From the NCBI GenBank assembly GCA_016192135.1, contig JACPUR010000038.1:62001-126000 (forward strand): a DNA stretch of 64,000 nucleotides, written 5' to 3'. A program made the position numbers and the translations under genes. Under the pieces are notes generated by a model. It did not search any database and was not told where the DNA came from. It saw only the letters and a list, made by a program, of their open reading frames with translations. Positions 1-64,000 of this stretch are shown piece after piece (positions within the stretch are counted from its first letter, which is position 1; every line of letters begins with the position of its first letter). Source of the DNA: Candidatus Tectomicrobia bacterium (GTDB taxonomy: Bacteria; UBA8248).

Positions 1-2399
1 CCCTCGATGACCTTCCGGAGGAAGACCACCTCCTCCCCCCACTCCCGCACCTCGACCGTGAGGTTCCGCACCCGGGGGAGCACCTTCGCCAGCTCCGCCA
101 GCTCGTGGTAGTGGGTGGCGAAGAGCGTCCGCGGCCGGCAGCGCTCGGAGTTGTGGAGGAACTCCACCACCGCCCAGGCGATGCTCACCCCGTCGTAGGT
201 GCTCGTGCCCCGGCCGACCTCGTCCAGCACCACGAAGCTGCGCGGCGTGGCCTCCCGGAGGATGGCGGCCGTCTCCACCATTTCGACCATGAAGGTGCTC
301 TGCCCGTCGAGCAGGCGGTCGTGCGCGCCCACCCGGGTGAAAACGCGGTCCACCCGCCCGATGCGCGCCGAGCGCGCGGGCACGAAGCTCCCCATCTGCG
401 CCATCAGGACGATGAGGGCGCACTGGCGGAGGTAGGTGGATTTGCCCGACATGTTCGGCCCGGTGAGGATAAGCACCTGCCTCTCGCCGCCGATCTCCAG
501 ATCGTTCGGCACGAAGGAAGGAGAGGCCGCGTCGGCCTCTATGACCGGATGCCTCCCCTCCGCGATCTCGATGGCCTCGCCCTCATCCACGGCCGGCCGC
601 ACGTACCCCCGCCGGGCGGCCACCTCGGCCAGCGCGGCCAGGGCGTCCAGGCGGGCCACCCGATCCGCCGCCGCGAGGAGGCGCTTCGAGTCGGCCCCCA
701 CCCTCGCGCGCAGGCGCCCAAAGAGGAGGAACTCCAGCTCCTTCGCCTTCTCCTCGGCCCCGAGGACGTCCTCCTCGATCTTCTTGAGCTCGGGCGTGAT
801 GTAGCGCTCGGCCGAAACCAGGGTCTGCTTGCGCGTGTACTCGGGCGGCGCCTGGTCGGAGAAGCGCTTCGTCAGCTCGAGATAGAAGCCGAATACGCGG
901 TTGAAGCCCACCTTGACCGGAAGGCCCGTGCGCTCCCGCTCCCGCGCCTCGTAGGCCGTGAGCCAGGACTTCCCTTCCCGCCCCGCGAGGCGAAGGCGGT
1001 CGAGCTCCGGGTCCACCCCGTCGCGGAACATCCCGCCGTCGCGGATGCCCGCGGGCGGGTCGTCCACGATGGCCCTCCGCAGCTCCCCCGCCAGCTCCTC
1101 GAGGGGGTCCCACCCTTCCGCGAGCTGGCGGAGCGCGGCGGCCCGGGTTTCCTCCAGGCGGGCGCCCAGCGAGGGCAGCGCCGCGAGCGAGGCGCCCAGG
1201 CCGCAGAGGTCGCGCGCGTTCGCCGTCTGGAGTCCCACCCGGCCCAGGATGCGCTCCAGGTCCTGCACCGACCGGAGGCTCTCCCGAAGGCCCAGGCGGA
1301 GGGAGGCATTCTCCACGAACTCCTCCACCGCGTCCGCCCGGTGCGCGACGGCCGCGGCCGACACCAGCGGCGCCAGCACCCATTTCTTGAGGAGACGCCC
1401 GCCCATGCCGGTGAGGGTCTCGTCGAGGAGGTGAAAGAGCGTTCCCTTTTTCCCCCCGTCGGCGGCCGAGCGCACGAGGTCGAGGTTCCGCTGCGTCGCC
1501 GCGTCCAGGACCATGACGTCCGCCAGCCGGCCGAAGGCGACCGGACGAAGGTGCGGCAGCCCTCCCGGCTGGTTCTCCCTCACGAACTCCAGGAGCGCCG
1601 CGGCCGCCCCCGCCGCCGCGGGGTGGGCCCGGGCGATCTCTCCCATCGAAGGCTCCTCCGGGAACTGACCGGCCAGCCGCTCCCCGGCCGTCCCCGGGGC
1701 GAAGGCCTGGGCGGAACGGGCCTCGACCCGCGCACTCATCTCCCGAAGGCGGGCCTGGGCGGGCGCGGGCATCGCCGCGCCCTGCGGGAGGAGGACCTCC
1801 CGGGGCCGGAGGCGCTCGAGCTCGCCCGCCAGGAGGGACTCCGGGCGGCTGCCCCCGATCTCCAAGGCGTGGAACTCTCCCGTCGTGATGTCGGCCCAGG
1901 CGAGGCCCCACCCCTCCTTCCCCGGGAGGAGCCCTGCGAGGTACTGGGACTCCTTGCTGTCCAGGAATCGCGGGTCGGCCACCGCCGTTCCCGGGGTGAG
2001 GACGCGCACCACTTCGCGGCGGACGACCCCCTTCGCCTCGGCCGGATTCCCGATCTGATCGCAGATGGCCACCTTGTACCCTGCCTCGAGGAGCCGGGCG
2101 CAGTAAGGGGCGTAGGCGTGGATGGGGACGCCGCACATGGGGATGGGGCCATCGGCGTCGCTCTGGCGGGACGTAAGGGCCAGCTCGAGCGCCTTGGCGG
2201 CCTGCCGGGCGTCCTCGTAGAACATCTCGTAGAAATCGCCCATCTGGAAGAAGAGAAGCGCGTCCGGGTGGCGCGCCTTCATCTCCAGGTACTGGCGCAT
2301 GGCGGGGGTGGACTTCTCCGGGGCCGTCCATGCCCCGGCGGGGGCGCGGTCATCGGCGGAGGGAGGGGCGCCGGCTTCGGCCCTAGGCGTTCGGGCCAT
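1..2399 (-). CDS. mutS: DNA mismatch repair protein MutS (3' end cut by window edge)
   Basis: MutS recognises base mismatches and small loops and recruits MutL for repair. About 799 residues are present and the C-terminus lies off the left edge. The mismatch-wedge motif GDFYE is at about residues 54-58. The ATPase Walker A GPNMSGKST is near residue 646, followed by the Walker B/signature stretch LDEVGRGTSTYDG near 725 and then FATHYHEL. The ATG at 2399 gives an N-terminal lead of about 33 residues before the conserved MRQYLEMKARHPDALL block. It overlaps the end of the upstream lapA-like gene by 17 bases, so the two are probably translationally coupled. The family assignment is certain. Only the exact start is open, because an internal ATG lies just before the conserved block. 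Confidence 0.97.
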   Translation of the reverse strand, partial: MARTPRAEAGAPPSADDRAPAGAWTAPEKSTPAMRQYLEMKARHPDALLFFQMGDFYEMFYEDARQAAKALELALTSRQSDADGPIPMCGVPIHAYAPYCARLLEAGYKVAICDQIGNPAEAKGVVRREVVRVLTPGTAVADPRFLDSKESQYLAGLLPGKEGWGLAWADITTGEFHALEIGGSRPESLLAGELERLRPREVLLPQGAAMPAPAQARLREMSARVEARSAQAFAPGTAGERLAGQFPEEPSMGEIARAHPAAAGAAAALLEFVRENQPGGLPHLRPVAFGRLADVMVLDAATQRNLDLVRSAADGGKKGTLFHLLDETLTGMGGRLLKKWVLAPLVSAAAVAHRADAVEEFVENASLRLGLRESLRSVQDLERILGRVGLQTANARDLCGLGASLAALPSLGARLEETRAAALRQLAEGWDPLEELAGELRRAIVDDPPAGIRDGGMFRDGVDPELDRLRLAGREGKSWLTAYEARERERTGLPVKVGFNRVFGFYLELTKRFSDQAPPEYTRKQTLVSAERYITPELKKIEEDVLGAEEKAKELEFLLFGRLRARVGADSKRLLAAADRVARLDALAALAEVAARRGYVRPAVDEGEAIEIAEGRHPVIEADAASPSFVPNDLEIGGERQVLILTGPNMSGKSTYLRQCALIVLMAQMGSFVPARSARIGRVDRVFTRVGAHDRLLDGQSTFMVEMVETAAILREATPRSFVVLDEVGRGTSTYDGVSIAWAVVEFLHNSERCRPRTLFATHYHELAELAKVLPRVRNLTVEVREWGEEVVFLRKVIE

Positions 2400-2790
2400 C
2401 CTTGCCTTCCTCTCGATCGGGGCGCGCGGCCGCGCCGGCCGGGGGCGGAAGGGCGGGGTATGTCTCCTGGGGCTTCTGATCTCCGGGGTGCTCGTTCGAC
2501 GCGGCGAGGAGGCGGCCGCTCTGCTCCCGGACCCGCTCCATTTCCCGCTCGACCTCCCGCACCTGGCGGCGGAGCGCCCGCTGCGCGCGGCGGTAGCGCA
2601 TGCGGTCGAAGAGCCCGCCCAGCCAGGCGATGAGGAAGCCCGCGGTGAAGACGGCGAGGAGGAGATAAAAGAGCCGCAGGCTGAGCGTGCCCCAGTAATA
2701 ATCAATCGTAACCACTTCCATGTTCACGGCCCCGAAGCTCGCCACGGCGAGGGCGCCGGCGAGCCCGAGGAGAAAGCGCAGGTTCCCCAT
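2383..2790 (-). CDS. lapA: LapA-type (DUF1049) inner-membrane protein
   Basis: A protein of 135 residues with two hydrophobic segments, at about residues 4-20 and 36-58, separated by the short loop NMEVVTIDYYWGTLSL. A charged, probably coiled-coil cytoplasmic tail (about 65-100) and a Pro-rich end follow. This is the architecture of the LapA/DUF1049 family. In enterobacteria that family helps tune LPS synthesis and assembly at the inner membrane. The gene lies 3 bases after the HIT gene and overlaps mutS by 17 bases, so it is inside an operon. The family call rests on the topology and the N-terminal pattern; function in this organism is inferred. Confidence 0.75.
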   Translation of the reverse strand: MGNLRFLLGLAGALAVASFGAVNMEVVTIDYYWGTLSLRLFYLLLAVFTAGFLIAWLGGLFDRMRYRRAQRALRRQVREVEREMERVREQSGRLLAASNEHPGDQKPQETYPALPPPAGAAARPDREEGKDGPNA

Positions 2791-2793
2791 GAG

Positions 2794-3297
2794 TCAGCCC
2801 CTGGAATCGAACGCCGGGCGGAGCGTCTCGTAGGTGCGGCTCAAGTCCTCCGGAATGACCCGGACGCCGCCCAGGACGGTCATCATGTTGTGGTCCCCTT
2901 CCCAGCGGGGGACGACGTGCAGGTGTACGTGCTCCTCGATTCCCGCCCCGGCGGCTTTCCCCAGATTGAACCCCACGTTGAAGCCGTGGGCGTTCATCCG
3001 CTGGCGGAGGACGGCCACGCACCGCTGGGCCAGGAGAATCATCTCCGACGCCTCCCCCGGGAGCAGCGAGGTGAAGTCCGGCGTGTGGCGGAACGGCACC
3101 ACCATCAGATGGCCGTTCGAGTACGGATACTTGTTCATGATGACGTAGGCGCCCGGCGTCCGGTGGAGAATGAGATTCCCGGGCCCGTCGGCGGCCCCTG
3201 GCAGGGCGCAGAAGATGCAGCCGGCGCTGTCGCCTTCGCCGGCGGAAGCACCCTTTACCACGAAATCCCGCCGCCAGGGCGCCCACAGGCGCTCCAT
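2794..3297 (-). CDS. HIT-family nucleotide hydrolase/phosphorylase (AP4A-type)
   Basis: A histidine-triad protein of 167 residues. The HIT motif HVHLHVVPRW lies in the C-terminal half, and a CIFC pair near the N-terminus is typical of the zinc-binding, AP4A-phosphorylase-like branch. The family acts on dinucleoside polyphosphates or nucleoside phosphoramidates in the cytoplasm. The open frame extends another 45 codons upstream, but the ATG at 3297 (MERLWAPWRRDFV) matches the conserved family N-terminus and has a GGAGGTG ribosome site just upstream. It lies 4 bases after ybeY and 3 before the lapA-like gene. Confidence 0.9.
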   Translation of the reverse strand: MERLWAPWRRDFVVKGASAGEGDSAGCIFCALPGAADGPGNLILHRTPGAYVIMNKYPYSNGHLMVVPFRHTPDFTSLLPGEASEMILLAQRCVAVLRQRMNAHGFNVGFNLGKAAGAGIEEHVHLHVVPRWEGDHNMMTVLGGVRVIPEDLSRTYETLRPAFDSRG

Positions 3298-3301
3298 GCG
3301 C

Positions 3302-3766
3302 TCACCTCCGTCGCCGGTGCTCTCCACGCCGCATTTTTTCGAGAATCCCGCCGAGTTCCCTCTCCTTCCGGCGCATCCGGCCCGCCTCACGGGGGGCATG
3401 GTGGTCGTGCCCCTTGAGGTGAAGGATGCCATGGATCAGGAGCCGATCAATCGCCTCGGCGAGCGACTCCCCTTCCTCCGCGGCCTGCCGGGCGGCTTCA
3501 TCGGCCGAGATGACCACGTCGCCCAGGTAGGGGCCCTCGTCCCCGCCTCCGGCGGGAGTGGGGAGAGGAAAGGAAAGGACGTCGGTGGTTTCATCGAGGC
3601 CGCGGAAGCGCCGGTTTAGCGGGCGCATCGCCCGGTCGCTGATCAGGACGACGCTTACCGACTCATGCTCCGAGCGGAGGCTTGAGAGGATTGCTTCCGC
3701 CCGCCGCCGCAGAGCCGGCAAGGCGACCCTGACCCGCTTTTGCCGGTTTTGGATAGACACCGCCAT
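3302..3766 (-). CDS. ybeY: Endoribonuclease YbeY (16S rRNA maturation)
   Basis: YbeY is a zinc-dependent endoribonuclease for 3'-end maturation of 16S rRNA and ribosome quality control. The protein has 154 residues, normal for the family. The metal motif HGILHLKGHDH gives ligands H112, H116 and H122, and the conserved TDVLSFP lies at about 61-67. The N-terminus MAVSIQNRQKRV looks genuine for the family, so the first 104 bases of the gene overlap the 3' end of pgpH in another frame. That overlap is unusually long. The neighbours phoH and pgpH are typical for ybeY. Confidence 0.95.
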   Translation of the reverse strand: MAVSIQNRQKRVRVALPALRRRAEAILSSLRSEHESVSVVLISDRAMRPLNRRFRGLDETTDVLSFPLPTPAGGGDEGPYLGDVVISADEAARQAAEEGESLAEAIDRLLIHGILHLKGHDHHAPREAGRMRRKERELGGILEKMRRGEHRRRR

Positions 3767-6143
3767 TCGGGGCTCCCTTCTTCTCCGGGGCGGGCTGCCC
3801 CGGATAGGTTACCCGGTGATGGTGGATTCCGGCCAGCACCCGGAGGAAGGCCGCCTGGATCCGTCCCAGATCCTTGAGCGTCAGGTTGCACCCGTCGAGC
3901 TGCCCGTCGGCGAAGGCGGTCTGGATGGCGCGCTCCACCAGGGCGGCGAGGCGCCCCGGCGAGGAGTCGGGCAGCGCGCGGGAGGAGGCTTCGACGATGT
4001 CGGCGAGCATGAGGATGCCCGTCTCCCGCGTCTGGGGCTTGGGCCCCGGGTAGCAGAAGGCCTCCTCGCGCGGCTCGTCCCCGCTCTTGGCGCCCTTCGC
4101 CTTCTCGTAGAAATAGCGGATGAGCGAGGTGCCGTGGTGCTGGGCGATCATGTCGATGATTTCCTGGGGCAGCTTGTGCTCCCGCGCCAGTTCGACGCCC
4201 TCCTTGACGTGGCTGATGAGGATGAGGGCGCTCATGTTGGGGCTCAGGCGGTCGTGCCGGTTCTCCCGGCCCTGGTTCTCGATGAAGTATTCGGGCTTGA
4301 AGATCTTGCCGATGTCGTGGAAGTAGGCGCCCACGCGCGAGAGCAGCGGGTGGGCGTTGATGGCCTCGGCGGCCTCCTCGGCGAGGTTCCCGACGATGAG
4401 GCTGTGATGGTAGGTGCCGGGCGCCCGGACCACCAGCTGGCGGAGCACGGGATGGTTCTGGTCCGTCAGTTCGAGGAGCCGCATGTCGGTGGTCAGCTTG
4501 AAGACGGATTCCAGCAGGGGCATGGCCGCCGACACCACGATGACGTTCGCCATCCCGCCCGCGAACGCCAGGGGGACGGCCATCCATCGCATCACCGCGA
4601 CGGAAATGCCTTCCTGCATGCTGAAGCCCAGGGCGAGCGCCGCGTTGATGAGCCCGATCGACATGCAGGCGAGGAGGATCGAGGAGCGCTGGCGGTAGTG
4701 CTTCCACTGAATGGCGGAGTATACCCCGCCCGCGAGGGCCATCAGGCTGAACTGGACGCTCCCGGGGATGAGCAGCGCGGTCAGGCCGGCCGTCACGACG
4801 GCCATCATCACGGCGGCCGAGCGGCCCAACAGGAGGGCGGCCAGCATGGGGGCCGAGGCGAAGGGGATGATGAAATGGAACGAGTGCAGCGCCACCTGCC
4901 GATAGGCCTCGTGGAGGGTGAGGGCCACCAGGAGACCCAGCTTGACCAGCAGCGCCTGGGACATGAGGAGAATCACGAATAGCACGAGCGGCTTGGGCCC
5001 CCGCAGGATGCTCAGCAGGTAGCGCTTCGCGCAGACCCAGGCGAGCGAGAGGAGGAGGAAGGAGACGATCGCCGTCCCCAGCATGTTGTCCACGACGTGG
5101 CGCTGGCGGTCGGTCTTGTCGAGGCTCTTCAGCTTGATGACATGGTTTTCGGTGATGCGTTCGCCTTCGCGGACGATCATCTCCCCTTCCTTGAGGAGCT
5201 GGGTCACGGGCTGGATTTTGGCGGCTTCCTCCTGCTGCGCCTCGACCGTCGCCCGGCTGTTGAAGGTCAAGTTGGGCCGCGTGACCTTGGCGGCCAGCGC
5301 GATGAGGTGCTCCCGTAAGGGAGGAGACGTCCGGAGGTCGAGCCGCCCGGCCCGCTGCTTCAGAAAGCCCTCGACCGCGCGTAGCTCGATGGGCACGATC
5401 GAGGCGTCCAGATTGACACGCCTGCCCGAGCGGATGTCGCGGACCATGATACCCTTGGCGATGTGCGTCCCATAGAGTTGCTTGTCGCTCACGATGACGG
5501 CCGCGAGGGCGGTCCGGAAGAGCTTGCTCAGGTCCTGGCGTATCCAGATTTCGTAGCGGTTCTCGCGGAACCATTCGCGTATCCGGGGCGTCACGGCCCC
5601 CTCGAAGGCGCGCTCGAAGGCTTCCTCCGCGCCGCGGAAGATGGGCGACTTGAAGACCCCTTCCAGCACGAGGGTTTCGGAAATCACGTCAGGGGCCTTG
5701 CCGGCCTCGGCCAGCAGCGTGTTGCGGACGACGTCGCTCTGCGCCCGCAGCGTCTTCTGGACCGTGTCGAAGACACTGCGGATCCTGGCTTCGATCTCGT
5801 CGTCGAGCTTCGTGTCCAGGTCATAGTGCGGGAGGACCTTTTCGCGCGCCTCCTGGCGGAGGATCTCGGTCGCCGCCGGATCCTGAACGTACATGTCCTC
5901 GGGTGCCTTGATGTCCCGGCGGACGATGTCCCCAACCCGGTAGCTGACGGAGGTGGAGTAGAGGCCCGTCGTCGTGACGAGCGCGATGAAGAGGCTCAGC
6001 GCGGCTCCCATCACCCATGGGAAGTAGGCGCCGCCCACCATGGCCCGCTGAGAGGGCTTCCGGGCCCCGCCGCGGGGCTGGAGCCGGCGCGGAAAGCCGT
6101 TCTTGGCTTTGCCGGACGCTTTCTGGGTGCCGGTTCGCGTCAT
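3663..6143 (-). CDS. pgpH: 7TM-HD phosphohydrolase, PgpH family (c-di-AMP phosphodiesterase type)
   Basis: A large membrane HD-domain protein of 826 residues. A short basic N-terminus and one membrane segment (about 40-62) precede a long extracytoplasmic 7TMR-HDED-like region (about 65-340). A cluster of membrane helices follows (about 350-570), then a cytoplasmic HD domain with GTYHHSLIVGNLAEEAA, FHDIGK (near 609) and AQHHGT. In Firmicutes this family hydrolyses cyclic di-AMP; in other phyla the activity is inferred. The order phoH-pgpH-ybeY is widely conserved. The last ~35 residues after IHHHRVTYPGQP are low-complexity and encoded inside the 5' end of ybeY, so the tail may be a product of lost-stop overlap. 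Confidence 0.9.
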   Translation of the reverse strand: MTRTGTQKASGKAKNGFPRRLQPRGGARKPSQRAMVGGAYFPWVMGAALSLFIALVTTTGLYSTSVSYRVGDIVRRDIKAPEDMYVQDPAATEILRQEAREKVLPHYDLDTKLDDEIEARIRSVFDTVQKTLRAQSDVVRNTLLAEAGKAPDVISETLVLEGVFKSPIFRGAEEAFERAFEGAVTPRIREWFRENRYEIWIRQDLSKLFRTALAAVIVSDKQLYGTHIAKGIMVRDIRSGRRVNLDASIVPIELRAVEGFLKQRAGRLDLRTSPPLREHLIALAAKVTRPNLTFNSRATVEAQQEEAAKIQPVTQLLKEGEMIVREGERITENHVIKLKSLDKTDRQRHVVDNMLGTAIVSFLLLSLAWVCAKRYLLSILRGPKPLVLFVILLMSQALLVKLGLLVALTLHEAYRQVALHSFHFIIPFASAPMLAALLLGRSAAVMMAVVTAGLTALLIPGSVQFSLMALAGGVYSAIQWKHYRQRSSILLACMSIGLINAALALGFSMQEGISVAVMRWMAVPLAFAGGMANVIVVSAAMPLLESVFKLTTDMRLLELTDQNHPVLRQLVVRAPGTYHHSLIVGNLAEEAAEAINAHPLLSRVGAYFHDIGKIFKPEYFIENQGRENRHDRLSPNMSALILISHVKEGVELAREHKLPQEIIDMIAQHHGTSLIRYFYEKAKGAKSGDEPREEAFCYPGPKPQTRETGILMLADIVEASSRALPDSSPGRLAALVERAIQTAFADGQLDGCNLTLKDLGRIQAAFLRVLAGIHHHRVTYPGQPAPEKKGAPNGGVYPKPAKAGQGRLAGSAAAGGSNPLKPPLGA

Positions 6144-6197
6144 CAGGAAGTTATCCTCGAGAGGCCCCTAAGCTGCGCGTACGGCCGGCGGAGGGAG

Positions 6198-7154
6198 TCA
6201 GACCCGGGTCGCTTCATAGGCGGAGACGATTTTTCGGACCAGCGGGGTTCGGACGACGTCCCGCTCCGTAAAGAAGATGAACCGCACCTCTTCGAGATGG
6301 GTCAGCACCTTATGGACGTGAATGAGGCCGCATCCCGCCGATTCCGGCAGATCGATCTGGGTAATATCCCCTGTGACGATGGCTTTGCTGCCCGTCCCCA
6401 GGCGAGTCAAGAACATCTTCATCTGCTCCGGGGTCGTGTTCTGCGCCTCATCCAAGATGATGAACGAGTCGTTCAGCGAGCGCCCGCGCATGTAGGCCAG
6501 GGGCGCGACCTCGATCTCTCCCCGCTGGATGAGGCGCTCGGCCCGCTCGAACTCCACCATGTCGTTCAACGCGTCGAAGAGAGGGCGGAGGTAGGGGTTC
6601 ACCTTCTCCTGGAGGTCGCCGGGCAGAAAGCCGAGCTTCTCCCCCGCCTCCACCACCGGACGGGTGAGGACGATGCGCGAATAGGCTTTCTGGAGCAGGC
6701 CGGACACGGCCGCCGCCATGGCGAGATAGGTTTTCCCGGTTCCGGCGGGGCCGATGCCGAAAACCACGTCGCACTGGCGGATGGCCTCCAGGTAGTCCCG
6801 CTGCACCGGGCTCTTCGGGATGATGTAGCGCCGCTTCGATGAAACCGAGATACGCCCGGCCGCCAGGTCGCGCAGGGTGAGGCCCGGCTCGCCCACCACC
6901 GCCCGCACCAGGGTCGCCACTTCGGAGGGATCGAACCGCACCCCTTCCTCTAGGCAGGCCTGCAGGTCGTCCAGGAAGCGCAGGGCCGCATCCACGGGGG
7001 CGGACTCGCCCTCCGCCGAGAAGCCTTCGGAGGTGACGCGAATCTTCACCCCGAATGCCTTCTCCACCGCCCGGAGGGATTCATCCCGGTTTCCGATGAT
7101 GTGGATGAGCCGATCAGGCCCTGCTAGAGGGGAAGCGGATGTCCGGATGGCCAA
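6198..7154 (-). CDS. phoH: PhoH-like ATPase
   Basis: A PhoH-family P-loop protein of 318 residues. An N-terminal KH-like segment (about 15-70) is followed by the ATPase domain with Walker A GPAGTGKT (135-142), the conserved LTRPVVEAGEKLGFLPGD, and Walker B FIILDEAQNTT. The family is linked to RNA metabolism and stress, and its neighbour ybeY to rRNA maturation. The reading frame opens with TTG at 7154 (MAIRTSASPL), because no in-frame ATG precedes the conserved HIIGNRDESLRAVE block. A promoter and a 14-base palindrome lie directly upstream. It is the likely first gene of the unit phoH-pgpH-ybeY-HIT-lapA-mutS. Confidence 0.95.
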   Translation of the reverse strand: MAIRTSASPLAGPDRLIHIIGNRDESLRAVEKAFGVKIRVTSEGFSAEGESAPVDAALRFLDDLQACLEEGVRFDPSEVATLVRAVVGEPGLTLRDLAAGRISVSSKRRYIIPKSPVQRDYLEAIRQCDVVFGIGPAGTGKTYLAMAAAVSGLLQKAYSRIVLTRPVVEAGEKLGFLPGDLQEKVNPYLRPLFDALNDMVEFERAERLIQRGEIEVAPLAYMRGRSLNDSFIILDEAQNTTPEQMKMFLTRLGTGSKAIVTGDITQIDLPESAGCGLIHVHKVLTHLEEVRFIFFTERDVVRTPLVRKIVSAYEATRV

Positions 7155-7175
7155 AAGGTCTCTGCTCCTCGCGCG

Positions 7176-7189
7176 GTGACGTACGTCAC
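7176..7189. promoter_or_regulatory. 14-bp perfect palindrome in the phoH leader
   Basis: The bases GTGACGTACGTCAC form a perfect palindrome. It lies between the predicted transcription start (about 7193) and the phoH TTG start. The position just downstream of the promoter is that of a repressor operator. In RNA it would also make a short hairpin near the 5' end. No regulator is identified in the window. Confidence 0.4.
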
Positions 7190-7199
7190 ACCGGGGCGG

Positions 7200-7228
7200 A
7201 TCGTACGCTGGCCGTCAGGGGGCGTCAA
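7200..7228 (-). promoter_or_regulatory. Sigma-70-type promoter upstream of phoH
   Basis: Read on the minus strand, TTGACG (7228-7223) is followed after 17 bases by TACGAT (7205-7200). That is 5/6 and 4/6 matches to consensus with ideal spacing. It sits 46 bases upstream of the phoH start, in the gap after the Xer gene, and would drive phoH and the genes behind it. Confidence 0.55.
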
Positions 7229-7264
7229 TAGGTTGAAGTTCCCCAGTTTCGTAAAAAATACGCC

Positions 7265-8200
7265 TCAATTTCGAGGGTGGAACCGATCCAAGGTGTCCCG
7301 GAGGGCGTCCCGGTCCACCTGGGTGTAGATCTCGGTCGTCGAAATATCGGCGTGGCCCAGAAGGGCCTGGACCGCCCGGAGGTCCGCCCCCCGCCGCAGA
7401 AGATGGGTCGCGAAGCTGTGCCGCAGCATGTGTGGGCTCACTTCCTTTTGAATATCAGCGGCTTTCGCCCAAAGCTTCAACCGGACCCAGAAGGCCTGCC
7501 GGGTCATCGGCCCGCCCCGGCGGGTCAAGAAAAGATGCTCCGACAGCCTCCCCCGCCGGAACGCGGGCCGGACCTCATCAAGGTAGTCCGCCAGCCGGCG
7601 GCGGGCCACATCGCCCAAAGGCACCAGGCGAGTCTTATCCCCTTTCCCGTGAATGAGGCAGAACCCCGCGTCGAGCCGGACCTGGCCCAGGCCCAGCCCC
7701 ACCAGCTCGCTCACCCGCAGGCCCGTCGCGTAGAGGAGCTCCAGCATCGCACCGTCCCGCTGTCCCTCGAGGGTTTTCTCATCCGGGGCGGCCAGGAGGC
7801 GGTCCACCTCGTCGTCCGTTAAAGTTTTCGGCAGGCGCTTCCAGGCGGCGGACTGAGCCATGTCGGCCGTGAAGTTCGTCTTCACCCGCTCTTCCTGCAC
7901 CAAGAAGCGCGCGAAGGCCCGCAGTGTCGAGAGGTGCCGGCGCAGGGTTCGATCGGACTTTCCCAGCCGGCGCTGGGCGCCCAGGTAGGCGGCCACGGCC
8001 GGCCGGTCCCAGGCCAGAGGGTTTCCCGCCCCCGTCTCCTGGGCCCAGGCGAGGAAGGAGCGCACGTCGAAGGCGTAGCTCTCCACCGTCAGAGGGGCGA
8101 GGCGGCGCTCCACCGCAAGGAAGTCCTCGAAGGAGCGCAGCAACTCCCCGAGCTCCGGCGCAAGGCTCCTCCTGGGCTGCGCGGGGGATTTGGGCTTCAC
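7265..8200 (-). CDS. xerD: Tyrosine recombinase XerC/XerD family
   Basis: A site-specific tyrosine recombinase of 311 residues, the usual length of XerC/XerD, which resolve chromosome dimers at dif. An N-terminal SAM-like core-binding domain (about 15-110) precedes the catalytic domain. The full catalytic set is visible: R162 (ATGLRVSEL), K186 (HGKGDKTR), H257 and R260 ([10 protein letters not shown]), H283 ([14 protein letters not shown]) and nucleophile Y292. The start is GTG at 8200, which shares a GTGA 4-base overlap with the murJ stop, so it is coupled to murJ. The frame remains open further upstream, but that extension lies inside murJ. XerD-like by resemblance; XerC cannot be excluded, and no dif site is seen here. 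Confidence 0.92.
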
Positions 8201-9843
8201 GCGCCGGACGATGTCGAGGCCCTCCTTCTCCCCAGGCGCAAGAGCCCCCGCCAAGGGACCCTTCCTTCCGGGGCGAACGCGTCGCACAGCCAGGCATAGA
8301 TCGCCACCGCGGCGGACAGGATCCCGAGCAGGGTCAGCGCCCGCACCAGGAACGAGGCCTGGGCGGGCCAGAGCAGGATGACCGCCAGCCAGGCCGCCGC
8401 TCCGATGCCGGCGGAGATGGGCAAAAGCTGCCGGACCGCCCGCCCCAGTTCCTCGCCGGGCCATTCGCCTCCCGCGCCCCGCAAGCCCCGGACCAGCATG
8501 GCCGCGTTCAGGGCGCTCGAGAACGTCGTCCCGAGGGCCAAGCCCACGAACCCAAGGGGGAACATCAGGAGGAGGCTGAGGAGGATGTTGGCCGCTACGG
8601 CGGCATAGGCGCACCGCATGGGGTAGCGCGTGTCGAGCCGGGTGTGGAAGGCGGCGGACAGGAGGCGGACGAACCCGAAGAACACAAGCCCCAGGGCATA
8701 GGCGCGCAGGGCGGCGGCGCTGGCCGCCGTCTGCTCGGGCCCGAAGGCCCCGCGCTGAAAAAGCACTTCCATGATGGGATAGGCCAGCGCCAGGAGGCCG
8801 AACGTCGCGGGAAGGGTGATGTAGAGGGTCAGCTTCCCGGACTCGGCGAGGATGCGGCGCCAGCCCTCCCCCGCCCCTTCCTGGTTGCGCCTTCCCTCGG
8901 CGGCCCGCTCCGAGAGGACCGGGAAGGCCGCGGCCATCACCGCCAGGCTCAGGATGCCATGGGGGAACTGCACCAGCCGGTTCGCGTAGTAGAGATACGA
9001 AATGGCGCCCTCCTGCAGGAAGGAGGCCAGCCAGCGGTTCGCGAGGCTGTTCAGGTGCAGGATGGCCGCGGCGAAGGCCGCCGGCGCCATGAGCCGGAGG
9101 AACCGCATGACGCCGGGCGTCGCCCACGGCACGGCCGGGGCGGGCAAGACGCCCGCGCGCACCATGAGCGGAAGCTGGCAGAGGGCCTGGAGAATCCCCC
9201 CCGCCACCACGGCGGCGGCCAGCCAGTAGACGGCATCCTCCCCGGCGCCGAGCCATCCCGCCGCGAGGAGGGCCGCGATCATTACGACGTTCTGGATCGC
9301 CGGGGTCGCGGCGGGCACGAAGAACCGCCGGGCCGCGTTCAGGAGGCCCGCCGCGATGGCCCACAGGCCGATGAAGAACAAGAAGGGGAACATGATGCGC
9401 GTCAGGCGGACGGCCAGGGCGAATTTCTCCGGATGGCCCCTGAAGCCCGAGGCCAGCACGCTGACGAGAAAGCCGCTGAAGATCACCCCGAGGAGGCACA
9501 TCACGGCCAGGAACGCCCCGACCAGGATGGCCACCGCCCCCGAGAACCGCCGGGCGGCCTCCGGGCCCTCTTCTTTCCGGATCTCGGTGTAAATGGGGAT
9601 GAGGGAGGAGTTCAGCGCCCCTTCCATGAACAGGTTGCGGAAGAGGGCCGGGATGGCGAAAGCTACGAAAAAGGCGTCCGCCGCGAGGCCGGCCCCGAGG
9701 GCGCGGGCGATGAGGATGTCCCGGACGAATCCCGCGATCCGGCTGATGAGGGTGGCCGCGCCGATGGTCCCGGCGGAGCGGGAGATTCCCTCCCGTCTCG
9801 GTGGGGGCGGCGATATGGGCGGCGAATCCGGCTCCAGAGCCAC
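8197..9843 (-). CDS. murJ: Lipid II flippase MurJ
   Basis: MurJ flips lipid-linked peptidoglycan precursor across the inner membrane. The protein is about 548 residues and almost entirely made of hydrophobic helices in the MOP/MATE-like pattern. It opens with the family signature [19 protein letters not shown] and includes [28 protein letters not shown]. The start is uncertain. GTG at 9843 is chosen because the only longer start, a TTG at 9885, sits inside the rpsT promoter and has no ribosome site. The gene is divergent from rpsT and overlaps the Xer gene by 4 bases. Confidence 0.93.
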
Positions 9844-9878
9844 ACACCTGGTTCCACGGGCGGGAATAGGCGGCCGGC

Positions 9879-9906
9879 TTGACAAGGCTCAGACGCGTGC
9901 TATTTT
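9879..9906 (+). promoter_or_regulatory. Promoter of rpsT
   Basis: A perfect -35 box TTGACA (9879-9884) is followed after 16 bases by TATTTT (9901-9906). It lies 64 bases upstream of the rpsT GTG start, in the divergent gap with murJ. A 5' leader of about 55 bases follows, ending in an AAGGAG ribosome site. Confidence 0.6.
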
Positions 9907-9969
9907 AGCCCGCCGTTGGCGGCATCTCAAGCAAGCCGCGTAAAAACCCGAAAAAGGAGCCGATACCAG

Positions 9970-10242
9970 GTGGCCACCACCCGATCCGCGAAAAAGCGTC
10001 ACCGCCAGAGCCTGGCGCGCCGGGCCCGCAACCGCATCGTCCGTGGCCGCGTCCGCTCGGCGGTCAAGAACGTCACTGCGGCCATCGAGCAGAAGGGCAA
10101 TGCCGCCGAGGCCCTGCGCGGCGCCCAGAAGCTCCTCGACAAGGCGGCCGCCCGCGGCGTCATCCACCGCAATAACGCCTCGCGGAAGGCTTCCCGCCTC
10201 GCCCGCCGCATCCACAAGGAAAGCGCGGCGAAAAAGGGCTAG
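9970..10242 (+). CDS. rpsT: 30S ribosomal protein S20
   Basis: A small basic ribosomal protein of 90 residues that binds 16S rRNA in the body of the 30S subunit. The N-terminus ATTRSAKKRHRQSLARRARNR and the end IHRNNASRKASRLARRIHK are characteristic of S20. GTG at 9970 is chosen because the conserved family N-terminus begins there and AAGGAG lies about 10 bases upstream. An 18-codon upstream extension of the frame is not conserved. The TAG stop shares a CTAG palindrome with the stop of convergent holA, so the two genes overlap by 4 bases. Confidence 0.96.
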   Translation: MATTRSAKKRHRQSLARRARNRIVRGRVRSAVKNVTAAIEQKGNAAEALRGAQKLLDKAAARGVIHRNNASRKASRLARRIHKESAAKKG

Positions 10243-11321
10243 CTCGGCCGGGCCCCTCCCGCCCCGGTCCGTTTCCTGCGCCCGAACCCTCCCGGGTCCT
10301 GGCCCATCTCCAGGATGAGCATTTCGAGCGCCTCCCGCCTGCGCCGGTCGTCTCCTGTGCGCTTGATCCGGCGGTCCACCTCGACCAGCTTGCCGTACAG
10401 TTCGCGCAGGAAGCGCCCACTCGCACCCCTGACCTCCTGCGCTAGCCGCTCGGCGGCGAAGGGGGGGATCTTCAGGACCGAGGCCACCTCCCGGGCGGGC
10501 CTCCCCTTCAGCGAGAGCGCCTTCGCCGAGAGCCAGCGGCGGAGCTGCGAGCGCAGCATGCCCACCAGCGCGTACTGGGATTCCGTCTCGCACAGGCGCC
10601 GGAGCATCACGAGCGCGCCGGCCGTGTCCCCCGCCGCGAGGGTATCGCCGAGCTTGAACATCGCGTCCACCCGCGAGCGTCCCACCACCTCCCGCACCTC
10701 TTCCTCTCCCGCCTCCCCTCCCGGGCCCACGTAGGTGGCGAGTTTCTCCAGCTCGGCCCGGAGGCGTCCCAGGGAGCGCTCCACCATTTCCACCAGCAAG
10801 TTCGCCGCCTCCAGCCGGAGGGTGATGCCCAGCTCCGCCGCCTGGGCGCGGGCCCACTCGGGCAGCTCGCTCTCGGAAGGCGCCTCCAGGCGCACTTCCA
10901 CGCCCGCCTGGGCGAGCTTGCGGAAGAAGGTGAAGCGCATATCCGCCTTGTCCGTGATGAACAGGAGGACGGCGGTCTCGGGCGGCCTCTCCACGAGCGG
11001 GAGGAGCACCCCCGCATCCTCTTCCTTCACCTGCTCGAAGCCCCGTACCTCGACGAGGCGCCGCTCGGCCATGAATGGGAGGGTCTGGGCGGCGGCGGCC
11101 ACGTCGGCGGCCTTCGCCTCGGGCCAATGGAAGCGATCGTAGTTGAAGTCCGCCGCCTCCTTCGGGAGGACGGCCCGCCGGATGGCCTGCACGGCCTGGT
11201 CCCGCAGCAGCGCCTCGGGGCCGTGCAGCAAATAGAGCGGAGAGAGCTTCCCCTTCTTGAGGTCCGCGAGGAGGAGCCGGAGGCCGGCGCCGGAGGAGCC
11301 CGGGGAGCGGCGCGCGGCCAT
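10239..11321 (-). CDS. holA: DNA polymerase III subunit delta
   Basis: HolA opens the beta clamp in the replicative clamp-loader complex. The protein has 360 residues, the usual length. The family start LSPLYLLHGPEALLRDQAVQAIRR is present, with the later blocks LEKLATYVG, VDAMFKLGDTLAAGD and LRSQLRRWLSAKAL. It directly follows lptE (3-base gap), the arrangement seen in many Gram-negatives, and ends convergently on rpsT. A basic tail closes the protein. Confidence 0.93.
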   Translation of the reverse strand: MAARRSPGSSGAGLRLLLADLKKGKLSPLYLLHGPEALLRDQAVQAIRRAVLPKEAADFNYDRFHWPEAKAADVAAAAQTLPFMAERRLVEVRGFEQVKEEDAGVLLPLVERPPETAVLLFITDKADMRFTFFRKLAQAGVEVRLEAPSESELPEWARAQAAELGITLRLEAANLLVEMVERSLGRLRAELEKLATYVGPGGEAGEEEVREVVGRSRVDAMFKLGDTLAAGDTAGALVMLRRLCETESQYALVGMLRSQLRRWLSAKALSLKGRPAREVASVLKIPPFAAERLAQEVRGASGRFLRELYGKLVEVDRRIKRTGDDRRRREALEMLILEMGQDPGGFGRRKRTGAGGARPS

Positions 11322-11324
11322 TAA

Positions 11325-11852
11325 TTAGAAGCCTTCCAGGATAAGGCTGAGCAGGTCCTCGGCGAACTGAGTGGCGGCGGCGCCGATGGCTCCGGTCCGG
11401 GCCTGCTGGCTTCCGCCGATGGCGGCGGCGATGTCGTACTCCGCCTCGGAGTCGATTTCCTGGTTGAGGATGATGCGCCCCCGCTGGGTGTCCCGCAGCA
11501 GGACGCGCGTGCGGATGAGGATGCGGAAGCGCCGAACCTGATCCGCTCCGCTGAAGCCGATGGGGTCCAGCCGGTACTCGCTGACCGCCGCGTCCAGCAC
11601 GAGATCCGCATCCGCCAAGTCCGCCAGCCGGAGCCGGCCGTCCAGGAGGAACCTCTGCCGCACGGAGTTCGTCAGGGTTACGTCGAGTTCGGGCTCGCGC
11701 GTGTAGTTCTGGATCAGGGGGATGGCGATGGAGCGGGCGTCGCCCAGCGAGGCCGGGCGCCGCGTTCCCTCCAGGGTATACCCGCAGCCGCCCAGAAACG
11801 CGAGAAGCGCCGCCAGGAGCATCCCCCTGCCGCCCACCCAAAAGCGCCTCAT
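11325..11852 (-). CDS. lptE: LPS-assembly lipoprotein LptE
   Basis: LptE plugs the LptD barrel and helps deliver LPS to the outer-membrane surface. The protein has 175 residues and a lipoprotein signal: a hydrophobic core MLLAALLAFLGG followed by the acylated Cys at 23 (GGCGYTL). The mature part begins with the LptE-like GYTLEG and contains IAIPLIQNYTREPELDVTLTNSVRQRF. The ATG at 11852 overlaps the stop of the preceding gene as ATGA. Its place immediately before holA is typical. It implies a diderm envelope with LPS. Confidence 0.88.
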   Translation of the reverse strand: MRRFWVGGRGMLLAALLAFLGGCGYTLEGTRRPASLGDARSIAIPLIQNYTREPELDVTLTNSVRQRFLLDGRLRLADLADADLVLDAAVSEYRLDPIGFSGADQVRRFRILIRTRVLLRDTQRGRIILNQEIDSEAEYDIAAAIGGSQQARTGAIGAAATQFAEDLLSLILEGF

Positions 11853-12403
11853 ACCTCGACCTCCAGCGAAAGGCCCCGCCCCTCGGGGCGGCGGAAGACC
11901 GCACGCTCGCCCACGGCCACGAGCTCCAGGTAATGGGCGGGATTCGTCTCGCACATGGTCAGATTCAGGTCCACCGGCGAGGCCGAGAGCGCCCGCAGGG
12001 CGCCCTGGAAGGTCTCGGCCGCGATGGCGGAAAAGCCCGCCCCGCGCGTTTCCCTGCCCACGACGGTCATGGAGATGCTCCGGGCGGAAGTGCGGAGCAG
12101 CCGGTCCACGATTTTCTCTACCCTGAGGGAAAGGGCCGAGAGGGTCAATCCCTGCCCCGCCCCCAGCCCAGCGAACAGGACGTAGTCGGGTGCCAAACGG
12201 CCGCGCGTGGCGATGAGGGCTTGGGAGCTCCACCTGCCGCTCAGGCGACCCTCCTGGATCAAGCGGCTCGCTTCCCCGCCGAGAAGAACGTCCATGCGCT
12301 CGGCGAGGCCGCGCAGAGGGATCTCTTCCTGCGTGAAGGCGGAGACGGCCACGAAAACCGGGATCGTCTCTAACGGCCGGGGGGAGAGGCGGACGCGGAT
12401 CAC
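11849..12403 (-). CDS. Orphan leucyl-aminopeptidase (M17) N-terminal-domain protein
   Basis: A protein of 184 residues that resembles only the N-terminal, macro-like domain of PepA/M17 leucyl aminopeptidases. Examples are VLLGGEASRLIQEGRLSGRWSSQALI, YVLFAGLGAGQGLTLSALSLRVEKIVDRL and the closing AAETFQGALRAL. The metallopeptidase catalytic domain is absent, and the next gene (lptE) follows at once with an ATGA overlap. The gene lies 1 base after nusB. A regulatory or nucleotide-binding role is conceivable but unproven. The domain call rests on motif resemblance; the function is unknown. Confidence 0.65.
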   Translation of the reverse strand: MIRVRLSPRPLETIPVFVAVSAFTQEEIPLRGLAERMDVLLGGEASRLIQEGRLSGRWSSQALIATRGRLAPDYVLFAGLGAGQGLTLSALSLRVEKIVDRLLRTSARSISMTVVGRETRGAGFSAIAAETFQGALRALSASPVDLNLTMCETNPAHYLELVAVGERAVFRRPEGRGLSLEVEV

Positions 12404-12404
12404 G

Positions 12405-12815
12405 TCACGCGAGGGTCTGTTCGCGCAGCAAGCGGTCCAGGACGGCGTTCACGAAGCCCGCGGAGGTTTCCGGGCCGTACTGCTTGGCCAAGTCCACGGC
12501 CTCGTCGATGGCCACCTGCGGGGGCGTCTCGGGAAAATAGAGGATTTCGCAGGCACCCAGGCGGAGGAGGCACCGCGTGACGGCGTCCATGCGGTGGAGG
12601 GTCCAGCGCTTGCTCAGGTCCGAGAGGATGCGGTCGATCTCCTGCCGGTTCTCCAGCAGCTTCCGGGCGAGCCGCTCCGCGAAATCCCGGTCATCCTCCC
12701 GGTCGGCGTTGAGCCGGAAGAAATTGGCCAGCTCCTCGTCCGGATTCCCCTCGACCCGGTCCAGGTGGTACAGCAGGTGGAAGGCCATCTCCCTGCCCGC
12801 TCTTCGGCCTCCCAT
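12405..12815 (-). CDS. nusB: Transcription antitermination factor NusB
   Basis: NusB binds boxA RNA together with S10 and supports rRNA antitermination. The protein is an all-helical 136 residues. It has the conserved N-terminal REMAFHLLYHLD and the C-terminal signature VAIDEAVDLAKQYGPETSAGFVNAVLD. It lies 2 bases after ribH, the very common ribH-nusB pair, in the long lipA-to-holA run. Confidence 0.95.
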   Translation of the reverse strand: MGGRRAGREMAFHLLYHLDRVEGNPDEELANFFRLNADREDDRDFAERLARKLLENRQEIDRILSDLSKRWTLHRMDAVTRCLLRLGACEILYFPETPPQVAIDEAVDLAKQYGPETSAGFVNAVLDRLLREQTLA

Positions 12816-12817
12816 GG

Positions 12818-13315
12818 CTATTTCCTTTGTCTCCGGCGGGCTTGTGTCTTGCGCATCTGCGCCGCGAGGGTGGCCATCTCGACGGCGGCCAGGGCGCCCT
12901 CGTAACCCTTGTTCCCCATCTTCGCGCCGCTGCGTTCGATGGCCTGCTCGACGTTCTCGGCCGTGATGATGGCGAAGATGGCTGGAACGCCCGTCTGGAG
13001 CGAAACCTGGGAGATACCCTTCGCTGCCTCGCCGCAGACCAAATCGTAATGGGTCGTTCCGCCTCGGATGACGCAGCCCAGGCAGACGACGGCGTCATAG
13101 GTCCCCGTCTCGGCGAGCTGCTTGGCCGCGGCGGGAATCTCCATGGCCCCGGGGACCCTCACCAGGTCCACCGCGCCTTCCTCCACTCCGCACTTCCGCA
13201 GCGCCTCCTGGGCGCCCTCGATGAGGTGCTTGACGATGAAGTCGTTGAAGCGCGAGGCGACGAGGGCGAACCTCAAGCCCCGGCCGTTGAAGTTCCCCTC
13301 GTACGTCATTCCCAC
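12818..13315 (-). CDS. ribH: 6,7-dimethyl-8-ribityllumazine synthase
   Basis: RibH condenses the pyrimidine and butanone-phosphate precursors to lumazine, the penultimate step of riboflavin synthesis. The protein has about 165 residues with SRFND, GAMEIP and CVIRGGTTHYD (active-site His near 89), and it ends with a basic tail. The start could be GTG at 13315 or ATG at 13309. GTG is favoured because GGGAGA lies at proper distance upstream of it. The gene is the last of the ribD-ribE-ribBX-ribH block. Confidence 0.96.
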   Translation of the reverse strand: MGMTYEGNFNGRGLRFALVASRFNDFIVKHLIEGAQEALRKCGVEEGAVDLVRVPGAMEIPAAAKQLAETGTYDAVVCLGCVIRGGTTHYDLVCGEAAKGISQVSLQTGVPAIFAIITAENVEQAIERSGAKMGNKGYEGALAAVEMATLAAQMRKTQARRRQRK

Positions 13316-13336
13316 GTCGCTTCTCCCTTTGGGTGG

Positions 13337-14534
<1,198 letters not shown>

Positions 14535-14542
<8 letters not shown>

Positions 14543-15188
14543 AGCCGTGCGCTTTGAGAGCCTCCAGGGTGACGCCCCGGCCGGCCGCGCCGGGCTGGGC
14601 GTGCGGGGCGAGAAGTTTCTCCACGTACTTTCCGATCAAGTCGGCCTCGAGGTTGAGCGGAGCGCCGTCCGCCTTGGCCGCGAGCGTGGTGCGTTCGCTC
14701 GTGTGGGGGATGACGGCCACCGAGAAGGCGCCCATTTCCACCCCCGCCACCGTCAGGCTGATCCCGTCCACCGCGACCGAGCCCTTGAGCACCACGTAGC
14801 GCATCACCTCTTCCGGGGCCTCGACCGTGAGCCAGACCGAGTCCCCCTCGGCCCTCCGGCCCCGGAGCCTCCCCACCGCGTCCACATGGCCGGTGACGAG
14901 GTGGCCGCCCAGGCGGTCCCCTAGGGCCATGGCGCGCTCGAGGTTGCAGCCGTCCCCCATCCGGAGGGCGTCGAGATTGGTGCGGCGCAGGGTTTCGGGC
15001 GAGAGGTCCGCCTCGAAGCCTGAGGCGTCGAAGGCCACCACGGTCACACAGGCCCCGTTCACCGCGATGGAGTCGCCCAGCTTGGCCCCCGGAACGATGG
15101 AGGGGGCCTCGACTCCCAGGCGCGCCCCGCCCTCGCCCTTCCGCAGGGAGCGAACCCGGCCCACCGCCTCCACGATGCCGCTAAACAT
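14535..15188 (-). CDS. ribE: Riboflavin synthase, alpha subunit
   Basis: Riboflavin synthase dismutates two lumazines to riboflavin. The protein has 217 residues with two tandem lumazine-binding barrels. The first has MFSGIVEAVG, NGACVTVV and ADLSPETLRRTNL. The second has LGGHLVTGHVDAVG, VDGISLTV and VIPHTSERTTL. The ATG at 15188 is fixed by the invariant MFSGIVE start and overlaps ribD by 8 bases. The frame is open further upstream, but that part is inside ribD. Confidence 0.96.
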
Positions 15189-16335
15189 CCCCGTCTTCTC
15201 CGAAATCTGCCCAGACCGGCGGGGCGAGATAGCCCTCGACGAGCAGATCCTCTCCCAGCGCCTCGTGGCGCACGTAAGAGAGGCGAAGGGCCTGGCCCGG
15301 CGTGCGGGGAGCGAGACCCGCGACCGCTCCCCGCGCGCTCTCATCTCCCATGATAAGAGGGGCCAGGAAGAAAAGCACCTTATGGGCCAGCCCTTCCCGC
15401 AGAAAAGCCCCGTGGACGCGCCCCCCGCCCTCCACCAGGAGGTGGCGCACTCCCCGCTCCCCCAGTTCCCGGAGCAAGGGAGCGAGCGGCACCCGGCCCG
15501 CGCCGGAAGGCCCCAGCCGGAGGACCTCGGCCCCTTTCCGCCGGAGGAGCGCCTCCTTGTCGGCCGGGGCATCCCGGGTGGCGGCCAAAATTGTAGCAAC
15601 CTCTCGATCCGGGGGCAATACTTTCGCCGTTTCAGGGGTTTTCAGCCGGGAATCTAGAATTACCCTGAGGATAGGCTTCCCCTCCCTCCCTTCCGGGCGG
15701 GAGGTGAGGAGGGGGTCGTCCCTGAGGACCGTCTCCACCCCGACGAGGATGGCATCCACCCGATCCCGGTAACCGTGCGCCCAGGCCCGCGCCTTCTCTC
15801 CCGTGAGCCAGCGGCTCGCCCCGGCGCGCGAGGCGATGCGCCCATCCAGGCTCGCCGCCGCCTTGAGGGTGACGAGGGGCCGCCCGTCGCGGTGCCAGGT
15901 GAAGAACCCCTCGTTCAGCCGCACCGCCTCCCGGGCCCGGAGACCCACCTCCACGCGGATGCCGGCATCCACCAGAATTTGAAAGCCCCGCCCCGCGGTG
16001 CGCGGATCGGGGTCCTGGACCGCGGCCACCACCCGGGTGACGCCCGCCCCCGCGACGGCGGGGGCGCAGGGGGGAGTGCGGCCCTGGTGGGCGCAAGGCT
16101 CAAGGGTGATGTAAAGGGTGCCGCCGCGGGCGCGCTCCCCCGCCTCCCGCAGTGCGACCGCCTCAGCGTGGGGAGCGCCCGCCCGCTCATGGAAGCCCTG
16201 CCCGGCCGGACGCCCGCCGGCGTCCAATACCACGGCGCCCACGGCGGGATTCGGGCTGGTGCGCCCGGCGCCCCGCGCGGCGAGGACCAGGGCCTCGCCC
16301 ATCCAGCGGAGATCGCGTTCCCGTTGAGTCTCCAC
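15181..16335 (-). CDS. ribD: Bifunctional diaminohydroxyphosphoribosylaminopyrimidine deaminase / reductase RibD
   Basis: RibD carries out the second and third steps of riboflavin synthesis. The N-terminal zinc deaminase domain (1-145) has H56-A-E58 and PC81...TPPC90. The NADPH-dependent reductase domain (about 148-370) has VTLKAAASLDGRIA, TGEKARAWAH and the VEGGGRVHGAFL loop. The length of 384 residues is typical. The start is GTG at 16335. It lies 27 bases after ppdK and heads the riboflavin block; no FMN riboswitch is obvious in that short gap. Confidence 0.95.
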   Translation of the reverse strand: METQRERDLRWMGEALVLAARGAGRTSPNPAVGAVVLDAGGRPAGQGFHERAGAPHAEAVALREAGERARGGTLYITLEPCAHQGRTPPCAPAVAGAGVTRVVAAVQDPDPRTAGRGFQILVDAGIRVEVGLRAREAVRLNEGFFTWHRDGRPLVTLKAAASLDGRIASRAGASRWLTGEKARAWAHGYRDRVDAILVGVETVLRDDPLLTSRPEGREGKPILRVILDSRLKTPETAKVLPPDREVATILAATRDAPADKEALLRRKGAEVLRLGPSGAGRVPLAPLLRELGERGVRHLLVEGGGRVHGAFLREGLAHKVLFFLAPLIMGDESARGAVAGLAPRTPGQALRLSYVRHEALGEDLLVEGYLAPPVWADFGEDGDV

Positions 16336-16362
16336 GCCGGCCCTAGCCCTCCGTCCGGAGGA

Positions 16363-19014
<2,652 letters not shown>

Positions 19015-19082
19015 GAAACCATCCTCCTGGAGAAACCCCGAGGGATGAGGAATAAGCGGCGGTGAATGAAACGCGCGCCCGG

Positions 19083-21296
19083 CTAGGACGTGGGGCGCGC
19101 CTGAATCTTGGCAAAATCCGCCACGGGAGAAAAGAGGCCCGCCACCTGGGCCATGAGGGCCAGCCGGTTGCGGCGGACGGCCGCATCTTCGGCCATCACG
19201 AGGACATCGTCAAAGAACCGGTCCACGGCCGGCCGGAGCCCGGCCACCCGGGCCGTGGCCGAGGCGTAGGCCGCCTCCACGGAGGAGACCTCGCTCCGGC
19301 GCGCGCTCCGGTGGGGGGCGAGCAGCCCCTCCACCTCCCGGACGGCCTTCCCGGCGGCCTCGGCCAGGCCCTTCTCGGAGGGCTCCGCCAGCAGGCCCGG
19401 CTCGACGGGCCCGAGCCCCGCCTCCCCGGCCTTCCCCTCGGCCCGGGCCTGGCGGACGATGTTCGAGACCCGCTTGAAGGTGGTGGTCAGGGGCTCGAAG
19501 GTCTCGGCGCTGGCGGCCAGCCTCTCCAGGGCCTTGAGGCGGGCCCGGGCGTCCACCGGGTCGTGCCAGCCCTTCCCCTCCGAGGCCGAGAGCACCGCCT
19601 CGACCAAGTCCCCGCGAGCGCCCTCCCGGGAGAGGACGGCCTTGAGCCGGTCCCGCAGGAAGTCCGAGAGGCGGGCCAGCACGTCCCCTTGCTTGTCCTT
19701 GAACTTGGCGTAGAGGGGCTCCAGGGCCTGGGCGGCGAACTCGGGGAGAGAAAGGCGGTAGCCCTTCGCCATCGCAATCTGGAGGATGGCGTTCGCCCCC
19801 CGGCGGAGGGCGTAAGGGTCCTCCGAGCCGCTGGGAAGGTAGCCCAGGCCGATCATCCCCGCCAGGGTGTCCATCCGGTCGGCCATCCCCACCAGGGCGC
19901 CGATGTGGCCCGCAGGGAGCGCGTCCCCTTCCCCCCTCGGGAGGTAGTGCTCGAAGATGGCTTTGGCGACCTCGGGGTCCACCTTGGCGCGGATGGCGTA
20001 GTATTCCCCCATCTTTCCCTGGAGCTCGGGGAACTCCCCGACCATGCCGCTGGTCAGATCCGCCTTGGCGAGCCGGGCGGCCTCCCCCACCTGGACGGTG
20101 AAGTCCCGCCCCCGCTCGGGGAAAAGCCGTTCCCTGAGCCACCCCGCGAGCAGCCGGAAGCGCTCGGCCTTCTCGAAGCTCGTGCCGAGGCGGGGATGGT
20201 AGACCACGCCCCGCAGGCGCTGGGCCATCTCGTCCAGCGAGGTCTTGAGGTCGAGCTTCCAGTAGAATTCGGCGTCCTCGAGCCGCGCCCGCACCACCCG
20301 CTCGTAGCCCTTGCGGACGACGGACATGTCCCGCGCCTTCGTGTTGCTGAAGCCCACGAAGTCGGGGAGGAGCCTGCCGCCGTCCTTCCCCCGGAGGGCG
20401 AAGCAGCGCTGGTTCACCTCAAGCGTCGAGATGATGACCTCCTCCGGGAGGTCCAGGAAGCGCTCCTCGAACCGGCAGGCCACCGGGAAGGGCCACTCCA
20501 CCAGGAAGGCCACCTTTTCGACCAGGCGCTCGACGGCACCGGGGCTCGCCGCCGGCTGCCCTCCGACCCTCCCGGCTTCTGCCTGGAGGTCCTCCCGGAT
20601 TATCTGCTTTCGGCGCTCGGGGTCGGGCTCGACGAAGTTTTCCCGCAAAACCTTCAGGTATTCCTTGAAATCTTTTACTTGAAATGTGGCGTCTGAGGCC
20701 ATGAAGCGGTGGGCGCGGGTGGTGGAGCCAGATCCTGGGAAAGGTGTTGTACCTATGCCTGCAGGAAGCGGTCGAAATGTAATGGCACTTTCCCCATAAA
20801 GGGCTAATGTCCACCGAACCGGACGGACAAATGTTGCTTTACTTTCTCCTATCCGCATGGATTTTGGCGAGGGCAACCGAACAATAAATAAAGTGAGGAT
20901 AATCTTGAGCATTTCATCGGAGGGCAATCCTTTCTCTTCTTTGTAAAACATCAGCCGCTCGCCCTTCTCCGTCTGCTTGCGGCGGAGGGCTGATACTTCG
21001 ACACCGTTGGTCTTGGCGAAGCCGAGGGCGGCCTTGGTGGGCTTGCCGTCCTTGTCGAAGGCGGCGGAGACGGGGGGGCCGAGGATTTCCTGGGAGAGGG
21101 GCTCCTGGCGCTCGGCGAGGTCCTCCACGTGGAGGACGAGGCGGCGGGGCGTTCCCAGGGTGGAGAGACCCTTGTAGCCGAGCCGCGCTTCCTTGAAGGC
21201 GGCCTCGGCCTTCTCCTTCAGCGCCGCGAGGAGCCCGGGCATGTAGACGGAGGGGATCTCCTCCGTCCCGATCTCGAAGAGAAGTTCCTTGCCCAA
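19083..21296 (-). CDS. glyS: Glycyl-tRNA synthetase beta subunit
   Basis: The beta subunit of the bacterial alpha2-beta2 glycyl-tRNA synthetase carries the tRNA-binding parts. The protein has 737 residues, starts with the family signature LLFEIGTEEIPSVYMP, and has FVRPVRW, RAHRFMAS and EEVIISTLEVNQRCFAL in order, with an anticodon-binding-like C-terminus. The start is TTG at 21296 with GGAG 7 bases upstream; no in-frame ATG precedes the conserved start. A stretch of about 270 bases (20690-20960, roughly residues 112-202) is clearly AT-richer than the rest, although the encoded motifs are intact. It follows glyQ by 15 bases. Confidence 0.96.
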   Translation of the reverse strand: MGKELLFEIGTEEIPSVYMPGLLAALKEKAEAAFKEARLGYKGLSTLGTPRRLVLHVEDLAERQEPLSQEILGPPVSAAFDKDGKPTKAALGFAKTNGVEVSALRRKQTEKGERLMFYKEEKGLPSDEMLKIILTLFIVRLPSPKSMRIGESKATFVRPVRWTLALYGESAITFRPLPAGIGTTPFPGSGSTTRAHRFMASDATFQVKDFKEYLKVLRENFVEPDPERRKQIIREDLQAEAGRVGGQPAASPGAVERLVEKVAFLVEWPFPVACRFEERFLDLPEEVIISTLEVNQRCFALRGKDGGRLLPDFVGFSNTKARDMSVVRKGYERVVRARLEDAEFYWKLDLKTSLDEMAQRLRGVVYHPRLGTSFEKAERFRLLAGWLRERLFPERGRDFTVQVGEAARLAKADLTSGMVGEFPELQGKMGEYYAIRAKVDPEVAKAIFEHYLPRGEGDALPAGHIGALVGMADRMDTLAGMIGLGYLPSGSEDPYALRRGANAILQIAMAKGYRLSLPEFAAQALEPLYAKFKDKQGDVLARLSDFLRDRLKAVLSREGARGDLVEAVLSASEGKGWHDPVDARARLKALERLAASAETFEPLTTTFKRVSNIVRQARAEGKAGEAGLGPVEPGLLAEPSEKGLAEAAGKAVREVEGLLAPHRSARRSEVSSVEAAYASATARVAGLRPAVDRFFDDVLVMAEDAAVRRNRLALMAQVAGLFSPVADFAKIQARPTS

Positions 21297-21311
21297 AAGG
21301 GTCTCCCAGAC

Positions 21312-22267
<956 letters not shown>

Positions 22268-22271
<4 letters not shown>

Positions 22272-23500
22272 CCGACGAACTCCTTGTGCAGCGCCTGGGT
22301 GGCCGCGTGGGCCTGCTCCTGGAGGACGACGACCGAGATGGAGATCTCGGAGGTCGAGATCATCATGATGTTGACGCCGGCTTTGGCCAGGGTGCGGAAG
22401 GCGCGCGCGGCGACCCCCGCCTGGCTCTTCATGCCGATGCCCACGAGGGAGACCTTGGCCACCCCGTCGTCGCGCGTGATGCGGGAGGCCTCGAGCTCGG
22501 GCAGCGTCTCGCGCAGGATGCGCTCGGCCTCGCCCGCCATGTCGCGGTTGACGGTGATGGAGATGTCCGTCAGCCCCCCCTCGCTCACGTTCTGCACGAT
22601 CACGTCCACCGCGATGGACTTGTCGGCCAGGCTCCCGAAGAGCGCCGAGGCGATGCCGGGCTTGTCCGGCACCCCGATGACTGTCAGCTTGCTCTGCTTC
22701 ACGTCGCAGCTCACCCCGCTCACCGCGGGGGCCTCGATGCCTTCCATCTCGGGCGTGATCAAGGTCCCTTCCCCTTCGTCGAATGAGGAGCGGACGACGA
22801 GCGGCAGCCGGTACTTGGCCGCCAGGTCCACGGAGCGGGGCTGGAGCACCTTGGCGCCCAGCGAGGCCAGCTCCATCATCTCCTCGAAGGAGATGCGCCC
22901 CAGGCGCCGGGCCGCCGGCACGATGCGCGGGTCGGCCGTGTAGACGCCGTCCACATCGGTATAAATCTCGCACAAATCCGCTTCAAGCGCCGCCGCGAGG
23001 GCCACGGCGGTCAGGTCCGAGCCCCCGCGCCCCAGGGTGGTCTCCTCGTCGAACTGGTCCACCCCCTGGAAGCCCGCCGCCACCACCACTTTTCCGGTTT
23101 CGAGCTCGCGGTGGATGCGCTCGGGCCGGATGGTCCGCACCCTCGCCCGGGTGTGGTCCCCCTCGGTGCGGATGCCCGCCTGCCCCCCCGTGAGGGAGAT
23201 GGCCGGCACCCCCAGGGCGTCCAGGGCGATGGCCATGAGGGAGCTGGTGATGCGCTCCCCCGAGGTCAGGAGGAGGTCCACCTCCCGCCCCTGGGGGGCG
23301 GAGGAGAGGCCCTTGGCGAGGCCCAGGAGCTTGTCCGTCTCCCCCGCCATTGCGCTCACCACGACGATGACGCGCGGCCATTTCTTGCGGGCGGCGGCGA
23401 CCCGCCCGGCCACGGCGCGGATGCGGTCGAGGTCCTTGACCGAAGTGCCCCCGAACTTCTGGACGATGAGCCCCCGGGGCGGGGGCTGGATGCCCGGCAT
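22268..23500 (-). CDS. lysC: Aspartate kinase
   Basis: LysC phosphorylates aspartate, the entry step to lysine, threonine and methionine. The protein has 410 residues. The kinase domain starts with [11 protein letters not shown] (13-23) and has [28 protein letters not shown] and the sugar-kinase-like [13 protein letters not shown]. Two ACT regulatory domains follow (about 268-340 and 345-408), implying feedback control by an end-product amino acid. It overlaps glyQ by 4 bases and lies 3 bases after the ApgM-family gene and close to hom, so the aspartate-pathway genes are grouped. Confidence 0.96.
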
Positions 23501-23503
23501 TCG

Positions 23504-24772
23504 CTAGTTCTCCAATAGGCGCCGGCGCAGCGCCCGGGGCTCCAGGAGCTTCGCCGTCGCGCAGAGCAGTTCGCTGAACATTCTCGGGCCCGGGGCCGCC
23601 GGGGCGCCTTCCCCTCGCAGCTTGCGCCAGAGTCCGCTCAACCCGCCCGGAGGGGACGGGGGCCGGAGCTTTCCGTCCTCCCAGTCCGCCAGCGCGTAAG
23701 GCGCGGGCCCGGCGAGCCGCGAGAGGGATTCGACCGAGGCGGCGGCGCCCGCCGCGGCGAGGATGCGGCAGGGCCCGCCCGCGCCCGGGTCCCGCAGGAG
23801 CGGCCCAATCATCTCCGCGTCGAGCCGCTCGATGGCCTTGATCTTCGCCTCGAGGTCGCCGCGGCCCGAGGCTTCGCCCGCCTCATCGAGCCAGACGAGG
23901 ACGAAGTCGTTGGAGGCCATCGCGCGCCGCACGGAGTCGGCCGCCGGGCTCCCCCCGTCCCGCAGCATCACCACCCCCGCCCCCGTCAGTCGGGCCAGCC
24001 CGGCCAGGGCTCCCGAGGAGGATACGATGCTTGACCTGCGCCCGCCCAGGAGGTCCGCGAGGGGCGCCAAGCCGGGCTTCGTGCCCCCGCCCCAGAGCCA
24101 TAGGCTATTGGCCGCGAACCGCCCGCCCTGGACGCGCTCCTGAAGGGCGGGATGGGCGGCCAGGATCATCTGGGAGTCGCTCACGAAATGCACGAAGCGC
24201 CGCGCCTCCTCCCCCTGGGGCAGGTGGTCCCCGATTGGAAGCCCCCGGATCTCCTCGGGGGGCGTGAACCCCTCCAGCGAGCGGACGGAAAGGCCCGCGC
24301 CTTCCTTGCGGTAGATGAGGAGCGCCCGGTTGCCCCCGAGCGGGTGCAGGCGGATCTCCTCGCCGGGATCGGGGGGCATCTGCGCGTTCAGGTATTCCAC
24401 GAGGCCCGCGCCTTCTTGATCGGAGACGCCGAGGCCCGCCGGGTCGAACATCACCACGCTGGTCGTCCCGGGCCGCAGGCAGACGAAGTCCGCCCGGAAG
24501 GCCACCTCCCCCTCGCGCAGCTCGATTCCCAGCCCGCCGGCCTCCAGCACCCCCCAGGGGAGCGGCACGTCGATTCCGAGAAAAGCGCGCAGGAGGGCCT
24601 CCTCCCGTGGCGGGGCGCCATCGGGTGCGGGCCGCCAGGCCCCGGCCTCCCCCTTCGAGGCGAGGAGGTCCAGCGCGGGCGTCGCTGCCGCCTGGAGCGG
24701 GGTGCGGCCCTCCAGCTCGCCCAGGGGCCGGTCGGCGATGCCGCCGCCGATAATCGCGAGGACTTTTCTCAT
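23504..24772 (-). CDS. ApgM-family (proposed homoserine-kinase type) protein lacking metal ligands, probable pseudoenzyme
   Basis: A protein of 422 residues that resembles archaeal-type cofactor-independent phosphoglycerate mutase (ApgM) along its length: ADRPLGELEGRTPLQAAATPALD, GVLEAGGLGIEL, GEVAFRADFVCL, and KIKAIERLDAEMIGPLL. A subgroup of this family found beside hom and lysC has been proposed to be an alternative homoserine kinase, and here it lies exactly between hom and lysC. However, the catalytic residues are gone. The usual DG.xDRP reads GGGIADRP. The Ser nucleophile motif GSDVANL is replaced by APPREEALL. The later DH and H ligand sites read AGAAAS and SRLAGP. Either it is a structural or regulatory relic, or it works by another chemistry. 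Confidence 0.75.
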   Translation of the reverse strand: MRKVLAIIGGGIADRPLGELEGRTPLQAAATPALDLLASKGEAGAWRPAPDGAPPREEALLRAFLGIDVPLPWGVLEAGGLGIELREGEVAFRADFVCLRPGTTSVVMFDPAGLGVSDQEGAGLVEYLNAQMPPDPGEEIRLHPLGGNRALLIYRKEGAGLSVRSLEGFTPPEEIRGLPIGDHLPQGEEARRFVHFVSDSQMILAAHPALQERVQGGRFAANSLWLWGGGTKPGLAPLADLLGGRRSSIVSSSGALAGLARLTGAGVVMLRDGGSPAADSVRRAMASNDFVLVWLDEAGEASGRGDLEAKIKAIERLDAEMIGPLLRDPGAGGPCRILAAAGAAASVESLSRLAGPAPYALADWEDGKLRPPSPPGGLSGLWRKLRGEGAPAAPGPRMFSELLCATAKLLEPRALRRRLLEN

Positions 24773-24812
24773 GGATGAGCGGCTTTCATGGCGAAGCGGG
24801 CGGAGGGGCGCC

Positions 24813-26141
24813 TCAGACGAAGGCCATCCCGTCGGGCACGACGCGGATCATCGCATACTCGGGCCGGACCACGTCCAGGCGCGCGATCTCGCGCAGGGCG
24901 TTCCGCATGTCCTCCTCGACCGCTTCGTGCGTCAGCATGACGAGGGGCACGTGGTCCTCCCGGCCCGCCCGGCCCTTCTGGATGACGTTCATGAGGCTGA
25001 TCTCGTGCGCCCCGAAGGCGCCGGCGATGCGGCTCAGGACACCCGGGCGGTCCAGGGCGGCGAAGCGGACGTAGTAGGACGAGCGCATCTGGCTCGGTGT
25101 CAGCACCTCGAGCCGCTTGCGCTGGTCCGGGAGAAAGGCCGCCGCCGGCAGGCGGGCCTGCCCCCCGCTCCGCAGCCAGCGCGCCACCTCGATGATGTCC
25201 CCCACCACGGCACTGGCGGTGGCCGCCGAGCCGGCCCCCCGGCCGATGAACACCTGGGGGCCCGCGTTGGCGCCCGAGACGGCCACGGCGTTGTACACCC
25301 CGCCCACCTGGGAGAGCGGGTGGCGCTCGGGCAGCATGGCCGGGTGCACCCGGATGTCGAGCTTGCCATTCGTCTCCCGGGCGATGGCGATGAGCTTGAT
25401 GCGGCGGCCCAGCTCCCTTGCGAAGGCGATGTCCGCCGCCGTGACGGAGCGGATGCCCTCGACGATGAAGCCGCTCACGTCCACCGGCGTCCCGTAGGCC
25501 AGGTTGGCGAGGATGGCGATCTTGTGGGAAGCGTCCACCCCGTCCACGTCGAAGGCGGGGTCCGCCTCGGCGTAGCCCAGCTCCTGCGCCTTCTTGAGCG
25601 TCTCCTCGAAGTCCGCCCCCTTCTCGGTCATCTCGCTCAGGATGTAGTTGCAGGTGCCGTTCAGGATGCCGGCCAGGCTCTCGATGCGGTCGGCCGCGAA
25701 GCCCTCGCGAAGGTTGCGGACGATGGGAATGCCGCCCGCCACCGAGGCCTCGAAGCCCAGGGGGCAGCCCGCCCGTTCGGCGGCGGCGAAGATCTCCTCG
25801 CCGTGGACGGCGAGGACGGCCTTATTCGCCGTGACGACGGGCTTGCGTTTTCCGATGGCGCAGAGGATGTGCTTGCGGGCGTCGCCGAGCCCCCCGATGA
25901 GCTCGGCGACGATGTCCACCTCCGGATCCGAGATGAGGGCCTCGGCGTCGGTGCCCATGCGGTCCGGCGGGACGCCCTTGGCAGTCTTTTTCTTGGCGTG
26001 GACGCTGCGGTCCGAGATGCGGTGGACCACGACCTCCGCTCCCAGGCGGCGGCGGATGAGTTCCCGCTGATCGTGGAGGAGGTTCACCACCCCGCTCCCC
26101 ACCGTCCCAAGCCCCAGGATTCCGACGCGGATGGTTTTCAT
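24813..26141 (-). CDS. hom: Homoserine dehydrogenase
   Basis: This enzyme reduces aspartate semialdehyde to homoserine for threonine and methionine synthesis. The protein has 442 residues. The Rossmann motif GILGLGTVGSGVV (7-19) is followed by VTANKAVLA, the catalytic region LGYAEADPAFDVDGVDASHKIAILA, and a C-terminal ACT domain (about 365-435). The ATG at 26141 is fixed by the conserved KTIRVGILGLG start; the frame is open upstream only inside the aminotransferase gene. It is followed by the ApgM-family gene and lysC. Confidence 0.96.
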   Translation of the reverse strand: MKTIRVGILGLGTVGSGVVNLLHDQRELIRRRLGAEVVVHRISDRSVHAKKKTAKGVPPDRMGTDAEALISDPEVDIVAELIGGLGDARKHILCAIGKRKPVVTANKAVLAVHGEEIFAAAERAGCPLGFEASVAGGIPIVRNLREGFAADRIESLAGILNGTCNYILSEMTEKGADFEETLKKAQELGYAEADPAFDVDGVDASHKIAILANLAYGTPVDVSGFIVEGIRSVTAADIAFARELGRRIKLIAIARETNGKLDIRVHPAMLPERHPLSQVGGVYNAVAVSGANAGPQVFIGRGAGSAATASAVVGDIIEVARWLRSGGQARLPAAAFLPDQRKRLEVLTPSQMRSSYYVRFAALDRPGVLSRIAGAFGAHEISLMNVIQKGRAGREDHVPLVMLTHEAVEEDMRNALREIARLDVVRPEYAMIRVVPDGMAFV

Positions 26142-26170
26142 TTCGGAGGATGGCGCCGCGTTCCGTGCGT

Positions 26171-27367
26171 TCAACTGGCGGCCCGCTTCTGGGTCTTCTC
26201 CTGGAAGACGCTGCGCAGGTTCCGGAGGGCCTGGCGGGTGCGATGCTCGTTCTCGACCAGGGCGAAGCGGACGTGGCCGTCCCCGAGCTCGCCGAAGCCG
26301 ATGCCGGGCGAGACCGCGACCTGGGTCTCCTTGATGAGGAACTTGGAGAATTCGATGGAGCCCATCTCGCGGTAAGGCGCCGGGATCTCCGACCACACGA
26401 ACATGGTACCCTTGGGCCTCTCGATGTGCCACCCGATGCGGTTCAGGCCGTCGCAGAGCACGTCCCGCCGGCGCTCGTAGGTCTGGCGGATTTCCTCCAC
26501 ACACTCCTGCGGCCCGTTCAGCGCGATGATCGAGGCGATCTGGATGGGCTGGAAGGCGCCATAGTCCAGGTAGCTCTTGATCTTTCGCAGTGCGTCCACG
26601 AGCTGGGAATTGCCCACGCAGAAGCCGATGCGCCACCCGGCCATCGAGTAGCTCTTCGAGAGGGAGAAGAACTCCACCGCCACGTCCTTCGCACCGGGCG
26701 CCTGGAGCATGCTGGGCGGCATGTAGCCGTCGAAGCCCAGGTCGGCGTAAGCGAAGTCATGGATGACGATGAGGTCGTACTCCTTGGCGAAGGCCACCAC
26801 CTTCTTGAAGAACTCGATGTCCACGCACACCGTCGTCGGGTTGTGCGGGAAGCTCAGGATGAGGATCTTAGGCCTCGGCCAGATGGGCCGGATCACGTTC
26901 ACCATGTTCTCGAAGAAGTCGTCTCCCTTCGAGAGGGGCACGTGGATGACGTTCCCGTTCGCGAGCACCATGGCATAGGTGTGGATCGGGTAGGTCGGGC
27001 TCGGCACCATCACCAGGTCGCCGGGATTGGTGATGGCGAGGGCCAGGTGCGAGATGCCCTCTTTCACCCCGATGGTGACGATGGCCTCCTTCTCCGGGTC
27101 TATCTCCACGCCATAGCGCCGGCCGTACCAAGACGCGATGGCGGCGCGCAGCTTGGTGATGCCGCGCGAGGCGCTGTAGCGGTGGTTGCGCGGGTTGGTG
27201 GCGGCCTCGACCAACTTCTCGATGATGTGGGGCGGCGTGGCGAGGTCCGGGTTCCCCATGCCGAAGTCGATGATGTCCTCCCCCTTCCGGCGCGCGGAGA
27301 GCTTGAGCTCGTCCACGACGGCGAACACGTAGGGGGGGAGGCGGGTGATGCGCTGGAACTCATGCAT
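26171..27367 (-). CDS. alaC: PLP-dependent aminotransferase, AlaC-like
   Basis: A fold-type I aminotransferase of 398 residues close to AlaC/YfdZ (glutamate-pyruvate transaminase) and to LL-diaminopimelate aminotransferases. It has [37 protein letters not shown], and the PLP lysine in [13 protein letters not shown], then [10 protein letters not shown] near the end. It transfers amino groups between small 2-oxo acids. Its place just before hom and lysC would suit a role in alanine or aspartate-family amino-acid supply. ATG at 27367 ([15 protein letters not shown]) matches the family start. The gap to lipA is 5 bases. Confidence 0.88.
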
Positions 27368-27372
27368 GGGGG

Positions 27373-28359
27373 CTATCCGCGCCGGGCAATGGCGAGAGGG
27401 ATGCGCCTCGGGGAGGGCGCGGGAACGTTCCGGCCGGTGCCGTCCGGCGTCATGAAGCGGCGCGCCTCGGGGTCTCCGTGCAGCTCCCCGCCATGGCAGC
27501 CCTGCGCGGCGTGGAGCGCCTCCTCGGCGTTGTAGGAACTGCGGACGAAGGGCCCGGCGAACACGTGGGCGAAGCCCCGCGCCCGGCCCGCCTCCCGGTA
27601 GCGATCGTACACGTCCGGGTGGATGTACTCCTTCATGGGGATGGCTTTGGCCCGGGGCGCCAGGTACTGCCCGATGGTCATGATCTGGCAGTCCACCTCG
27701 GGCCGGCACAGGTCGTCCATGAGGGAGACGACGTCCGCCTCCGTCTCCCCCATCCCCACCATGATCCCGCTCTTGGTCGTCATGCCCATCTCGCGCGCCA
27801 TTCCAAGAACGCGCAGGGAGCGCTCATAGCTGCCGTTGGGGCGGATGCTCTTGAAGAGCCGCCGCACCGTCTCCATGTTGTGGTTGAAGACGTCCGGCCT
27901 GGCCTTCACCACCTTCTCCACCGCGTGGAAATCGCCCATGAAGTCCGACACGAGCACCTCGACGCTGACGCCGGGGATGTGCTCCCGGAGAGCCTCGATC
28001 GTCTCGACGACATGGCCCGCCGCCCCGTCGGGCAGGTCGTCGCGGTTCACCATCGTGACCACCACGTGGCGCAGCTTCATCCGCCGGGCGGCCTCGGCCA
28101 CGTGGCGCGGCTCCTCGGGATCGAGGGGGAGCGGCGTCCCCTTCCGCACGGCGCAGTAGCCGCAGGTGCGGGTGCAGACATCGCCTCCGATCATGAACGT
28201 GGCCGTGCTGCGCGAGAAGCACTCGAAGAGATTGGGGCAGTGCGCTTCCTCGCAGACGGTGTGCAGGCGCTTCTCCCGCATGAGGGCCTTCACCTCATGC
28301 GCCAGGCTGGGGTTGGGCAGGCGCTTGACCAGCCAGGCCGGGAACCGCCGGGAACTCAT
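27373..28359 (-). CDS. lipA: Lipoyl synthase
   Basis: LipA is a radical-SAM enzyme that inserts two sulfurs into protein-bound octanoyl groups to make lipoate. The protein has 328 residues. The auxiliary 4Fe-4S cluster cysteines are C36, C41 and C47 ([12 protein letters not shown]), and the radical-SAM cysteines are C62, C66 and C69 (CTRTCGYC). The C-terminal RSSYNAEE supplies the serine ligand of the sacrificed cluster. It carries an extra C-terminal tail of about 40 residues. It has its own promoter and leads the long downstream run. Confidence 0.96.
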
Positions 28360-28372
28360 TGAAAATCCTCCG

Positions 28373-28389
28373 CTCCCGAAAATCGGGAG
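28373..28389 (-). promoter_or_regulatory. Inverted repeat at the 5' end of the lipA leader
   Basis: A perfect 7-bp inverted repeat, CTCCCGA and TCGGGAG, is separated by 3 bases. It starts at about the predicted transcription start and ends 13 bases before the lipA ATG, next to the GGAGGA ribosome site. It could be an operator or an mRNA 5' hairpin that stabilises the transcript or affects initiation. Confidence 0.4.
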
Positions 28390-28395
28390 TCCGAT

Positions 28396-28425
28396 ATCTT
28401 AAGAACCCCCTCCCCGGAGTGTCAA
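28396..28425 (-). promoter_or_regulatory. Promoter upstream of lipA
   Basis: On the minus strand, perfect TTGACA (28425-28420) is followed after 18 bases by TAAGAT (28401-28396). It lies 37 bases upstream of the lipA start, between the SPOR gene and lipA, and is the best candidate for driving the lipA-to-holA run. Confidence 0.55.
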
Positions 28426-28455
28426 GGAGGCCCGCGCCGCCGGGCTTTTTCGGCC

Positions 28456-29187
28456 CTACAAGGGCACCACCGAGGCCCCCCGCACCGCCTTCCGCCGGAG
28501 GTCCTGGAGTGTCTGCTCGGCCGAGGCGCGGCTCCAGAAGCGCCCCACCCGGACCCGGTGCCACACCCCCCGCGGGCCGAGGTCGGCCCGCTCGATGTAG
28601 GCGGGGATGCCCCTGCGGAGCAGCTCGCGCAGGAGGCGCTCCGCCTGGCCCGGCTCCCGCGCCGACAGCACCTGGATGGTGAACTTGGGCGGGCCGTCCT
28701 TCGAGAAGGGCGGCTCGGGCGCCTTTACCTCGCCCCGGGGCGCGGCCGGGGCGGGAGCCTGGGGCCGGGCCTCCTCGCGGGGCGCCGCCCCCTCCGGCTC
28801 CGGCGGTGGGACGCGGACGGCGGGAGGCTCCTGCGCCTCGCGCGCGGGGGACTTGGGCGGCTCCTTGCCGTCGGGAAGGCGGATGAGGGAGGGCGACGCC
28901 TCCTGAAATGGTCTCGGGGGGGCGGTGAGATCCTTGTAGAACTGGGGGTCGGGCGGGACGGCTTCCCCCGCGGCGGGAGCGGGAGGAGGGTCGAGCCGCA
29001 CGACCGTGGTCCGGCCGGGCGCGGCGGCCCGTTCGTCCGCCTCGCGGCCTCCCAGCAGCGAGCCCAGGCCGAACGCGGCCGCCAGCAGGGCGGCCAGGCC
29101 GGCCGCCATGAGCCCGATCTGAAGCTTGGATAGGGTGAGGCGGATGAGACGGGTTTCGGAGGAAGGCGCCTCGTCCCGACGCGGCAT
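28456..29187 (-). CDS. SPOR-domain membrane protein
   Basis: A protein of 243 residues with a short cytoplasmic N-terminus, one transmembrane helix (about 24-46), and a long Pro/Ala-rich periplasmic linker (about 50-165). A C-terminal SPOR domain starts at KFTIQVLSAREPGQAERLLRELL and ends VRVGRFWSRASAEQTLQDL. SPOR domains bind denuded peptidoglycan at division sites, so a septal role like FtsN or DedD is likely. It follows argS by 29 bases. Confidence 0.85.
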   Translation of the reverse strand: MPRRDEAPSSETRLIRLTLSKLQIGLMAAGLAALLAAAFGLGSLLGGREADERAAAPGRTTVVRLDPPPAPAAGEAVPPDPQFYKDLTAPPRPFQEASPSLIRLPDGKEPPKSPAREAQEPPAVRVPPPEPEGAAPREEARPQAPAPAAPRGEVKAPEPPFSKDGPPKFTIQVLSAREPGQAERLLRELLRRGIPAYIERADLGPRGVWHRVRVGRFWSRASAEQTLQDLRRKAVRGASVVPL

Positions 29188-29216
29188 CGAACCCTGCCTC
29201 CGGGCGGAGGATGGGG

Positions 29217-30902
29217 CTACATCTGCTCCGGGGCGCTCACCCCGAGGAGATCCAGGCCCTGGGCGAGCACGGCCTGGACGACGCGCGCCAGGGCCAGCCG
29301 GGCGCGCGTCACGGCTTCTTCCTGTCCCAGGACCCGGTGACGATTATAGTAGCCGTGGAACTGTTTGGCGAGACTAATCAACGCGAAAGTCAGGTGATGG
29401 GGCTCCAGGCGCTCGGCCGCGAGCCGCACCACCCCCGGCCACTCCAGGACGGCCCGGGCGATGCGGTGCTCCTCGGGAAGATGGAGGGAGCCCGGGGGCA
29501 CCCCGTCCAGCCCCTCGGCGGATATCCCCTGCTCGGCCGCCTGCCGGAAGAGGCTCGCCACCCGGGCGTGGGCGTACTGGACGTAGTAGACCGGGTTCTC
29601 GCTCGACTGCTGCTTGGCCAGCTCCAGGTCGAATTCGAGGGTGGTGTCGGCGCTCCTGAGGAGGAAGAAGAACCGGGCCGCGTCCACCCCCACTTCGTCC
29701 ACCACGTCCTGGAGCCAGACCACGTCCCCGCTGCGCTTGCCCATCGAGACGGGCTGGTCGCCGCGCTTGAGGTTCACGAACTGGATGAAGAGGACGTGGA
29801 GCTTCTCCGAGTCGTGGCCCAGCATGGCGAGGGAGGCCTTCACCCGGGCGAGGTAGCCGTGGTGGTCGGCCCCCCAGATGTTTATGTAGCGGTCGAAGTT
29901 CTTCTGGAACTTTAAATGGTGGTAGGCGATGTCCGAGGCCAGGTAGGTGGGGCGCCCATCCTCGCGCACCACGACCCGGTCTTTTTCATCCCCGAAATCC
30001 GTGGATTTCAGCCACCTGGCCCCGTCTTTCTCGTAAATTTTCCCGGCTCCTAGAAGTTGATCCAACATCTGCCGGACCAGGTTCTCCCCCTCGTATAAGG
30101 CGGCCTCGTTGTACCATTCGTCGAAGCGTACCCGGAAGGCCTCCAGGTCGCGGCGGATTTGGTCTAAAATCGAGCCGCAGGTCACCGTGGCGGAGGCCTT
30201 AATCAGCTCTTCGTCGTCCAACGCACCGAGTGTAATCCCGCCTTTGGGAAATACTTTTTGGGTGTATGTGCTGCTGGCCGCGATGTCTGAGATGTAGTCC
30301 CCCGGGTAATGGTTCTCCGGCAATTCAATCTCGACGCCCTCTTGTTGAAGCTTGCGGATAATCGCGGAGCGGCCCGCCGTGAGCCACTGCTGACCCGCGT
30401 CGTTGATGTAGTACTCGCGGTGGACCCGGTGGCCGGTGGCCTCCAAAACCCGCGCGAGGCAGTCCCCCACCGCCGCCCCCCGGCCGTGCCCCACGTGGAG
30501 GGGGCCCGTCGGGTTCGCGCTCACGAACTCGAGGTGGACGGATTTTCCCTCCCCCATCCGGCTCCGCCCGTAGCCCTTGAGGTTTCCCAACACCCCGGAG
30601 AGGCGGGCCGCGAGGAAATCGGTCTTGAGGTAGAAGTTCAGGAAGCCAGGCCGCTCGACCTTGACCTCCTCCAGGATACCCTCCCCCTTCAGGTGCGCCT
30701 TCAGGCGCTCGGCGATGACGAGCGGGGCCTTGCGCTCCGCCTTGGCGAGGAGCATGGCGAGATTGGTCGAATAGTCGCCGAAGTCCTCGTTCGGCGGGTT
30801 CTCGATGACGATGGGGGGAAGCTCCGCGGCCGAGAGCTCGCCCTTGGCGCGGGCGGCCTCGAAGGCCTCCTGGAGCATCGGGATCAGTATCTCGCGCAAC
30901 AC
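29217..30902 (-). CDS. argS: Arginyl-tRNA synthetase
   Basis: A class I synthetase that charges tRNA-Arg. The protein has 561 residues. An N-terminal additional domain (1-115) is followed by the HIGH box as HVGH (136-139, in ANPTGPLHVGHGRGA). The loop VSMGKRSG stands in place of KMSKS, as is usual for part of the ArgRS family. The C-terminal DALR anticodon domain begins near YVQYAHARVASL. The start is GTG at 30902. A central stretch (about 29985-30370) is AT-richer than its surroundings, although the protein is intact. Confidence 0.96.
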   Translation of the reverse strand: MLREILIPMLQEAFEAARAKGELSAAELPPIVIENPPNEDFGDYSTNLAMLLAKAERKAPLVIAERLKAHLKGEGILEEVKVERPGFLNFYLKTDFLAARLSGVLGNLKGYGRSRMGEGKSVHLEFVSANPTGPLHVGHGRGAAVGDCLARVLEATGHRVHREYYINDAGQQWLTAGRSAIIRKLQQEGVEIELPENHYPGDYISDIAASSTYTQKVFPKGGITLGALDDEELIKASATVTCGSILDQIRRDLEAFRVRFDEWYNEAALYEGENLVRQMLDQLLGAGKIYEKDGARWLKSTDFGDEKDRVVVREDGRPTYLASDIAYHHLKFQKNFDRYINIWGADHHGYLARVKASLAMLGHDSEKLHVLFIQFVNLKRGDQPVSMGKRSGDVVWLQDVVDEVGVDAARFFFLLRSADTTLEFDLELAKQQSSENPVYYVQYAHARVASLFRQAAEQGISAEGLDGVPPGSLHLPEEHRIARAVLEWPGVVRLAAERLEPHHLTFALISLAKQFHGYYNRHRVLGQEEAVTRARLALARVVQAVLAQGLDLLGVSAPEQM

Positions 30903-30950
30903 TCTCGCCTCGCGATGCGAATCCGTCCCGGAAATCGCCGGGGGCTTGAT

Positions 30951-31727
30951 TTACCTTCCCCGGCGCCTGGCCGTCAACGCCGCCCGGGGCTTGCCCCTCC
31001 TCCGGGGCGCCATCGAGGCCCCGGTGTGGTAGGCCAGGAAAGCCTCCGCCGCCTGCCGCACCTCGGGCTGGAGCGAGGGGAGCACCTGGAGGCTGCGCAG
31101 GGACTTGGGGCCCAGCCGCAGCGCCTCCTGGAGGGTGGCGATGGCCCCGGCCCGGAGGCGGATGCCCTGGGTGGGCGCGAGGGGGCAGCGGCGGCAGCGG
31201 AGCTCCCCCGAGGCGGCGTCCAGCATGGCGGCCTCCCCTCCCGGCGTCTTCGCGCATTCGGGGCAATAGGCCAGGGCGGGCTCGAGCCCCAGGGCCTGGA
31301 GCAGGACCACGGGGAAGAGGGCCTCCAGCCCCCCCGGCGCCATCCCCTCGTCCAGGGCGCCCAGGGCCGCCCCGAGGAGCCCGAAGAGGCCCTCGTCGCC
31401 CTCGTGGGGCCCGAGGACGCGGTCCACCGCCCCCAGCATCCGCCCCGCCGCCCGCATGGCCTCCAGGTCCTCCCACAGCCGGCGGTGGACGGCGATGGTC
31501 TCGCACTTGCGCAGGGTGCCCATCTCCCGCCGGGGATTCTCGAACCATTCGAGGTGGACGCGGGTGGCCGGCTCGAGGCCGACGCCCACCCGGCTCTTGG
31601 GGGAGCGCACCCCCTTGGCCACGAGGCGCACCTTGCCCGCCCCCCGGGTCAGGAGGCTGACGATGAGGCTGGTGTTCGAGTAAGGCGCCGCGCCCAGGAC
31701 GACGGCCTCATCTTCTCGGATGCCCAC
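30951..31727 (-). CDS. recO: DNA repair protein RecO
   Basis: RecO helps load RecA onto SSB-coated gaps in the RecFOR pathway. The protein has 258 residues. The N-terminal OB fold begins EAVVLGAAPYSNTSLIVSLLTRGAGKVRLVAKGVR. The helical C-terminal part carries the zinc knuckle with CPEC and CRRC. A basic tail closes the protein. It is divergent from rpsU and 48 bases before argS. Confidence 0.92.
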   Translation of the reverse strand: MGIREDEAVVLGAAPYSNTSLIVSLLTRGAGKVRLVAKGVRSPKSRVGVGLEPATRVHLEWFENPRREMGTLRKCETIAVHRRLWEDLEAMRAAGRMLGAVDRVLGPHEGDEGLFGLLGAALGALDEGMAPGGLEALFPVVLLQALGLEPALAYCPECAKTPGGEAAMLDAASGELRCRRCPLAPTQGIRLRAGAIATLQEALRLGPKSLRSLQVLPSLQPEVRQAAEAFLAYHTGASMAPRRRGKPRAALTARRRGR

Positions 31728-31759
31728 GGCGAACCTCGGAAATCCTGAAAGAGCGGTCC

Positions 31760-31788
31760 TTGACGGAATTTTTCAAGTATGGGATACC
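31760..31788 (+). promoter_or_regulatory. Candidate promoter of rpsU
   Basis: TTGACG (31760-31765) is followed after 17 bases by GATACC (31783-31788). The -35 box is good and the -10 box weak. It lies in the divergent recO/rpsU gap, 59 bases before the rpsU ATG. Confidence 0.4.
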
Positions 31789-31847
31789 TCGGAGGCTTTT
31801 CTTGGGGCCGCCGCGAAATTCATCGAGAGAGGAGGCAGGAAACCCGT

Positions 31848-32036
31848 ATGCCCGGAGTGAAGGTACACGAGGGAGAATCGATCGACAAGGCGCTCAAGCA
31901 GTTCAAGAAGCAGTGCGAGAAGTCCGGCATCCTCAGCGAAATCAAGAAGCGCGAGTACTACGAGAAGCCGAGCGTCCGCCGCAAGCGCAAGGTCCTGGCG
32001 GCCCGCAAGAAGCGCCTCCGCGCGGCGAACCGCTGA
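31848..32036 (+). CDS. rpsU: 30S ribosomal protein S21
   Basis: A small basic protein of 62 residues that helps start translation on the 30S platform. The start [21 protein letters not shown] and the end [16 protein letters not shown] are diagnostic. ATG at 31848 is preceded by GGAGG in a leader of about 60 bases. An in-frame extension of 23 codons upstream is not conserved. It stands alone on plus between two minus-strand units. Confidence 0.96.
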
Positions 32037-32121
32037 GCCGAGCACAGCTCCCCTAAACCGTAAGCGGCGTCACCCTGAAGCCCGAGGCGCTTCTGCGTCC
32101 GCGGGGTTCTCCCCTCCGCCG

Positions 32122-33126
32122 CTATTCCGCCTCCCCGGTCCCGTAGCCCAGCTCATCGAGCGCCGCGTCCCGCTGGCGCCAGTTGGGCCGCACCCGCACC
32201 TGGAGCCCCAGGAAGATCTTCTCGCCGAGCCGCCGCTCGATCTCCTTCCGGGCGGCCGTGCCGAGCGCCTTGATCCGCTCGCCCCCCTTCCCCACCACGA
32301 TGCCCCGCTGGCTTTCCCGCTCGACGTAGATCTCCGCCTCCATGCGCAGGCGCCCCGTCTTCAGGTCTCGCTCCATCTCCACCACCTTGACCGCCGCGGC
32401 GTAGGGCACCTCCTGGTGAATCTGGCGGTAGATCTGCTCCCGGATGAACTCGGCGGCGACCAGGGCCTCGGGCGCGTCGGTGAAGGTTCCCTCCGGGAAA
32501 TAGCGCGGGCCCGCCGGCAGGCGCTTGCAGAGCGCGTCGAGCACGCGGTCGACGTTGTCCCCCTTGAGCGCCGAGATGGGGAAGATCTCCTCGAAGCGCC
32601 CGGCCGCCGCGTAGCGCTCCAGCAGGGGGAGGAGCCTCCGCTTGTCCGTGATGCGATCCACCTTGTTCACGAGGAGGAAGACCGGCGCCTTCGACTGCTC
32701 GATGAGGGAGAGAGCCCCCAGGTCGGCCCCCTCCTCCTGGCCGTCCGTCATGAAGAGCACCAGGTCGGCCCCGGCGCAGGCGGCCTTCACCTCCTCCAGG
32801 AGGAAATGGCCCAGCTTTGAGCCGGGGCGCTCGAGGCCGGGCGTGTCGAAAAAGACGGCCTGGGCCTTGGGGCGGGTCAGGACGCCGAGGAGGCGCCGCC
32901 GCGTGGTGCCCGCCTTGTGGGTCACGATGGCGAGCTTCTGCCCCAGGATGCGGTTGAGGAGGGTGGACTTGCCGGTGTTGGGCCGCCCGATGATGGCCAC
33001 GAAGCCCGAGCGGTGGCCCCGGGGGACGGGCTTCCCCTCCCCGCCCCGGAGAATCTCCTGGAGGTCGAGGAGGCGGCCCTGGGGGGGCTTTCCCCCGCCT
33101 CCGCCTCGCGCCTTCCGCGCGCCCAT
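32122..33126 (-). CDS. era: GTPase Era
   Basis: Era is a GTPase that binds 16S rRNA 3' ends and guides 30S assembly. The protein has 334 residues. Motifs are G1 GRPNTGKS (47-54), DTPGLE (95-100) and NKVD (155-158). A C-terminal KH domain has RGIVVGKGGERIKALG. It carries an unusual Gly/Lys-rich N-terminal extension of about 40 residues. ATG at 33126 is chosen because GAGG lies 9 bases upstream. A TTG at 33141 overlapping the aspS stop (TTGA) would add 5 residues. Confidence 0.95.
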   Translation of the reverse strand: MGARKARGGGGGKPPQGRLLDLQEILRGGEGKPVPRGHRSGFVAIIGRPNTGKSTLLNRILGQKLAIVTHKAGTTRRRLLGVLTRPKAQAVFFDTPGLERPGSKLGHFLLEEVKAACAGADLVLFMTDGQEEGADLGALSLIEQSKAPVFLLVNKVDRITDKRRLLPLLERYAAAGRFEEIFPISALKGDNVDRVLDALCKRLPAGPRYFPEGTFTDAPEALVAAEFIREQIYRQIHQEVPYAAAVKVVEMERDLKTGRLRMEAEIYVERESQRGIVVGKGGERIKALGTAARKEIERRLGEKIFLGLQVRVRPNWRQRDAALDELGYGTGEAE

Positions 33127-33137
33127 GCCGCCCGTCC

Positions 33138-34925
33138 TCAACGGCCGGGCAGGACGTCGATGCCCAGCTCGCGGAGCTGCCTGGGGTCCACCGCCGCGGG
33201 CGCGCCGGTCATGAGGCAGGTCGCCTTCTGGGTCTTGGGGAAGGCGATCACGTCCCGGATGGAAGGGGCTCCCGTCAGGAGCATCGTCATCCGATCAAGC
33301 CCGAAGGCGATGCCGCCGTGGGGCGGGGTGCCGTACTCGAGGGCCTCCATGAAGAAGCCGAAGCGCTGCTGCGCCTCCTCCTCGCTCAGCCCGAGCGCCT
33401 TGAACATCATCTGCTGCACGTCGCGGCGGTGGATCCGCTGGCTGCCGCCCCCGAGCTCCATCCCGTTCACCACCATGTCGTAGGCCTGGGCCCGGATGGC
33501 GAGGGGCTCGGACTCGAAGCGCGGAATATCCTCGGGCACGGGGGCAGTGAACGGATGGTGGCAGGCGAAGTAACGTTTCTCCTCCTCGTCCCATTCCAGC
33601 AGAGGGAAATCCACCACCCAGCAGAAGCTGAAGTGCTCGCCGGGCTTGCCGGTGAGGCCGAGCTTCTCCCCCAGCTCCCGGCGGATTTGGCCGAGCACGG
33701 CGGCGCTCACGGCGGGAGCGTCGGCCACCATCATGATCAGGTCGCCCGCCTCGGCTCCGGTGCGCCGCGCGATCTCCTCGATCTGGCCCTCCCGGAAGAA
33801 CTTGACGATGTTCGACTCGAAGCCTTTATCGGTGCGCTTCACCCACGCCAGGCCTCCGGCCCCCAGCTCCTGGGCGCGGGCGACCAGGCCGTCGATCTCG
33901 CTGCGGGAGGCCGAGGCCATGCCCAGCCCGCGCATGGCGCGCGCAGCGCCACCCTTCTCCACGGCCGCCTTGAACACCTTGAAATCGCTCGCGGCGGCCA
34001 CGTCGGTGATGGTGGCGAGCTCCATCCCGAAGCGGCGGTCCGGGCGGTCCGTCCCGTACTTCTCGACGGCCTCCTTGTAGGGGATGCGGTCGAAGGGGAT
34101 CTTGAGTTCCTCGCCCCGCGCCTCCTTCCACACGAGCTTCACGAGGCCCTCCATGAGGCCGAAGAAGGTCTCCCGGTTCATGAAGGAGCACTCGATGTCG
34201 ATCTGGGTGAACTCCGGCTGGCGGTCCGCCCGGAGGTCCTCGTCGCGGAAGCACTTGACCACCTGATAGTAGCGGTCGAAGCCCGCCACCATGAGGATCT
34301 GCTTGAACATCTGGGGGCTCTGCGGCAGCGCGAAGAAGCTGCCGCGCGCGAGGCGGCTCGGCACGAGATAGTCGCGCGCGCCCTCGGGCGTGCTCCGGGT
34401 GAGGACCGGCGTCTCGATGTCCACGAAGCCGTGATCCGAGAGGTAGTTCCGGACCACCTGGGTGACCTTGTGACGCAGGAAGAAGTTGCGCTGGAGCGAG
34501 GGGCGCCGCAGGTCGAGGTAGCGGTACTGCAGGCGCAGGGCCTCGTTGGCGTCCGTCTCGTCATCGAGCGGAAAGGGCGTGGTCTTCGCCTCGCTCAGGA
34601 TCTCCAACTCGGTGATGCGGACCTCGATCTCGCCGGTGGCGAGGTTCGGGTTCCGCATCCCCTCGGGCCGGGGGATGACCTTTCCCCGCACGGCGATCAC
34701 CCACTCGGGGCGGACCCGCTCGGCGAGCTTGTGGGCCTCGGCGCTCAGGGAGGGATCGGCCACCACCTGGGTGAGGCCGCCCCGATCGCGCAGGTCGATG
34801 AAGATGAGGCCGCCGTGGTCCCGGCAGGTCTGGGCCCATCCCATGAGGACGGCCTCGCGCCCCACGTCCGTGGCGCGCAGCTCGCCGCAAGTGTGGGTGC
34901 GCCCGGCCGAAAGAAGATCGCTCAA
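33138..34925 (-). CDS. aspS: Aspartyl-tRNA synthetase
   Basis: A class II synthetase for tRNA-Asp, perhaps also tRNA-Asn. The protein has about 595 residues: an N-terminal OB fold ([32 protein letters not shown]), the catalytic core ([34 protein letters not shown]), the bacterial GAD insert, and motif 3 [12 protein letters not shown] at 34925 is preferred because AAGGAG lies 7 bases upstream. An in-frame ATG at 34973 would add 16 unconserved residues and has no ribosome site. It sits 11 bases before the era ATG. Confidence 0.95.
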
Positions 34926-35070
34926 CGTCCAGCTCCTTGGAGACGGGAGTTTCGGAAATTCCCCCGCCAGCATAACAAATCGGGCGGGTTTCCCGAACCC
35001 GCCCGGCCAGGGGCGGCGAGACTAGCATGGCCGGCCGGGGGCCTCAAGGGAGGTGAATCGCCCTCGAGAG

Positions 35071-35181
35071 CAGGGACGTTCCCTGGCTGTAGGGGCAGGC
35101 CCCTGCGCCTGCCCCCTCGGGGGCGGCTACTTCGGGGTCCCCAAGCGGCCCGCCGCTTGGGGTGGGGGGGGCCGCCCCTAC
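35071..35181. repeat. GTAGGGGC-type dispersed palindromic repeat, full-length copy
   Basis: This lies in the 356-base gene-free gap between aspS and comEC. A hairpin of CAGGGA and TCCCTG (35071-35085) adjoins a 93-base element. The element starts GTAGGGGC (35089-35096), ends with its reverse complement GCCCCTAC (35174-35181), and has GC-rich inverted repeats between. Its first 26 bases recur exactly at 47131-47156, and shorter relatives lie at 51895 and 60188. No protein is encoded. It looks like a non-coding dispersed repeat. Nothing else is clear in the gap. Confidence 0.7.
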
Positions 35182-35281
35182 GGATATCCCGCCGGGGCAG
35201 AGTCTTCCGCACCCGCGTGATAGGATTCCCTAATCGGATGCCTGAAACGGCCGGCAAGCCCACGGAGAGGAACCCGCCGCC

Positions 35282-37792
35282 TTGCACCCTCTCGATTTCC
35301 TGACGCTGGGCTACGTGGGCTCCCTCCTCGCGGAGGCCGTCCCGGCCGGGACGGGCCAGGCGGGCGCGGCGCTGGCGGCGGCGCTCCTGCTCGGCCTGGG
35401 GGCCCTGGCGGCCCGGATGAGCGAAGGGAGGCTCCCGGGGCTGGGGAAGGCGGCTCTCCCCCTCCTCCTGGCGGCCTCGGGCGCCCTGGCGGGAGCGGCG
35501 GTGCCCGCCTTCCACCGCTGGATGGTCCCCTCCCACCACCTCCTGAAGAATCTCCCCTATGGAAGAATCAACCTCATCGGGCACCTGGCGCAGCCCCCCG
35601 AACGGAGCGAGGGGCGCGGCGGCCGCCGCCCCCGGCTCACGGTGGAGGTGGAGCGCCTCGTCGTCCGGGGGGTGGATGTCCCCGCCCGGGGCGCCGCCCG
35701 CATCACCCTCTCCTCCGCGTTGGAGCGGCCCCTGGAGGTGGGTGATCGCGTCCTCATCCGGGGCGTCCGCCTCTACCCGCCCCGCCGCTACCTGAACCCG
35801 GACGGCTTCGACTACCGCGAGTTCATGCGCCTCCTCGGGGTGCACGCGACGGGCTTCGCGCATCCCCGGTCCGTCGCCCGGCTCGAATCCCGGGAAAAGG
35901 CCGCGTGGCGGCGGGCCCTCTTCGGGGTGCGGGAGCGGATGCGCGCTCACTTCCGGTCCGCCCTGCCCGAGGACGCGGCGGGCCTGCTGGAGGTGATGAC
36001 GATCGGCGTCCGCGAGGAGCTGGACCCCGAAATCCGGGCGGCGTTCCGCCTGACGGGCACCGCCCACCTCCTCGCCATCAGCGGCCTGCACGTGGGCTTC
36101 ATCGCGGCGTTTTTCTATTTCGTCCTGAGGCGGACCTCCCGCCGGCTCCCGCCGGCGTGGTTCCCCTACCGCCCGGTGGTCCTCACCCCGGATAAGGCGG
36201 CCTCGCTCGGCACCATTGCCATGATTGTGCTCTTCGCCCTGCTGAGCGGGGCGAGGGTGTCCACCGTGCGGGCGGCCATCATGGGCGTGGCCTACCTGAC
36301 GGCGCGCGTGCTGGAGCGGAAGGGTGGCGCGTTGCACTCCGTCCTGCTGGCGGCCCTCTTCATCCTCCTCATCGAGCCCGCCTTCATCTGGGACGCGGGC
36401 TTCCAGCTCTCCTTCGTCGCGGTGACGGCCATCATTCTCTCCGTCCGGCGCGGGCCGCTGGCCCAGCCGGAGGGGGAGGGCGGGCGGAAGCCCCGCTGGC
36501 GCCTCTGGCTCAAGGAGTTCGCCTGGGTCCAGCTCGTGGTCTCGACAGCGGTCGCGCCCCTGACGGCGTGGCACTTCCAGGAGGCCCATCCCGTCGGGCT
36601 GGCGGCCAACTTCTTCCTGATCCCCATCGCCTCGCTGGCCGTGCCCCTGGCCTTCCTCTTCGCCCTGGCCGGAGCCCTGCTGCCCCAGGCCCTGGAAATT
36701 CTGCTCCTTCCCTTCGACGCGCTCCTGGCCCTCCTCGCGCGGGCGATGATCCTGCTCACGCGGTGGGGCGCGGCCCTGCCCGGAGGCTCCTGGACCGTGC
36801 CGCCGCCCTCCCGGGAGCTGATGCTCGGCTTCTTCCTGGCCTTCCTGGCGGCCCTCGGCGCCCGGCGCGCGGCGTGGCGGAGGGCGGGCTGGGCGGGAGC
36901 GGCCGCCGCCGTCCTCTGGATGCTGCTCCCCTCCCCTTTGTCCTTCGGGGGGCGGGCCGCCGCGACGGGACGGACGGCCCTCCTCCTTCCGGACGGAGGC
37001 CGGGCGGACATCTTCCTCCTGCGGCTTCCCGACGGCCGGGGATTCGCCGTGGACGCCGGAGGCGCGAGCGGAGGCTTCGACACCTGGAGGAACGTGGTGG
37101 CCCCTCTCCTTCGGCGGGAGGGGGGCACGTCGTGGGAAGCCCTCTTCGCCTTCTCGCCGGCGACGGCACCCCTCGCCGCGCGCGAGCTCGGCTCCGCCAT
37201 GCGGCTGGCGCGGACCTTCGGCCCGGATTTCCTGGAGAGCGAAGGGCGCCGCGCCCCGGGCGTGACGGGCGCGCCCCGGGTGGCGTGGGAGACATCTTCT
37301 CCACCGGCGCGCCTCCGGCTCCTGCGGTGGCCGGGCGGAGCCTCGGCCTTCGAAGTGACGCACGGCGAGGCCCGGTGGCTCCTGTTCGCGGGGCGGGTCT
37401 CGGGCGCTTTTGACGCGGATACCCTGCCCGGCCGAGGATATGATGTGATCCGCCTGCCCGAGAGCCTGCTCGAGCGCCGGGACGTGCTGGACTGGCTCTC
37501 GCGGGCGCGGCCCCCGGCGATCATCGCCTCACCCTGGCGCGGCGGCGGGCCGCCTCCCCGGGACTGGCGGGAGACCCGGGCGCGCCAGCACGCGCTCGGG
37601 GTGTACCGGCCCTGGCGGCGCGGGATGGCCCGCCTCGAAACCGCCGGCGGGCCCATCGGCCGGGGCGGCGAGATGGTCCGCTACGAGATGGCGGCGTCCT
37701 GGCCCGCGGCCTCCCCGGGCCGCTGGACGGCCTGGCGTCCGCGCGGCCCCCTGAGCGCGGACGAGACGGACGCCTCCGAGGAAGACGAATGA
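35282..37792 (+). CDS. comEC: ComEC/Rec2 DNA-uptake channel protein with degenerate metallo-beta-lactamase domain
   Basis: ComEC forms the inner-membrane channel for single-stranded DNA uptake in competence. The protein has 836 residues. N-terminal helices and a soluble OB-like DUF4131 region (about 90-200) precede the competence domain with TAHLLAISGLHVGFIAAFFYF and LSGARVSTVRAAIMG and many helices (about 255-560). The C-terminal beta-lactamase-like domain (about 565-740) keeps only the outline FAVDAGGASGGFDTW. The zinc motif HxHxDH is absent. The start is TTG at 35282, with GGAGAGGA upstream. It is coupled to the next gene by ATGA. Confidence 0.88.
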   Translation: MHPLDFLTLGYVGSLLAEAVPAGTGQAGAALAAALLLGLGALAARMSEGRLPGLGKAALPLLLAASGALAGAAVPAFHRWMVPSHHLLKNLPYGRINLIGHLAQPPERSEGRGGRRPRLTVEVERLVVRGVDVPARGAARITLSSALERPLEVGDRVLIRGVRLYPPRRYLNPDGFDYREFMRLLGVHATGFAHPRSVARLESREKAAWRRALFGVRERMRAHFRSALPEDAAGLLEVMTIGVREELDPEIRAAFRLTGTAHLLAISGLHVGFIAAFFYFVLRRTSRRLPPAWFPYRPVVLTPDKAASLGTIAMIVLFALLSGARVSTVRAAIMGVAYLTARVLERKGGALHSVLLAALFILLIEPAFIWDAGFQLSFVAVTAIILSVRRGPLAQPEGEGGRKPRWRLWLKEFAWVQLVVSTAVAPLTAWHFQEAHPVGLAANFFLIPIASLAVPLAFLFALAGALLPQALEILLLPFDALLALLARAMILLTRWGAALPGGSWTVPPPSRELMLGFFLAFLAALGARRAAWRRAGWAGAAAAVLWMLLPSPLSFGGRAAATGRTALLLPDGGRADIFLLRLPDGRGFAVDAGGASGGFDTWRNVVAPLLRREGGTSWEALFAFSPATAPLAARELGSAMRLARTFGPDFLESEGRRAPGVTGAPRVAWETSSPPARLRLLRWPGGASAFEVTHGEARWLLFAGRVSGAFDADTLPGRGYDVIRLPESLLERRDVLDWLSRARPPAIIASPWRGGGPPPRDWRETRARQHALGVYRPWRRGMARLETAGGPIGRGGEMVRYEMAASWPAASPGRWTAWRPRGPLSADETDASEEDE

Positions 37793-38352
37793 GCCCTCCA
37801 TCCGAGACGGTCTATTACTCCCGCCGAAAGCTGGTGTGGTGGTGCTTCGGGCTCTCGGCCCTGTGGGCCTGCCTCTTCGGGCTGTTCTACGTGAACGTCC
37901 AGGAGGGACGGATGGCCGAGAAGGCCTCCCTGGCGGGCGAGTCGCGGGCGCGCGAGCAGGAGATCGCCCGGCTGCGGGCCGAGAACCGCACCCTCGAGGA
38001 CCGCGCCGCGAAGCTCCAGGGCCGGACCGCGGAGCTCTCGGAAAAGCTCGGGAAGCTGGCCCCGGCCGAGCCCGTGATGGAAGAGCAGCTCTTCCCGCTG
38101 GGGACTGCGGTCGAGATCGTGCCGGGGCGGCTCTTCCTCACCGCCGCGCGCATCGAAGGAGAGAGGGTGCGCCTGCGGCTGGCCGCGATCGCGGCGGGGG
38201 GCGCCGACCTGGGCACTCGCTCCCTGCCGCCCGGCGAGCCGTGGACGTTCACCTTCGCCGAGGGGAGCTACACCCTCCTGGTGCACGAGCTGTCTAGCCA
38301 GCCCCCCGGCGCGAAGATATCCGTCCGGAAGAATCCCGCCGCTAAGCCGTGA
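37789..38352 (+). CDS. Small single-pass membrane coiled-coil protein, function unknown
   Basis: I do not recognise this protein of 187 residues. A single transmembrane helix (about 17-35, WWCFGLSALWACLFGLFYV) is followed by a charged coiled coil (about 38-92, heptad-like AREQEIARLRAENRTLEDRAAKLQGR) and a compact beta-rich C-terminal part (about 95-180). The gene overlaps the comEC stop as ATGA, so it is coupled to comEC and could assist the uptake machinery or envelope; this is inference only. Confidence 0.8.
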   Translation: MSPPSETVYYSRRKLVWWCFGLSALWACLFGLFYVNVQEGRMAEKASLAGESRAREQEIARLRAENRTLEDRAAKLQGRTAELSEKLGKLAPAEPVMEEQLFPLGTAVEIVPGRLFLTAARIEGERVRLRLAAIAAGGADLGTRSLPPGEPWTFTFAEGSYTLLVHELSSQPPGAKISVRKNPAAKP

Positions 38353-38396
38353 GCGCGCATCTGATGCCGCGAGAAGCGCCTGCGGGATGTCCGCGC

Positions 38397-38427
38397 AAAA
38401 AAAATCCCCTCCCGTCTCCGGGAGGGG
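38397..38427 (-). terminator. Intrinsic terminator ending the minus-strand transcript at 38.4 kb
   Basis: On the minus strand an 8-bp perfect stem, CCCCTCCC and GGGAGGGG (38427-38420 and 38413-38406) with a 6-base loop, is followed by A and eight T residues. The orientation serves only minus-strand transcripts. The nearest minus-strand protein gene ends about 400 bases upstream, at 38829. Confidence 0.85.
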
Positions 38428-38550
38428 TCCTGCGGTATAAAGGGTTCGGCATAAACATCGATGATTGCGTGGCGGAGGAGAGCCGACCCGATCGACTGCT
38501 CCATCCGCCTGCCAATCGAGACGTGCCGCCTAGAACGCCCCGACCAGCAC
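38397..38550 (-). ncRNA. Candidate sigma-54-dependent small RNA (~150 nt)
   Basis: A stretch of about 154 bases runs from the start predicted by a perfect-consensus sigma-54 promoter (38577-38561) to an intrinsic terminator (38427-38397). Between them a 10-bp stem with one bulge is visible: GGCGGA plus GGAG (38471-38480) pairs with CTCC and TCCGCC (38499-38509). The only frame in it, starting ATG at 38504, runs straight through the terminator and resembles nothing. The flanking plus-strand gene is antisense to anything beyond the terminator. It is therefore most likely a free-standing regulatory RNA, or the 3' end of the ThDP-enzyme mRNA with its own promoter. I do not recognise a known RNA family. 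Confidence 0.55.
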
Positions 38551-38560
38551 CACTCTAAAT

Positions 38561-38577
38561 AGCAAGCGGCGTGCCAA
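38561..38577 (-). promoter_or_regulatory. Sigma-54 (RpoN) promoter, perfect consensus
   Basis: The minus strand reads TTGGCACGCCGCTTGCT, an exact match to the sigma-54 consensus YTGGCACG-N4-TTGCW, with the invariant GG and GC separated by 10 bases. The downstream side continues T/A-rich (ATTTAGA), as is usual. Transcription would start about 12 bases past the GC, near 38550, and run toward the terminator at 38397. There is no protein gene to serve in that direction. Confidence 0.75.
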
Positions 38578-38644
38578 CCGCCTCGGCGCCGGAACGCACT
38601 GATTTTTCAAGCGTGCTGCCGCGCGGGCCCCGCGGCAAAAGAAC

Positions 38645-38692
38645 ATTTTGTCAGAGGCGGACGGATCGGCGATGGCAAGGCCGGTGACAAAT
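38645..38692. promoter_or_regulatory. Inverted repeat upstream of the sigma-54 promoter, possible activator site
   Basis: ATTTTGTCA (38645-38653) and TGACAAAT (38685-38692) are near-perfect inverted copies spaced 31 bases apart. They lie about 70-130 bases upstream of the sigma-54 promoter. Enhancer-binding activators of sigma-54 usually bind at such distances. The assignment is speculative. Confidence 0.3.
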
Positions 38693-38828
38693 GGTCAATT
38701 TTCGCGGGGAAAAAGGCGGGATGGGGCACGGGCCAGGGATATCCCGCACTGCCTTTCCGTAGAAAACCTCGGCGGGGGGTTTACCGCGCACTGGCGCGCG
38801 GCTTGGCGGAGTGTCCCGCGCGGACGGC

Positions 38829-40517
38829 TCAGCTTCCGCCTGGCCTCCCGGCGGCGCTGAAGGTCCGGGCGGCGCGCTCCCAGCGCGTGGAGAGAACGTC
38901 GGGCGCGATGGGGCAGTCCACGACGTGGACGCCCCCTTCCTGGAGGGAAGCCTTGAGGGCTCCGCGGAGGCTATCGGCGGAGGTGACCTTGTGTCCCTTG
39001 GCGCCGAAGGCCCGGGCGAGCGTCGGGAAGTCGGGGTTGTTGAGGTCGGTGCCGATGTAGCGCCCGCCGAAGACGTGGGTCTGGGAGTGGCGCAGTGCCC
39101 CGTACTTCCCGTCGTTGAAGATGAGGAAGGTGATGGGGAGGTTGAGCGCGGTGGCTGTGGCGAGCTCCCCGCAGACCATGGTGAAGCTCCCGTCCCCGAT
39201 GATGGCGCAGACGGGCCGCTCGGGCGCGCCGAGGCGGGCCCCGATGGCCGCGCCCAGGGCGTAGCCCATGGACTGGTAGGCCTCCGACAGCAGGATGCTC
39301 TTGGGGCGGTATATCTCGAACGCCTGCTCCATGAGCCAGCTCTGGGTGGCCGAGGAGTCCGAGAGGAAGATGGTGTCGGGCGGCATGGCCTCCCGGACGG
39401 TTTTCATCACGAAGAGGCCGTGGAAGGGCGGCGCATGGGGCTTCGCCAGGAAGGCCGCCAGCCGCTCGGCGTAGAGCCGCCGCCCGGCGCGGATGCGCAC
39501 GTGCCCCTCCCCCAGCGGAGCCTCCCCAATATCCTCCAGGCGCTTGAGGATCCCCTGCAGGGCTTCCCTCACGTCCCCCAGGACGCCGAGCGAGGCGGGG
39601 TAGTTGCGCCCGATGCGCTGGGGGTCCACGTCCACCTGGATCATGTTCCTGGGGATGGGCGTCTTGTAGTAGGAAGTGGCGAACTGGCCGAAGCCCGTCC
39701 CCAGGGCGAGGCAGAGATCGGCTTCCCGCAGCAGCTCCTCGCAGCCCTCGAAGTGATAGAGGCCGAAGGAGAGCGGATCGCGCTCCGAGAGCACCCCCCG
39801 CGCCTTGATCGAGGTCACGACCGGGGCCCCGAGCCGGGCGGCCAGGAGCTGCACCTCCCGCTCGCAGCCCGCGATCACCACCCCCTGACCCGCGTAGATG
39901 ACGGGCCGCTTCGCGGCGCGGAGCATGGAGGCGGCCTGGTCGAGCGCCTTCTCGTCCGCCTTGGGCAGGGGATCCGGCTGGGGGAACTCGGGGGCGCGGA
40001 GCACCCGCTCCTCCTCGGCGGAGAAGAGGTCGGACTTCATCACCACCTGGACGGGCCCGGGGCGGCCGGCCCTGGCCCAGCGGTAGGCGGCCTCGACGGC
40101 GGGGGCGATGCCGGCCACGGAGCCGGGGACGAGGACCTTCTTCACCACATGATCGAGGGCGCGCTCCATGTCCACGTCGTGGATGGCGCTGCGGTCGCGC
40201 ATCTTATCGGCCAGGGCCGAGGTGACGGCCACCACGGGCACGGCGTCCTCGCGGGCCGACTGGAGGGCGGTGGCGAGGTTGGTGCCGCCCGGCCCCGGGA
40301 CGGTGAAGACGGCGCCCGTCTTCCCCGAAACCTTGGCGTAGCCGTCCGCCGCGAAGCCGGCCCCCTGCTCGTGCCGGGTGATGATGGGGGTGATGCCCGG
40401 CTGATCGATCAGGGCGTCGTAGAGGGGGAGGGTGAGGGTCCCCGGGATGCCGAAGAGGTACTCCGCTCCGTTCGCCCGGAGGGCGTCGAGCAGGACCTGG
40501 GAGCCGGTTCGCGCCAT
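38829..40517 (-). CDS. Thiamine-diphosphate-dependent enzyme of the acetolactate synthase superfamily
   Basis: A protein of 562 residues with the three-domain ThDP decarboxylase/carboligase layout. The N-terminal Pyr domain has the catalytic Glu (E50 in RHEQGAGFAADGYAKVSGKTG) and PGPGGTNLATAL. The central domain has VIYAGQGV. The C-terminal PP domain has the ThDP motif GDGSFTM...NDG near 438-468. It resembles AHS/IlvB-like, benzoylformate-decarboxylase-like and related 2-oxo-acid enzymes. No small subunit or ilvC lies nearby, so biosynthetic acetolactate synthase is unlikely and the substrate is unknown. ATG at 40517 has GGAGG just upstream; the frame is open further but unconserved. Confidence 0.85.
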   Translation of the reverse strand: MARTGSQVLLDALRANGAEYLFGIPGTLTLPLYDALIDQPGITPIITRHEQGAGFAADGYAKVSGKTGAVFTVPGPGGTNLATALQSAREDAVPVVAVTSALADKMRDRSAIHDVDMERALDHVVKKVLVPGSVAGIAPAVEAAYRWARAGRPGPVQVVMKSDLFSAEEERVLRAPEFPQPDPLPKADEKALDQAASMLRAAKRPVIYAGQGVVIAGCEREVQLLAARLGAPVVTSIKARGVLSERDPLSFGLYHFEGCEELLREADLCLALGTGFGQFATSYYKTPIPRNMIQVDVDPQRIGRNYPASLGVLGDVREALQGILKRLEDIGEAPLGEGHVRIRAGRRLYAERLAAFLAKPHAPPFHGLFVMKTVREAMPPDTIFLSDSSATQSWLMEQAFEIYRPKSILLSEAYQSMGYALGAAIGARLGAPERPVCAIIGDGSFTMVCGELATATALNLPITFLIFNDGKYGALRHSQTHVFGGRYIGTDLNNPDFPTLARAFGAKGHKVTSADSLRGALKASLQEGGVHVVDCPIAPDVLSTRWERAARTFSAAGRPGGS

Positions 40518-40551
40518 TTCGCCTCCGAGAGAGCGGGATAATGTGGCTGGG

Positions 40552-40580
40552 ACATTAGGAGGCCGCCGTAGGGGTGTCAA
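40552..40580 (-). promoter_or_regulatory. Candidate promoter of the ThDP enzyme gene
   Basis: On the minus strand, perfect TTGACA (40580-40575) is followed after 17 bases by TAATGT (40557-40552), 35 bases upstream of the ATG. It lies in the divergent gap with the sirtuin gene. Confidence 0.45.
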
Positions 40581-40676
40581 CCGTACCGTGCCGCCTGGGC
40601 CGGGGCGCGCGCAGGTTTGCCTCCCGGCCCCCGATGGACTACTTTCCTCTCGCCGAAGGAGGCCCAGGGAGGCGGG

Positions 40677-41438
40677 ATGTTCAGCCAGAAAGCGGTCGAA
40701 AGGCTCAGGGAGGCGCGCTCGATCGTGGCCCTCTCGGGCGCGGGGGTGAGCGCCGAGAGCGGCGTGCCCACCTTCCGGGGGGCGGGGGGGTTGTGGCGCA
40801 GCCACGACGCCATGTCCCTGGCCAGCGTGCAGGCCTTCGTCCGCGACCCCAAGCTCGTCTGGGAGTTCTACAACTGGCGCCGCGAGGTGCTCGCCCCCCT
40901 CAAGCCGAACCCGGGGCATTACGCCCTCGCGGCCATCGAGGAGCGGGCTCCCCGCTTCACCCTGGTGACCCAGAACATCGACAACCTGCACCGCGAGGCG
41001 GGGACGAAAAACCTCGTCGAGCTGCACGGGAACATCTGGCGGGTGCGCTGCTCGGACATGGATTGCGAGGACGCGCTCTTCCCCCGGGAGAACCGCCAGG
41101 TGCCCATCGCGCCCCTGCCCCCGGTCTGCGGGCGCTGCGGGGGGCTCCTCCGGCCCCATATCGTGTGGTTCGGGGAGATGCTCGACCCGGAGAACCTGCG
41201 CTCGGCCATGCTCGCGGTGAGCGAGTGCGACTACCTCATCGTGGCGGGGACCTCCGCCGTGGTGCAGCCGGCGGCCTCGATGCCGCTGCTGGCGCGGAAG
41301 GGCGGCGCCTTCGTCCTCGAGATCAACCCCGAGCCCACCGAGCTGAGCGGACTCCTCGACGAGTGCGTCCAGGCGCCCTCGGGGGAGGCCCTGCCCCGGC
41401 TGGCCGAGCTGGCCTACGGGATTTCGGCGCCCGCCTGA
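40677..41438 (+). CDS. Sir2-family NAD-dependent protein deacylase (sirtuin)
   Basis: A sirtuin of 253 residues. The NAD-binding segment GAGVSAESGVPTFRG (21-35), TQNIDNLH (98-105), the catalytic His at 117 (ELHGNIW), and the zinc cysteines C125, C130, C151 and C154 are all present. It removes acyl groups from lysines using NAD. ATG at 40677 (MFSQKAVERLREAR) is chosen over an upstream in-frame start because GGGAGG lies directly before it and homology begins there. It lies 22 bases before hisS on plus and is probably co-transcribed. Confidence 0.92.
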   Translation: MFSQKAVERLREARSIVALSGAGVSAESGVPTFRGAGGLWRSHDAMSLASVQAFVRDPKLVWEFYNWRREVLAPLKPNPGHYALAAIEERAPRFTLVTQNIDNLHREAGTKNLVELHGNIWRVRCSDMDCEDALFPRENRQVPIAPLPPVCGRCGGLLRPHIVWFGEMLDPENLRSAMLAVSECDYLIVAGTSAVVQPAASMPLLARKGGAFVLEINPEPTELSGLLDECVQAPSGEALPRLAELAYGISAPA

Positions 41439-41460
41439 GCGGCGCCGCGCGGAGGACGAC

Positions 41461-42726
41461 GTGGCAAGGCCGAAGATCACCTCGGTGCGCGGGGTGCACG
41501 ACATCCTGCCGGAGGAGACGCCCCGCTGGCAGCGGGTGGAGGGCCTCGCGCGGGAGATCTTCGCCCGCTACGGATACAGCGAGATCCGCATCCCGGCCTT
41601 CGAGCGGACGGAGCTCTTCGCGCGCTCCATCGGCGAGGAGACCGACATCGTCAACAAGGAGATGTACACCTTCGACGACAAGGGGGGCGAGTCCCTCACC
41701 CTGCGTCCCGAGGCCCCGGCCTCCATCTGCCGGGCCTACGTCCAGCACGCCCTCTACAACCAGCCGGGCGTGGCCAAGCTCTTCTTCATCGGCCCGATGT
41801 TCCGCTACGAGCGCCCCCAGGCGGGGCGCCTGCGCCAGTTCCACCAGATCGACGCCGAGGCCTTCGGCTCCGAGGACCCGGCGGTGGACGCCGAGGTCAT
41901 CGTCATGCTGGCGGATTTCCTCTCGGCGGCGGGGCTGAAGGATCTCTCCCTTCAGATCAACAACCTGGGGGACGCCGAGAGCCGCCCCGCCTACTCCAGG
42001 GCCTTGCAGGAGTTCCTCCGGCGGGAGACGAAGGGCATGGGCCCCGAGGTCGAGGCCCGGGTGGAGCGCAACCCCATGCGCTTCCTCGACAGCAAGGACC
42101 CGGACCACCAGGCCATCATCGCCCGCGCCCCGACCATCGACCAATTCTGGAACGAGGCCTGCCGGAAGCACCTAGAAACCGTGTGCGGGCATCTGAAGGG
42201 CGCCGGCATCCGCTACGAGGTCAACCCGCGCCTGGTGCGCGGGCTGGACTACTACCGCCTGACGGTCTTCGAGGTCACGAGCGCGAACCTCGGCGCCCAG
42301 AACGCGGTGTGTGGCGGGGGGCGCTACGACGGGCTGGTCGAGGAGCTGGGCGGCCCTCCGGCACCCGCCATCGGCTTCGCCATCGGGATGGAGCGCCTGC
42401 TCCAGCTCATCGGCGGGGCCGGCGAGGGGTCGGCTCCCGCGCTCGACGCTTTCATCGTCCCCCTGGGGGAGCGGGCCGCCGCCGAGGCGTTCGCGCTCGC
42501 GGGGGAGCTCCGCAGGGGCGGCCTGCGGGCCGACCTCTCTTTCGGCGGGGGGAGCATGAAGAGCCAGATGCGCCGGGCCGACCGCTCGGGGGCGCCCTAT
42601 GTGCTCATCCTGGGGGACCAGGAGCTCGACAAGGGCGTCGTCAACCTGAAGCACATGAAAGAAAGCCGCAGCGAGGAAGTGCCCCGGGGCGAGATCCTGC
42701 CGAAATTGTTAGCGGATCGGCGGTAG
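41461..42726 (+). CDS. hisS: Histidyl-tRNA synthetase
   Basis: A class II synthetase of 421 residues. It has VRGVHDILPEE at the start, motif 1 region YGYSEIRIPAFERTELF, motif 2 FFIGPMFRYERPQAGRLRQFHQ, and the HisRS signature LVRGLDYYRLTVFE. A C-terminal anticodon domain begins near AFIVPLGE. The start is GTG at 41461. In many bacteria hisS neighbours aspS; here they lie 6.5 kb apart on opposite strands. Confidence 0.97.
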   Translation: MARPKITSVRGVHDILPEETPRWQRVEGLAREIFARYGYSEIRIPAFERTELFARSIGEETDIVNKEMYTFDDKGGESLTLRPEAPASICRAYVQHALYNQPGVAKLFFIGPMFRYERPQAGRLRQFHQIDAEAFGSEDPAVDAEVIVMLADFLSAAGLKDLSLQINNLGDAESRPAYSRALQEFLRRETKGMGPEVEARVERNPMRFLDSKDPDHQAIIARAPTIDQFWNEACRKHLETVCGHLKGAGIRYEVNPRLVRGLDYYRLTVFEVTSANLGAQNAVCGGGRYDGLVEELGGPPAPAIGFAIGMERLLQLIGGAGEGSAPALDAFIVPLGERAAAEAFALAGELRRGGLRADLSFGGGSMKSQMRRADRSGAPYVLILGDQELDKGVVNLKHMKESRSEEVPRGEILPKLLADRR

Positions 42727-42740
42727 GAGATCTTGCTTGT

Positions 42741-42845
42741 TTTCCCCTCCCCCGAGTTCTTTGGGGCGTGGGGGAGGGTCGGGGTGGGGGAAACCTTCTC
42801 GATGGCTTTTCCCTCTCCCTACCCCCTCCCGGAGGGAGGGGGAGA
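42741..42845. repeat. GC-rich hairpin repeat, CCCCCTCCC type
   Basis: This lies in the gap between hisS and the GNAT gene. A run of C/G blocks ends in a perfect 9-bp hairpin, CCCCCTCCC (42822-42830), a 3-base loop, and GGGAGGGGG (42834-42842). The same stem occurs at 60035-60055, and a close variant at 54918-54938. There is no T-run on either strand, so it is not an obvious intrinsic terminator. It looks like a dispersed intergenic repeat. Confidence 0.6.
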
Positions 42846-42876
42846 AATACAGATGCTCTCTTGAACGAAAGAAAGA

Positions 42877-43791
42877 TTACGCCTCCCACTCGTACACCTG
42901 TAACGCCCCCCGCTCCTCGAAACCCATCCGCCGGTAGAAGGCGGTGACGGGAATGTCGGCGTCGTCGGCGATGAGCTCCAGGGCCGAGAGCTTCAACTCG
43001 CGCGCCCTGTGGGCGGCGGCTCCGATGAGAACCTTCCCCCACCCCTTTCCCCGGTACTCGGGCCGGACCCCGATATCGGGGACGTAGGCGGTCCGGTCCC
43101 CGGCCCGGAGGCGGAGGGGGTCCACCGCGAGCACCGCCATGCCAATCAACCCCGAGGGCTCCGCCAGCGAATCGAGCAGGAGGCAGTTTTCGGGCGAGGC
43201 GTCCTCCTCCTCGAACCAGGCGGCGATGTCCCGCCCGGCGTGAGGCCTGAAGTTCCACATCTTCGAGAAAATGGCGCTGTAGAGCCCTGCGGCGGGCTCC
43301 AGGTCGGCGGGCGGCACCAGGGGCCGGACGACGTAGCCCGGCGGGAGGCGCGGATAGGGTACGCTCTCCAAATCCCCCCGGCGGAAAAGGCGCAGGGTCC
43401 GGAGCCTCCGGCCCCCCGTCGCGGCGAGGAAAGCTTCCGGAAGTTCTTCCTGGAAATACCCCCAGACGCCGCCCAGGCCTTCCTCGCGGGCGGCCTCCTT
43501 CACGGCACGGAGAAGGGTCTTCCCGATGCCCTTCCGGCGGCGGGACGGGGAGACGAAGAGGGCGTCCAGGCAGAGGCGGCCCCGGGCCCGGGTCTCCCGG
43601 TCCGGCGCCGTCCGGGCGAAGCCGGCGGCGGCGCCCGGCGGGCCCGCCAGCCAGGCGCGGCACCCGGGGGGGAGGAGGAGCGGCTCTCCCGGCTTCCCGG
43701 CCGCGCCGGGGCCGAGCGCCTCCTCCAGGAGGCGGCGGAAATCGGCCTCGCCGGCCGGCTCGCGGGGGTCGAACCGCCGGGCGTCAGCCAT
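42877..43791 (-). CDS. Tandem GNAT-family N-acetyltransferase
   Basis: A protein of 304 residues with two GNAT folds. In the first half the acetyl-CoA loop reads LFVSPSRRRKGIGKTLL (about 78-94). In the second half it reads IGVRPEYRGKGWGKVLIGAAAHRARE (about 226-251), followed by DIPVTAFYRRMGFEERG, the usual GNAT ending. Tandem GNATs act on small molecules or peptides; the substrate is unknown. It overlaps fxsA by 8 bases on the same strand. Confidence 0.8.
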   Translation of the reverse strand: MADARRFDPREPAGEADFRRLLEEALGPGAAGKPGEPLLLPPGCRAWLAGPPGAAAGFARTAPDRETRARGRLCLDALFVSPSRRRKGIGKTLLRAVKEAAREEGLGGVWGYFQEELPEAFLAATGGRRLRTLRLFRRGDLESVPYPRLPPGYVVRPLVPPADLEPAAGLYSAIFSKMWNFRPHAGRDIAAWFEEEDASPENCLLLDSLAEPSGLIGMAVLAVDPLRLRAGDRTAYVPDIGVRPEYRGKGWGKVLIGAAAHRARELKLSALELIADDADIPVTAFYRRMGFEERGALQVYEWEA

Positions 43792-44179
43792 GGTGGTAGA
43801 AGCGGACCTTGCCTTCGCGGACGGAGCGCTCGAGGCGCTCCATGGCCCAGCGCCGGATGGAGGCCCGGACGGCGGGGACCATGAGGGAGAGCCCCATCAG
43901 GTCCGTGAGGAGCCCCGGGGTGAGAAGGAGGACCCCGCCCGCCAGCACAAGGGCGCCGTCCACCAAGGGAACGGCGGGGACCCTCCCCTCGGCCATCTCC
44001 CGCTGGATGTTCCTCAGCACCGAGAGCCCCTGGAGCCGGGCGATCCAGGCCCCCACCACCCCGGTGAGGATGACGATGCCGAGGGTGGCGAGCATCCCGA
44101 TCCGGCCGCCGATCTCGATGAGGATCATCAGCTCGAGGAGCGGAATCGCGGTGAAGAGAAGAAACAACCGGAAGAACAC
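43784..44179 (-). CDS. fxsA: FxsA-family membrane protein
   Basis: A protein of 131 residues with the FxsA pattern: FFRLFLLFTAIPLLELMILIEIG, a second helix LATLGIVILTGVVGAWIARLQG, and a third LVLAGGVLLLTPGLLTDLMGLSLMVP. In E. coli the family is known for suppressing F-plasmid exclusion of phage T7; its normal role is unknown. GTG at 44179 is chosen because AGGAGG lies 8 bases upstream. Homology starts there, although the frame is open 16 codons further. Confidence 0.88.
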   Translation of the reverse strand: MFFRLFLLFTAIPLLELMILIEIGGRIGMLATLGIVILTGVVGAWIARLQGLSVLRNIQREMAEGRVPAVPLVDGALVLAGGVLLLTPGLLTDLMGLSLMVPAVRASIRRWAMERLERSVREGKVRFYHHG

Positions 44180-44314
44180 GGTGAATGCCTCCTGGCGGGG
44201 CCACACGCCCCGCGGCCATCCTAGCACGAGGACGGAGGGTGTTCAGGGAGGCATCCCCGCCCCCGCCGGATGTGATACATTCCCGCCCGGCGTTCCTTTC
44301 ATGGAGACGGGGCG

Positions 44315-44524
44315 ATGGCCGGGGCGTGGCCGGGCTTTTTCCGGGGGCTGCGGCGCCTTCTGGGGGGGCCGAGCTTCCAGGATCACCTGGAGGCCTCCGC
44401 CGAAAAGCTCAAGCAGAGCCCCATCGAGATGCGTTGCCCGGCCTGCGGCAAGGTGGTACCGTTCCGGGATCGATGCCCGAATTGCGGAAGTCCTCGTCAC
44501 TCTCCCGTGGATGAGCGCGTCTGA
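44315..44524 (+). CDS. Small zinc-ribbon protein
   Basis: A protein of 69 residues. An N-terminal helix-like part (about 1-35) is followed by a zinc ribbon with C41, C44, C54 and C57 (CPACGKVVPFRDRCPNCGSP). The function is unknown. An overlapping plus-strand frame (44185-44514) has no recognisable motif, whereas the paired CxxC knuckles support this frame. The next gene also has a zinc finger. Confidence 0.6.
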   Translation: MAGAWPGFFRGLRRLLGGPSFQDHLEASAEKLKQSPIEMRCPACGKVVPFRDRCPNCGSPRHSPVDERV

Positions 44525-44550
44525 GGCGCTCCAATCCGAAAGAGAGAGCC

Positions 44551-45255
44551 TTGAAGGAAAGCCGCAGCGGTCGGAAAAGGAAGGATTTCCCGGGGACCGC
44601 CGCCGCCCCGGGCGGGGGACGCCCCTGCTCGCCCATCCTCGATTTCTGCAACGCCCCCCTCGAACCGGAAACCTGGCAGGCCTCCTGCCTGGACCTCCTC
44701 CGCCGCGAGGGGGTGCTCCCCTTCACGTTCGCCAAGGACGAGGAGGAGTCCCTCAAACAGTTCACCTTCAACGGCGCCCGGGTCACCTTCGGGAACGTGG
44801 AGTTCCTGCGGGGGCGCTTCGGACGGATACTGGGGGACATCGCCGGGGAGGGGAAATTCGCCCCCAAGGACATCGAGCTGCTGAACGCCGCCCTGGCCCA
44901 GGCCCGGGGGATGCGCTTCCGCCTCGACCGCGTGCTCTCCCCCACCCGGGACGCCGAGGACAGCGTCTTCCTCCGCCCCCTCACTTTCGACCTGGAGTTC
45001 CTGCTCCATTTCGCCGTCGCCCGCTTCCTGTCCGGGCTGGAGCCCCAGCGCCTGAAGAAGTGCCCGAATTGCGCCCGCTTGTTCCTCCTGGACGCCATGC
45101 ACCGCAAGCGCTTCTGCACCGACTCCTGCCGGACGGGGTTCCACAACCGCATCCGGGTCGAGACGGGCCGCCAGGCCCTTTACATGCGGCGGCGGCGGGA
45201 GGCCATCCGGCTGAAGGCCCAGGCCCTGCCGACCGAAATTCCCACCGACCTGTAA
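44551..45255 (+). CDS. CGNR-like zinc-finger protein
   Basis: A protein of 234 residues. A variable N-terminal region precedes a C-terminal treble-clef-like finger: KCPNCARLFL, then RKRFCTDSCRTGFHNR (about 168-196). This resembles the zinc finger of CGNR/ABATE-type and DUF6076-like regulators, in which the final Asn-Arg is conserved. Such proteins are usually presumed transcription regulators. The start is TTG at 44551 with GAGAGAG upstream; no in-frame ATG precedes conserved sequence. It follows the small zinc-ribbon gene by 26 bases. Confidence 0.65.
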   Translation: MKESRSGRKRKDFPGTAAAPGGGRPCSPILDFCNAPLEPETWQASCLDLLRREGVLPFTFAKDEEESLKQFTFNGARVTFGNVEFLRGRFGRILGDIAGEGKFAPKDIELLNAALAQARGMRFRLDRVLSPTRDAEDSVFLRPLTFDLEFLLHFAVARFLSGLEPQRLKKCPNCARLFLLDAMHRKRFCTDSCRTGFHNRIRVETGRQALYMRRRREAIRLKAQALPTEIPTDL

Positions 45256-45430
45256 CGTCAAGGACATGCGCAGATCGTGTAACGGGCTGTTCCGGCGTCA
45301 CTTTCATGTTGCGCGCCGATTCGAGCGGGCGGGCGGAACCGGGGCGGGCTTGCGCTTCGGTCCGCGGATTGGGATATCATCCTGAGCCTTCATCGGCCGG
45401 ACATCGTCATCTTTCTTGGGAGAGCGGGGA

Positions 45431-46492
45431 ATGCCTGAAACCATGCGCGCCATGCGTATCCACGAGCTGGGGGGGAGCTTCAAGCTGGAGACGGTTCCCG
45501 TCCCCCGGCCCGGCCCGAACGAGGCCCTCATCCGGCTCCGGGCGACCGGCCTGGGCCTCACCCTGGTCATCATGCGGAAGACCCCGGGGCTCATCAGCCA
45601 CTACCCCCGGACGATGGGGCACGAGATCGCGGGCGAGGTGGTGGAGATGGGGTCCGAGGTCCAGGTGGTCCGGCCCGGGGACCTGGTGACGGCCCACTTC
45701 TACCTGACCTGCCACAACTGCAACTTCTGCCGGAGCGGCCGGGAAACCCTCTGCCCCGACTTCCGGGGCTACGTGGGGCTGGCCCACGACGGGGGTTATG
45801 CCGAATACATGACGCTCCCCGCCGTGAACCTCTGCAAGATCCCGGAGGGGGTTTCGGCCCTCGATGCCTGCGTGGCGGCGGACGCCATCTGCACCCCCTA
45901 CCACAACTGCGTGGCCGAGGCCCAGATCAAGCCCGGGGATCAGGTGGCCATCGTGGGGGCGGGGGGCGGGGTGGCCATCCACGCCGTCCAGATGGCCCAG
46001 GTGTGCGGCGGGCACGTTATCGGGGTGGACGTCTCGGAGAAGAAGCTCGAGACCGTCTCCCGGCTCGGGGCCTTCGCCGTGGTGAACCCCTCGAAGAACG
46101 ACCCGGTGGAGGAAATCCTCTCCCTCACCCAGGGCAAGGGAGTGGACGCCTACATCGACTACGTGGCCACCAGGCAGACCCTGGAGGCGGGCCTCGCCTG
46201 CCTCGCCCGGGGCGGAAAGCTGGTCATCGTGGGCTTCCGGCCGCCGGCTGCCTACAAGGGCGTCTCCCCCAGCTTCACGGTGGACCCCCTGGAGCTCCTC
46301 AGCCGGGGCCAGGAGATCCACGGCTCGCGCTACTGCTCGATGCTGGAGCTCCGGCAATCCCTGGAACTCGTCCGCCAGGGGCGGATCAAGCCCGTCGTCA
46401 CCGAGACCTTCAAGCTCGAGGAGACCGAGAAGGGCTTCCAGATGCTTGAAAAGAACGAGATTACCGGGCGCGCCGCAGTGGTGTTCGGATAG
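45431..46492 (+). CDS. Zinc-type medium-chain alcohol dehydrogenase family protein
   Basis: An MDR oxidoreductase of 353 residues. It has GHEIAGEVVEMG (63-74), the four structural-zinc cysteines C94, C97, C100 and C108, and the Rossmann motif AIVGAGGGVAIHAVQMAQ. The first catalytic-zinc cysteine, normally in a CGTD-like segment near residue 40, is missing; the place reads TGLGLTL. The catalytic metal site may be altered or absent, and the substrate is unknown. ATG at 45431 is used; a TTG 15 bases upstream is the only longer start. Confidence 0.85.
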   Translation: MPETMRAMRIHELGGSFKLETVPVPRPGPNEALIRLRATGLGLTLVIMRKTPGLISHYPRTMGHEIAGEVVEMGSEVQVVRPGDLVTAHFYLTCHNCNFCRSGRETLCPDFRGYVGLAHDGGYAEYMTLPAVNLCKIPEGVSALDACVAADAICTPYHNCVAEAQIKPGDQVAIVGAGGGVAIHAVQMAQVCGGHVIGVDVSEKKLETVSRLGAFAVVNPSKNDPVEEILSLTQGKGVDAYIDYVATRQTLEAGLACLARGGKLVIVGFRPPAAYKGVSPSFTVDPLELLSRGQEIHGSRYCSMLELRQSLELVRQGRIKPVVTETFKLEETEKGFQMLEKNEITGRAAVVFG

Positions 46493-46591
46493 GCGGCGCT
46501 TCCCCGGCATATAAAGCGGGCGGCCCGGGGGGGGTCATGAGGCGGGAAAAATCCTGGCGGAATCCTGATTCGGCTGCGTAGGAGGGATCGC

Positions 46592-47065
46592 ATGGCCAAT
46601 ACGACCGATACCGTGATGGCGAAGCAGGAGCGCCGCGTCCGGGCGCAGTGGAAGGGGAACTGCAAGGTGGAGCTCAAGGCCCGGAGCCTCGCCTGGATGG
46701 CGGACGAACCCAAGGCGGCGGGAGGGGAGGATGCCGGGCCCACCCCGCGGGAGATGGCCCTGGGGGCGCTCGCGGCCTGCGTCACCATCGTCACCCATAA
46801 AGTGGCCGAGGATTTGAAGTTCCGCTATTCGGACCAGTCCATCGAGGTCCGGGGCACGGCCGACCCGCGCGGGGCCAAGGACGCCGACAACGGCATCAGC
46901 CCCAACTTCGACCATGTGCAGGTCAAGATCACCCTGGTGACGGACGAGCCCGAGGAGCGCGTGGCCGAGCTCAAGCGCCAGCACAAGGGCCGCTGCCCCA
47001 TCTCGGCCCTCTTCCGGGAGAGCGGCTGCGGCCTCGAGGAGGAATGGATCGTCAAGCGGCCGTGA
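46592..47065 (+). CDS. OsmC/Ohr-family peroxiredoxin-like protein
   Basis: A protein of 157 residues with the OsmC fold. The two catalytic cysteines are C63 (LGALAACVTIVTHKVAEDL) and C135 (HKGRCPISALF), spaced as in OsmC/Ohr proteins, which reduce organic hydroperoxides. GAGG lies just before the ATG. It follows the dehydrogenase on the same strand after about 100 bases. Confidence 0.88.
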   Translation: MANTTDTVMAKQERRVRAQWKGNCKVELKARSLAWMADEPKAAGGEDAGPTPREMALGALAACVTIVTHKVAEDLKFRYSDQSIEVRGTADPRGAKDADNGISPNFDHVQVKITLVTDEPEERVAELKRQHKGRCPISALFRESGCGLEEEWIVKRP

Positions 47066-47130
47066 AGGGGGAAGATTGCAGGGGCGAGGCATGCCTCGCT
47101 CCATACGGATGCGGCCGCGCGATATGCCCC

Positions 47131-47156
47131 GTAGGGGCAGGCCCCTGCGCCTGCCC
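47131..47156. repeat. GTAGGGGC-type dispersed repeat, partial copy
   Basis: These 26 bases, starting GTAGGGGCAGGCCCC, are identical to 35089-35114. The far inverted end GCCCCTAC is not found here, so the copy is truncated or diverged. It lies between osmC and the terminator of the convergent hydrolase gene. Confidence 0.65.
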
Positions 47157-47187
47157 TGCGAGACAAGGGCGGCCACGTGCGCCACAC

Positions 47188-47219
47188 AAAAAAGGGGGGA
47201 GCCCACCGGCTCCCCCCTT
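47188..47219 (-). terminator. Intrinsic terminator of the dienelactone hydrolase gene
   Basis: A perfect 10-bp stem, GGGGGGAGCC and GGCTCCCCCC (47194-47203 and 47208-47217) with loop CACC, is followed on the minus strand by six T residues. It lies 25 bases past the stop of the hydrolase gene. It may also slow plus-strand transcripts leaving osmC. Confidence 0.85.
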
Positions 47220-47243
47220 CCCTTTCGCGCCAACTGCCGCTGT

Positions 47244-48104
47244 CTAACCCTTCAGGTGCTTGTTCAGGAAGGCCACCGTCTTCGCCCAAGCGTCATCGGC
47301 CGCCTTCTGGTTGTAGCGGGCGCCGCCGGTGTCGTTGTGGAAGGCGTGCTCGACGTTGGGGTAGGTTTCCGAGACGAAGTTCTTCCCCGCCTTCTTCAGG
47401 GCGTCCAGGTAGGCCGGGACGCGCTCGTTCACCCGCTTGTCGTTCCCGGCGTAGATGAGGAAGAGAGGAGCCTGGATCTTGGGGACCACGGCGGGGTCGG
47501 GCGGGAACCCATAGAAGGCCACCGCCGCGTCGAGGGTGGGCTCGTTCGCGGCGAGGAGGTTCACCATCGCCCCGCCCCAGCAGAAGCCGACCGTTCCCAC
47601 TTTACCCCCGGCGACCTGGGGGGACTTGTTGAGGAATGCCACTCCGGCGCGCAGGTCGGCCAGGGCGTCCTCGCGCGCGAGGTCGCGGATGGCGGCGATG
47701 GCCTGCTCCTGGACGGGCGGGGTTCCGCCCTTGCGGGAGAGGAGGTCCGGGGCGATGGCGTGGAGGCCCGCCACGGCGGCCTTCCGGGCCACATCGCGGA
47801 TGTGGTCGTTCAGGCCCCGGTTCTCGTGGATGACGATCACCGCGGGGAGGGCCCCCGCTCCCTTGGGCCGGGCCTGGTAGGCCTTCACGGGGCCCGCCGG
47901 GCCCGGGTAGCTGACCTCTCCCGCCTGCAGCTTGGGGTCATCGGGGGCGACCTTGGCGGCTTCGGCGTTACCCTCCAGCAAGGGGAGGATGGAGGTGGCG
48001 GCCGCGGCGCCCCCGGCCAGTTGGGTCAGCCGGCTCATGAACTCCCGGCGGGGCATGGGGGTGTGCCGGAACTCGTCGTACAGGTCGATGATGGCGCGGT
48101 TCAT
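47244..48104 (-). CDS. Dienelactone hydrolase family protein, Tat-exported
   Basis: An alpha/beta hydrolase of 286 residues. The N-terminus has a Tat-type signal, PRREFMSRLTQLAGGAAAATS (about 18-38), suggesting export in folded form to the periplasm. The catalytic triad is visible as Cys in GFCWGGAM, Asp in YAGNDKRVNE and His in VEHAFHND. The family hydrolyses dienelactones and similar esters; the substrate is unknown here. GAGGAGAA precedes the ATG, and a strong terminator follows. Confidence 0.9.
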   Translation of the reverse strand: MNRAIIDLYDEFRHTPMPRREFMSRLTQLAGGAAAATSILPLLEGNAEAAKVAPDDPKLQAGEVSYPGPAGPVKAYQARPKGAGALPAVIVIHENRGLNDHIRDVARKAAVAGLHAIAPDLLSRKGGTPPVQEQAIAAIRDLAREDALADLRAGVAFLNKSPQVAGGKVGTVGFCWGGAMVNLLAANEPTLDAAVAFYGFPPDPAVVPKIQAPLFLIYAGNDKRVNERVPAYLDALKKAGKNFVSETYPNVEHAFHNDTGGARYNQKAADDAWAKTVAFLNKHLKG

Positions 48105-48424
48105 GCCGTTCTCCTCGGTCGGATGGGGCGGCGCGCCTCGCGCCCGGGGGCCGAGGCTTCGGGTGTGTCTTTACTAACACGCGGAGGGGGGTTCGAGTTT
48201 CGGCGGCTTTCTATGCCAGGCGGGCCTTCGCGTAACGGGCGAATTCCGCGAAAATCCGTCCACGCTGGACCGATTTTCATCTGCATCCTATTTTCGGAGC
48301 GGGTGGCCCTGAAACGCCATGAAGGGAGGCTTCGCATGCCGGCTGCGAGGGAAGGTGCCGCAATCCACCCGCGTCCCGCCTCGGGCGCAACCGCGGCGCG
48401 GCCGGCCAGGGCGAGGGAGAGACG
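48105..48424. other. 320-base divergent intergenic region
   Basis: No gene is seen. A weak plus-strand promoter candidate is TGGACC (48266-48271), 17 bases, then TATTTT (48289-48294), which would serve the DUF2064 gene with a long leader. No convincing minus-strand promoter for the hydrolase gene and no repeat were found. Confidence 0.4.
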
Positions 48425-49126
48425 GTGACACCCCGCGAGTGCCTCATCCTCTTCGCGCGCCCGCCCCGCCCCGGCCAGGTGAAGACGCGCCTCTCCCCCC
48501 TCCTGGGCCCGGAGGGCGCGGCCGGGCTCTACGAGGCCTTCCTCCTGGACGCCGCCCGGCTGGCGCGGGAGTTTCGGGCGGCGCGGCCGGGCCTTGGGCT
48601 AGTGGCCGAATGGGCGCTCGGGGAGGGAGAAGACGCCTCCGCCCTCCCCCTCTCCGCCTGGCTCCCCGGGCCCTTCCGTCACCGGGCCCAGGCGGGAGCC
48701 GACCTGGGGGCGCGGATGGCCTCGGCGCTGGAGCGGGCGCTCATGGAAAGCGCGGCGGCCGTCCTCATCGGGACGGATTTCCCCGACCTTCCGGCGCGCA
48801 TCCTGGCCGACGCCTTCGACGCGCTCGCGGCGCCTTCCTCGAAGCCGGTCCGCGCGGCCATCGGGCCCGCCGGGGACGGCGGCTACTACCTCATCGGCCT
48901 GAGCGCGCCGAGGCGGGAGATCTTCGAGGGCATCGCCTGGGGGACGGAAGGGGTGTTCGACGCCACGGTGCACAAGCTGCTGGCGCTGGAGGCGGAGGTT
49001 TCGGTCCTGGACCGCTGGGAGGACGTGGACTCCCCCGCCGCCCTGGAGGCGCTGCGCCTGCGGCTGGCGGCCCGGCCGGCGGAGGTGGCGCGGCACACCC
49101 GCGAATGGCTGGGGGGAGAACCTTAA
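48425..49126 (+). CDS. TIGR04282/DUF2064 nucleotidyl/glycosyltransferase-A-fold protein
   Basis: A protein of 233 residues of the DUF2064 (TIGR04282, arsenosugar-biosynthesis-type) family. It has LILFARPPRPGQVKTRLSPLLG at the start, VLIGTDFPDLPA in the middle, GPAGDGGYYLIGL, and the ending LDRWEDVDSPAALEAL. The fold is that of GT-A/MobA-like transferases; the substrate is uncertain. The start is GTG at 48425. Its TAA stop shares a TTAA palindrome with the convergent kup stop. Confidence 0.82.
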   Translation: MTPRECLILFARPPRPGQVKTRLSPLLGPEGAAGLYEAFLLDAARLAREFRAARPGLGLVAEWALGEGEDASALPLSAWLPGPFRHRAQAGADLGARMASALERALMESAAAVLIGTDFPDLPARILADAFDALAAPSSKPVRAAIGPAGDGGYYLIGLSAPRREIFEGIAWGTEGVFDATVHKLLALEAEVSVLDRWEDVDSPAALEALRLRLAARPAEVARHTREWLGGEP

Positions 49127-51030
49127 ATTTCGAGTTGAACACCGAATTCGACCACGCGGTCGGAAGGAATCCGGAAGTAGAGCGCGGCGCTGCGGGAATT
49201 GCGGGACATGAACATGAAGAGTTCTTTCCGCCAGCGCGGCATGCCGGACGCCCTTTGGCGCCCGATGAGGAGGGTTTCCTTGCCGAGGAAGTAGGAATGC
49301 GTTCCCTCCCTGAACTTGAAATCCTTGAAATCGATCTGCAACAGGGCGGTCGGCACGTTCGGGTCCTGCATGAAGCCGTAGCGGAGCTTGATCCGGTACA
49401 TGCCGTCCGCGACCACTTCCATCTGCGCCCGCTCTCTCCAATTGACGGCGGGGATCTCCTCCACGATCACCGAGAGCAGGATCACCCGCTCGTGCAGGAC
49501 CTTGTTGTGCGCCAGGTTGTGCTGCAGCGTCGCCGGGATGCCCCTGGGATTGCCCGTGAGGTAGATGGCGATGCCGGGCACGCGGACGGGCGGGCTCTTC
49601 CGGATCGTCTCGAGGAACTCATCGACCGACTGGGTTTCCTCGCGGAGCTTGTCGCTCAAGTACTTTCTCCCGCGCGCCCAAGTGGTCATAAAAGCGAAGA
49701 CGGCGGCGGCGACCGTGAGGGGGAACCATCCGCCCGACGCGATCTTGACGATGTTCGCCCCGAAGAAGGCCATGTCCACGATCAGGAAGGCTCCGATCAG
49801 GATGAGCGCCGGGAGAGCCCCCCATCTCCAGAATTCGCGCACGACGAAATACAGCAGGACGGTCGTGACGAGCATGGTGGTGCTCACCGCCACGCCGTAG
49901 GCGTTAGCCAGGTTGCCCGACCGCCGGAACGCCAAGACGAGGGCGATCGTCCCTATCAGCAGGACCCAGTTCACGACCGGGACATAGATCTGCCCGATCT
50001 CCTCGGGGGAGGTGTGCTGGATGGTCATGCGGGGGGAGTAGCCGAGCTGGATCGCCTGACGGGTCAGCGAAAAGGCGCCCGAGATGACGGCCTGGGAGGC
50101 GATGACCGTCGCCGCCGTCGCGAGGAGGACCAGAGGGTAGAGAGCCCACCGCGGGGCCATGTGGAAGAAAAGGCTGGGAAGCACGTCGGGGCTCCGCATC
50201 AGCAGTGCCCCCTGCCCCAGGTAATTGAGCACGAGGGCCGGAAGCACGAGGCCGAACCAGCCCATCCGTATCAGCCGCTTCCCGAAGTGCCCCATGTCGG
50301 CGTAGAGGGCCTCGCCGCCGGTGACCACGAGGAAGATGGCGCCAATCACCCCGGTGCCCTCCAGGCCATGGGCCATGAGGAAACGAAAGGCGTAGCGCGG
50401 ATCGATTGCCAGCAGAACCTGGGGCGACTTCATGATGGAGACGACGCCGAGGGCGCCGATGGTGAGGAACCAGATCGTGACCACGGGCCCGAAGAGGAAC
50501 CCGATCCGCTCCGTGCCCCGGTGCTGGGGCAGGAACAGCGCCACCAGGATGGCCAGGGAGATGGGAATCACGTAGGGCTCGAACAGGGGCGTGGCCACGT
50601 GCAGGCCCTCGACGGCGCTCAGCACCGAGATGGCCGGGGTGATCATGCTGTCCCCGTAGAGGAGGGCGGCGCCGAACAGCCCGAGCGCGCTCAATGCATA
50701 CCGGCGCCGGCCGGTGATCCCCTGCCTCTGTATCACGAGCGCCATCAGGGCCAGGATGCCTCCCTCCCCGTGGTTGTCGGCCCGGAGGACGAAGGCGAGA
50801 TATTTGATTGAAATAACCAGGATGAGGGACCAGAAAATGAGGGACATCACCCCCAGAATGTTGGCCTGCGTCAGAGAGAGGCCATGCTCGCCGAGGAAGG
50901 ACTCCCGCACGGCGTAGAGGGGACTCGTCCCGATGTCCCCGTACACCACCCCCAGCACGGCCAGCAGGTGCGGGGCGAGGCGCGAGAATCCCTCGTTGTG
51001 AGGCGCGCCGTTCGTCTTCGGAGGTCTCAT
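49123..51030 (-). CDS. kup: Low-affinity potassium transporter Kup
   Basis: A KUP/HAK potassium-proton symporter of 635 residues. It starts LAVLGVVYGDIGTSPLYAVRE and has ADNHGEGGILALMAL, LFGAALLYGDSMITPAISVLSAVEGL, FLVVTGGEALYADMGHFG, about 12 membrane helices to about residue 455, and a cytoplasmic C-terminal domain. ATG at 51030 is chosen; a GTG at 51057 would add 9 residues, and neither has a strong ribosome site. The leader contains a nested hairpin region. Confidence 0.95.
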   Translation of the reverse strand: MRPPKTNGAPHNEGFSRLAPHLLAVLGVVYGDIGTSPLYAVRESFLGEHGLSLTQANILGVMSLIFWSLILVISIKYLAFVLRADNHGEGGILALMALVIQRQGITGRRRYALSALGLFGAALLYGDSMITPAISVLSAVEGLHVATPLFEPYVIPISLAILVALFLPQHRGTERIGFLFGPVVTIWFLTIGALGVVSIMKSPQVLLAIDPRYAFRFLMAHGLEGTGVIGAIFLVVTGGEALYADMGHFGKRLIRMGWFGLVLPALVLNYLGQGALLMRSPDVLPSLFFHMAPRWALYPLVLLATAATVIASQAVISGAFSLTRQAIQLGYSPRMTIQHTSPEEIGQIYVPVVNWVLLIGTIALVLAFRRSGNLANAYGVAVSTTMLVTTVLLYFVVREFWRWGALPALILIGAFLIVDMAFFGANIVKIASGGWFPLTVAAAVFAFMTTWARGRKYLSDKLREETQSVDEFLETIRKSPPVRVPGIAIYLTGNPRGIPATLQHNLAHNKVLHERVILLSVIVEEIPAVNWRERAQMEVVADGMYRIKLRYGFMQDPNVPTALLQIDFKDFKFREGTHSYFLGKETLLIGRQRASGMPRWRKELFMFMSRNSRSAALYFRIPSDRVVEFGVQLEI

Positions 51031-51072
51031 AAGGGCTCTTATGTCGTCGTGGGCCACTCGCCCCGGAACCAG

Positions 51073-51142
51073 AGGCGAGCATCCCCGGCAACTCCGAAGG
51101 GGGGAGTCAGCCCGGCCGGATCCAGGTCAGCGCGACTCGCCT
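51073..51142 (-). promoter_or_regulatory. Nested hairpin in the kup leader
   Basis: Three nested stems are visible: AGGCGAG with CTCGCCT (51073-51079 and 51136-51142), CCGGC with GCCGG (51085-51089 and 51115-51119), and ACTCC with GGAGT (51091-51095 and 51103-51107). The element ends 43 bases before the kup ATG on the minus strand. K+ transporter genes are often controlled by cyclic-di-AMP riboswitches, but I could not match the ydaO consensus. It is thus a structured leader of unknown type. Confidence 0.35.
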
Positions 51143-51312
51143 AAGGAAGATGAACATCAATGAGTTATGCACCAAAAGAAAATTAGACCGTATCTCGCCC
51201 AAAGCCGGGATGACAAAATATCCCGCCCCGCCGTCCTCTTGCGAGGGCGCAAGTGAAATGGGATCATTCCGCCGATTTGTCAAGCACGCGTAAAGTACCG
51301 GTGGAGGCGGCG

Positions 51313-51843
51313 ATGATTTCCGTCCGGCGCCTGGCGGCCTTCGGCGTGGCCGCGGCGCTCTGGGTTCTTCCGGCTTCTCCGGCCCCGGCCGCCCAGGGGG
51401 AGGACATCCTCTCCTCCGAGCCCGGGCGCATGGCCTCCCGCCCCGGCGAGGACGCCCTGAGCACCCTGCCCCCGGCGGGGCCGGCCGGCCTCCCGCCGGC
51501 CGCGCCTTCCCTTTTGCCAGTGACCCCCAAGGCCCCTGCCGGGGCGGGCGTCGAGGTGCTGAACGGGAGCGGCTTCGGCGGCCAGGCCGCCTACTGGGCC
51601 GCCCGCCTGCGCGGGCAGGGCGTCGAGGTCGCCCGGGTGGCGGACGCGGACCGCCTGGATCATCCCCGGACGGTCATCTACTATGCGGAAGGGTCCGAGA
51701 AGGCCGCCCTCGAGATTCGCCGCCTCCTCGGGCGCAGGGGGAGGCTCCAGGCCGGGAAGCCGGCCGGACGGCACGCCGTCGTCGTGGTGCTGGGCCGCGA
51801 CCTGCCCGTCGAGGCCCGGGAGGAAACGCCCGGCAAGGATTGA
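51313..51843 (+). CDS. Exported LytR_C-domain protein
   Basis: A protein of 176 residues with a signal peptide (about 1-28, VRRLAAFGVAAALWVLPASPAPAAQ) and a Pro/Ala-rich linker. A LytR C-terminal domain (about 82-165) reads VEVLNGSGFGGQAAYWAARLRGQGVEV, RTVIYYAEGSEKAALEI and HAVVVVLGRDL. This domain is common next to LCP cell-wall ligases, but no LCP domain is attached here. ATG at 51313 has GGAGG 5 bases upstream; a longer in-frame start at 51253 would bury the signal peptide. Confidence 0.8.
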   Translation: MISVRRLAAFGVAAALWVLPASPAPAAQGEDILSSEPGRMASRPGEDALSTLPPAGPAGLPPAAPSLLPVTPKAPAGAGVEVLNGSGFGGQAAYWAARLRGQGVEVARVADADRLDHPRTVIYYAEGSEKAALEIRRLLGRRGRLQAGKPAGRHAVVVVLGRDLPVEAREETPGKD

Positions 51844-51894
51844 GGATGCCAGTTCTGAAATTTGGTGGCCTGACGCCATTGGCGCGATGAACCT

Positions 51895-51922
51895 GTAGGG
51901 GCGTACGGCCGTACGCCCCTAC
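51895..51922. repeat. 28-bp perfect palindrome, GTAGGGGC family
   Basis: GTAGGGGCGTACGG is followed at once by its exact reverse complement. The ends GTAGGGGC and GCCCCTAC are the same as the ends of the element at 35089-35181. It lies 51 bases past the LytR_C gene stop. No T-run follows, so it is a repeat rather than a clear terminator. Confidence 0.75.
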
Positions 51923-52043
51923 GAAAAACGCGTCACCGGCCCACATACAAAGGCCAACGCGACGGCTTCAGTAGGCTGTTATGAGGAAGCGGTGAATTTT
52001 CCCCCGCCGCGCCTGCCCCGAGCCATTCCCAGAGGACGCCCCG

Positions 52044-53396
52044 ATGAAAGCCGATCTCCTGATCTCCAACGCCCGGATCGTCACGCCCGCTGGGACCTAC
52101 CGGGGGCACCTCTACGTCGACGGCGGCCAGATCGCGGCCATCACCAAGGAAAAGGAGGCGGGGGCCCGGCGCGAGATCGACGCCGCCGGCCGCTATCTCA
52201 TGCCTGGGATGGTGGACGAGCACGTCCACATGATGGACCCCGGCTTCACCGACCGGGAGGACTGGACCCAGGGCACCAAGTCCGCAGCCCGGGGGGGCAT
52301 CACCACCGTCATCGACCACCACCGCAGCGAGCCCCTCGTCTACACCCGGAAGATCCTCGAGGAGAAGACCGAGTACATCCGCTCCCGCGCCGTGGTGGAC
52401 TACGGCCAGCTCGGCGGCATCGACCTCGACAACCTCGAGCACCTGCGGCCCATGTGGGAGGGTGGCGCGCTCGGCTTCAAGGGCTTCATCTGCGAGCTCC
52501 ACGGCGTGCCCGACCTCTCGGAGGGCGTGCTCCTCGACGTGATGCGCGAGGTCAAGAGCTTCGGCGGCGTGGTCATGCTCCATTGCGAGAGCGACTCCAT
52601 CCTGAAGAAGGCCAAGGCCCGGATCGACGCCGAGGGCCGCACCGACTACATGTGCATCACCGAGTGGCGCAACCCCGAGGCGGAGACCGTGGCCACCCTG
52701 GACGCCATCTCCCTGGCCGAGCTGACGGGCTGCACGGTGCTCGTGGCCCATGTGAGCCAGCCCAAGCTGCTCCAGGCCATCCGGGACGCCCGGCGCCGGG
52801 GCGCGAACATCTACGCCGAGAGCTGCCCGCAGTACTTCTATCTCTCGACCGAGCACCTCAAGAAGTCGGGGCCCTTCGTGAAGTTCACCCCCGTCATCCG
52901 GGAGCCCGAGGTGGTGGAGGGCATGCGCGGCGCCCTCGGCCGGGGCATGGTGGACACCATCGGCACCGACCACTGCCCCTTCCCCCGCGCCAAGAAGGAG
53001 GCGGGCGTCAAGGACATCCACAAGGCCCCATTCGGCATCCCGGGCTGCGACACCACGGTACGGCTCATGCTGAACGCGGTGAGCGATGGCGTCCTGACCT
53101 TGAACCAACTCGTGCGCGTCTGCTGCGAGCAGCCCGCCCGGCTCTTCCGCCTGTATCCCCGCAAGGGCAGCATCCAGATCGGAGCGGACGCCGATCTCCT
53201 CCTCGTGGACATGGAGAAGGAGGAGGTCCTCCGCGACGAGGACATCGTCTCCAAGTGCAGATGGACGCCCTTCAACGGCTGGAAGGTGAAGGGCGCGCCC
53301 GTGATGACGCTGGTCCGCGGCCAGGTGGTAATGGAGGGCGGGAAGGTCATCGGCGAGGCCGGGTCAGGCCGCCCGGTCGAGCGCGTGGAAGCCTGA
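52044..53396 (+). CDS. Cyclic amidohydrolase (hydantoinase/dihydropyrimidinase/allantoinase type)
   Basis: A binuclear-metal amidohydrolase of 450 residues. The ligands are H60 and H62 (DEHVHMMDPG), the carboxylated lysine K146 (ALGFKGFI), H180 (MLHCES), H236 (VAHVSQ) and D309 (TIGTDHCPF). It opens cyclic amide rings such as hydantoins, dihydropyrimidines, allantoin or dihydroorotate. No pyr genes lie nearby, so catabolic or unknown use is more likely than pyrimidine synthesis. A SnoaL-like gene follows within 45 bases on the same strand. Confidence 0.88.
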   Translation: MKADLLISNARIVTPAGTYRGHLYVDGGQIAAITKEKEAGARREIDAAGRYLMPGMVDEHVHMMDPGFTDREDWTQGTKSAARGGITTVIDHHRSEPLVYTRKILEEKTEYIRSRAVVDYGQLGGIDLDNLEHLRPMWEGGALGFKGFICELHGVPDLSEGVLLDVMREVKSFGGVVMLHCESDSILKKAKARIDAEGRTDYMCITEWRNPEAETVATLDAISLAELTGCTVLVAHVSQPKLLQAIRDARRRGANIYAESCPQYFYLSTEHLKKSGPFVKFTPVIREPEVVEGMRGALGRGMVDTIGTDHCPFPRAKKEAGVKDIHKAPFGIPGCDTTVRLMLNAVSDGVLTLNQLVRVCCEQPARLFRLYPRKGSIQIGADADLLLVDMEKEEVLRDEDIVSKCRWTPFNGWKVKGAPVMTLVRGQVVMEGGKVIGEAGSGRPVERVEA

Positions 53397-53438
53397 GACG
53401 GAGAACGGCAAACCCGCCGCCAATTGTGGCCGGGCGCG

Positions 53439-53870
53439 ATGGAGAAGTTCAAGGAAATCCACGAGCGCTGGATCGACATCTGGAACGGGGACCTGGGGCT
53501 GATTGTGGAGGTGGTTTCGCCCCGCTTCGTGGGTCGCTGGCCGCCGGTGAGGCCCGATGTCCCCTACGACGTCGTCGGCCCGGCCCGCATGAGGCAGATG
53601 GTGGAGATGTCCCGGACGCTCATCCCGGACCTGCGGGTCTCGGTGGAGGCCGGGCCCATCGCCGAGGGCGCCGTCCTGGCGGCCCGCTGGGTGGGCCGGG
53701 GCCGCTACGCCGGGGGCATCCGGGGGGCGACGGCCCCGCCCGGCACCGAGGTGGCCTTCTGCGGGTGCGATTTCCTGCGCATCGAGTCGGACCGGATCGT
53801 GGAATACTGGGTCAGCTCGGACGGGCTTTCCCTTCTGGCCCAGGTGGGCGCCCTGCCCGGCCAGGAATAA
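53439..53870 (+). CDS. SnoaL-like / NTF2-fold protein
   Basis: A small alpha+beta protein of 143 residues. It opens with the amphipathic helix FKEIHERWIDIWNGDLG, then PRFVGRWPP, and ends with the strand pattern VAFCGCDFLRIESDRIVEYWVSSD. This is typical of SnoaL-like polyketide-cyclase or ester-cyclase folds. Substrate unknown. It is probably co-transcribed with the amidohydrolase. ATG at 53439 is used; an upstream TTG would add 5 residues. Confidence 0.78.
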   Translation: MEKFKEIHERWIDIWNGDLGLIVEVVSPRFVGRWPPVRPDVPYDVVGPARMRQMVEMSRTLIPDLRVSVEAGPIAEGAVLAARWVGRGRYAGGIRGATAPPGTEVAFCGCDFLRIESDRIVEYWVSSDGLSLLAQVGALPGQE

Positions 53871-53890
53871 AAATTCCCTCGAATTTTCCC

Positions 53891-53918
53891 TAAAGTCTCC
53901 CCCTCCGGCTGCCGATAT
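53891..53918 (+). promoter_or_regulatory. Sigma-28 (FliA) type flagellar promoter
   Basis: TAAAGTCT (53891-53898) and GCCGATAT (53911-53918) each match 7 of 8 bases of the sigma-28 consensus TAAAGTTT / GCCGATAA. The spacer is 12 bases against the usual 11. It lies about 100 bases upstream of the gene pair ending in flgM, which is commonly a sigma-28 target. Confidence 0.6.
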
Positions 53919-54020
53919 AACGCATGGGTATCCTTGGCCCGACGCTGATCTTTTGCCTGATAACGATGAGGATTTCGCGATAGATTCCAGCCGCTTGAAC
54001 GCCCCCTGGGGATATTTTAC

Positions 54021-54503
54021 GTGAAGATCGCCCCCTATCTTGCGACGAGCATCCAGCGCAGCTACCTGCGTCAGCAGCGCATCGGGGAGCGCATCGCCGA
54101 GCTCAAGGGGGCGGACGAAGCGGCCGCTACGCCCCCCGCAGCCCAAGTCGACATCCCGGAGGCGCTCCTCAAGACCTCCCGGACGGGCCGCAAGGACCTC
54201 CAGCACGCCAGGGAGGAGCAGCTCGAGGAGCTGACCGGCCGCTTCGTGCAGCGCTTCCTGGAGACTTTCTCCCAGAAGCCCGGCGAGGCCCGGGGCGGGG
54301 AGGAGGGTCCGGGGCGCCCCTCCTTCGGGAGGATCCTGGAGAACCTGGATATCCACGTGTACGAGGAGACGGACGGCAAGGGCGGCCTCGTCGTCCAGCG
54401 GGAGAGCGGCCAAGTTCTCCTCCACCTGCCCCCCGAGACCCGGGAGGTGGCCACGGAGGAGCTCAAGAAGCTGGCCCGCGACATTCTGCAGGAGTTGATC
54501 TAA
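54021..54503 (+). CDS. Probable flagellar-regulon protein, FlaG-like C-terminus
   Basis: A protein of 160 residues that I do not firmly recognise. The N-terminal two-thirds is charged and mostly helical. The C-terminal part, IHVYEETDGKGGLVVQRESGQVLLHLPPETRE (about 112-143), recalls the FlaG fold (HEETGR...V..V....TGEVI..IPPE), but this is weak. A sigma-28-type promoter precedes it and flgM follows after 37 bases, which supports a flagellar connection. The start is GTG at 54021 with GGGGA upstream. Confidence 0.55.
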   Translation: MKIAPYLATSIQRSYLRQQRIGERIAELKGADEAAATPPAAQVDIPEALLKTSRTGRKDLQHAREEQLEELTGRFVQRFLETFSQKPGEARGGEEGPGRPSFGRILENLDIHVYEETDGKGGLVVQRESGQVLLHLPPETREVATEELKKLARDILQELI

Positions 54504-54540
54504 GCTGCACCGAGCCTGGACGCGCGCAGGGAGAGAAGCC

Positions 54541-54879
54541 GTGACGGACCTGGACCCCATCCGAAGGAAAATCAGCGGCGAGGCCTACACCGAGTCGCTC
54601 CGCAAGAAGGAAAAGGCCGAGCAGGCCCGGGGCGGGGGCCAGAAGGCCAGCGCCGGCGGGGCCGCCCAGGAGGGCGAGCGCGTCGAGGTCAGCGACAAGG
54701 CCCTGATGCTGAGCCGCATCCAGCGCGCCCTGGCCGAGATCGCCGACGTGCGCGCGGACCTCGTGGCCGAGATCCGGGCCCGCATCGAGCGCGACGAGTA
54801 CCACGTCCAGGGCGAGGTCATCGCCGACAAGGTCATCCGCGACGCTCTCAAGGAGATGAAGTCCATCCGCCGGGGGTGA
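54541..54879 (+). CDS. flgM: Anti-sigma-28 factor FlgM
   Basis: A protein of 112 residues with a disordered, charged N-terminus and the FlgM C-terminal region VEVSDKALMLSRIQRALAEIADVRADLVAEIRARIERDEYHVQGEVIADKVIRDAL (about 48-103). FlgM holds sigma-28 (FliA) inactive until the flagellar hook is complete and it is exported. The start is GTG at 54541 with GGGAGAG upstream. No other flagellar genes lie in the window, so the system would be elsewhere, or this is a remnant. Confidence 0.82.
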   Translation: MTDLDPIRRKISGEAYTESLRKKEKAEQARGGGQKASAGGAAQEGERVEVSDKALMLSRIQRALAEIADVRADLVAEIRARIERDEYHVQGEVIADKVIRDALKEMKSIRRG

Positions 54880-54910
54880 TTGGAGAAACGTCCACTTTGA
54901 CGGATGGGGT

Positions 54911-54941
54911 CATTTCTCCCTCTCCCGGAGGGAGAGGGGGG
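54911..54941. repeat. GC-rich hairpin repeat, CCCTCTCCC variant
   Basis: CCCTCTCCC (54918-54926), loop GGA, and GGGAGAGGG (54930-54938) form a perfect 9-bp stem, of the same design as the hairpins at 42822-42842 and 60035-60055. It lies between convergent flgM and the nitrilase gene. No T-run follows on either strand. Confidence 0.6.
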
Positions 54942-55005
54942 TCATGGCGTACGAGCTTTGCCCAATCTTTTACATTTCCCCGCCCTTTTGCTGAAGCGAA
55001 CTCTT

Positions 55006-55947
55006 TCACCCTCCCTCGAAATCCGAGCGCCGCACCACGGCCGGCATGGGCCGCTCGTTGACGTGAAGCTGGAACACGTCCGGGCGCGCGTAGTGGCCCA
55101 CCACGTCGAAGTCGTACTTCCCCCGCGGGATCTCGGCCAGATCGATCTCGGCCGTCAGGATGGCCGGCCCCTCGAAGTGGGGCCCCGCCAGCACCCGGCC
55201 GAGGGGCGACACGACGCAGCTCCCGCCCCGCATCAGCACGGTTTCGGGCGCGCAATCGGCGGGGTAGTCCGCCGGGCAGTCGGCGCGGGTGAGGTACTGG
55301 CAGGCCGAGAGGACGAAGCAGCGGCCCTCCAGGGCCACGTGGCGCATGGTGGAGAGCCAGGTGTCGCGGTCGTCGGCCGTGGGGGCGCAGTAGATTTGGA
55401 CCCCCTTCGAATACATGGCCATGCGCAGGAGCGGCATGTAGTTCTCCCAGCAGATGACCGCCCCCAGGCGCCCGAGGGGGGTGTCCAGGGCGGCCAGGGT
55501 GGAGCCGTCCCCGAAGCCCCAGATGAGGCGCTCCATCGCCGTGGGCATGAGCTTACGGTGCTTGCCGAGGAGCGTCCCATCCGGCCCGTAGAAGAGGACC
55601 GTGCAGTAGAGGGTGCCCCCGTCGCGCTCCATGACCCCCACCACGAGATGCACCTTGTTCTCGCGGGCCGCCCGGCCGATGGCCGCCTCGTCCGGGCCGC
55701 CGAGCTCCAGGGCGCTCTCGAAGTAGCGCCGGAAGTCCTCCCTCCCCTCCGGGGTGCGCCGCCCGACCCGGGCTCCGAAGTCCAGCTCCTTGGGATAGCC
55801 CGAGACGAAGGCCTCCGGGAAGAGGACCAGGGAGGCTCCCTTGATGGCCGCCTCGGCGGTCAGCCGGCGGAGCTTCTCGATGGTGCGGGCGCGGTCGAAG
55901 ACGGCCGCCCCGGCCTGGACCACGGCGGCGAGGAAGGTCTGGGCCAT
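55006..55947 (-). CDS. Nitrilase
   Basis: A carbon-nitrogen hydrolase of 313 residues of the true nitrilase branch. The catalytic triad is E45 (LFPEAFVSGYP), K132 (HRKLMPT) and C166 (AVICWENYMP). It converts nitriles to carboxylic acids and ammonia; the substrate is not predictable. ATG at 55947 (MAQTFLAAVVQAG) is chosen because GGGGAGAA lies 7 bases upstream; the frame is open 28 codons further. It has its own promoter after the pnp terminator. Confidence 0.92.
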   Translation of the reverse strand: MAQTFLAAVVQAGAAVFDRARTIEKLRRLTAEAAIKGASLVLFPEAFVSGYPKELDFGARVGRRTPEGREDFRRYFESALELGGPDEAAIGRAARENKVHLVVGVMERDGGTLYCTVLFYGPDGTLLGKHRKLMPTAMERLIWGFGDGSTLAALDTPLGRLGAVICWENYMPLLRMAMYSKGVQIYCAPTADDRDTWLSTMRHVALEGRCFVLSACQYLTRADCPADYPADCAPETVLMRGGSCVVSPLGRVLAGPHFEGPAILTAEIDLAEIPRGKYDFDVVGHYARPDVFQLHVNERPMPAVVRRSDFEGG

Positions 55948-56002
55948 GCGGAGTTCTCCCCTTGGGAAGGATGGCCGGTGAGCCGGCAGCAGCTTATGGC
56001 GC

Positions 56003-56031
56003 ATTGTAGGGCGCGGGGAGAGGCCCTCCAA
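56003..56031 (-). promoter_or_regulatory. Candidate promoter of the nitrilase gene
   Basis: On the minus strand, TTGGAG (56031-56026) is followed after 17 bases by TACAAT (56008-56003), a 5/6 match for the -10 box. It lies directly after the pnp terminator and 56 bases before the nitrilase ATG. Confidence 0.45.
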
Positions 56032-56042
56032 GTGCGGGCGCG

Positions 56043-56074
56043 AAAAAAGCCGGCCTCCTGGGGGAGGCCGGCTT
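56043..56074 (-). terminator. Intrinsic terminator of the nusA-pnp cluster
   Basis: A perfect 12-bp stem, AAGCCGGCCTCC and GGAGGCCGGCTT (56047-56058 and 56063-56074) with a 4-base loop, is followed on the minus strand by a T-run. It lies about 27 bases after the pnp stop and separates the cluster from the nitrilase gene. Confidence 0.88.
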
Positions 56075-56101
56075 CTGCTTCCGCGAAAACGGGCGGGCGG
56101 C

Positions 56102-58234
56102 TCAGGTCACCGGGGCGTAGTACTGCTTGAACTCCTCCGGGATCTCCTCCTCGCGCACGTCCTTCATCGAGAGCCGGATGCGCCCGTTGCCCTCCACGTC
56201 GAGGCACTTGACCAGGACGCGATCGCCCTCCTTGAGGACTTCCGAAACCTGGCCGATGCGCCGCTTGGCGATGTTGCTGATGTGCACCAGGCCGTCCGTG
56301 CCCGGGAATATCTCCACGAAGGCGCCGAAGTCCATGAGCTTGCGGACCGTGCCGTAGTAGTACTTGCCCGGCTCGGCCTCCTGGGTGAGCTCGCGGATGA
56401 TCTCGATGGCGCGGCGGGCGCTGGCCTCGTCGGCCGAGGCGACGAAGATGGTGCCGTCGTCCTCGATGTCGATCTGGGCGCCCGTCTCCTCGACGATCCC
56501 CCGGATGACCTTCCCGCCGGGTCCGATGACGTCCCGCACCTTGTCCTTGTTGATGTTGATGGTGAAGATGCGCGGCGCGTAGGGGGAGATCTCCGGCTTG
56601 GGGGCCGAGATGACGGCGTCCATCTGGTCCAGGATGAACAGCCGGGCCTCCTTCGCCTGCTGCAGGGCGTCGCGCACCAGGCTGAACTTGAGGCCCCTGA
56701 TCTTGATGTCCATCTGGAGGGCGGTGATGCCCTCGCGGGTGCCGCCCACCTTGAAGTCCATGTCACCGAGATGATCCTCGATCCCCAGGATGTCGGTCAG
56801 GATGGCGGTGCGGCCCGTGCCCTCCTCGCTGATGAGGCCCATCGCCACGCCGGCCACGGCCGACTGGGTGGGCACGCCCGCCGCCATGAGGGAGAGGCTC
56901 GACCCGCAGATGGTGGCCATGGAGGAGCTGCCGTTGCTCTCGGTGATCTCCGAGACGATGCGGATGGTGTAGGGGAAGCTCTCGTGGTCGGGCAGGACGG
57001 CCTGCACCGCCCGCGCGGCCAGCGCCCCGTGGCCGACCTCGCGGCGGCCGGGGCCCCGGTTGGGTTTGGCCTCGCCCACGCTGTAGCCGGGGAAGTTGTA
57101 GTGGAGCAGGAAGTAGCGGTCGGACTTCCCGTCCAAGGTGTCGATGAGCTGGGCGTCGCTCCCGGTGCCCAGGGTGACGGTCACCAGCGCCTGCGTCTCG
57201 CCCCGGGTGAAGAGGACGCTCCCGTGGGGCCGGGCCAGGGGATTCATCCGGATGGTGATGGGCCGCACCGTCTTGAGGTCCCGCCCGTCCGCCCGCACGC
57301 CCTTGTCGAGGATGATGCCCCGGAAGACCTCCTTCTCGATCTTGGAGGCAATCTCGCCGACCGTCTTCTTATCCGGAGCCCCATCGCCCGTGCAAAGCGC
57401 CTCGACGGCGGCCTTCTTGGCCTCGCCGATGGCCTGGTACTGGGCCAGCTTCTCGTGGATCTGGGCCGCCTGCTGGAAGCGGGGGACGGCGATCTCGCGC
57501 ACCCGGCGGACGAGGTCCTCATCGGTCTTGGGCTCTTCGATCGCGCGCTTGGGCTTGCCGACCTCCCGCCGGAGCTCCTCCTGGAGGGCGCAGAGCTGAC
57601 GGATGACGGCGTGGCCCTTCTCGAACGCCTCCATGTAGGCGTCCTCGGAGACCTCGAAGCTCCCCGCCTCGACCATGACCAGGGCGTCGGCCGTGCCGGC
57701 CATGACGCAGTTCAGGTCGCTCTCCACCTGCTGGGGAATGGTCGGGTTGACGATGATCTCCCCGTTCACCCGCCCCACCCGCACGGCGCCGATGGGGCCG
57801 CCGAAGGGGATGTCCGAGATGTGGAGGGCGGCGGAGGTGCCGTTGATGGCCAGGATGTCCGCGTCGCAGGTGCGGTCGTAGGACATCACGAGGTCCTGGA
57901 TCATCGTCTCGCAGCGGTAGCCCTTGGGGAAGAGCGGGCGGATGGGCCGGTCGATGAGCCGGCAGGTCAGGACCTCCCGCTCGCCGGGGCGGCCCTCCCG
58001 CCGGAAAAAGTTCCCCGGGATGATCCCGGCGGCGTAGAAGGCCTCGCGGTAGTCCACCGTGAGCGGGAAAAAGTCGATTCCCTCGCGGGGGCTGTCGGAG
58101 CCGCAGGCGGTGCAGATAACGGAGGTGTCCCCGTAGTGCATCATCACCGCGCCGCCGGCCTGCTTGGCGATCTCGCCCGTCTCGAAGGCGAGCGTATATC
58201 CGTTGATGGAGATCTCTTTTCTTATGGGTGGCAT
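56102..58234 (-). CDS. pnp: Polyribonucleotide nucleotidyltransferase (PNPase)
   Basis: PNPase is the 3'-5' phosphorolytic exoribonuclease of mRNA decay. The protein has 710 residues. Two RNase PH domains (about 8-145 and 310-540, with [22 protein letters not shown] and [15 protein letters not shown]) flank a helical middle part. A KH domain ([27 protein letters not shown]) and a C-terminal S1 domain ([28 protein letters not shown]) follow. It comes 31 bases after rpsO, the classical rpsO-pnp pair. Confidence 0.98.
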
Positions 58235-58265
58235 CAGGACTTCCCTCTGGAGGCGGGCGCGCCAG

Positions 58266-58535
58266 CTAGCGGCGGATGCCGAGGCGCTCGATGATGGCGC
58301 GGTAGCGGTTGATGTCCTTCTCCCGGAGGTAATCCAGGAGGCGCCGCCGCTGGCCCACGATCTTGAGGAGCCCCCTTCGGGAATGGTGGTCCTTCGTGTG
58401 GGTCTTGAAATGCTCGGTGAGGTAGGTGATTCGCTCGGTCAGGATGGCCACTTGGACCTCGGCCGAGCCGGTGTCTTTCTCGTGCGCTCTGTGCTGCCCG
58501 ATGACTTCGGTCTTCCGCTCCTTGGCTAGAGGCAT
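58266..58535 (-). CDS. rpsO: 30S ribosomal protein S15
   Basis: A protein of 89 residues, the standard S15 length. It binds 16S rRNA early in assembly and often represses its own mRNA. It has [25 protein letters not shown], the [16 protein letters not shown] segment and [18 protein letters not shown] at 58535 fixes the family length; the frame is open 26 codons upstream in the leader. The leader carries a promoter and a hairpin. Confidence 0.97.
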
Positions 58536-58564
58536 TTCCTTCGGTTCCTCCCACTTCTCTCTGT

Positions 58565-58584
58565 GGCTTGGGCCCTCCCAAGCC
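58565..58584 (-). promoter_or_regulatory. Hairpin in the rpsO leader
   Basis: A perfect 8-bp stem, GGCTTGGG and CCCAAGCC (58565-58572 and 58577-58584) with a 4-base loop, lies 30 bases before the rpsO ATG and about 22 bases after the predicted transcription start. S15 commonly represses its own mRNA by binding leader structures, so this is a candidate site. Confidence 0.4.
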
Positions 58585-58613
58585 GTTCGCGAGCACCCGC
58601 TCAGGTTGGGCAA

Positions 58614-58642
58614 ATCTTAGCCGAGATTGATCCCATTGTAAA
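58614..58642 (-). promoter_or_regulatory. Internal promoter for rpsO-pnp
   Basis: On the minus strand, TTTACA (58642-58637) is followed after 17 bases by TAAGAT (58619-58614). It lies in the 157-base gap between truB and rpsO, consistent with independent rpsO-pnp transcription as known in E. coli. Confidence 0.55.
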
Positions 58643-58692
58643 CAGGGGGGGTCCGGGGCGGGCGGAGCGAGAGGCAAACGCGATTCCGCCGT

Positions 58693-59613
58693 CTATTCGG
58701 CGAAAACCCGGTCGGGCGCCACCCAGCCCCGGGCCCGCTCCCGGGGCGGAAGCATCCGGCCCACGGCGAGGAGCTCCCCTCCCGGAGCCAGGAGACGCAC
58801 CCGGCCTTCGGCCGGCGGGACCTCCCCCTCGGCCCAGTCGCGGGGCTTGAGCGCCGCCCCGTGGCGCACCCGCTCCCCGGCCTCGGGCCGCACCGTCAGG
58901 GCGGGCAGATGGCCGAGCGCCTGGGCGGGGCTCATGAGGGCCTCGGCCAGCTTCCCCTCCCCGGCCAGGCCGCGAATCTCCTCCAGGGTCCGGGCGGCCT
59001 CCAGCCGGAAAGGCCCGAGCGCCGTCCGGGTGAGGGCCGCGAGGCACCCTCCCGATCCTTGGCGGGCCCCCACGTCGTGGCACAGCACCCGGATGTAGGT
59101 GCCCCGGCTGCAGGTCACCTCGAAAGTGAGGAGCGGCCCTTCGGCCTCCAGGGCGCGGACGGCGTAGACGTGGATGGGGCGGCCCTTGCGCTCCACCTCG
59201 ACTCCGGCCCGGGCCAGCTCGTGCAGCCGGGTGCCGCCCACCTTCAGGGCCGAGAACATGGGGGGCACCTGCTCCGACTCCCCGAGGAACGTGTCGAGGA
59301 TGCGCTGGACGCCCTCCACCGCGATCTCCCCCGGATTCTTTTCGGCGAGGGTGCGGCCCGTCACGTCCAGGGTGTCCGTCACCCGGCCGAAGCGCATCAC
59401 GGCGCGGTAGGTCTTCCGGCAGTCGAGGAGATAGGGGAAAAGCTTGGTCGCCGCGCCCAGGCAGATGGGGAGCACGCCCTCGGCCATGGGGTCAAGAGTG
59501 CCGGCGTGGCCCACCTTGGTGCGGGGCGGGACGAGGCGGCGCACCGCGTCCACCAGATCGTGCGAGGTGGGGCCGGCCGGCTTGCGGAGGTTGAGGGCGC
59601 CGCAGAGCTTCAT
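58693..59613 (-). CDS. truB: tRNA pseudouridine(55) synthase TruB
   Basis: TruB makes pseudouridine 55 in the T-loop of tRNAs. The protein has 306 residues. The catalytic motif GHAGTLDPMAEGVLPICLG carries the active Asp, with KTYRAVMRFGRVTDTLDVTG and CSRGTYIRVLCHDVG further on, and a C-terminal PUA-like region. It overlaps rbfA by 4 bases (ATGA). Confidence 0.96.
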   Translation of the reverse strand: MKLCGALNLRKPAGPTSHDLVDAVRRLVPPRTKVGHAGTLDPMAEGVLPICLGAATKLFPYLLDCRKTYRAVMRFGRVTDTLDVTGRTLAEKNPGEIAVEGVQRILDTFLGESEQVPPMFSALKVGGTRLHELARAGVEVERKGRPIHVYAVRALEAEGPLLTFEVTCSRGTYIRVLCHDVGARQGSGGCLAALTRTALGPFRLEAARTLEEIRGLAGEGKLAEALMSPAQALGHLPALTVRPEAGERVRHGAALKPRDWAEGEVPPAEGRVRLLAPGGELLAVGRMLPPRERARGWVAPDRVFAE

Positions 59614-59978
59614 TCCCGGCGCTCGCGCTTGCGGACCTCGGCCAGGAGGCGTTCGATCCGGTCGCTGTAGGCCACGCCGCGGTCGACCACGAAGCGCAGG
59701 TTGGGCACCACCCGGAGCTCCAGCCGCTCGCCCAGCTTGGCCCGCAGGAAGCCGACGGCCCGCTCCAGCCCCGCCTGGCCCTCGGCGATCTCCTCGTCGC
59801 TCCCCTTCCCCTCGCCGTAGCGGCTGAAGTGGGCCGTCGCCAAGCGCAGGTCCGGCGACACCTCGACGCGCGTGATGACGACGTTGCGCACGCGCGGGTC
59901 CTTCACCTCCTTGAGCAGGAGGACGGAGAGCTCGGCATGGACCAGTTCGGCCACCCGGGCGGTGCGGGGGTATTGCAT
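59610..59978 (-). CDS. rbfA: Ribosome-binding factor A
   Basis: RbfA assists late 30S assembly and 16S 5'-end processing. The protein has 122 residues of the KH-like fold, with R.ARVAELVHAELSVLLLKEVKDPRV at the start, then VSPDLRLATAHFS and LRVVPNLRFVVDRGVAYSDRIERLL. It is coupled to truB by ATGA. Upstream lies a 273-base gap with repeats. Confidence 0.95.
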   Translation of the reverse strand: MQYPRTARVAELVHAELSVLLLKEVKDPRVRNVVITRVEVSPDLRLATAHFSRYGEGKGSDEEIAEGQAGLERAVGFLRAKLGERLELRVVPNLRFVVDRGVAYSDRIERLLAEVRKRERRE

Positions 59979-60034
59979 CGGGGAGCTCCGATCGGAAACC
60001 TGCGCATCCGGGAGAGGCCTATATCAAGGCCCTG

Positions 60035-60121
60035 CCCCCTCCCTCCGGGAGGGGGTTGGGGGAGGGAAAGCCTTCCGGCCAAGGCGGGCTCCCCCCACCC
60101 TGCTCTCCTCCCGGAGGAGGG
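60035..60121. repeat. GC-rich hairpin repeat between ylxP and rbfA
   Basis: CCCCCTCCC (60035-60043), 3 bases, and GGGAGGGGG (60047-60055) repeat the hairpin found at 42822-42842. A second C/G-block hairpin, CTCCTCC with GGAGGAG, follows near 60104-60119. The arrangement of C-rich and G-rich blocks parallels 42741-42845. It is non-coding. Confidence 0.55.
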
Positions 60122-60187
60122 AGGAAGAAGCGTTATCATGGCTCGGGGGCGCCGCCCGCCCTTCCCTCACCCCGGCGCGCTATCTCT

Positions 60188-60205
60188 GGCGTATTGCAAT
60201 ACGCC
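60188..60205. repeat. 18-bp palindrome, degenerate GTAGGGGC-family copy
   Basis: GGCGTATTG is followed by its exact reverse complement, and the right side continues CCCTGC, close to the GCCCCTAC end seen at 51922 and 35181. It looks like a decayed copy of the same palindromic repeat, within the ylxP-rbfA gap. Confidence 0.5.
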
Positions 60206-60251
60206 CCTGCGGCACAATGCCTGCCGGCGAGGAAACCCGCCCTTCCGCCAG

Positions 60252-60536
60252 CTACACGATCTCGATGGTGAAGTCCGTGACGACGGCCAGCCCCATCCCC
60301 TCGATTGCGTCGAGGGCCTTGCGGAGCTGGCTGTCGAGGAACCTCCCGTCGTTGGCGACCGCGCCGACCCCGATGCGGCAGATCTGCCACTTGTCCTGGA
60401 AGTCCAGTTCGGCCACCGAGACGTTGAAGCGCTGGCGCAGGCGCGTGACGATGGACTGGACGATTTTCCGCTTGGCCTTGAGGGAGGCGCTTTCGTATAT
60501 CTGCAGGTCCACGGTCAGGAGGCCCATGGTAGCCAT
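60252..60536 (-). CDS. ylxP: YlxP-like (DUF503) protein
   Basis: A protein of 94 residues with the DUF503 pattern: MGLLTVDLQIYESASLKAKRKIVQSIVTRLRQRFNVSVAELDFQDKWQ, then LDSQLRKALDAIEG. The family has a ferredoxin-like fold and is conserved between infB and rbfA, where it is linked to ribosome assembly. It follows infB by 33 bases. A second possible ATG lies 3 codons in. Confidence 0.9.
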   Translation of the reverse strand: MATMGLLTVDLQIYESASLKAKRKIVQSIVTRLRQRFNVSVAELDFQDKWQICRIGVGAVANDGRFLDSQLRKALDAIEGMGLAVVTDFTIEIV

Positions 60537-60569
60537 GCTTGTCCGGCCTCCGGCGCCGGGCGGGCGGCG

Positions 60570-62789
60570 CTATAGGGTGCGGGCGACCTCCTCCGTCACG
60601 AACGGCTCGATGATGTCGCCTTCCTTGAGGTCGTTGAAGCGCTCGAGCCCGATGCCGCACTCGTAGCCCTGCTGCACCTCGGCGACGTCCTCCTTGAAGC
60701 GCCGCAGGGAGGAGAGGCGGCCGGTGTAGATGACCACGTTGTCGCGGATGAGGCGGACCTCCGAGTTCCGCCGGACGGTGCCGTCGGTCACGTACGAGCC
60801 GCCGATGGTCCCCGCGCCGGGGACGTGGAAGATCTTGCGCACCTCGGCGTGGCCGCGGATGACCTCGCGCTTGCCGGGCTCGAGGATGCCCTCCAGGGCG
60901 GACTTCACCTCCTCGATGGCGTCGTAGATGACCGAGTAGAGGCGGATGTCCACCTTCTCGCGCTTCGCCGTCTCGCCGGCGCCCGGCGTGGGCCGCACGT
61001 TGAAGCCCACGATGATGGCGGAGGAGGCGGCGGCGAGCATGACGTCGGTCTCGGTGATGCCGCCCGCCGAGCTGTGGAGGATGCGCACCCCCACCTCCTG
61101 GTTGCCGAGCTTCTGGAGGCTCTCGCGCAAGGCCTCGATGCTGCCCTGGACGTCGGCCTTGAGGATGATGTTGAGCTCCTTGAGCCGGCCTTCCTTCACG
61201 CTGTCGAGGAAGCTCTCGAGGCTCACCCGCGCGTTCGTGACCAGCGCGGCCAGGCGCTCGCGCTGCTGGCGCCTGGAGCTGATCTCGCGGGCGACGCGCT
61301 CGTCCTGCACGGCGAGGAAGGTGTCGCCCGCCTCGGGCACGCCCGCGAAGCCGAGCACTTCGACCGGAGTCGCCGGCCCCGCCAATTTCAGCTTGCGTCC
61401 CTGGTCGTCCAGGAGCGCGCGCGCCTTGCCGTGCCATTTCCCGGCCACGAAGGTGTCGCCCACCTTCAGGGTGCCCCGCTGGACGAGGACGGTGGCTACC
61501 GGGCCCCGGCCCTTGTCGAGCTTGGCCTCGACCACCACGCCCTCGGCGGCGCGATCGGGGTTGGCCTTGAGTTCCATCAGCTCGGCCTGGAGGATGGCCA
61601 GGTCGAGCAGATCGTCGATGCCGATCCCCTGGCGGGCCGAGACGGGGGCGTAGACGGTGTCGCCGCCCCAGTCCTCGGGGATGAGGCCCAGCTCCGAGAG
61701 CTGCTGCTTCACCCGGTCGGGATTGGCGTCCGGGAGGTCCATCTTGTTGACGGCCACCATGATGGGGACGCTCGCCGCCTTCGCGTGGGCGACGGCCTCC
61801 CGCGTCTGGGGCATGACGCCCTCGTTCGCCGCCACGACGAGGATGACGAGGTCCGTCACTTTGGCGCCGCGGGCGCGCATGGCCGTGAAGGCCTCGTGGC
61901 CCGGGGTATCGAGGAAGACGGCCGTGCCCTTCTCCGTCTTCACCCGGTAGGCGCCGATGTGCTGGGTGATGCCGCCGGCCTCATGCTCCATCACGTTGGC
62001 CTTGCGGATGGCGTCGAGGAGGCGCGTCTTGCCGTGGTCCACGTGGCCCATGATGGTGATGACCGGGGCGCGCGGCTTGAGGCTCTCCGGGGCGTCCGCC
62101 TCCTGATGCACGAGGACGTCCTCGATGTTCTCCTTGCTGATCTCGACCTCGTAGCCGAACTTCTCGCTCAGGCCGACGGCCGTGCTGTTGTCGATCATCT
62201 GGTTGATCGTGGTCATCTGGCCCATCTTCATGAGCTCTTTGATGATTTCGGCCGCCTTGATGCTGAGCTTGTCGGCGAGGTCCTTGACGGTGATGGCTTC
62301 GGGGATGCGCACCCGGCCGCGCCGCTGGCGGACCACCTCCGCCGGCTTGGGCGGAGCGGGGGCCTCGGGGGTCGGAGGCGCGGCCGTGCGGGCGGCGGGA
62401 GCGGGGGGCGCCGGTCTCGGAGCGGGAGGAGCGGCCTTGGGGGCCGCCGCCCGGGGAGGCGCGGGAGCCCTTTGGGGCGGAGCGGCCGGGGGCGCCGCCT
62501 CTTTTTTCGGGGCGGGCGCGGGGGCTTTCGCGGCCGGGGGGGCCGATTCTTTTCCCTTGGGCTTGGCGGCCTCGGGAGCGGGTGCCTTCTCAGCCGGCGG
62601 GGCCGCGGGGGCGGCCTTGGCCTTTTCGCCCCGGGAGCCGAACAGCGTGCGGACGAGATCAGCCGTCTCCTCGTCCACCGTGCTCATGTAGCTCTTGACC
62701 TGGATGCCTTCCCGGTGGAGTTCTTCGACAAACGCCTTGTTGTCGAAGCCCAGCTCCTTGGCCAGCTCATAGACCCGAATCTTCGCCAT
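60570..62789 (-). CDS. infB: Translation initiation factor IF-2
   Basis: IF-2 is a GTPase that places initiator tRNA on the ribosome. The protein has 739 residues. An IF2_N domain (1-50) is followed by a long Ala/Pro/Lys-rich linker (about 60-160) and a second IF2_N motif ([27 protein letters not shown]). The GTPase has GHVDHGKT (near 248), DTPGHEAF and NKMD, and domains II-IV follow to the C2 barrel. GGAGGAGG lies before the ATG. A promoter lies in its AT-rich upstream gap. Confidence 0.97.
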
Positions 62790-62846
62790 CCATCCTCCTC
62801 CGACCCCCGATGCTCCCCTCCAGCCGAAGGGATATATAATCCGTTA

Positions 62847-62875
62847 AATATAGATAATTAAGGCTGAGGCCTCAA
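62847..62875 (-). promoter_or_regulatory. Internal promoter before infB
   Basis: On the minus strand, TTGAGG (62875-62870) is followed after exactly 17 bases by TATATT (62852-62847), a 5/6 match, in the unusually AT-rich gap between the ylxR gene and infB. A 10-bp palindrome TGAGGCCTCA (62864-62873) overlaps the -35 box and the stop codon region. Confidence 0.5.
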
Positions 62876-63429
62876 CCCTCGGCCAAGCTCTTGAGCTGGG
62901 CCAGCCGCAGGGCGACCGCCTCCTCCAGGGAGACATCCCGGAGGGCGAGAACCCCGGCCGGGGACCGGCCGAGCAGCCGGCCGATCTCCTCCATCCGGAG
63001 CGGCAGCTCTAGCGGAGGCCGGGCTTCTTTCGGAATCTCGCTCCGGCTGCCCGCCGAGAGGTCCCGGGCGAGAAGAAGCCGCCCTCCCTCCGCGAGCTCC
63101 CGGAAGGCCGCGTCCCGCCCCGGGGTGAGAACTCCCTTGCGCCAGGCGGCGGCCAGGAGCCCCTCCAGGCGCCGCCGGAGAAGCTCCTCCACCCGCTCCG
63201 CCAGCTCCCCCGGCCCGGGCGCCTGGATGCCCTCCCGCAGGGCCCGCGCCAGGTTCTTCGGCTTCAGCGCGGCCTGGATGCAGGAGGCCCGGAAGCAGCA
63301 GTGGGCGCCCCGCCCCGGGAGCCGGCTGTCGAGCTCCGCCGCCACTCCGCCCCCGGGATCGGCCACCATGCGGAAAAACGCGTCCGCCTCGCCCTTCGTC
63401 CGGCAACCGATGCAGGTCCGCACGGGCAT
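62872..63429 (-). CDS. ylxR: YlxR (DUF448) protein with C-terminal L7Ae/YlxQ-like extension
   Basis: A protein of 185 residues. Residues 1-75 are the YlxR/DUF448 domain: RTCIGCRTKGEADAFFRMV, RLPGRGAHCCFRASCIQAAL and KNLARAL. The remainder (about 85-180, AAWRKGVLTPGRDAAFRELAEGGRLLLARDLS ... LGRSPAGVLALRD) has the layout of the L7Ae-like YlxQ protein that usually follows ylxR as a separate gene. The two appear fused. Both families bind RNA. It lies between nusA and infB as usual; the fusion reading is inferred from layout. Confidence 0.8.
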   Translation of the reverse strand: MPVRTCIGCRTKGEADAFFRMVADPGGGVAAELDSRLPGRGAHCCFRASCIQAALKPKNLARALREGIQAPGPGELAERVEELLRRRLEGLLAAAWRKGVLTPGRDAAFRELAEGGRLLLARDLSAGSRSEIPKEARPPLELPLRMEEIGRLLGRSPAGVLALRDVSLEEAVALRLAQLKSLAEG

Positions 63430-63459
63430 CGCTCTCGTCCCGGGCGCGGCGGAAGCGGG

Positions 63460-64000
<541 letters not shown>

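Follow-up and report, generated by a model that had tools for sequence, protein, structure and literature searches.

What does a perfect sigma-54 promoter serve when the next gene on its strand lies more than three kilobases away? This question is raised by positions 38397 to 38577 of the window, that is, of the whole stretch of 64,000 nucleotides of Candidatus Tectomicrobia DNA that was analysed. A preliminary description of this locus had proposed a sigma-54-controlled RNA of about 150 nt, either free-standing or released from the 3' region of the transcript of a ThDP enzyme. The features on which our analysis is based are collected in Table 1.

Table 1. Features predicted at the locus, in window coordinates.
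Feature	Position	Strand	Basis or remark
Putative activator (enhancer-binding protein) site A, TGACCATTTGTCA	38685..38697	-	121 bases upstream of the -24 box
Putative activator site B, TGACAAAATGTTC	38641..38653	-	77 bases upstream of the -24 box
Sigma-54 promoter, TTGGCAC-N5-TTGCT	38561..38577	-	Consensus match, shuffle test, kept in relatives
Predicted small RNA transcript, about 154 nt	38397..38550	-	Promoter and terminator positions, fold z -5.15
Conserved RNA core, match of covariance model R1	38461..38551	-	96 bits, E 5e-17 (whole genome)
Stem-loop 1	38511..38548	-	Arms 38548-38536 and 38523-38511, loop 38535-38524
Stem-loop 2, GGCGGATGGAG...CTCCTCCGCC	38471..38509	-	Pairing in about 99-100% of cells
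Intrinsic terminator stem-loop	38406..38427	-	Followed by a T-run to 38397; terminator scan

The perfect minus-strand sigma-54 site named in the preliminary description is indeed present. TTGGCACGCCGCTTGCT (38577-38561) matches the consensus at every defined base, with GG at -24, GC at -12 and 10 bases between them, and the window has no other TTGGCACN5TTGCW match, 0.00 being expected from shuffled sequences. The 3.9-Mb genome holds five TGGCACN5TTGCW sites, two of which belong to this RNA, and a reversed-pattern control gave one. Among the 19 copies of the RNA found in the family of the host (see below), 17 have an aligned site at the expected position with 8-10 of the 10 defined bases; several copies from genus g3 carry the variant TGGTATGGCAATTGC, and a similar variant occurs in genome G007.

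The start of the predicted RNA was placed 12 bases past the -12 C. As a minus-strand RNA of 153 nt, the sequence folds 5.15 s.d. better than its shuffled versions (z -5.15) and beats all 200 of them. Stem 1 has 13 pairs and a loop containing the invariant GGCGGCA, while stem 2 reads GGCG...GGAG...GAU/UCG...CUCC...CGCC and coincides exactly with the stem-loop previously noticed at 38471-38509. In an alignment of 15 copies, 98.2% of the pair cells were formed, with compensatory double changes at 10 pairs, and none of 500 shuffles did as well; in a control with slid partners, pairing reached only 36-57%. Enlarging the alignment by newly found copies gave 96.4% pairing and again 10 pairs with double changes, in 20 rows that were fitted to the model and include one short spurious fragment. 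The covariation analysis suggested in the preliminary description yielded compensatory double changes at 9 of the 13 pairs of stem 1, where 93.5% of the cells were paired. Most paired bases of stem 2 are invariant, as is GGCGGCAC, the loop of stem 1 plus the first base of its 3' arm, in all 19 copies. Since stem 1 varies in sequence with its pairing kept and stem 2 is nearly fixed, a constraint beyond pairing is suggested.

The terminator sequence, CCCCTCCCGGAGACGGGAGGGGATTTTTTTT, spans 38427-38397, and a terminator lies downstream of the core in the other copies too. The hairpin and T-run described earlier were found again, with nine stem pairs by the scan instead of the eight reported. New relative to the preliminary description are the hairpin at 38548-38511, which is the first of the two, the activator-type sites before the promoter and the other copy in the genome. 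When sequences were folded singly, stem 2 and a terminator hairpin recurred, and stem 1 appeared in the copies other than that of the window. The most stable fold of the window copy has longer-range pairing in place of stem 1 (-77.1 versus -71.6 kcal/mol with stem 1 enforced), so that the alternative partner is favoured by 5.5 kcal/mol. By inspection, CUCC/GGAG segments are common to stem 2 and the terminator, and no covarying alternative helix was demonstrated. An anti-Shine-Dalgarno role of CUCCUCC was considered and discarded because the motif is not universal, several g3 copies having CTCCGCC, CTCCGTC or CTCCACC.

Searches with blastn using the intergenic region gave matches confined to the host's own family; the longest-reaching ones start exactly at the sigma-54 box, and several stop just beyond the terminator. 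A second copy in the host genome was located in the same way (C14:17640-17756). The covariance model of the core detected the 19 copies in 16 of the 18 family genomes. Every one of the 11 genomes with a completeness of 90% or more and a contamination of 5% or less had a match; none was obtained in G001, which is 67% complete and whose contig ends just past the ThDP gene, or in G005, sole member of genus g4. Outside the family the model found the core in none of 368 genomes, a comparison set in which every listed relative is of kinship 'same domain', with no nearer outgroup. When 84,980 species were scanned with a strict pattern, nine stretches came up, consistent with the family genomes already counted, and the core pattern had no match in the virus collection. 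Nothing in the window reached the gathering score of any Rfam family (release 15), the matches at loose thresholds being at chance level and to other families, and a search of the available literature retrieved no papers on small RNAs in this lineage. Conservation of promoter and terminator in relatives, on which the preliminary description had staked its proposal, was observed for promoter, core and terminator alike. As the cassette and its sigma-54 promoter have been kept across the family, it is very probably a real gene.

In all 16 genomes with the RNA, one copy lies upstream, on the same strand, of a gene for a Gfo/Idh/MocA oxidoreductase, which is followed by a molybdenum-hydroxylase gene (Pfam) in the examined loci whose contig is long enough. 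Paralogues of Gfo/Idh/MocA are numerous in the family, a single genome having as many as 14 matches at E 1e-40. The distance from the T-run to the ATG of the operon is 107-201 bases in nine copies measured, and this gap contains a block that reads like a promoter, e.g. TTTTCC-N17-TATTGT, and is recognisable across genera, so the operon would not need to depend on read-through.

The surroundings of the window copy are different. It lies about 250 bases downstream of the stop codon of the ThDP-enzyme gene, on the same strand, and faces two convergent plus-strand genes, one for a protein of competence type and one for a protein of 187 aa. On the minus strand the next gene begins only at 34973, which leaves 3.4 kb without a same-strand gene downstream. 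Its core is 93% identical to that of the sibling in the host and 96% identical to the single copy in G002, while outside the core window copy and sibling are only 54% (upstream) and 62% (downstream) identical. That sites, promoter, core and terminator were kept as the flanking sequences diverged speaks for selection acting on the window copy. The window copy is a second, transposed one, and the ancestral gene is that at the Gfo/Idh/MocA-molybdenum hydroxylase operon.

More than one copy of the RNA was found in three genomes. Besides the host, G009 (L060:8175-8265) and G011 (L062:13884-13974) have a second copy, which lacks the sigma-54 box and the activator sites and is situated just upstream of a sodium:solute symporter (SSS) gene; in G011 the other flanking gene encodes an ARPP-1 domain. 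In G013 and G006 the corresponding genes are closer together, with no RNA copy between them. The lack of a sigma-54 box in the second copies of G009 and G011 means that the RNA is not always under sigma-54 control.

Upstream of the promoter, a palindromic motif, TGnCA-N3-TGnCA, is conserved and may represent the site of an activator. Site A is strong in the window copy, where it matches 7 of the 8 bases (shuffle p 0.0045) at -121, and in genera g2, g3 and g6, where it lies at about -119 to -131; elsewhere it is weaker or shifted. Site B matches at least 7 of the 8 bases at -75 to -78 in 15 of the 17 copies having a sigma-54 box. The remaining two have 6 of 8 at -77, and one of them is the window copy, whose degenerate site (p 0.03) keeps the offset of the stronger sites in relatives. 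No particular activator could be linked to the RNA: a full TGnCA-N3-TGnCA was absent from the vicinity of all the activator genes of the host and of the three further perfect sigma-54 sites in its genome. Upstream of the core in G014 (L065), four TGnCA-like half-sites are arranged in tandem with 8-base spacing (CGACATTTTGGCAAAATGACACTCTGGCA), which suggests that an activator may bind there cooperatively.

RpoN is encoded in the host (PF04552, E 3e-60) and in 16 of the 18 family genomes, and the host has about ten strong sigma-54 activator genes. Downstream of rpoN on host contig C38 (34000-46000; L104), the sequence suggests genes for HPr kinase, HPr and PTS enzyme I, with metK next. One perfect sigma-54 site of the host (C37:17396-17411; L072) is located shortly upstream of what appears to be the start of a flagellar basal-body rod protein, which makes flagellar genes possible targets of sigma-54 in this bacterium. 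Another (C19:211874; L071/L079) lies about 0.7 kb past the AAA domain of an activator gene, before another gene. Hfq (PF17209) was detected in none of the 18 family genomes by the Pfam model, which a very divergent Hfq could escape; five of the control genomes, E. coli and B. subtilis among them, were positive. CsrA was found in only five of the 18, versus 16 for the RNA. With no Hfq found and CsrA patchy, the usual partners of small RNAs are not obviously applicable, and any pairing RNA would act without Hfq or by means of another protein. RapZ was rejected as a partner because the gene adjoining rpoN reads like an HPr kinase.

Taken as a whole, the sequence evidence indicates that the window probably encodes a free-standing, non-coding small RNA of about 150 nt under sigma-54 control. 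The conservation of promoter, core and terminator and the absence of a conserved reading frame support this part of the original proposal. The RNA has its own promoter and terminator and so forms, by sequence, an independent transcription unit, and the fact that the window copy kept promoter, core and terminator without a same-strand gene downstream points to a free-standing, trans-acting RNA. We envisage that, in response to some nutrient or stress signal, an NtrC-type activator would bind the TGnCA-N3-TGnCA sites and switch on the sigma-54 polymerase. The RNA would then act in trans and without Hfq, its partners being other RNAs or an RNA-binding protein, and most likely make contact via its GGCGGCA loop or via the strands of stem 2 that are invariant. 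That this action consists of base pairing is a tentative proposal, to which we give slightly less than an even chance. Two siblings in the same genome would raise the dose of the RNA or let a second signal feed in, a situation known from Qrr and CrcZ/CrcY.

Instead of acting in trans, the RNA could be a cis-acting leader or attenuator of the riboswitch kind, whose terminator stops transcription or lets it read through into the Gfo/Idh operon, with the window copy as a stray duplicate. The copy directly upstream of the Gfo/Idh gene in 16 of 16 genomes, the second copies just upstream of the SSS transporter gene in G009 and G011, and the highly conserved bases adjoining a terminator, as in aptamer-plus-terminator layouts, speak for this explanation. 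However, a leader should precede the gene it controls in every copy, and the window copy, with its 3.4 kb devoid of a downstream same-strand gene, is an exception that nevertheless keeps sites, promoter, core and terminator. Moreover, a promoter-like block separates terminator and operon, a conserved alternative anti-terminator pairing was not demonstrated, and Rfam matches never rose above chance, loose thresholds included. A cis-acting leader is thus an account of the ancestral position and not of the window copy, and we consider it improbable. It is also unlikely, although worth keeping in mind, that a regulator of the catabolic operon, sigma-54-controlled, specific to this lineage and independent of Hfq and CsrA, was copied to new sites and now works both in cis and in trans; one copying event would then have carried the full sigma-54 unit (window copy) and another, before the transporter gene, would not. 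Sequestration of an RNA-binding protein, in the manner of CsrB/RsmZ or CrcZ, is a variant compatible with the small RNA that we favour and would replace pairing as its way of acting. A protein might bind the invariant sequences of loop and stem, and the sigma-54-driven CrcZ and CrcY do act by sequestration (PMC6296734). Yet a decoy of the CsrB/RsmZ type should be accompanied by CsrA, which is missing from most of the family genomes, as Hfq is from all, against 16 of 18 with the RNA; titration of these two proteins was therefore rejected, and titration in general, for which another protein might serve, appears rather unlikely.

The remaining explanations fare worse. The RNA could arise by processing from the 3' end of the ThDP-enzyme mRNA, as its position about 250 bases past the stop codon, on the same strand and with no terminator found by the scan in between, would allow. 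Against this, it has a perfect promoter and activator-type sites of its own, and none of the ThDP orthologues examined had the intergenic sequence next to it. The release from this transcript that had been offered as an alternative is disfavoured because the RNA is at another locus in relatives, away from the ThDP gene, and we regard it as very improbable. Even less credit is due to a small protein gene. The ATG at 38504 does open a frame of 78 aa in the window, but this frame runs through the terminator hairpin, no reading frame is common to the RNA copies, and conservation tracks RNA pairing. Neither start nor frame is conserved in other copies, in line with the earlier remark that no convincing protein frame is visible, and the small ORF was accordingly rejected; its chances are close to nil.

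The small RNA that we favour can be compared with three known systems. The Qrr RNAs of Vibrio have a sigma-54 promoter and an NtrC-type activator, LuxO, with an activator site of similar geometry (TTGCA-N3-TGCAA). Like the RNA described here, they are siblings that are encoded at dispersed loci and share a strongly conserved core; unlike it, they do not involve a core of two stable hairpins, and there is no sequence or Rfam match between them. The conserved core of Qrr comprises 32 nt (PMC4211561). GlmY and GlmZ of enterobacteria are likewise a pair of small RNAs under sigma-54 control (PMC3162934, PMC7073468), but again no Rfam match was obtained, and the neighbour of rpoN reads in our case like HPr kinase and not like rapZ. 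In Pseudomonas, the duplicated sigma-54-dependent RNAs CrcZ, CrcY and CrcX, activated by CbrB, vary in copy number among species (PMC6296734). Duplication and a predicted sigma-54 dependence are shared by the present RNA, whereas the Crc RNAs sequester the Crc/Hfq system and have no sequence match here. The mechanisms of Qrr and CrcZ would call for Hfq in the same genome, and it was found in none of the 18. RNA family models for Qrr, GlmYZ and CrcZ did not include the RNA, and with the families of Rfam release 15 overall it shares the trait of a structured bacterial RNA with a terminator, no family being matched.

To our knowledge, the well-studied small RNAs driven by sigma-54 come from a few proteobacterial groups. 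A clearly conserved candidate is now added from an uncultured family labelled Tectomicrobia/Nitrospinota, in which Hfq was not found and CsrA is patchy; if the RNA is expressed, the question arises of which partner serves such RNAs without Hfq. With a defined core, a promoter and sites, it is directly testable in a laboratory host, and it adds an RNA family absent from Rfam. Its layout is like that of Qrr, GlmY/GlmZ and CrcZ/CrcY, although by the tests made it is a member of none of them, and it is best called a new, previously uncatalogued RNA family of a known kind, the sigma-54-controlled sibling small RNAs.
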